21,782 bases of DNA from positions 1 through 21,782 of the IMG/VR virus record IMGVR_UViG_3300005577_000098; one strand, written 5' to 3'. A program made the position numbers and the translations under genes. This document shows positions 1-21,782 of this stretch, piece after piece. The notes under the pieces are model-generated. The model searched no databases, was not told where the DNA came from, and saw nothing but the letters and a program-made list of their open reading frames with translations. The number at the start of each line of letters is the position of its first letter. Within the stretch, counting starts at the first letter, position 1. This DNA is from a virus.

Positions 1-347
1 TGGATCGCCGCCCATAGAGCGGTTTCCTGGCGCACGGTCATCGTCTTGTCTACCCGGGCATTCAGAATATGCACGGAACTGCAGGGCGACTGGCAGCTGA
101 TGATGTCGACAAAGACCCCATTGAATTGGCGCAGATGGTAGACAGTGCCCTGGCGCCCCTCGTACCAATAGCTGATCGATGGCGGATGGGCGGTGTGTTC
201 GCGCTCAAACTCGGTTTGCTCGAGCTCGTAGCCGTAGGTCGTGCCACGTTGCCATGCGTAGTAGTGCGCGTGCTCCTGTGCTTGGGCCAGTAGGGCGCAT
301 GAGAACAGGGCGGCTAGGAGTGTTGGACGAAGTTTGAGGAGGGCCAT
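1..347 (-). CDS. secreted protein of unknown function, C-terminus cut by window edge
   Basis: An open frame of 115 codons starts with ATG at 347 and leaves the window on the left with no stop. The N-terminus is a clear Sec signal peptide: two basic residues (K5, R7), a hydrophobic core of Leu and Ala, and a likely cleavage site after AQA near residue 24. The mature part is rich in Tyr, His and Gln and has a CQSPC pair that could form a disulphide in the periplasm. It lies 34 bp after the small gene at 382-627 in the same leftward direction as the repressor, so it is probably expressed in the lysogen. That is the usual place for lysogenic-conversion or exclusion genes (compare rex in lambda), but no family was recognised. 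The ribosome-binding site is weak, so the exact start is less certain than the reading frame. Confidence 0.7.
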   Translation of the reverse strand, partial: MALLKLRPTLLAALFSCALLAQAQEHAHYYAWQRGTTYGYELEQTEFEREHTAHPPSISYWYEGRQGTVYHLRQFNGVFVDIISCQSPCSSVHILNARVDKTMTVRQETALWAAI

Positions 348-381
348 CACAGATTGCGGAGGCGCGACGGCCCACTTTCGC

Positions 382-627
382 TCAGCCGTCGCAGTTGCGA
401 GCGTCAATCATGTTGTTCACGACGTGGCGGATGCGCTCGTTGACCGCCAGAACTTGCACCGGATCATCTCGGTAATCGCCCGTCAGGCCGATGCCCTGAT
501 GGTGATCGTCCTCCTTGCAGGCGAAGACAAAGCCGCTGATTCTTCCCCTCTCAGCCTTTGCGAGCAGCGCGCGAAGAACCTCGATGGTGCTTCTTGCCTT
601 CCACTCCGCGATGCTGGTCACCGACAT
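382..627 (-). CDS. small conserved prophage protein (81 aa)
   Basis: The ATG at 627 is preceded by a run of six G residues in a good ribosome-binding position. The product has an N-terminal helix (about residues 5-28) followed by a compact segment containing GFVFACKEDDHHQGIGLTGDY and a C-terminal helix. From memory, proteins with an 'AERG..xGFAF..k..dHH..GlTGdYr.DP' pattern recur beside repressors in prophages of Proteobacteria, but they have no assigned function. The 5' end overlaps the 3' end of the repressor frame by 77 bp in another frame. The two are therefore translated from one leftward message and expressed with the repressor. Coding is well supported; function is unknown. Confidence 0.75.
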   Translation of the reverse strand: MSVTSIAEWKARSTIEVLRALLAKAERGRISGFVFACKEDDHHQGIGLTGDYRDDPVQVLAVNERIRHVVNNMIDARNCDG

Positions 628-1168
628 TTTCCAACCCCCCAGTAACGTGCCCTATGTAGCTCGCCTTGTCAGCCGTCAGGTGCGAGGTCGAGGCCGGACG
701 GTGGGCGTCTGACCGGTCCGGAATTGCATCTTTTTGTACCGCTTCAAAGGTCAGACGTGGGGGGTGTTTTCCCTCTGAACGCACGTTCAGCGCATGGTCA
801 AGAACTCCCTGCACATAGATGCGGTCTTCTGGTGTACAGACCTCCCAGCGGGTGCGGTCTATCAAGGGAAATGGCCAGCCGATTCCTGCCGCTTGAGCCA
901 GCTCGGCGATCTCCTGGGCGAGGCGTGGGCTGAAGTCACCAACGACACAACCAAGCCCAAGGGCGAAGCCCTTGGCCGCCTTAAGGCTCAGCGCGGATTT
1001 TCCATTCAAGAAGAAACCCACCGCCGACTGGTTGCCGATGTCATAGCGTAGGCCGAATGCCTCCTGCGAGATAGGGTCGCGCCGATTTTCCCATAGCCGC
1101 CTAAGCGCTGCCGCCTCGCGCTTGTGCTCAGTGGTCACTGTGCGACCGTTCCGGTTCTTGTCTTCCAT
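551..1168 (-). CDS. CI-like HTH repressor without a peptidase domain
   Basis: From the ATG at 1168 the protein has 205 residues. Residues 13-82 form a lambda-repressor-type helix-turn-helix: EHKREAAALRRLWE, then SQEAFGLRYDIGNQSAVGFFLNG as the HTH, then an ALSLKAAKGFALGLG helix. A short segment follows, GWPFPLIDRTRW..., ending in a helix with 'EDRIYVQGVLDHAL'. There is no S24/LexA-like Ser-Lys autocleavage domain, so induction cannot work by RecA-driven self-cleavage as in lambda CI. The last 75 residues are low in recognisable structure and overlap the next gene. The frame stays open to a TTG at 1204, and a GTG at 1138 is also possible; ATG 1168 is chosen because family members begin shortly before 'EHKREAAALRRLW'. 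It is divergent from the Cro-like gene across a short operator region and should hold the prophage silent. Confidence 0.8.
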   Translation of the reverse strand: MEDKNRNGRTVTTEHKREAAALRRLWENRRDPISQEAFGLRYDIGNQSAVGFFLNGKSALSLKAAKGFALGLGCVVGDFSPRLAQEIAELAQAAGIGWPFPLIDRTRWEVCTPEDRIYVQGVLDHALNVRSEGKHPPRLTFEAVQKDAIPDRSDAHRPASTSHLTADKASYIGHVTGGLENVGDQHRGVEGKKHHRGSSRAARKG

Positions 1169-1216
1169 GGCCGGATCATTAGCCGCGCTGTTCGTCCGGT
1201 TCAAATACCGTGGCTA

Positions 1217-1245
1217 TTGACGCAAACAACTAGTCCGGCTAGTAT
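1217..1245 (+). promoter_or_regulatory. early rightward promoter (PR-like)
   Basis: TTGACG (1217-1222) and TAGTAT (1240-1245) are separated by exactly 17 bp, a near-consensus sigma-70 promoter. The expected start of transcription is about 1251-1253, two to four bases before the ATG of the Cro-like gene at 1255. The early rightward operon would therefore start here, with an almost leaderless first gene. Confidence 0.75.
1229..1243. promoter_or_regulatory. inverted-repeat operator in the immunity switch
   Basis: ACTAG (1229-1233) and CTAGT (1239-1243) are perfect inverted arms around a 5-bp centre, TCCGG. The site fills the promoter spacer and overlaps the -10 hexamer, so a bound dimer of the repressor or the Cro-like protein would block RNA polymerase. 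The symmetry is seen directly; which protein binds is inferred from position. Confidence 0.55.
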
Positions 1246-1254
1246 GGGTGCACC

Positions 1255-1494
1255 ATGAATGCATTCGCAGCTATCCGAGATCGCCTCAAGGTCTCGCAAA
1301 AAGAAATGGCTGACGCCCTTGGCGTGAGTCAAGGGAATGTGTCCTTCTACGAGGTGAAGGACCAGACCGTTCCACCCAAAGTCGCCAAGCGCCTGATCGC
1401 GTTCGCACGCGAGCGAGGCCAAGCGGTGTCCTTTGAGGACATCTATGGCGACCCGGAGCCAAGCCCCCGAAAGCGCGCGCGCAAGACCGCCTGA
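1255..1494 (+). CDS. Cro-like HTH regulator
   Basis: This 79-residue protein is a single XRE/Cro-type helix-turn-helix domain. An N-terminal helix is followed by SQKEMADALGVSQGNVSFYE, the classic HTH with Q and S contact positions, and a third helix containing VPPKVAKRLIAFARERG. It ends in a basic tail, RKRARK. It is the first gene right of the switch and divergent from the repressor, the position of lambda cro, so it most likely represses the lysogenic promoter and trims early transcription. The ATG at 1255 sits only a few bases after the predicted transcription start, so there is no room for a Shine-Dalgarno site; translation is probably leaderless. The HTH starts so close to the N-terminus that a later start is unlikely. 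Confidence 0.85.
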   Translation: MNAFAAIRDRLKVSQKEMADALGVSQGNVSFYEVKDQTVPPKVAKRLIAFARERGQAVSFEDIYGDPEPSPRKRARKTA

Positions 1495-1533
1495 CCCACC
1501 CCTAGCGGCCCGCCCGCAACTGGAGAACCTGCC

Positions 1534-2151
1534 TTGAACAAGATCACCGAACTCCCGAGTTCCGCCTACTCCGACGAGCAAACCCTGCTCGCCGCCCAGC
1601 GGGTGGCCATCTTCGGGTTCGACCCGCTCATCGAGATCCACTCGAATCGCATCGTGCAGGAGGGCGGGACGTCCGACGGTGCGACAGACGTCAATGGCTT
1701 CTTGAATTCGCTGGCGTCCAACAGCGGAGCCGGTCTTCTCGGCATCGCGGCCGATCCCGGTGCCTGGGTCGTCAAGAGCTACGAGATGTCGTGGCCCGAA
1801 TATCGCGACGTCGAGATCGGCGTCGGTCAGTACCGCGTCGACCGCAGCATCGATGGCGGTGTGACCTGGACGGAGTTCGGAACCTCGTCCGTCGCCGACA
1901 GCTCGCGCGCCTCCGACCAGCCGGGAATCATCGCCGCGCGCGCCGCGAAGAGCGCCAAGCCGGCGCCCGATCCAGTCTTCAGCGTCGCAGGCGCTCAGAC
2001 CGGCGAGTTCTTCAGCAACGACGAGCTGCTCGAAGCGTTGACCCTGATCCGAGCCAAGCGCGCGCCGGCCGTGAAGGAGACGCCGCGCGGGCTGATGATC
2101 GTCCGCGAGTTCGATCACCGACTCGGCCTGTGGGGCGAGGAGGGTTGCTGA
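1534..2151 (+). CDS. early hypothetical protein (205 aa)
   Basis: A TTG at 1534 is chosen because GGAG at 1522-1525 lies 8 bp upstream and no ATG occurs in frame until far inside the protein. The N-terminal half contains FGFDPLIEIHSNRIVQEGG. The middle has a beta-rich stretch (YRVDRSIDGGVTWTEFG), then an Ala-rich linker (about residues 128-150) and a helical C-terminus with NDELLEALTLIRAKRAP. No family, membrane segment or catalytic motif was recognised. It is the second gene of the early rightward operon, just after the Cro-like regulator, a position often held by host-takeover or anti-defence genes in phages, but nothing in the protein itself proves such a role. Its stop codon abuts the start of the next gene. 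Confidence 0.75.
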   Translation: MNKITELPSSAYSDEQTLLAAQRVAIFGFDPLIEIHSNRIVQEGGTSDGATDVNGFLNSLASNSGAGLLGIAADPGAWVVKSYEMSWPEYRDVEIGVGQYRVDRSIDGGVTWTEFGTSSVADSSRASDQPGIIAARAAKSAKPAPDPVFSVAGAQTGEFFSNDELLEALTLIRAKRAPAVKETPRGLMIVREFDHRLGLWGEEGC

Positions 2152-2343
2152 GTGACCCACAACATCATGCACATCGTTGCCTGGAGCCACACAGTGCTCT
2201 GGACGCTGCTGACGATGTTCATCACCGTCCGGTTCGACATTCCAGAACGAGGCCATCCTGATTACGCCTTCATCGCGTCTCAGGCGGCGCAGGTCATCTG
2301 GATCCAGTGGATGTATCGCCGCGCTCTCAAACGCGAGGACTAA
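2152..2343 (+). CDS. small membrane protein (63 aa)
   Basis: The GTG start follows the preceding stop codon with no gap, and GGAGG lies about 12 bp upstream. The protein has one clear hydrophobic helix (residues 6-26, HIVAWSHTVLWTLLTMFITV) and a second, weaker segment with IWIQWMY, followed by a basic tail (RRALKRED). This suggests an inner-membrane protein with a cytoplasmic C-terminus. The function is unknown. It leads three consecutive tiny membrane-protein genes that share the same compact spacing. Confidence 0.65.
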   Translation: MTHNIMHIVAWSHTVLWTLLTMFITVRFDIPERGHPDYAFIASQAAQVIWIQWMYRRALKRED

Positions 2344-2346
2344 TCC

Positions 2347-2451
2347 ATGCGCCGCATCCTCTCCACCCTCATCGCGGCCTGCTTCTACGCAGCCGTCTTC
2401 GCTGCCATCGCCTTCGCCTGCGGTGGTTCGCTTCTGGCTGTTGGGAGCTGA
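2347..2451 (+). CDS. micro-protein, single membrane helix (34 aa)
   Basis: The start is ATG at 2347, three bases after the previous stop. The product is 34 residues: an MRR start, then an almost continuous hydrophobic stretch (ILSTLIAACFYAAVFAAIAF) and a short C-terminal tail. Positive residues at the N-terminus and the uninterrupted helix fit a small inner-membrane peptide. There is no strong Shine-Dalgarno site, so translation would be coupled to the gene before it. Function is unknown. Confidence 0.45.
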   Translation: MRRILSTLIAACFYAAVFAAIAFACGGSLLAVGS

Positions 2452-2454
2452 GCC

Positions 2455-2580
2455 GTGCTGCGTGAAGTGCTTCATTTCGCCCGCGCCGCAGTCGCGCTGA
2501 CCCTGTACTTCGCTGCATGGGTGGCGCTCACGCGGACGATTGTTTGGCTGTTCGGCTTCCTGCCGGCCGCCTCGGTCTGA
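2455..2580 (+). CDS. small membrane protein (41 aa)
   Basis: The GTG at 2455 follows the preceding stop after three bases, with GGGAG about 10 bp upstream. The 41-residue product has an amphipathic start with charged residues (REVLHFAR), then two hydrophobic blocks (AAVALTLYFAAWVAL and IVWLFGFLPAA) separated by TRT, giving one or two membrane passes. It closes the cluster of tiny membrane genes behind the Cro-like gene. Function is unknown. Confidence 0.45.
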   Translation: MLREVLHFARAAVALTLYFAAWVALTRTIVWLFGFLPAASV

Positions 2581-2588
2581 GCCATGCA

Positions 2589-2777
2589 TCACGACCGCTC
2601 CGCCTTCGGCTTGCGCCGCGCCTTCACGAACGCCACTGCGGCTTCGTGCGATGTCGGGGGCTTCTCCGCTTCGAACGCCTTCGCTAGGTGCTCGTACTCG
2701 CGAGAGATGGTCATGCAGGCGCGCCGGAAGGAGAGGCGCACCGCTTCGGCGGCAGTCGGGATCTTGGTGGGTTTCAT
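2589..2777 (-). CDS. probable small leftward protein (62 aa), strand uncertain
   Basis: Reading leftward from ATG at 2777, the product is a soluble, helical and basic protein: KIPTAAEAVRLSFRRACMTISREYEHLAKAF, then EKPP, then HEAAVAFVKARRKPKAERS. Its amino-acid composition (Ala, Glu, Lys, Arg, few Ser) looks like a real protein. The opposite strand also has a frame (2584-2799), but its product is rich in Ser, Cys and Arg and lacks a hydrophobic core pattern. No good ribosome-binding site precedes the leftward ATG. If real, the gene faces the rightward operon and would be read from a promoter right of 2777, the region where a CII-dependent leftward promoter lies in lambda. Confidence 0.5.
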   Translation of the reverse strand: MKPTKIPTAAEAVRLSFRRACMTISREYEHLAKAFEAEKPPTSHEAAVAFVKARRKPKAERS

Positions 2778-2783
2778 CGGGGG

Positions 2784-2825
2784 TCATTCGTGTCGTTGAT
2801 GGCCTGAACGAATGATCTTTTTTTT
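2784..2825 (+). terminator. intrinsic terminator between cro-like and CII-like genes
   Basis: TCATTCGT (2784-2791) and ACGAATGA (2808-2815) form a perfect 8-bp stem with a 16-nt loop, followed after two bases by eight T residues (2818-2825). The position between the Cro-like and CII-like genes matches lambda tR1. The stem has only three G-C pairs per arm, so termination is probably partial. The same palindrome could also act as a protein-binding site. Confidence 0.6.
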
Positions 2826-2840
2826 GGCCGAAATCGTCTT

Positions 2841-2855
2841 CCCTAACCGACCCTA
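2841..2855. promoter_or_regulatory. direct repeats one helical turn apart upstream of CII-like gene
   Basis: CCCTA occurs at 2841-2845 and again at 2851-2855, ten bases apart. CII-type activators bind direct repeats on one DNA face with this spacing (TTGC-N6-TTGC in lambda). The repeat is visible; its use by the regulator encoded 20 bp downstream is inference, and no convincing promoter hexamers were found around it. Confidence 0.3.
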
Positions 2856-2875
2856 GAACTTAGGACAGCCCCGAA

Positions 2876-3256
2876 ATGAACACCGGACGCCTCTTCTACG
2901 AGGACGAATTCGATGCCTTGCAGACGATGGTCGGCGAGAGCGGGAAGGGCTTCAAGGCCTGCGCCGCGTTCCTCTGGCCAGACCTCAAGCCAGAGACAGG
3001 CTACGCCAAGCTGAAGGACTGCCTGAACAGCGCCGGCAGCGAGCGGCTGAAGTTCGGACAGGTGATCGCCCTCATGAACTTCTGCGAGCGGTACGACCCG
3101 CTGCTCTATGTTTGCGACGAGACCCTGCACGCCCGCCCCGATCGCAAGAGCGTCGATGACGAGAAGGTCAAGTTGACGGAGGCCATCGGTTCGGCCGCGA
3201 ATCTCCTGAACAAGGCCATGTCGCAACTTGATCGCCTGATGGAGCGCGGCCAATGA
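2876..3256 (+). CDS. CII/CP76-like phage regulator
   Basis: This 126-residue protein begins at ATG 2876 with AGGA about 10 bp upstream. The N-terminal 65 residues follow the pattern of phage regulators of the CII/Phage_CP76 type: a helix with DEFDALQTMVGESGKGFKACAAFLWPDLKPETGYAKLKDCLN, in which 'fLWP....e.a..kL.dCLN' is characteristic, then a helix starting LKFGQVIALMNFCERY. The C-terminal part is a long helix (about residues 95-125) with regular Leu spacing that could oligomerise. Such proteins bind DNA and help choose lysogeny. It lies downstream of the Cro-like gene and terminator, the lambda cII position, and its stop overlaps the next start (ATGA). Confidence 0.65.
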   Translation: MNTGRLFYEDEFDALQTMVGESGKGFKACAAFLWPDLKPETGYAKLKDCLNSAGSERLKFGQVIALMNFCERYDPLLYVCDETLHARPDRKSVDDEKVKLTEAIGSAANLLNKAMSQLDRLMERGQ

Positions 3257-3405
3257 ACACCCCGACTCTTCCGCCGATCCCCTGGCTCCCGCTGCCAATC
3301 ACGCCGCTCCCCGAAGTGACGGAAGACAACTCCGAGTTCGTGTGGCGCCTGTTCGACCAGGCGGTGAGGGCGATGGATGAGCAAGCTCGGGGGCAAGCAT
3401 CGTGA
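3253..3405 (+). CDS. small hypothetical protein (50 aa)
   Basis: The ATG at 3253 overlaps the previous stop by four bases and its own stop overlaps the next start by four bases (GTGA), which strongly supports translation. The first 20 residues are proline-rich (TLPPIPWLPLPITPLP); the rest is a helix (VTEDNSEFVWRLFDQAVRAMDEQARG). No family was recognised. A proline-rich arm joined to one helix suggests a small protein-binding adaptor, but this is only a guess. Confidence 0.6.
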   Translation: MNTPTLPPIPWLPLPITPLPEVTEDNSEFVWRLFDQAVRAMDEQARGQAS

Positions 3406-4058
3406 ATGCGAAGCGCCCTTGGACGGGTTATGAGGAAGATGTCCTTCGCTCGCAGTACACCGACACGCTGACGGCTGACATCGCTGCGCATCTTGGTCGG
3501 ACAGCCTCCTCCACGCACCAGAAAGCGATCAAGTTGGGGCTGCGCAAGTCGCCCGAGTTCATCGCCACTACGAGTCGCGACCGCATGACCGACGCTCATC
3601 CGGCGCGCGCTCGCCAGTTCGCCAAAGGCCAGCGTGCCTGGAACGAGGGGCTGCAGTACCAGCCGGGCGGCCGTGCCGTGGAGACGCAGTTCCGCCCAGG
3701 CAACAAGCCGCAGACATGGCTCCCTGTCGGGACGCTGCGCCTGGACAAGGACGGTCTGCTGGAGATCAAGGTCTCCGACCTCCGCGAGAAGTCCGACTGG
3801 ATGCACGTCCACCGTAAGGTTTGGATCGAGGCGAACGGCCCCGTCCCGGTCGGACACATCGTCGTCTTTAAGCCGGGCCGGCGCACCAGCGAATTGGCGC
3901 TCATCCAGCCTGATGCCGTTGAAGCGATCACGCGCGCCGAGCTGATGCGCCGCAACACATACCACCGCTATGGGTCGGAGATCGCCAAGGTCTACCAGCT
4001 TCGCGGAGCGATCAACCGCCAGATCAACAAGCGAGCGAAGGAGGGCAGCCATGTCTGA
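3402..4058 (+). CDS. HNH-endonuclease-like phage protein with Myb/HTH N-terminus
   Basis: The GTG at 3402 overlaps the preceding stop by 4 bp. Residues 6-48 form a Myb/SANT- or HTH-like module (WTGYEEDVLRSQY...IAAHLGRTASSTHQKAIKLGL). Residues 86-190 match the phage HNH-like family: GGRAVETQFRPGNKPQTWLPVG, then HVHRKVWIEANGPVPVGHIVVF, and RAELMRRNTYHRYGSEIAKVYQLRGAINRQIN at the end. The first His (H137) is present, but the usual D-H of the core is replaced by V-F and the 'N..NL' metal-binding segment reads DAVEAIT, so catalysis is doubtful. Such proteins nick or bind DNA in early phage operons. An 8-bp overlap joins it to the next gene. Confidence 0.65.
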   Translation: MNAKRPWTGYEEDVLRSQYTDTLTADIAAHLGRTASSTHQKAIKLGLRKSPEFIATTSRDRMTDAHPARARQFAKGQRAWNEGLQYQPGGRAVETQFRPGNKPQTWLPVGTLRLDKDGLLEIKVSDLREKSDWMHVHRKVWIEANGPVPVGHIVVFKPGRRTSELALIQPDAVEAITRAELMRRNTYHRYGSEIAKVYQLRGAINRQINKRAKEGSHV

Positions 4059-4308
4059 CCGCAAGACGATCGAGGACCTTCGCGCTGTTCTGTTCGAGAC
4101 CCTTCAGGCCGTCAAGAACGGAAGCATGGATCTTGATCGCGCTCGGGCTGTGAACGAGCTCGGTCGCTCCATCACCGAGACCGCCAAGGTCGAAGTCGAC
4201 TACCTGCGCGCGACGGGCGGTGGCGAGAGCGAGTTCATTTCTACCGCCGTCGGCGCCGACAACCTGCCGCCCGGCATCACTGGCGTTACCACACGCCGCC
4301 TGCGCTGA
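4051..4308 (+). CDS. small conserved phage protein (85 aa)
   Basis: The ATG at 4051 overlaps the end of the HNH-like gene by 8 bp and has GGAGGG 9-10 bp upstream. The product contains DRKTIEDLRAVLFETLQAVKNGSMDLDRARAVNELGRSITETAKVEVDYLR, two helices with charged connections. From memory this 'dLR..LF.tl...k....ldra..i...aq.li.tAkvEvd' pattern recurs in early operons of temperate phages, often next to an HNH-like gene as here. Its function is not known. The C-terminal 25 residues look disordered. Confidence 0.7.
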   Translation: MSDRKTIEDLRAVLFETLQAVKNGSMDLDRARAVNELGRSITETAKVEVDYLRATGGGESEFISTAVGADNLPPGITGVTTRRLR

Positions 4309-4346
4309 CGTCACCGCCGACTAACCCTGACCGCAAGAGGCTCCAC

Positions 4347-4634
4347 ATGCCCGACACCACGCCGTCCTGCCACTTCGATCCCAACACCCGGGACGCACTT
4401 ATCCATGCCGCCCTCATCCGCGACACAGTCGAGATCGATCGGATCACCGATGAACTTGTCGGGCAAGGACTGTGCCGACCCCGCTCGGACATGAGCCGGA
4501 TGGGTGAGTGGATCGCGAACCGCCCGGCTGACGCCAAGCCCATCGAGCTCGACGCGCCGGCCGAGGTCGCCGCGACGGACATCGGCGCGCAGATGGCGGC
4601 GCACTTCCGTGGCGTGTTCGCAGGGGCGAAGTGA
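4347..4634 (+). CDS. early hypothetical protein (95 aa)
   Basis: The ATG at 4347 has AGAGG about 8 bp upstream. The sequence is mostly helical, with CHFDPNTRDALIHAALIRDTVEIDRITDELV near the start and a conserved-looking C-terminal helix (IGAQMAAHFRGVFAGAK). No motif, membrane segment or family was recognised. The stop codon shares one base with the next ATG (TGATG), so the two are translationally coupled. Confidence 0.6.
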   Translation: MPDTTPSCHFDPNTRDALIHAALIRDTVEIDRITDELVGQGLCRPRSDMSRMGEWIANRPADAKPIELDAPAEVAATDIGAQMAAHFRGVFAGAK

Positions 4635-4999
4635 TGGCCACGTACCAACCAGCTCCCGACACGATCGCTGCTCGAGCACTCGAAGCCATTGAGCGGGTGC
4701 AGCGGCAGCTTCCGGCCGGCACCTGGGTGCCCAACATGCAGATCTGCAAGGCCATCGGCGCCAAGCCCAACGCGATGGTTCCGGCGCTGGCCCGGGCGGT
4801 CGAGGCCGGTCTGGTGGAGAAGTCCACCGAGGGCAAGGGCTTCATGCAATGGCGCCTGGCGGTCATCAGGACGCGCCGGCAGCCGGTGAAGGAATCAGAA
4901 CCGAAGCATCCGACGTTCTCCATCCCCAACTGGCCGCCGGGCTTCGTGCCACGCTTCGAGACGGTCGTCGTCCCGCAGTACGAAGAGCGGAGGAAGTGA
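4634..4999 (+). CDS. winged-helix-like phage protein (121 aa)
   Basis: ATG 4634 is chosen over a GTG three bases earlier because it forms the TGATG junction seen repeatedly in this operon. Residues 9-72 read as a winged helix: helix ARALEAIERVQRQLPAGTWV, helix NMQICKAIGAKPNAMVPALARAVEAGLVEKS, then a wing, GKGFMQWRL. The C-terminal 45 residues are proline-rich. A DNA-binding role in early gene control or replication is likely; the target is unknown. It shares one base with the next gene. Confidence 0.6.
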   Translation: MATYQPAPDTIAARALEAIERVQRQLPAGTWVPNMQICKAIGAKPNAMVPALARAVEAGLVEKSTEGKGFMQWRLAVIRTRRQPVKESEPKHPTFSIPNWPPGFVPRFETVVVPQYEERRK

Positions 5000-5538
5000 T
5001 GCCGCTGAAGAAGGGACAACGCAACGGCGGTATCTACGAGGTGGAAGACCTTCGCCTGCGCTCGCGCATCGAACCCGACTGCGGGTGCTGGCGGTGGGGG
5101 CTGCGCGTGAAGGATTCCGGCACTGCACAGGTCACGCTCGTGATCGACGGGAAGAAGCACGATGTCACCGGCCGGCGCGCGGCTCTGATCTTGGCCGGCA
5201 AGCGCCCGCGGCGCGGCCAGGAGGCGCTTCCACGGCCCGAGTGCCTGTTCTGCGACTGCGTCAACCCGGCGCATTCACGCTGGGGAACTCGTGCGGAACG
5301 GCAGGCCATCCTCGGCGAGCGTGGCCGATGGAGCAACCCCGAGATGTACGCCGCCATCGCCGAGTACGCGCGATCCAAGCGCAAGTTGGACGACGACCAG
5401 CGCCTGGAAGTGATGTGCTCGGATGAGTCCGGCGCCGACCTCGCTCGCCGGCTTGGCGTCAGTCCGAGCCTCATCGGCCAGATCCGCCGGAAGGTGCACA
5501 CCCGCCCGGCAACCAGCGTGTTTGATTGGAGGGGCTAG
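4999..5538 (+). CDS. zinc-binding HNH-like protein with C-terminal HTH
   Basis: The ATG at 4999 shares one base with the preceding stop. Of 179 residues, the first half resembles phage HNH/AP2-type endonucleases: a CGCWRW start, a beta-rich strand pair (AQVTLVIDGKKHDVTGRRAALIL) and the cluster ECLFCDCVNPAH (C82, C85, C87, N89, H92), which fits a zinc-bound HNH finger. A linker follows, then residues 130-165 form a helix-turn-helix (LDDDQRLEVMCSDESGADLARRLGVSPSLIGQIRRK). This looks like a site-specific nuclease or a DNA-binding relative of homing enzymes. Which base step it cuts, if any, cannot be told. Confidence 0.6.
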   Translation: MPLKKGQRNGGIYEVEDLRLRSRIEPDCGCWRWGLRVKDSGTAQVTLVIDGKKHDVTGRRAALILAGKRPRRGQEALPRPECLFCDCVNPAHSRWGTRAERQAILGERGRWSNPEMYAAIAEYARSKRKLDDDQRLEVMCSDESGADLARRLGVSPSLIGQIRRKVHTRPATSVFDWRG

Positions 5539-5540
5539 CC

Positions 5541-5918
5541 ATGGCCGTCGCATCAACGTCCATCGAAACGTACCACGACCTCAAGGCCGATGGCACGCTC
5601 GGCAAGCGCCAGGCGCAGGTCATGGCGGCGGTGCAGCCGGGGGTGGACTACAGCCTCCAGGAACTCGTGCGAATCACGGGGCTGCCGGTGAATTGCATCA
5701 CGGGCCGAGTCGCGGAATGCCGCGATATGGGGTTGCTTGAGAACGCGTCGCCACGCCCGTGCAAAGTGACTGGCCGAACCGTCAGACCGGTCCGCCGGCC
5801 CGCAATCGACCTCGACGCCATCAAGGCGGCCGGGCTGAACTCCGAGGCTGAATCACAGCGGCTGCTGGCGGCGCACCTGGCCGCCGACCATCGGGAGTGC
5901 AATTTCGATGGCCGGTGA
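5541..5918 (+). CDS. winged-helix DNA-binding protein (125 aa)
   Basis: ATG 5541 is chosen because GGAGGGG at 5528-5534 lies just upstream. Residues 8-66 form a winged helix of a type common before phage replication genes: TYHDLKADGTLGKRQAQVMAAVQPGVDYSLQELVRITGLPVNCITGRVAECRDMGLLE. A basic strand, CKVTGRTVRPVRRP, follows, then a helical tail. It probably binds DNA near the origin or regulates the operon. It overlaps the O-like gene by 11 bp, so the two proteins are made together. Confidence 0.65.
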   Translation: MAVASTSIETYHDLKADGTLGKRQAQVMAAVQPGVDYSLQELVRITGLPVNCITGRVAECRDMGLLENASPRPCKVTGRTVRPVRRPAIDLDAIKAAGLNSEAESQRLLAAHLAADHRECNFDGR

Positions 5919-6657
5919 CTGGATCAAGATGCGTACCGACCTGTTTACGCATCCGAAGGTTGTCCGCATGGCGTCCGCTTTGAAAGCGGACGGTCGTCCG
6001 GACGTCATCCGTGTAGTTGGCGGTCTGATGTCCGTTTGGTGTCTGTTCGACGCGCACTCCGTGGATGGATTGCTTGAGGGTTATAGCGCCGAATTGATCG
6101 ATGACCATCTTCGCTGGGACGGCTTCGCGGCAGCGATGTTGGGGGTTGGTTGGCTTGGTACAAGCCCTGACGGCTGCGCTATGTCACTGCCTGATTTCGA
6201 CACTCACAACGGGCAATCGGCCAAGCGTCGCGCGCAGGACGCTGACCGCCAGCGAGAGAACCGGAAAGTGTCCGCGCCAGGAGCGGACAAAACGCGGACC
6301 AGAGGAGAGAAGAGAAGAGAGTATCCCCCTACCCCCTACGAGTCGATCATCGAGCTTTACCACGACCGTCTTCCCACCTTGCCGAAGGCTGTCCTGAAGA
6401 CCGCCAAGCGCGAGAAGGCTGCTCGGGAGTTTTGGCAGTGGGTGCTGTCCAGTACGAAGTCCGACGGAACGCCGCGCGCATCGACGGCAGATCAGGCGCT
6501 GACGTGGATCGCCAGTTTTTTTGAGCGCGCGGCGAAGAACGAATTCCTGCTGGGCAACCGCCCGTCGCCCGGCCACGAGGACTGGCGCGCTGATTTCGAC
6601 TTCCTTGTCGCTGAGCGCGGCCGCAAGCACGTCATCGAACGGACGGTGGACGCATGA
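5908..6657 (+). CDS. O-like replication initiation protein
   Basis: This 249-residue protein starts at ATG 5908. The N-terminal domain (WIKMRTDLFTHPKVVRMASAL... IRVVGGLMSVWCLFDAHSVDGLLEGYSAELID) matches the winged-helix initiator family found upstream of phage helicase genes. DFDTHNGQSAKRRAQDADRQRENRK follows, then a charged linker rich in Arg and Lys (about residues 108-145) and a helical C-terminal domain that in lambda O contacts the helicase partner. It lies directly before a DnaB-type helicase with a 4-bp overlap, as O or DnaC-like loaders do. Two clusters of symmetric DNA sites inside the gene, and a purine tract in the linker-coding part, suggest the origin lies within this gene, as in lambda. 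Confidence 0.75.
   Translation: MAGDWIKMRTDLFTHPKVVRMASALKADGRPDVIRVVGGLMSVWCLFDAHSVDGLLEGYSAELIDDHLRWDGFAAAMLGVGWLGTSPDGCAMSLPDFDTHNGQSAKRRAQDADRQRENRKVSAPGADKTRTRGEKRREYPPTPYESIIELYHDRLPTLPKAVLKTAKREKAAREFWQWVLSSTKSDGTPRASTADQALTWIASFFERAAKNEFLLGNRPSPGHEDWRADFDFLVAERGRKHVIERTVDA
5962..5991. repeat. origin half-site cluster 1
   Basis: GTCCGC occurs at 5962-5967 and at 5973-5978, an 11-bp step. GCGGAC follows at 5986-5991, seven bases after the second copy. The last two lie in a perfect 19-bp palindrome (arms GTCCGCTTT/AAAGCGGAC around one G). A perfect palindrome GTCCGGAC (5996-6003) is close by. It lies in the 5' part of the O-like gene. Confidence 0.6.
6270..6299. repeat. origin half-site cluster 2 (mirror image of cluster 1)
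   Basis: GTCCGC at 6270-6275 is followed after seven bases by GCGGAC at 6283-6288, then by a second GCGGAC at 6294-6299, an 11-bp step. The palindrome extends to TGTCCGC-N7-GCGGACA. Half-site, 7-bp gap and 11-bp step are identical to cluster 1, but in mirror order. It lies in the linker-coding part of the O-like gene. Confidence 0.6.
6301..6338. other. purine tract and C-rich repeats beside cluster 2 (putative origin unwinding side)
   Basis: Immediately right of cluster 2, 21 successive purines (6301-6321) are followed by two adjacent copies of CCCCCTA (6325-6331 and 6332-6338), giving sharp strand asymmetry. Lambdoid origins place asymmetric purine-rich DNA next to the initiator iterons inside gene O. 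Role here is inferred from that analogy. Confidence 0.4.
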
Positions 6658-8006
6658 CCACGAAATTCGATGACCAGGGTCTTCGCCTGCCGCCGCACTC
6701 CGTCGAGGCCGAGCAGGGCGTACTCGGCGCACTGCTGCTCGACAACCGCGGCTGGGATCGCATGGCCGGCATCCTGTCGGCTGCGGACTTCTACCGGCAT
6801 GAGCATCGGTTGATCTTCGCGGCAGCCGGGTCTCTCATCGCCGCCACGAAGCCTGCTGACGTTTTGACCGTCTTCACGGCATTGGGGGGGACGGCGCACG
6901 AGGTCGGAGGAATCGGGTATCTCAACCAGCTCGTGCAGAGCGTTCCGAGCGCATCGAATGTCGGTCGCTACGCGGAGATCGTGCGCGACCGCTCTTTGCT
7001 GCGAACTCTGCTGGCGAAGATCTCTGACGCGGGCGAAGTCGTTCATGGCGACGGTGACGCTGCCGATAAGGCAGATCGGATCGCAGCTCTGTTTGCCGGT
7101 ATCGAGGCCCGCAGCGGTTCGCGGGATCCGCAGTCGATGAACGACGTGATGATCCGTGTCATCGACCGGATCAATGCGGCGGCTGACGGTCAGGTGACCG
7201 CGTGGCGCACGGGCATTCCTGGCCTTGATAGTCGCATGCTCGGCGGCTTCAAGCCAGGGCAACTCATCATCCTCGCGGCGCGACCGAGCGTCGGCAAGAC
7301 CAGCGTGGCGCTTCAGTTCATGCGCCGGGTGGCGCAGGACGGGAACCCCAGCCTTGTCCTCAGCCAGGAGATGACCGTCGAAGACTTGGGAATGCGGGCG
7401 CTAGCCAGCGAAGCGCGCGCTGACCTGGGACGCCTTCAGACTGGGAAGGCGAACGACTCGGAATGGGATCGCATTCCCGATGGTGTAGACACGCTGCGCG
7501 CGCTGCCAATGATGTTCGATGACCAGCCAGCGCTGACGCTTCGTGACATCGCATCGAAGGCACGCAAGGTGCGCGGCCTGAAGGTCATGGCGGTCGACTA
7601 CCTGCAACTGTGTGAAGGCGAAGGCGAAACGCGCACTGCCGCAGTCGGCTCCGTCAGTCGCGGCCTCAAGGCACTCGCCAAGCAGATGGGTATCTGCATC
7701 GTTGCGCTGTCGCAGCTCAATCGTGCCGTCGAACAGCGCCCCGGCAAGCATCCGATGCTGAGCGACTTGCGCGACTCAGGCGAGATCGAGCAAGACGCCG
7801 ACGTGATCCTCTTCCTCTGGCCCCTCGGCGAGGAAGAGGCTGGCGCACGCGCGACCGGCCTGGAGATCGCAAAGAACCGTCAGGGTCGCACAGGCGCGAT
7901 GGTGCTGGAGTTCTTCGGCTCTACACAGCAATGGGGCGAGTCCATGCAGACGATTGAATCGTTCTCAGCCAAGCCCAGCGGCAAGCGCTCGGGCGGCTTT
8001 GAGTAA
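6654..8006 (+). CDS. replicative DNA helicase, DnaB family
   Basis: This 450-residue protein has the DnaB two-domain plan. The N-terminal domain starts PPHSVEAEQGVLGALLLD (residues 13-30) and runs to about 150. The RecA-like motor carries Walker A ARPSVGKTS (209-217), Walker B VMAVDYLQL (311-319, with D315), ALSQLNRAVEQR (351-362, sensor region) and the DnaB signature SDLRDSGEIEQDADVI (370-385), ending with a KNRQGRTG arginine segment. It unwinds the phage replication fork as a ring hexamer and interacts with primase. Its ATG overlaps the O-like stop by four bases, so initiator and helicase are co-translated. With its own helicase the phage does not need to capture the host DnaB. Length is normal for the family. 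Confidence 0.95.
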   Translation: MTTKFDDQGLRLPPHSVEAEQGVLGALLLDNRGWDRMAGILSAADFYRHEHRLIFAAAGSLIAATKPADVLTVFTALGGTAHEVGGIGYLNQLVQSVPSASNVGRYAEIVRDRSLLRTLLAKISDAGEVVHGDGDAADKADRIAALFAGIEARSGSRDPQSMNDVMIRVIDRINAAADGQVTAWRTGIPGLDSRMLGGFKPGQLIILAARPSVGKTSVALQFMRRVAQDGNPSLVLSQEMTVEDLGMRALASEARADLGRLQTGKANDSEWDRIPDGVDTLRALPMMFDDQPALTLRDIASKARKVRGLKVMAVDYLQLCEGEGETRTAAVGSVSRGLKALAKQMGICIVALSQLNRAVEQRPGKHPMLSDLRDSGEIEQDADVILFLWPLGEEEAGARATGLEIAKNRQGRTGAMVLEFFGSTQQWGESMQTIESFSAKPSGKRSGGFE

Positions 8007-8015
8007 GGCGCAACT

Positions 8016-8032
8016 TTGCCGCCACGCGGCAA
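8016..8032 (+). other. short strong hairpin after the helicase gene
   Basis: TTGCCGC (8016-8022) and GCGGCAA (8026-8032) form a perfect 7-bp stem with a 3-nt loop, ten bases after the helicase stop. No T-run follows, so it is more likely an mRNA stabiliser or processing site than a terminator. Confidence 0.4.
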
Positions 8033-8049
8033 GCACTAGGAGAGAAGTG

Positions 8050-8316
8050 ATGCGAAACACGAAGGACGGCATCGCGCGCTACGTCGGGGAGATCCGAGAC
8101 TTTCAGGGCTGGATCTTCCGATGCGTTGAGCCCTATGCACCGAAGGATGGACGACCGGCATGGAAGGTGGACCCGCCATGCCCTCATCCCGACAAGCCGG
8201 GGCAGTTCGCCGTCGGCATCTACGACGCGGCGCTCGAGCCCCTGGCCAATCCCGGCGAGAACGATGTTGACGAGCGTGACGTCAAGCTCGGCGAAGCGAT
8301 GCGGAGGTTTGCATGA
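8050..8316 (+). CDS. early hypothetical protein (88 aa)
   Basis: ATG 8050 is chosen because an AGGAGAGAAG ribosome-binding site ends a few bases before it. The protein has a compact beta-rich start (IARYVGEIRDFQGWIFRCVEPYAP), a proline-rich centre with CPHPDKPGQF, and an acidic helix at the end. It has two Cys residues far apart and no recognised family. It opens a chain of four genes joined by ATGA overlaps. Confidence 0.65.
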   Translation: MRNTKDGIARYVGEIRDFQGWIFRCVEPYAPKDGRPAWKVDPPCPHPDKPGQFAVGIYDAALEPLANPGENDVDERDVKLGEAMRRFA

Positions 8317-8531
8317 GCCACGACCTCGGCCCATTCTCTGGCGAGCTTGACCCACTCATGGATCAGGCCATCAAGTTGGTGACGGAGCACCGTCGCGCGT
8401 CGATCTCTTTGGTTCAGCGCCATCTGCGTATCGGCTACATCCGAGCGTCGTACATGCTAGAAGCGATGGAGAAGCGGGGCCTCGTCAAGGCGAACCCGAC
8501 CCCATCCGGATCGGTATGGGTGATGGCATGA
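8313..8531 (+). CDS. stand-alone FtsK gamma-domain-like protein (72 aa)
   Basis: Almost the whole protein is a winged helix of the FtsK/SpoIIIE gamma type: DPLMDQAIKLVTEHRRASISLVQRHLRIGYIRASYMLEAMEKRGLV. In FtsK this C-terminal domain reads KOPS sequences that orient the chromosome translocase and activates XerD at dif. Here it exists without the motor, as in some other temperate phages. The recognition helix keeps 'ISLVQRHLRIGY' but has Ile and Ser where the family usually has Asn and Ala (IGYNRAAR). It could guide host machinery on phage DNA, compete with FtsK, or act simply as a regulator. ATGA overlaps tie it to both neighbours. Confidence 0.8.
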   Translation: MSHDLGPFSGELDPLMDQAIKLVTEHRRASISLVQRHLRIGYIRASYMLEAMEKRGLVKANPTPSGSVWVMA

Positions 8532-8890
8532 GCCGTCAGCGCGACTACCAACCCACCATCGACCGCGCCCGCAACCAGGCGGAGATTGCCCAGCGCCGCG
8601 AGGCCAAACTTCGCGAGAAGCGGGACGAGTGCCATCGCGAGATGCTGCGGGCGCAGGCGGCGGCGCGGATCGCTGGCGAGGAAGCGGATGCGCTCCGTGA
8701 CCGGATCATCGGCCTGGAGCAGAGCGTGCGGGATCTTCGCAGCGAGAACAAGCGACTCGCGACCGACCGTGGGACGCTGGTTCGCACCATCACCCAGGCA
8801 CAAGCCGATCTCGCGGAGGCGCGACGGTCACCAATGCAGAAGGCGCGCGACTGGTTCCGCGACATGCTGCGGATCGGGGCGGAAGCATGA
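8528..8890 (+). CDS. coiled-coil phage protein (120 aa)
   Basis: ATG 8528 is chosen because it makes the ATGA overlap with the preceding stop; another ATG 12 bases upstream is in frame. About residues 10-100 form one long charged helix with heptad Leu/Ala spacing (for example DRIIGLEQSVRDLRSENKRL), so it is a probable dimeric coiled coil. The end, SPMQKARDWFRDMLRIG, is an amphipathic helix. No enzyme motif is present. It may be structural or a scaffold for its partner genes. Confidence 0.65.
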   Translation: MSRQRDYQPTIDRARNQAEIAQRREAKLREKRDECHREMLRAQAAARIAGEEADALRDRIIGLEQSVRDLRSENKRLATDRGTLVRTITQAQADLAEARRSPMQKARDWFRDMLRIGAEA

Positions 8891-9243
8891 AACCTCACCA
8901 CCACGCGAACATCAGCGCCAAGCAGCACGGCGGGATCGCGGAGGACTACATGGCGATCCATGAATTCATCGACCACAGCAAGGCCGCAGTTGCCGACGTC
9001 AGGCATCGCGCGATGCTGCATTCGGCATGGGGCTGCTACGTCGTGAGCCAAGTGTTCGGAAACCTGCTGACCAACTCCGATGGGAAGACGGTCAGCGTTC
9101 GCGACATCGCAGAGGAACACATCATCCAAGACCTCGGGTTCATTCCGACGATGGATGACTGGTTGAAAGAGATGCCCATTCAGGGCTGGATGAGCGGGAC
9201 GCGCAAGCGCCGCCAGGTTATCAACTTCAAGACCGAGGATTAA
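8887..9243 (+). CDS. DUF6915-like protein (118 aa)
   Basis: The start overlaps the previous stop by four bases. The N-terminus HHHANISAKQHGG is followed by a helix with FIDHSKAAVADVRHRAMLHSAWGCYVVSQVFG, then NSDGKTVSVRDIAEEHIIQDLGFIPTMDDWLKEM. This arrangement ('HRAmLHsa.G....e.vFG....NsdGk.v.vRdiaEqHv.eDlG.iPt..dWl') fits my recollection of the DUF6915 family of phage and bacterial proteins of unknown function. The many conserved His residues (H13-R40 region and H112-type E-H) suggest metal or nucleotide binding, but that is not established. Confidence 0.7.
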   Translation: MKPHHHANISAKQHGGIAEDYMAIHEFIDHSKAAVADVRHRAMLHSAWGCYVVSQVFGNLLTNSDGKTVSVRDIAEEHIIQDLGFIPTMDDWLKEMPIQGWMSGTRKRRQVINFKTED

Positions 9244-9245
9244 TC

Positions 9246-9680
9246 ATGTTCGAAGCACTCAAGGCCAAGTCCGACGCCCTCCATGCGCAAATGGAAGAAC
9301 TCCGCAAGGAAGCGGCCGAGGCTATGAAGCCAATGCTGATCGCCTTCATGACGGAAACGCCACAGGTAAAGGCCGTCAAGTGGACGCAGTACACGCCGTA
9401 TTTCAACGATGGCGATCCGTGCACGTTCCGCGTCAACGACCCGGAGTTCTACTTCGAGGGCGACGATCAAGACGACGAGGGTAAAAGCCTTTGGTCATTG
9501 GATCGAAGCGACTACGGCCCTAAGCCGGGGCAGTGCTCGCCAGAAACGGCGAAGGCATGTGCTGCCTTCGTCGATGCGTTGGGCGGCATGGATGATGCGC
9601 TGGAGACGCTGTTCGGCGATCACTGCAAGGTGATCGTTACGGCCGATGGCGTGGAAGTTGACGAATACGACCACGACTGA
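9246..9680 (+). CDS. acidic phage hypothetical protein (144 aa)
   Basis: The ATG at 9246 has GAGGA about 8 bp upstream. An N-terminal helical coil (residues 1-32, with regular Glu/Lys/Ala) leads into a strongly acidic beta-rich domain with YFEGDDQDDEG and a C-terminal helix plus strands, GMDDALETLFGDHCKVIVTADGVEVDEYDHD. The C-terminal motif looks familiar from other phages, but I cannot attach a name. The high acidity could mimic DNA, as some inhibitor proteins do; this is a guess from composition alone. Confidence 0.6.
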   Translation: MFEALKAKSDALHAQMEELRKEAAEAMKPMLIAFMTETPQVKAVKWTQYTPYFNDGDPCTFRVNDPEFYFEGDDQDDEGKSLWSLDRSDYGPKPGQCSPETAKACAAFVDALGGMDDALETLFGDHCKVIVTADGVEVDEYDHD

Positions 9681-10060
9681 TGCTCAAGCAACGCACACCC
9701 ATGAGGCGCTCGGGCTTCGCGTCGCAATGGAAGCCGCGCCCGCCCGCCGAGGAACGTCCCGAGCGGCCGATCCTGCGGCTGGCGCGCGTCCCGAAGCCCA
9801 GCGAGCCCGTCTTCGCCCCGCAGCCGAAGGCGACCTATGTTCGCGACGAGGACTACCGCCGGGCCGTCGCGTCGTTGCCCTGCGCGCGGTGCGGCGTCGT
9901 CGGCCGCAAGCGCAAGGTCGTCCGCAAGGAGTTGCGCAGCACGACCCGCCTGTCCGTCAAGCGCATGAGCGAGTACCTCGACAAGGTGATGGCCTTCGCG
10001 GTCACCGACCTGGGCGTGGTCTTCAGCGAGACGAAGTGGGAGAGGTATCGGGGCGAATGA
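9680..10060 (+). CDS. chimera of an HNH-type protein N-terminus and a NinB-like C-terminus
   Basis: The 126-residue frame starts at ATG 9680 (TGATG junction). Residues 1-75 look like the front of a common prophage HNH protein: a basic start (LKQRTPMRRSGF), a proline-rich linker, then YVRDEDYRRAVASLPCARCG, where the first zinc Cys pair normally begins. The sequence then passes straight into GRKRKVVRKELRSTTRLSVKRMSEYLDKVMAFAVTDLGVVF, which resembles the end of NinB-type recombination mediators. The later HNH Cys/His residues and the main NinB body are both missing. A deletion joining two adjacent genes in frame is the simplest reading. The domain assignment is from memory of the families. A RusA-like gene follows with an ATGA overlap. 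Confidence 0.5.
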   Translation: MLKQRTPMRRSGFASQWKPRPPAEERPERPILRLARVPKPSEPVFAPQPKATYVRDEDYRRAVASLPCARCGVVGRKRKVVRKELRSTTRLSVKRMSEYLDKVMAFAVTDLGVVFSETKWERYRGE

Positions 10061-10401
10061 TCGTCATCCCACTACGTACCGTCTCCGGCCTCAACGTCCG
10101 TGAGCATTGGAGGGCGCGAGCGCGCCGCGTTAAGGCCGAACGTGATGCAACGGCATGGCTGTTAAGGCCGGTCACCAAGCCTCCCACGCCTTGCGTAGTG
10201 ACTCTGACGCGGGTGGCGCCGTCAGGTGGTCTGGATGACGATAACCTTCCAGGAGCACTCAAGGGCGTCCGCGACCAGATCGCAGAGTGGATTGGCGTGG
10301 ACGACCGCAAGCGTGAGGTCGTGCGGTATCGGTACACGCAGCGCCGCGGGCCATGGTCGGTGGAGGTTCAGTTCTCGCCCTTTTCGGAGTTGGGCGAATG
10401 A
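10057..10401 (+). CDS. RusA-like Holliday-junction resolvase
   Basis: This 114-residue protein starts at ATG 10057, overlapping the previous stop by four bases. The core GGLDDDNLPGALKGVRDQIAEWIGVDDRKREV matches the RusA family, with the clustered Asp residues of 'DxDN' and the later 'GvDD' Asp pair that bind metal in RusA. RusA dimers cut four-way DNA junctions by paired nicks; phage versions process recombination and replication intermediates before packaging. The N-terminal strand and helix (IPLRTVSGLNVREHWRARARR) are also typical. Its neighbour carries NinB-like sequence, so this is the nin-type recombination segment. Confidence 0.8.
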   Translation: MIVIPLRTVSGLNVREHWRARARRVKAERDATAWLLRPVTKPPTPCVVTLTRVAPSGGLDDDNLPGALKGVRDQIAEWIGVDDRKREVVRYRYTQRRGPWSVEVQFSPFSELGE

Positions 10402-10484
10402 AGAACCTTCGCGCCACCCCTTCACGAAACCGGGCAGGTACCGACACAATCCCGGATGTACGGTGCCCAGCCCGGCACCACTGA
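10398..10484 (+). CDS. possible micro-protein (28 aa) between RusA-like and Q-like genes
   Basis: ATG 10398 overlaps the RusA-like stop by four bases and a 28-codon frame runs to TGA at 10484, just before the next gene's ribosome-binding site. The peptide is basic (several Arg, two final His) and has no recognised family. The only support is the ATGA junction common in this operon; it may exist to bring ribosomes through the hairpin at 10430-10475. Confidence 0.25.
   Translation: MKNLRATPSRNRAGTDTIPDVRCPARHH
10430..10475 (+). promoter_or_regulatory. long RNA hairpin just upstream of the Q-like gene
   Basis: CCGGGC (10430-10435) pairs with GCCCGG (10470-10475); after a small internal loop, GGTACCG (10437-10443) pairs with CGGTGCC (10461-10467) with one G-U pair, leaving a 17-nt loop. 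The 13-bp structure ends about 8 bases before the Q-like ribosome-binding site and could modulate its translation. Confidence 0.4.
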
Positions 10485-10494
10485 GAGGGTCAGC

Positions 10495-11379
10495 ATGAAC
10501 CAGGAACCGACGACAATTAGGGAGCGATACACGGTCGCGATGTCGAGCAGTCACCTGGAACTGACCCCGCACAAGCGAGGCGACATCGACATCATCATGG
10601 CCGCCGGGATGGCAGGCTCAAGCACCGAACGGCCGACGATCGGTTCCCTCCTGTTCCGCCTCATGGCCGAATACGACGAGGTGCGCGGCCCCCGAGCCAT
10701 TGCTCGCCGGAACTTCGAAAGCTCCGACACCCGCGAGCATGCCCGAGCGGTCGCCGCCGATGCCGTGATCCGCGAAGGCAATCGCCGCGAGCGCCTCGGC
10801 GAGCGCAAGATGACCCCCGAGGAACTCCAGGCCTGCATGGTCAAGGCTGCCGAGGCGATGCGCGACCAGATGGCCCACGATGCCCGGATGGCTCATGCCT
10901 TCGTGCTGATGAAGCTCAAAAGCCTGTCCTCCACGAAGCAAGCCTTCGGCGAGTGGGCGATGGTGCTGGCTGGCAAGCGCCGCTTCATGGACGTCGGCCC
11001 GATGCCGCTGGTCGACCCCGAGAAGTCCGGCCTCGTCGCCGCTTGGCGCAAGGGCAAGCAGGCTCAGCAGACCGTTGTCCTGGCGCTCGCCGGCCGGGTG
11101 CTCGACCTGCTGCTCGACCCGAACTGCTACCGCTGCGAAGGCCGCGGCTTCAATGGCGGCTACGACCATTCCCCGCAGAAGATCTGCAACGACATACGCA
11201 AGGGTGGCTGTGGCGGCTCAGGCAAGCGCAACACGCGCATCGGCAAGACCAAGGAAGAAGACGACTTCGCCGGCTACCTCATGATGGAGGTGGACATCAT
11301 GCTCGGACGGGTGACTCGGGAGATGAACCAGCGGCTGAAGGATGAGCCGCCAGCGCAGGCTGCGATGGTGTCGGCATGA
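10495..11379 (+). CDS. zinc-knuckle protein, candidate late antiterminator (Q-like)
   Basis: ATG 10495 is chosen because GAGAGGG lies just upstream; a more upstream ATG (10456) lies in a hairpin loop and lacks such a site. The 294-residue protein has a largely helical N-terminal 200 residues and a Cys-rich segment, CYRCEGRGF (C211, C214) then C231 and CGGSG (C239), which looks like the DnaJ-type zinc element seen in Q-type antiterminators. A helical C-terminus follows. It is the last large gene before a strong terminator and the late genes, which is the Q position. Against Q: it is longer than lambda Q, and the sequence match is only to the zinc motif. A general zinc-binding DNA or RNA binder is the alternative. 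Confidence 0.45.
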   Translation: MNQEPTTIRERYTVAMSSSHLELTPHKRGDIDIIMAAGMAGSSTERPTIGSLLFRLMAEYDEVRGPRAIARRNFESSDTREHARAVAADAVIREGNRRERLGERKMTPEELQACMVKAAEAMRDQMAHDARMAHAFVLMKLKSLSSTKQAFGEWAMVLAGKRRFMDVGPMPLVDPEKSGLVAAWRKGKQAQQTVVLALAGRVLDLLLDPNCYRCEGRGFNGGYDHSPQKICNDIRKGGCGGSGKRNTRIGKTKEEDDFAGYLMMEVDIMLGRVTREMNQRLKDEPPAQAAMVSA

Positions 11380-11777
11380 CGGCGCGTAAGGTGGCCGATC
11401 TGCTCGGGGCGGAGCTAGACTGCGCAGTTGCGAAAGCCATGGGCCTGCGCTGGTCGTTTGTGCCGACAGACCCGGAATTTGGCTTGCGTCGCGCCCTGTG
11501 CGTTGCGGAGATCACGCCAAATCCTCACATCGACGGCTTCCCAGTCTTCGCGCCGTCCACACGATGGGAGCACGGAGGCCCGATCATCGAGCAAGAGCGC
11601 ATCGACCTGGAATATGAGCAATACGGAGGCGGCAATCCGGCCGCTCCGGCCGACCATTGGCGCGCGGCGCTATTTAGTGGCGGTCTAATTTATCGCGCCA
11701 TCGGGTCGACAGTATTACTCGCCGCCATGCGCGCCTTCGTCGCCAGCAAGCTGGGCGACACAGTGGAATTGCCATGA
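11376..11777 (+). CDS. NinX-like protein (DUF2591)
   Basis: The start overlaps the previous stop by four bases. The family features are LLGAELDCAVAKAMG at the N-terminus, then FAPSTRWEHGGPIIEQERIDL in the middle ('ysts..W..gGpIie...i'), and a C-terminal segment with AAMRAFVASKLGDTVELP ('lvAamRcyV.skfGd.v.vP'). These match the phage NinX/DUF2591 family, found in nin-type regions of lambdoid phages. The function is not known; the gene is expressed with the recombination and late-control genes. Confidence 0.75.
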   Translation: MTARKVADLLGAELDCAVAKAMGLRWSFVPTDPEFGLRRALCVAEITPNPHIDGFPVFAPSTRWEHGGPIIEQERIDLEYEQYGGGNPAAPADHWRAALFSGGLIYRAIGSTVLLAAMRAFVASKLGDTVELP

Positions 11778-11995
11778 AAGATAGCGAGCATCTCGCGAAC
11801 GTGCTGCGCGCGGAAGCCAATGGAACTGATCTTGGCATGGCAATCCATGGCGGTGCCTGTGGCGTCTTCGCCGAGCGCGAGGATGGAACTATCTATGAAT
11901 TAGGCTGGGTCAGCATGGGGTTAGTTCTGACTGATCCTGTCGCCGCGCGCGCGGCAATTGGCCGCATCAAGTTCCGTTCCTTGCCACGAAGCTAG
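11774..11995 (+). CDS. small hypothetical protein (73 aa)
   Basis: The ATG overlaps the NinX-like stop by four bases. The product has a helical start (SEHLANVLRAEANG), a Gly-rich beta region (AIHGGACGVFAEREDGTIYELGWVSMGLVL) and a helix with DPVAARAAIGRIKF. It could be a small single-domain protein. No family was recognised. Coupling to the NinX-like gene supports expression. Confidence 0.55.
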   Translation: MKDSEHLANVLRAEANGTDLGMAIHGGACGVFAEREDGTIYELGWVSMGLVLTDPVAARAAIGRIKFRSLPRS

Positions 11996-12014
11996 GAGAG
12001 AGGATGGGGCTGCC

Positions 12015-12182
12015 ATGAACTTCTCTAACACCGCTGGCACAAATGTCACGGCGGAAGACCTCTATGCGCTACTCGCCGAGCTGAAGCGCCGCTACGGAGT
12101 GTCTCGGTTGTCGGCCCCAATGATCGCCACGATCCGAATCATCGAAGACGCCGAAATACTTCCGCTGCCTCGCGTGCGATGA
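12015..12182 (+). CDS. small hypothetical protein (55 aa)
   Basis: ATG 12015 is preceded by an AGGA-type site (12001-12004) and a G-run. The 55-residue product is mostly one helix-turn-helix-like unit (AEDLYALLAELKRRYGVSRLSAPMIATIRIIEDAE), possibly DNA-binding. A longer version from an upstream ATG (11958) would overlap the previous gene and adds an unlikely N-terminus. Its stop overlaps the next start by four bases. Confidence 0.5.
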   Translation: MNFSNTAGTNVTAEDLYALLAELKRRYGVSRLSAPMIATIRIIEDAEILPLPRVR

Positions 12183-12418
12183 CCGACGCCGACTGCGTCG
12201 ACCTGCTCCGAGACGCGTTGGAGGTCGAGATGCTCCGCCTCCTGACAACAGTCGGCCCGATCCGGCACAACGATGAAGGCTTCTCCGTCATCCGGGCGGC
12301 AGCCGAGGCGGCATGGAGCGAGGTTCCTGAAGCCCACAAGGCCGACCTACGCCGCCGAGCCGATGAGTTTGTCGAGGCAATGAGCGAAGAACTTGCGCGC
12401 CGAATTTTATCGCAGTAG
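12179..12418 (+). CDS. small helical hypothetical protein (79 aa)
   Basis: The start overlaps the preceding stop by four bases (ATGA). The product is acidic and helical: DADCVDLLRDALEVEMLRLLTTVG, then a second and third helix including DLRRRADEFVEAMSEELARRIL. No family was recognised. It is the last gene of the early operon, before the structured leader and terminator. Confidence 0.55.
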   Translation: MTDADCVDLLRDALEVEMLRLLTTVGPIRHNDEGFSVIRAAAEAAWSEVPEAHKADLRRRADEFVEAMSEELARRILSQ

Positions 12419-12421
12419 CAT
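12393..12421 (+). promoter_or_regulatory. weak late-promoter candidate
   Basis: TTGCGC (12393-12398) and TAGCAT (12416-12421) are 17 bp apart at the end of the last early gene. The match is modest (three and four of six). It is listed because a Q-controlled late promoter is expected exactly between the Q-like region and the terminator at 12533. Confidence 0.25.
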
Positions 12422-12430
12422 TCGCGCACG

Positions 12431-12511
12431 TCCGGCTAGGTTGCGTCCCGCCGGATGAACCTGATCCCGCGCCAGCGGGTAAGCCGGCCAGACCGGCAGC
12501 CTCTCAGAGGC
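12431..12511 (+). ncRNA. structured leader of four successive stem-loops
   Basis: Four perfect stem-loops follow one another without a gene: TCCGGC/GCCGGA (12431-12436 with 12450-12455), CCCGC/GCGGG (12466-12470 with 12475-12479), GCCGG/CCGGC (12483-12487 with 12493-12497) and GCCTC/GAGGC (12499-12503 with 12507-12511). With the terminator that follows they fill the gap between early and late genes. The layout suggests a leader RNA that acts on transcription, such as an antiterminator target or a put-like element. The base pairing is visible; the function is inferred. Loop sizes do not fit a tRNA. Confidence 0.45.
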
Positions 12512-12532
12512 GTAGCCATTCCCGACTCGCCC

Positions 12533-12556
12533 AGGCCTCCCATGCGGAGGCCTTTT
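12533..12556 (+). terminator. intrinsic terminator before the late genes (tR'-like)
   Basis: AGGCCTCC (12533-12540) and GGAGGCCT (12546-12553) form a perfect 8-bp GC-rich stem with a 5-nt loop, ending in four T residues (12553-12556). It lies 14 bases before the next start codon, so late genes should be reached only when transcription is made resistant, the task of a Q-type protein. Confidence 0.8.
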
Positions 12557-12570
12557 GCATTGGAGCAGCC

Positions 12571-12780
12571 ATGTCGCGTCTTGTCTTCGCATGGATCGTC
12601 ATCGCTGCGTCCATGACCGGATGCGCCACTGCGCCGACTCCTGCGCCCGCGCTGAAGAGTTGCCCGTCGAGCGTTCCATGCATCAGCAGGGCAGCCTGCA
12701 GATCAAGGCGCACCACTGCGACGGCGGCCAGGGCGTGGATGCGCTGCTCGTGCACATCGACGCGCCCGGCGATCTCATGA
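12571..12780 (+). CDS. lipoprotein with apparent frame break
   Basis: The ATG at 12571 has TTGGAG about 8 bp upstream and begins a lipoprotein signal: MSRLVFAWIVIAASMTGC, with a lipobox near S-M-T-G-C and an Ala/Pro-rich start (ATAPTPAPALKS) after the lipid-bearing Cys18. In a lysis-region setting this resembles a small outer-membrane lipoprotein such as Rz1, but length and composition do not prove it. After about residue 37 the frame becomes Arg/Ser/Thr-rich and looks like non-coding shadow, while the -1 frame (12678-12821) looks like a genuine protein. A frame shift, natural or from sequencing, or two overlapping genes are possible. Confidence 0.55.
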   Translation: MSRLVFAWIVIAASMTGCATAPTPAPALKSCPSSVPCISRAACRSRRTTATAARAWMRCSCTSTRPAIS

Positions 12781-12821
12781 TCCGCTGGGACAACCGCGGA
12801 GTCTGCGGCGATCCGGCGTGA
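12678..12821 (+). CDS. small protein (47 aa), possible C-terminal half of the lipoprotein
   Basis: ATG 12678 opens a frame one base behind the lipoprotein frame. The product, HQQGSLQIKAHHCDGGQG then VDALLVHIDAPGDLMIRWDN and RGVCGDPA, has the alternation of strands and two Cys residues expected of a small secreted beta domain. It has no signal of its own, so it makes best sense as the continuation of the lipoprotein at 12571 after a -1 shift between about 12640 and 12680. No heptameric slippery sequence was seen there. As a separate gene it lacks a clear ribosome-binding site. Confidence 0.4.
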   Translation: MHQQGSLQIKAHHCDGGQGVDALLVHIDAPGDLMIRWDNRGVCGDPA

Positions 12822-12824
12822 GCC

Positions 12825-12890
12825 ATGACCGCGCCCGCCGCCATCTTCCTGCTGATCGGCTTCATCGCCGGTTGCCTGCGTTACCGCTGA
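12825..12890 (+). CDS. possible 21-aa membrane micro-peptide
   Basis: ATG 12825 follows the preceding stop by three bases, in the same TGAGCC-start arrangement as the tiny membrane genes near 2455. The peptide is MTAPAAIFLLIGFIAGCLRY plus a final Arg, a single hydrophobic helix with a basic end. It could be a small membrane peptide, but such short frames occur by chance. Confidence 0.3.
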   Translation: MTAPAAIFLLIGFIAGCLRYR

Positions 12891-12900
12891 AAGTCCCCGC

Positions 12901-13194
12901 ATGACCGCTACCCTCTCGACCCCCGTTGCCACTGCCGTCTTCCCCGCCGGTACCGCTGACACCGAATGGACGTTTGTCCTGACCGGCTCGCTCGCGGACG
13001 GCTCGGCCTACTCGAACTCGTTCACGTCGGCGGCCCCGTCGATGCAGGTCGACATCCCCGAGGGCGCCACCGTCACGCTCGTGGTGACCAAGAACGGCGT
13101 GAGTTCGCTGGCTTCCGATCCGTTCACCGCACCGGTGACGACCGTCACGCTGTCCGTCCCGGACGCCGCCCAAAAGGCGGTCATCAGCGCGTGA
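12901..13194 (+). CDS. small Ig-like/beta-sandwich phage protein (97 aa)
   Basis: The 97-residue product is rich in Thr, Val, Ser and Ala with alternating strands (TEWTFVLTGSLADGSAYSNSF, MQVDIPEGATVTLVVTKNGVSS, VTTVTLSVPDAAQKAVIS), the look of a single Ig-like beta-sandwich domain as found in phage structural or decoration proteins. It has no signal peptide and no Cys. Position directly before the fibre genes supports a virion role. The ribosome-binding site is weak, so the start at 12901 is inferred from the N-terminal frame. Its stop overlaps the next start (GTGA). Confidence 0.55.
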   Translation: MTATLSTPVATAVFPAGTADTEWTFVLTGSLADGSAYSNSFTSAAPSMQVDIPEGATVTLVVTKNGVSSLASDPFTAPVTTVTLSVPDAAQKAVISA

Positions 13195-13295
13195 TCTTTC
13201 GCCGGCTCCTGGCCCACCTCCCGCCCTGCGTCCTTCGACTGCTGGGGCTGGTGGCGCTTGAGGTGCCGGTGCGCCGGGCGCGCATCCGCGCCTGA
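13191..13295 (+). CDS. small basic, leucine-rich peptide (34 aa)
   Basis: GTG 13191 overlaps the preceding stop by four bases. The 34-residue product is a Leu/Arg-rich amphipathic or membrane helix (LLAHLPPCVLRLLGLVALEV) with a basic tail. The overlap is the only support for translation; no family was recognised. Confidence 0.35.
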   Translation: MIFRRLLAHLPPCVLRLLGLVALEVPVRRARIRA

Positions 13296-13414
13296 CCGTC
13301 TTCTCTATCCGCCGCCCCGCATCGCCCAATCCGAACGTCAGTTCACGGGCACAGGGGCTAGCCAGCCGGCCTAGAGCCACATCCCCGGCAGCTCGCGACG
13401 TGGTGACAAGCACT

Positions 13415-13484
13415 CGCGGGACTCTTTCTCCCCGCGTGAATGGCGGCACGCCCTACGGGCGCGGCGGCGGGCGCGGGCACTTTT
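13415..13484 (+). promoter_or_regulatory. competing hairpins in the 200-bp gap before the fibre genes
   Basis: The gap 13296-13496 has no supported gene. CCCGCG (13431-13436) can pair upstream with CGCGGG (13415-13420; 10-nt loop) or downstream with CGCGGG (13472-13477), the latter enclosing a CGCCC/GGGCG hairpin (13449-13461) and followed by TTTT (13481-13484). The two pairings exclude each other, an attenuator-like layout. High GC makes chance pairing likely, so confidence is low. Confidence 0.25.
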
Positions 13485-13496
13485 CCAGGAATCATC

Positions 13497-14786
13497 ATGG
13501 CTGACAAAACCGTAGGCTTGGACGTACTGCCTGCGGGCGCTGGCGGCCTCCAGATCAAGTACCACGACAACGGCGACGGCACGTTCTCCGAGCAGGTCTA
13601 TTCGACTGGCTCGGGTGGTGGCGGCGGCGGTGCTGTGACCATGGCCTCGGGCGCTGTCGCGTCGGGCGCTTTTTCCTCCGGCTCAGTCGCTACCGGGGCC
13701 TTCGCTTCCGGATCGGTCGCATCCGGGGCTTTCGCTGCCGGCGCACTGGCTTCTGGCGCAGTCGCGTCGGGCGCCTATGCTGCGGGCGCGATTGTGGATG
13801 GCGCCGACATCACCCAAGGTGCGAAGGCTGACGCAGCCAACACCGACAGCACCAGCGCATGGAGCGTCATTGCCCTCTTGAAGGGCCTGTGGGCCGCCAT
13901 CACCGCTGGTGTCAAGCTCGTGGATGCAGCCGGCACAAACAAGGCCACCATCAAGGCCGCAGCCACGGCAGCAGTTGCCTCTACCGATACCTCTCTGGTC
14001 ACGCAGGCGCTGCTCGGGTCCAGCCTCGTCCAAGCCGGCATCGCACTCAGTGGCTCGACCACGCAGGGCGCCTCGTTGTCGCTTCTGGCCGTCCAGGCGA
14101 CTCAGACTGAACTGAGTTCCGTCAACCAGGCGGCCACGAGCGGAACCTCTGCGGCGATCGTCCCGACCAACGGCATCTCGTCGCAGTTCACGCTGAATGT
14201 GTCGACCTTCACGGCGGGCTCGTCCACTGGCTACGACGCCATCCTGCAGTACTCACTTGACGGCCAGACCAACTGGTTCGATGCGTGGCACTTCGACCGC
14301 GTGACTGCGTCTGGCTTCCAGGTGACGCCTCCCCTGAACATCGGCGGCTACCCCCGTCGTATCAGCTGGGTGAACAACACCGGCGCCGCCACCACTTGCA
14401 CCGTCTCTCTGCTTGCGACGCGGATGCCCACGCCTGTCGGCCCCGCGTTCAAGTACATCGACCGCACGGCGGCGCTCCTGACAAACCCGGCGGCGAACGC
14501 CGTGGGCGCGACGTTCCGCGTCTTCGGCGCCAAGTCGATCACGACGGCCATCACGGTCGGCACGGCGGCGACCCCGGGCCAATACACGATCCAGACGAGC
14601 GCTGACGGCACCAACTGGACGAGCGCCGTGAACGCTGCTGGCACGGCCGCCTCGGTGACGTGCGTGGCGAACAGCACGGTTCAAGTCACGGCTGTCAACG
14701 TGACGCACAGCTACGTGCGCCTGATCCAGACTGCTTCGAGCGTCTCGCAAACCGGTACGCAAGCCACGATCACGGCGCTGGGCTGA
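13497..14786 (+). CDS. tail-fibre/minor structural protein with pentapeptide repeats
   Basis: ATG 13497 is chosen because AGGA (13487-13490) lies just upstream; a longer frame from 13440 lacks one. The 429-residue protein starts with a short domain (VGLDVLPAGAGGLQIKYHDNGDGTF), a Gly-rich hinge (residues 38-45) and about ten ASGA(V/F)-type pentapeptides (residues 49-103), then VDGADITQGAKADAANTDSTSAWSVIALLKG, a segment widely seen in phage fibre proteins. The C-terminal 270 residues form two beta-rich modules (FTLNVSTFTAG...YDAILQYSLDGQTNWFDAW and VGATFRVFGAKSITTAITVG...YTIQTSADGTNWTSAV). No enzymatic motif is seen. It probably joins trimeric fibres or decorates the baseplate. Confidence 0.65.
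   Translation: MADKTVGLDVLPAGAGGLQIKYHDNGDGTFSEQVYSTGSGGGGGGAVTMASGAVASGAFSSGSVATGAFASGSVASGAFAAGALASGAVASGAYAAGAIVDGADITQGAKADAANTDSTSAWSVIALLKGLWAAITAGVKLVDAAGTNKATIKAAATAAVASTDTSLVTQALLGSSLVQAGIALSGSTTQGASLSLLAVQATQTELSSVNQAATSGTSAAIVPTNGISSQFTLNVSTFTAGSSTGYDAILQYSLDGQTNWFDAWHFDRVTASGFQVTPPLNIGGYPRRISWVNNTGAATTCTVSLLATRMPTPVGPAFKYIDRTAALLTNPAANAVGATFRVFGAKSITTAITVGTAATPGQYTIQTSADGTNWTSAVNAAGTAASVTCVANSTVQVTAVNVTHSYVRLIQTASSVSQTGTQATITALG
13641..13806 (+). repeat. degenerate 15-bp tandem repeat encoding ASGA(V/F) units
   Basis: About eleven 15-bp units repeat with the pattern (tcg/tcc)GGC-GCN-(gtc/ttc)-GCN, encoding ASGAV/ASGAF-like pentapeptides. The protein period is kept while codons vary, so selection acts on the peptide rather than on DNA identity. 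Confidence 0.6.
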
Positions 14787-14792
14787 TCCGCC

Positions 14793-16862
14793 ATGATGGC
14801 GTTGACGGTCACCGCGGCAGCGAGCCAGCTGTTCGGGAATTGCACGCCGCTGCAGAGCGTGCAACCGGTCATCCTCGCCAACCCGGTCATCGGTCAGCCG
14901 CTGAACTATACGATCCCCGGCTACACCGGGCCGATCACGAGTCAGCAGTGGTACTGGAACACCGGCTCCGGCCCGATCCTGATCCCGGGCGCCACGGGCT
15001 CGACCTACACGCCGAGCTTGACCAGCCCGCGCAGCGGTGCAACTGACGTCGGCGGCTATCCGAGCATCTCGGTCGTCACGCCGTTCGGCACGTTCCGCAG
15101 CCAAGAGTTCTCAGCCACGGGCCAAGTCATCTCGCAGACGGGCGTCCTGACGAAGTCCTCGCCGACCTCCGGCACGAACTTCATCGCGACCGAAGCCACG
15201 ACGATCACGATCTTGACCGTGAGCGTGGTTCGTCTGATCTGCCCGCTCGGCCCGAACCCGACCTTCTACATCGAGACGACGGTCGCCCCGGGCACCTACA
15301 CGGGCGGCACGAGCAACTTCGGCGACCCGACGCTGCTGGGCGGCACGCAGTTCAGCAGCAACGTCTACTCGTACCACTCACTTGCGCCGGCGGCCTGTAT
15401 CGACCAGGTCGCCGCCAAGCCCGCAACGGCCACGCGGCCGGCGGCGAGCACGGGTGTTGGCTTCTTCACGAAGAACGGCGCGATTTACGACGCCAACGGC
15501 AACCGCTTCGACGGCCGTGGCCTGAACCGCCTGCATTGGGACTGCAACCGCCCGGGCAACGACTCCGGCCTGTTCAACGCCAAGGCGAACACGCACCGGC
15601 TGTTCATCGACACGTCTCAGAACTGGACGTCGGTCAACAAGCCGCTGATCGACGCGATTATCTCCAACAGCGTCGTGCCGCAGCTAGTCATACCCTACGT
15701 CCGCGCGAACTTCGAAGCGACGTTCTCGGGTACGACGATGACGGTCACGACGATGAACTCAGGCGTGATCGGTTGCGCGCCGTCGTTCAGTTCGGGCGCT
15801 GGCGGCGGCTTTATTTCGACCGGTGTGTCCTCGACAACGGTCATCAAGGCGCAGCTGACCAACACGAACCCGAGCGGAATCCCTGGCAAGGAGGGCACGT
15901 ACACCACGAGTACCTCCAACAGCATCGCATCGCCGCAGAACGTGGTCTACAGCAACGGGACCACCGGCCAGAAGGCCCCTGACTTTGCCATCGCAGCGGC
16001 TCAGGTCTGGGTCGACAACTACGCAAACTTCGGCCCCTACGAGCGGTGGATGCTGCTCAACATCATCAACGAGTGGGGCGCCTCGGCAGGCACCTACACG
16101 GCGTCGATCTCCGGCACCACGATGACGGTGCCATCGAGCTCGGCCAGCGTCTACGTCGGCCAGAAGATCAACGGCTCGGGTGTGACGCCCTGCACCGTGA
16201 CTGCATTCATCACGGGTACCGGATCGAACGGCACCTACACCGTGGACATCAGCCAGACGGCGGCCAGCACCACGATGACCGACGTCACTTGGCGTGACAC
16301 TTGCATCACCATGGTGCAGATGCTGCGCACGGCCGGCTACAAGGGCACCATCATGCTGGACGCCCCAGGCAGCGGCCAAGACGCCCCGGCCGCCGGACGC
16401 GCGTGGACGATCCTGAACCACGCCGCTGCGATCAAGTCTGCGGATCCGCAGCAGAACATCGCCATCGAGCTCCACGCCTACGGCACGTACTCGGCCGGCG
16501 CGCTGGCGCCTGTCGCCCAGGCGATGGCTTCGGCGGCCGTCTCGCTCGGCATCCCGTACGGCATTGGCGAGTTCGGTCCAGCCAACGAGAACGTCGCCTC
16601 CGGCTCGATCACGACCGCGCAGACGCTCGAGACCATCTCGGTCGCCGCCGCCTGCGGATTGAGTTGGAAGTACTGGGCCTGGGACGACCCCGTCAATGCA
16701 TCGAGCACGACGTCGGTTTACTACGCCGCCTGCCTGCAGGCGAACAGCAACTTCTTCGCCACGTTGAACCCGGCGCAACTGACGACCGCCGGCCAGCAAC
16801 TGGTGCTCGATAGCACCTACGGGCTGGTCAATGTCGCCGTGCCAGCGACCGTCTTCCCGTAA
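14793..16862 (+). CDS. phage tail protein with a GH5-type glycoside hydrolase domain
   Basis: The 689-residue protein starts at ATG 14793 with no strong ribosome-binding site, probably coupled to the preceding stop six bases away. Residues 1-110 look like an Ig-like attachment domain, 115-220 like a beta-rich linker. From about 222 to 656 a GH5-type TIM barrel can be followed: GRGLNRLHWD (strand 1), ANTHRLFIDTSQNW (2), NIINEWG with acid/base E427 (4), IMLDAPG (5), ELHAYGTYS with the family His-x-Tyr (6), YGIGEFGP with nucleophile E593 (7) and WKYWAWDDP (8). It should cut beta-linked glucan or mannan-type polysaccharide in the host envelope or slime. Two SGTTMTV beta inserts (306-390, 433-497) interrupt the barrel after strands 3 and 4. 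Its 3' end overlaps the PEP-CTERM gene by 35 bp, tail to tail. Confidence 0.75.
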   Translation: MMALTVTAAASQLFGNCTPLQSVQPVILANPVIGQPLNYTIPGYTGPITSQQWYWNTGSGPILIPGATGSTYTPSLTSPRSGATDVGGYPSISVVTPFGTFRSQEFSATGQVISQTGVLTKSSPTSGTNFIATEATTITILTVSVVRLICPLGPNPTFYIETTVAPGTYTGGTSNFGDPTLLGGTQFSSNVYSYHSLAPAACIDQVAAKPATATRPAASTGVGFFTKNGAIYDANGNRFDGRGLNRLHWDCNRPGNDSGLFNAKANTHRLFIDTSQNWTSVNKPLIDAIISNSVVPQLVIPYVRANFEATFSGTTMTVTTMNSGVIGCAPSFSSGAGGGFISTGVSSTTVIKAQLTNTNPSGIPGKEGTYTTSTSNSIASPQNVVYSNGTTGQKAPDFAIAAAQVWVDNYANFGPYERWMLLNIINEWGASAGTYTASISGTTMTVPSSSASVYVGQKINGSGVTPCTVTAFITGTGSNGTYTVDISQTAASTTMTDVTWRDTCITMVQMLRTAGYKGTIMLDAPGSGQDAPAAGRAWTILNHAAAIKSADPQQNIAIELHAYGTYSAGALAPVAQAMASAAVSLGIPYGIGEFGPANENVASGSITTAQTLETISVAAACGLSWKYWAWDDPVNASSTTSVYYAACLQANSNFFATLNPAQLTTAGQQLVLDSTYGLVNVAVPATVFP

Positions 16863-17370
16863 GACCTCCGGCGCCCAAGGCCAGCGCCAGCATCACCGCG
16901 GACACCGGCTCGGGAACCTGCCGAACAGCCTCCAAGGTGAAGTCGGAGTGTGACTCCTGCTCGTCGTACGAGATGGCGTTCAATCCGCCACCGTAGCGCG
17001 CGCCGAACACACAGCAGCCGTCGACACCCGCGTTGAGCGAGTAGCCGACGACATAGCCGTTACGGATCGACACCTCGGCGGCGTGATCCATGTCGCTGGT
17101 GAAGGCCAACTCACGGCCCGCACCGGTCACAGAGAACCCGATGCCCGCGGCGTAGTAGTCGCCGTCGGCGAGTGACGGCAGGTCAATCGACAGAAGCCCG
17201 GTGAACTGGGTGGTTGTGTCGCACGGGTCGTCCTGATTGACCCCACATCCATAGCCGGTCTGGATCCGGTAGCTCCCAGCGATGGGCAGGTTGACCACGG
17301 CGTCAGCCCTTGCCATCGAACACCCGAACGCCAATGCGGCAGCTCCCGCTGCCAAGACGGTGCGTCTCAT
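16828..17370 (-). CDS. PEP-CTERM anchored secreted protein (moron-like)
   Basis: ATG 17370 has AAGGGG about 7 bp upstream. The 180-residue product has a Sec signal peptide (MRRTVLAAGAAALAFGCSMA, cleavage probably after ARADA), a mature beta-rich domain with several Cys (CGVNQDDPC, GCC) and a textbook PEP-CTERM tail: VPEP at 152-155, a hydrophobic segment (VMLALALGAGGL) and a basic end, RRSLARRH. Such tails are processed by host exosortase and place proteins in the biofilm matrix. It is the only leftward gene in the fibre block, so it is likely an independently transcribed cargo gene, probably acquired from a host. The passenger domain belongs to no family I recognise. No clear promoter was found upstream. 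Confidence 0.8.
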   Translation of the reverse strand: MRRTVLAAGAAALAFGCSMARADAVVNLPIAGSYRIQTGYGCGVNQDDPCDTTTQFTGLLSIDLPSLADGDYYAAGIGFSVTGAGRELAFTSDMDHAAEVSIRNGYVVGYSLNAGVDGCCVFGARYGGGLNAISYDEQESHSDFTLEAVRQVPEPVSAVMLALALGAGGLTGRRSLARRH

Positions 17371-17489
17371 CTCGTTCCCCTTCGTGTTGTTGAACTCAAC
17401 GCGACAGCGGAGCAGGCGCCCCACACACCAACCCGCATGCGCCGCGCCAGTCTAGTACGGCGCGCTGCCCGGGTATTGCTGAGCACGCC

Positions 17490-20369
17490 ATGACCGCTCC
17501 CAACGCATTCCTCGTCGACCAGAACTCGACGACTACGCCGAACATCGCGGTCGCCGTTGACCCGTCGACGGGCGTTCCCACGTTCCTGACGGTCGACGGC
17601 AGCGGCAACCAGGTCGCAACGTCCTTCGGTGGCGGTGGCGGCGGTGGCGGTGGCGGGGACATGTACCTCGCCCAGATCCAGACCATCACGGGCGCCAAGA
17701 CGTTCAACAGCGGCAAGTTCTCGGTCGCCGGCGCAACGAGCGGCGCGATCACCGTCAATGCGCCGGCTGTTGCTGGGTCGAACACGATCACTCTGCCGGC
17801 TGCGACGGATACCCTCGTTGGCCGCGCCACGACGGACACGCTCACCAACAAGACCCTGACCGCGCCCGTCATGTCGGCGCCTGTCCTGGGCACCCCTGCC
17901 AGCGGCAACCTGGCCAGCTGCACCGGCTTGCCGATCGCGACTGGCGTGTCCGGCCTCGGCGCAAACGTCGCCACGTTCCTGGCCACGCCCAGCAGCGCCA
18001 ACTTCGCCGCAGCGATCACGGGCGGTACCGGCACTGGCGCGAACGTCTTCGCCAACAGCCCTGTGCTCGTCACGCCGAACATCGGTACGCCGAGCGCCGG
18101 CACCCTGACGAATTGCACGGGTCTGCCGCTGACCACGGGCGTCACTGGCACGTTGCCGGGCGCCAACATGGCCGTGATGGTCGCCTCCGGCGCCAGCCAC
18201 GCGCCGGGCGCCGTCCCCGACCCGGGCGCGAGCGCCGGCACCACCCGCTTCCTGCGCGAAGACGGCACCTGGTCCGCCCCGGCGGGCGGGGGCACCGTCA
18301 CGAACTCGGGCAACCTGCTCTCCAACAGCATCGTCCTGGGCACGGGCACGACCGGCACGCAGGTCGCCGCAGGCCTGACCACGGATGGCGTGTCCAAGGT
18401 CAACCTCGGCGTCGCGGGTACGTCTGTCGGCTCGGTGGGCTTCAGCAATGCCACCAGCGGAAGCATCACGCTCGCCCCGGCGACTGGCGCGCTCGGCTCC
18501 GTCACCCTGACGATGCCGGCGGTCACGGACACGCTGGTTGCCCTCGGCGCCACGCAGACCCTGACGAACAAGACGCTCACCGCTCCCACGCTGAGCGGCA
18601 TCGTCTCGACGGATGGCGCGAACATCACCACCGCGAATGCGATGGCTGCGCTCGCGATCGATGTCACCAAGGGCCTGAACACCAAGACGATCGCGGTTGA
18701 CACTACGTTCACGTTTAGCGGCACGCCCGCGACGGCGAACACCTGGTTCTCCGTCCACGTCACCAACTCCGATCCCAATCCGCACACGCTGACGTTCCCG
18801 AGCGCGTTCTCGGTTGTCACCCAGGCGGCGCGCTCGACCTGCCCGATCGCCGGCAGCGGCCAGCTGTGGATCATGTTCCGCTGGGACGGCACCGCCTACC
18901 ACGTCTTCGGGGACGGCGCGTTCCTGAACAGTTTCACGGCGACGACAAACCCCGGCACGTCCAACGACGTGACGCAAGGCTACGGCGTCGGATCGCTGTG
19001 GGCCAACACGTCTTCGAACACCCTGTTCTGGTGCGAGTCGAACGCTGCTGGCGCGGCTGTCTGGAACTCCACCGGTGGCTCGGGCGACATGCTGCTCGGG
19101 ACGTCGCAGACGGTCACGGCCGCCAAGACGTTCAACGACGCGACCCTCGTCCTGGCCGGGTCGACCAGCGGCAGCCTGACGCTGCACGCGACGGCTGCGG
19201 CCGGCTCAGGATCGTTCACGTTCCCCACGGGCACGGACACGGTGGTCGGTGTGGCGGCAACGCAGACCCTGACCAACAAGACCCTGACGTCGCCGACGCT
19301 GACAACTCCCGCGCTCGGGACGCCCGCGTCGGGAACGCTCACCAACTGCACCGGCTTGCCGCTGTCGACCGGCGTCACGGGCAACCTGCCGCCGAGCAAC
19401 CTCAACAGCGGCACCGGCGCGACTGCCAGCACCTACTGGCGTGGCGACGGTACCTGGGCGACCCCTGCCGGCGCCGGCACGGTAACCAACAGCGGCGGCG
19501 CGCTGACGGCCAACGCCGTAGTGCTGGGCGCCGGCTCGAGCGATGCCAAGGTAGTGGCTGGCGTCACGACCGATGGCGTGTCCAAGATCAATCTTGGCGT
19601 CGCCGGATCTTCGGTCGGTGGCGTCGTGCTGGCCAATGCGACCAGCGGCACGATCACCATCGCGCCTGCGACGGGTGCCCTTGGCACGGTGACCCTGACG
19701 GCTCCTGCAGTGACCGACACCCTCGTGGGGCTGGCCGCCACGCAAGCGCTGACGAACAAGACCTACAACGGCAACACCTGGACGGCTGGCACCGCCACGC
19801 TGACGGGCGCGGCTGGCAAGACGCTGGCGTGGAACAACACGATCACGTTCGCAGCGGGTGCGGACGGCGCCACGTTCACCTTCCCGGGCACCAACGACAC
19901 CATCGTGGGCCGCACGGCGACCCAGACGCTCACGAACAAGACGCTGACGAGCCCGGCGATCACCAACCCCGCGCTCTCGCATGCCAAGCCGGCGGCCAAC
20001 CTGACGACCATCGGGACGACCATCAGCGGCTACAACGCGGGCGCGACGATCACTCAGTTCCAGGCCGTCTACATGGGCTCTGGCGGCACCTGGCTGCTCG
20101 CCGATGCTGACGGTACCGGCACACGACAGGCGCGCGGTCTGGCTGCGGCTGCCGGCACCAGCGGCAACCCGCTTGATGTGCTGGACAACGGTATTGCACG
20201 CAACGATGCCTGGACGTGGACGCCTGGCGGAGACATCTACCTGAGCACGACGGCGGGTGGCCTCACGCAGACGGCCCCCACCTCCGGCGCCGACGTTCGT
20301 CGCATCGGCTATGCACTGTCGGCCACTGAGATCCGCGTGCAGATCGACAGCTTCTACGTGACGGTGTGA
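17490..20369 (+). CDS. giant tail-fibre protein with TLTNKTL repeats
   Basis: The 959-residue frame starts at ATG 17490. An N-terminal segment (residues 1-45) is followed by ten Gly (47-56) and then repeated beta units: TLTNKTL-type motifs near residues 117, 357, 593, 753 and 812, each with GTP(A/S)(S/A)[11 protein letters not shown] or NATSG(S/T)[15 protein letters not shown] stretches. Between the copies lies a unique domain (385-480, [31 protein letters not shown]). The last 130 residues ([17 protein letters not shown]...[30 protein letters not shown]) are a C-terminal module common in phage tail and head fibres. Extended trimeric fibres with such repeats reach the host surface. No catalytic motif is seen. 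Confidence 0.75.
18291..18590 (+). repeat. internal duplication of the fibre gene, copy 1
   Basis: Codons here encode GTVTNSG...VLGTG...[18 protein letters not shown] then [20 protein letters not shown] and TLTNKTL. The same order recurs at 19476-19770 with many changes, so this is an ancient in-gene duplication. Confidence 0.6.
19476..19770 (+). repeat. internal duplication of the fibre gene, copy 2
   Basis: Encodes [10 protein letters not shown]...VLGAG...[18 protein letters not shown] then [20 protein letters not shown] and ALTNKTY, parallel to copy 1. The preceding [16 protein letters not shown] and DGTWATPAG also match the stretch before copy 1, so the repeat unit is longer than shown. 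Confidence 0.6.
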
Positions 20370-20373
20370 CGTC

Positions 20374-21782
20374 ATGGCGGTCAAGAACGCAGTCGCCAAG
20401 AACTGGAGCTCGTGGCTTCTGAATTTCGACAACACGCGCAACTCCGCGTACCCGAACGGGGACAAGCCGACCGGCTACGTCACCGCGCCGACGCTACTCG
20501 GACTGGATACCGACAGCGCGTCGCTGACGGGCGGCGAGAACAACAAGGGCCATTACGTCGAGGTTTACGGCTACAACCTGGGCCGCATTTCTGCGATAGG
20601 TACGTCGAGCGGCGTGCGCGCGTTCTTTCGCGATCCGTTGGGTGACAACGCCTGGCACGAGGTTGACAACTACCGTTGCCTGACGCTGCCGAAGGTGTTC
20701 TCGACACACCAGATCATGGCGTTGATCTTCCAGATCGGTTCGCTCGGCGGATCGATGGTCAACGGCCGTGTGCTCGACCTGAAGCTCACGGTCAACGGTA
20801 CGGACACCAACGTCCTGACCGCAGCGCTCACGATCCAGCCGGGTCGCACCTGGTACGTCGACAACGTCGCCGGCAGTGACGCGACGGGCAAGCCCGACGA
20901 CATCACCAAGCCGTTTCGCTACCTGCAGAACTACAGCGGGGCGTCAGCGGCCGTCAGCGGCTCGTTGTGGGCCGCCACGACCGCGCAGGGCGACACCGGC
21001 CTGCAACCCGGCGACTGCATCGTCATCCGCGCTAACAGCGGCACCCCCTACAGCGATCAGGTCGGCTTCGATGGTCGCTGGTGCCGGTTCCGTGAAGCGC
21101 GTCATCTTGGCACCGCTCCGAACGGCACGGTGGGACACGGTCGCATTCGCTTCACGCGCTACCCGGGCGCTGTTGGCGCCAATGCTCCGGAGACGCCCTA
21201 CTTCCAAGATCCTTCGGGTGGCCTAGGCGGTATTCACGGTGCCAACAGCGCCTACGCGAACCAAGCGCTCGGCACATGCACCGGCCAGTACGTGGCGATC
21301 AGCGGGTTGAAGGTTTTCAGCGCGGCCGCCAGCGGCTCGAGCGACGGGGCGCCGATCAACTTGCAGCAGGGCGCCGACTTCTGGTGGGTCAGCAACTGCG
21401 AGTTGTCGTGGCCGACGACGACGACGGCGCTCGCTGGCGCGCTGCCGGGTCAGGGCTACAACTGCCTGCTGCAGTGCAACTACATACACGATGTCGACTG
21501 CAATCAGTCGTCGATGACCAATCACGGCATCTACATCGGTTCGGGCGCGCAGAACTTCACGGCCAGCGCAATCGCGACGGCTGAATACATCGCCGCCGCC
21601 AAGAGTGGACCCTGCTCGCACAACTGGACGGTGCGTTGGAACCGCATTGAGGACATCCATGGCGGATCCGGCATCCAGTGGAACGACACCCAGGGTAGCG
21701 GCGACCATTTCATCGGCCACAAGGTCTATGGCAACTGGGTGCTGCGTGCCGCCAAGAACGGCATCACCGGGGCATCGTCGTT
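20374..21782 (+). CDS. beta-helix tailspike-like protein, C-terminus cut by window edge
   Basis: A frame of 469 codons opens at ATG 20374, four bases after the fibre stop, and runs off the right edge. The first 150 residues are a capping or attachment domain (KNWSSWLLNFDNTRNSAYPNG, then a beta-rich part with HYVEVYGYNLGRI). From about residue 157 the sequence has features of right-handed parallel beta-helix tailspikes and lyases: WYVDNVAGSDATGKPDDITKPFRYLQ, then LQPGDCIVIRANSGTPYSDQV, and later coils with NCELSW, QCNYIHDVDCNQ, NHGIYIGSG and WNRIEDIHGGSGIQWND. Phage tailspikes of this fold bind and often cut surface polysaccharide. The catalytic part, if any, may lie beyond the window. No strong ribosome-binding site is seen, so coupling to the fibre gene is likely. 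Confidence 0.75.
   Translation, partial: MAVKNAVAKNWSSWLLNFDNTRNSAYPNGDKPTGYVTAPTLLGLDTDSASLTGGENNKGHYVEVYGYNLGRISAIGTSSGVRAFFRDPLGDNAWHEVDNYRCLTLPKVFSTHQIMALIFQIGSLGGSMVNGRVLDLKLTVNGTDTNVLTAALTIQPGRTWYVDNVAGSDATGKPDDITKPFRYLQNYSGASAAVSGSLWAATTAQGDTGLQPGDCIVIRANSGTPYSDQVGFDGRWCRFREARHLGTAPNGTVGHGRIRFTRYPGAVGANAPETPYFQDPSGGLGGIHGANSAYANQALGTCTGQYVAISGLKVFSAAASGSSDGAPINLQQGADFWWVSNCELSWPTTTTALAGALPGQGYNCLLQCNYIHDVDCNQSSMTNHGIYIGSGAQNFTASAIATAEYIAAAKSGPCSHNWTVRWNRIEDIHGGSGIQWNDTQGSGDHFIGHKVYGNWVLRAAKNGITGASS

Follow-up and report, generated by a model that had tools for sequence, protein, structure and literature searches.

The NinB/Orf mediator of phage lambda (PF05772, phrog_72, PDB 1pc6) has DNA-binding sites that the available part of PMC4118853 names as its N-terminal domain and its channel. 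In the mutants described there, K48A and W50A clearly lower DNA binding, V106E lowers it too, R103E reduces or abolishes it, and W137A, in the C-terminal helix, has a modest effect. The same excerpts describe the DUF968 proteins (PF06147), natural Orf-HNH fusions that begin with Orf and carry the HNH motif as an extension at the C-terminus. Loss of the mediator gene is also documented: nin5, a known 2.8-kb deletion in lambda, takes out the ninR block including orf, and phages carrying it were still propagated, according to the portion of PMC3349717 available.

The locus analysed here combines pieces of the same protein families in a different manner. It lies in the window, that is, the whole stretch of 21,782 nucleotides that was analysed (IMG/VR record IMGVR_UViG_3300005577_000098). 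Re-reading of the sequence confirms an open reading frame that joins an HNH-type N-terminus in frame to a NinB/Orf C-terminus, as a sequence-only reading had proposed. Its parts and direct neighbours are the following:

9246 to 9680, plus strand: upstream gene, 144 aa, phrog_9564 family (function not known, E 1e-22), overlapping the start of the fusion in TGATG
9680 to 10060, plus strand: fused ORF, 126 aa, HNH N-terminus and NinB C-terminus, defined by ORF reading, profile matches and DNA alignment with the related contig L001
9680 to 9904, plus strand: HNH-type codons 1-75 with only the first Cys pair, C68/C71; 93% DNA identity to L001 2998-3224, where the intact gene matches phrog_131
9901 to 9903, plus strand: joint CGG, common to the HNH side (L001 3222-3224) and the NinB side (L001 4392-4394)
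9902 to 10057, plus strand: last 52 codons of ninB/orf, protein identical to L001 NinB residues 99-150 and corresponding to the C-terminal part of phrog_72
10057 to 10401, plus strand: downstream RusA-like resolvase gene, 114 aa (phrog_34, E 3.6e-7), overlapping the stop of the fusion in ATGA

With lambda Orf the fusion has its last 51-52 residues in common, including the STTRLSV stretch, but it is missing the first 98 residues, with the RAGNYA domain and the channel helix. With phage HNH proteins (phrog_18962/phrog_131) it shares residues 1-75 and the first Cys pair, whereas the later conserved Cys and His residues of the intact gene are missing. Like DUF968 proteins, it holds parts of both families in one polypeptide; however, its domains come in the opposite order and both are incomplete. 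The locus also resembles nin5-type deletions, in that accessory genes including orf/ninB are lost downstream of replication genes, but the deletion is about 1.17 kb, leaves an in-frame fusion and is unrelated to nin5 in sequence.

Profile searches assign the two halves to different families. Residues 80-121 match phrog_72 at positions 108-148 of 161 (E 1.6e-7), the only part of a full-length NinB/Orf that is covered, and the C-terminal 51 residues searched alone reach E 3.5e-8. Residues 4-76 match phrog_18962, a family without assigned function (E 3.1e-6), and a complete zinc/HNH core is absent, the sequence stopping after the first Cys pair. In Pfam, the fusion gives DUF968 at E 0.056 (profile positions 62-106) and NinB at E 0.23, both under the curated cut-offs, and an NCBIfam search returned zero matches. 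Membership of DUF968 is ruled out by this sub-threshold score together with the reversed order. The downstream RusA-like gene also has a weaker match to phrog_442, a head-tail adaptor family (E 1.3e-4).

The intact counterparts of both halves are found in relatives. When viral contigs were scanned with the fusion, two loci emerged, L001 on residues 1-75 (95% identity) and L002 on residues 60-126 (75%). Scanning with NinB brought in L006 (68% identity) together with five weak loci, L007-L011, which were left out of the comparison of gene order; L016 was picked up by a scan with a neighbouring 307-aa gene. In all four related contigs compared (L001, L002, L006 and L016), an HNH gene is followed by one or two genes and then by a full-length NinB gene, both parents being separate and whole at the same place. 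L001, an IMG/VR contig, is the nearest relative found, and its block is arranged as follows:

3001-3513: HNH-type gene, 170 aa
3510-3719: 69-aa gene, between HNH and NinB
3716-4099: 127-aa gene, between HNH and NinB
4099-4551: NinB, 150 aa
from 4548: RusA-like gene

The intact L001 HNH-type gene matches phrog_18962 (E 1.2e-24) and phrog_131, an HNH endonuclease family (E 3.7e-7), whereas the best score of the fusion to HNH families is only E 0.07. The other HNH genes match phrog_131 at E 1.4e-19 (L002), 4.5e-7 (L006) and 2.4e-18 (L016). L001 NinB covers phrog_72 positions 18-147 of 161 (E 6.6e-29), and the proteins of L002, L006 and L016 match the same family at E 3.1e-25, 1.4e-23 and 2.7e-8. 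The last of these is divergent, with 45% identity to the NinB protein P0001, and the L016 record went unmatched in the phrog_72 profile search, though its NinB protein itself matches. The genes separating HNH and NinB vary: L002 has one (2532-2741), L006 has two (3265-3771 and 3768-about 4006) and L016 has about two. The first of the L006 pair is a phrog_1818 gene that starts MRVLFLDIDGVLN and looks HAD-like by eye. Directly after NinB, L016 carries a NinG/Rap-type junction endonuclease gene (4379-4924; phrog_171, E 6.6e-60) in the slot occupied by the RusA-like gene in the window and in L001.

DNA alignment with L001 defines the joint precisely. On the HNH side, window 9677-9903 aligns with L001 2998-3224 (212/227 identical, 93%); on the NinB side, window 9897-10100 aligns with L001 4388-4591 (191/204, 94%), and both flanks keep the order and strand of L001. 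The joint falls where the sequence-only reading had placed the split, at residue 75/76. At CGG, 1170 bp of L001 are absent from the window, which is 390 codons and divisible by 3. The earlier proposal of a deletion between two neighbouring genes holds as to the deletion-type fusion; the two parents are not immediate neighbours, however, and the one or two genes between them are gone as well.

Exact homology at the joint, judged by the L001 letters, is limited to the 3 nt of CGG. Of the breakpoint pairs that the HNH and NinB genes allow, 6.8% share at least 3 nt, so this homology is no evidence for a particular mechanism. Window bases 9897-9903, seven in all, differ from either L001 side at one or two positions, so the parent may have had longer homology at the joint. 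A 5-nt repeat near both ends in L001, CATCG, was rejected as the deletion site, as it predicts a joint 3 nt longer than the one observed. The GTCGTC/CGCAAG repeats that had been suggested as the cause do not account for the joint either: CGCAAG lies inside the NinB part, at the same place as in the intact L001 gene.

The fused architecture is absent from 50,697 phage records and 72,556 plasmid records, and in viral contigs a fusion scan and peptide patterns found the halves only apart. An ordinary conserved family, the finding that would have spoken against the initial reading, is ruled out by this lack of any full-length homologue in the phage, plasmid and viral-contig searches. Two patterns spanning the joint, searched in viral contigs, gave no second record containing it. 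Within the window, the only NinB match is the C-terminal piece and the only HNH match is the N-terminal piece; the NinB protein and the phrog_72 profile detect no second NinB in this 21.8-kb record, which is a piece, its relatives measuring 70-74 kb, so that a further copy could lie elsewhere in the phage. In named phages, the 15 matches of P0001 are distant (all below 60% identity) and the HNH protein P0002 has none, while a scan of cellular genomes with intact NinB gave one 32% match, L013.

The genes around the fusion are tightly packed. Its start overlaps the upstream gene in TGATG (9678-9682), and the ATGA coupling to the downstream gene, already read from the sequence, is confirmed at 10057-10060; the L001 block has start/stop overlaps of the same kind (TGATG, GTGA, ATGA, TAATG, ATGA). 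Because the genes of the block overlap in this way, ribosomes arriving from the upstream gene are probably led through the fused ORF and on into the RusA-like gene. The RusA-like frame is also open upstream across the whole fused gene (window 9646-10401, 251 codons), which is probably a by-product of high G+C content.

Just upstream, window 8887-9680 contains two genes of the phrog_8143 and phrog_9564 families that are absent from L001, where a short different gene (2890-2998) has the same TGATG overlap; this reads as a mosaic exchange at the HNH start. When the relatives were searched for window 8887-9680, without a positive control, there were zero matches. Downstream, window 10456-11379 encodes the conserved 307-aa protein, which matches phrog_9961 only weakly (E 0.0024) and carries a CRCEGRGFNGGY-type Cys/Gly stretch that resembles a DnaJ-like zinc motif by eye. 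On the minus strand, window 551-5274 holds four long ORFs (216, 528, 298 and 276 aa, in a stretch whose ORFs run from 93 to 528 aa), none of which matches a PHROG family at E 0.001.

What the fused product keeps and loses can be mapped by alignment with lambda Orf (PDB 1pc6, E 0.0041). Residues R90 and V93, in the STTRLSV stretch, correspond to R103 and V106 of lambda Orf, and the region of the C-terminal helix is retained. The losses comprise the equivalents of lambda Q45, K48 and W50 (Q51, the R53-Y54 region and W56 of P0001), together with the RAGNYA N-terminal domain, the central channel and most segments of the dimer interface. The HNH side still has C68 and C71, but none of the conserved Cys or His residues that follow C71 in the alignment of P0002 with L006. 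The product most likely functions neither as an HNH nuclease nor as an Orf mediator.

It is unlikely that the fusion is instead a working small DNA- or SSB-binding protein, in which the basic NinB C-terminal part on a new N-terminus would act in recombination or compete with host mediators. The residues it keeps give this reading some substance, since mutants in both the R103/V106 stretch and the C-terminal helix affect binding in lambda Orf, as far as the part of PMC4118853 available describes them. The open frame and both overlaps are preserved, as in a working gene, and all 10 differences from L001 among the 156 bases of the NinB part are synonymous, in keeping with constraint. Assigned with L002 and L006 as outgroups, however, 2 of these changes fall on the window branch and 6 on the L001 branch, and 2 could not be placed; with so few window-branch changes, decay after the fusion is not measurable, and a young remnant cannot be separated from a constrained gene. 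For comparison, the HNH part has 12 differences from L001 in synonymous and 4 in non-synonymous codons, the RusA-like gene 26 and 20, and the 307-aa gene 51 and 14. Against a working protein stand the missing domain, channel and most of the interface, and its status as a singleton in the phage, plasmid and viral-contig searches. The AlphaFold model of the fusion is of low confidence and without a globular core (mean pLDDT 51.5, pTM 0.20), but this is weak evidence, as the intact NinB model from three sequences is likewise poor (49.9 and 0.34). A more specific form, a new small basic protein kept by selection, is very improbable; in it, a disordered arm rich in Pro and Arg would carry the Orf RecA-motif segment and the C-terminal DNA-binding helix, and the protein would work independently of the Orf ring, for example as a peptide that interacts with SSB or RecA.

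A library or assembly chimera, with a joint not present in any real phage, also appears quite unlikely. The IMG/VR record that forms the window is represented by a single contig, the joint recurs in no second record and its homology is 3 nt only, all of which would suit an artefact. Overlap-based assemblers, however, do not usually join sequences on 3 nt. Moreover, the two flanks differ from L001 by 6-7% each, being variants proper to the window, and their order and strand are as expected. A random joint is in frame only one time in three, a point that counts against a chimera and against a deletion scar alike.

Between a remnant and a working protein, the remnant is favoured. The fused ORF is probably a one-off in-frame deletion scar, or the outcome of an equivalent illegitimate recombination between relatives; because the relatives still have both genes whole, an ordinary deletion remnant is most likely, rather than a new kind of protein. 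The ancestral order would have been that of L001, with HNH, two small genes and NinB in an accessory recombination block after dnaB. Breaks after HNH codon 74/75 and at NinB codon 99 would have removed about 1170 bp, a size taken from L001 since the true parent was not found, and the ends would have been united at CGG. Two accessory DNA-processing genes would thereby be lost, leaving an operon still translatable into the RusA-like gene. Such a deletion may have been tolerated for two reasons: the lost functions are accessory, and a joint in frame lets translation continue through TGATG and ATGA into the RusA-like gene. By likeness to lambda nin5, in which orf disappears along with the remainder of ninR, the loss of NinB would be tolerable.

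As an example of an illegitimate joint made in frame within a phage recombination block, the locus is clean and nearly resolved, and the intact arrangement is known from relatives. Should the product work after all, it would raise the question of whether the C-terminal part of Orf can act alone. For the NinB family more broadly, the case advises caution, as profile matches to the C-terminal third of NinB may be deletion remnants.
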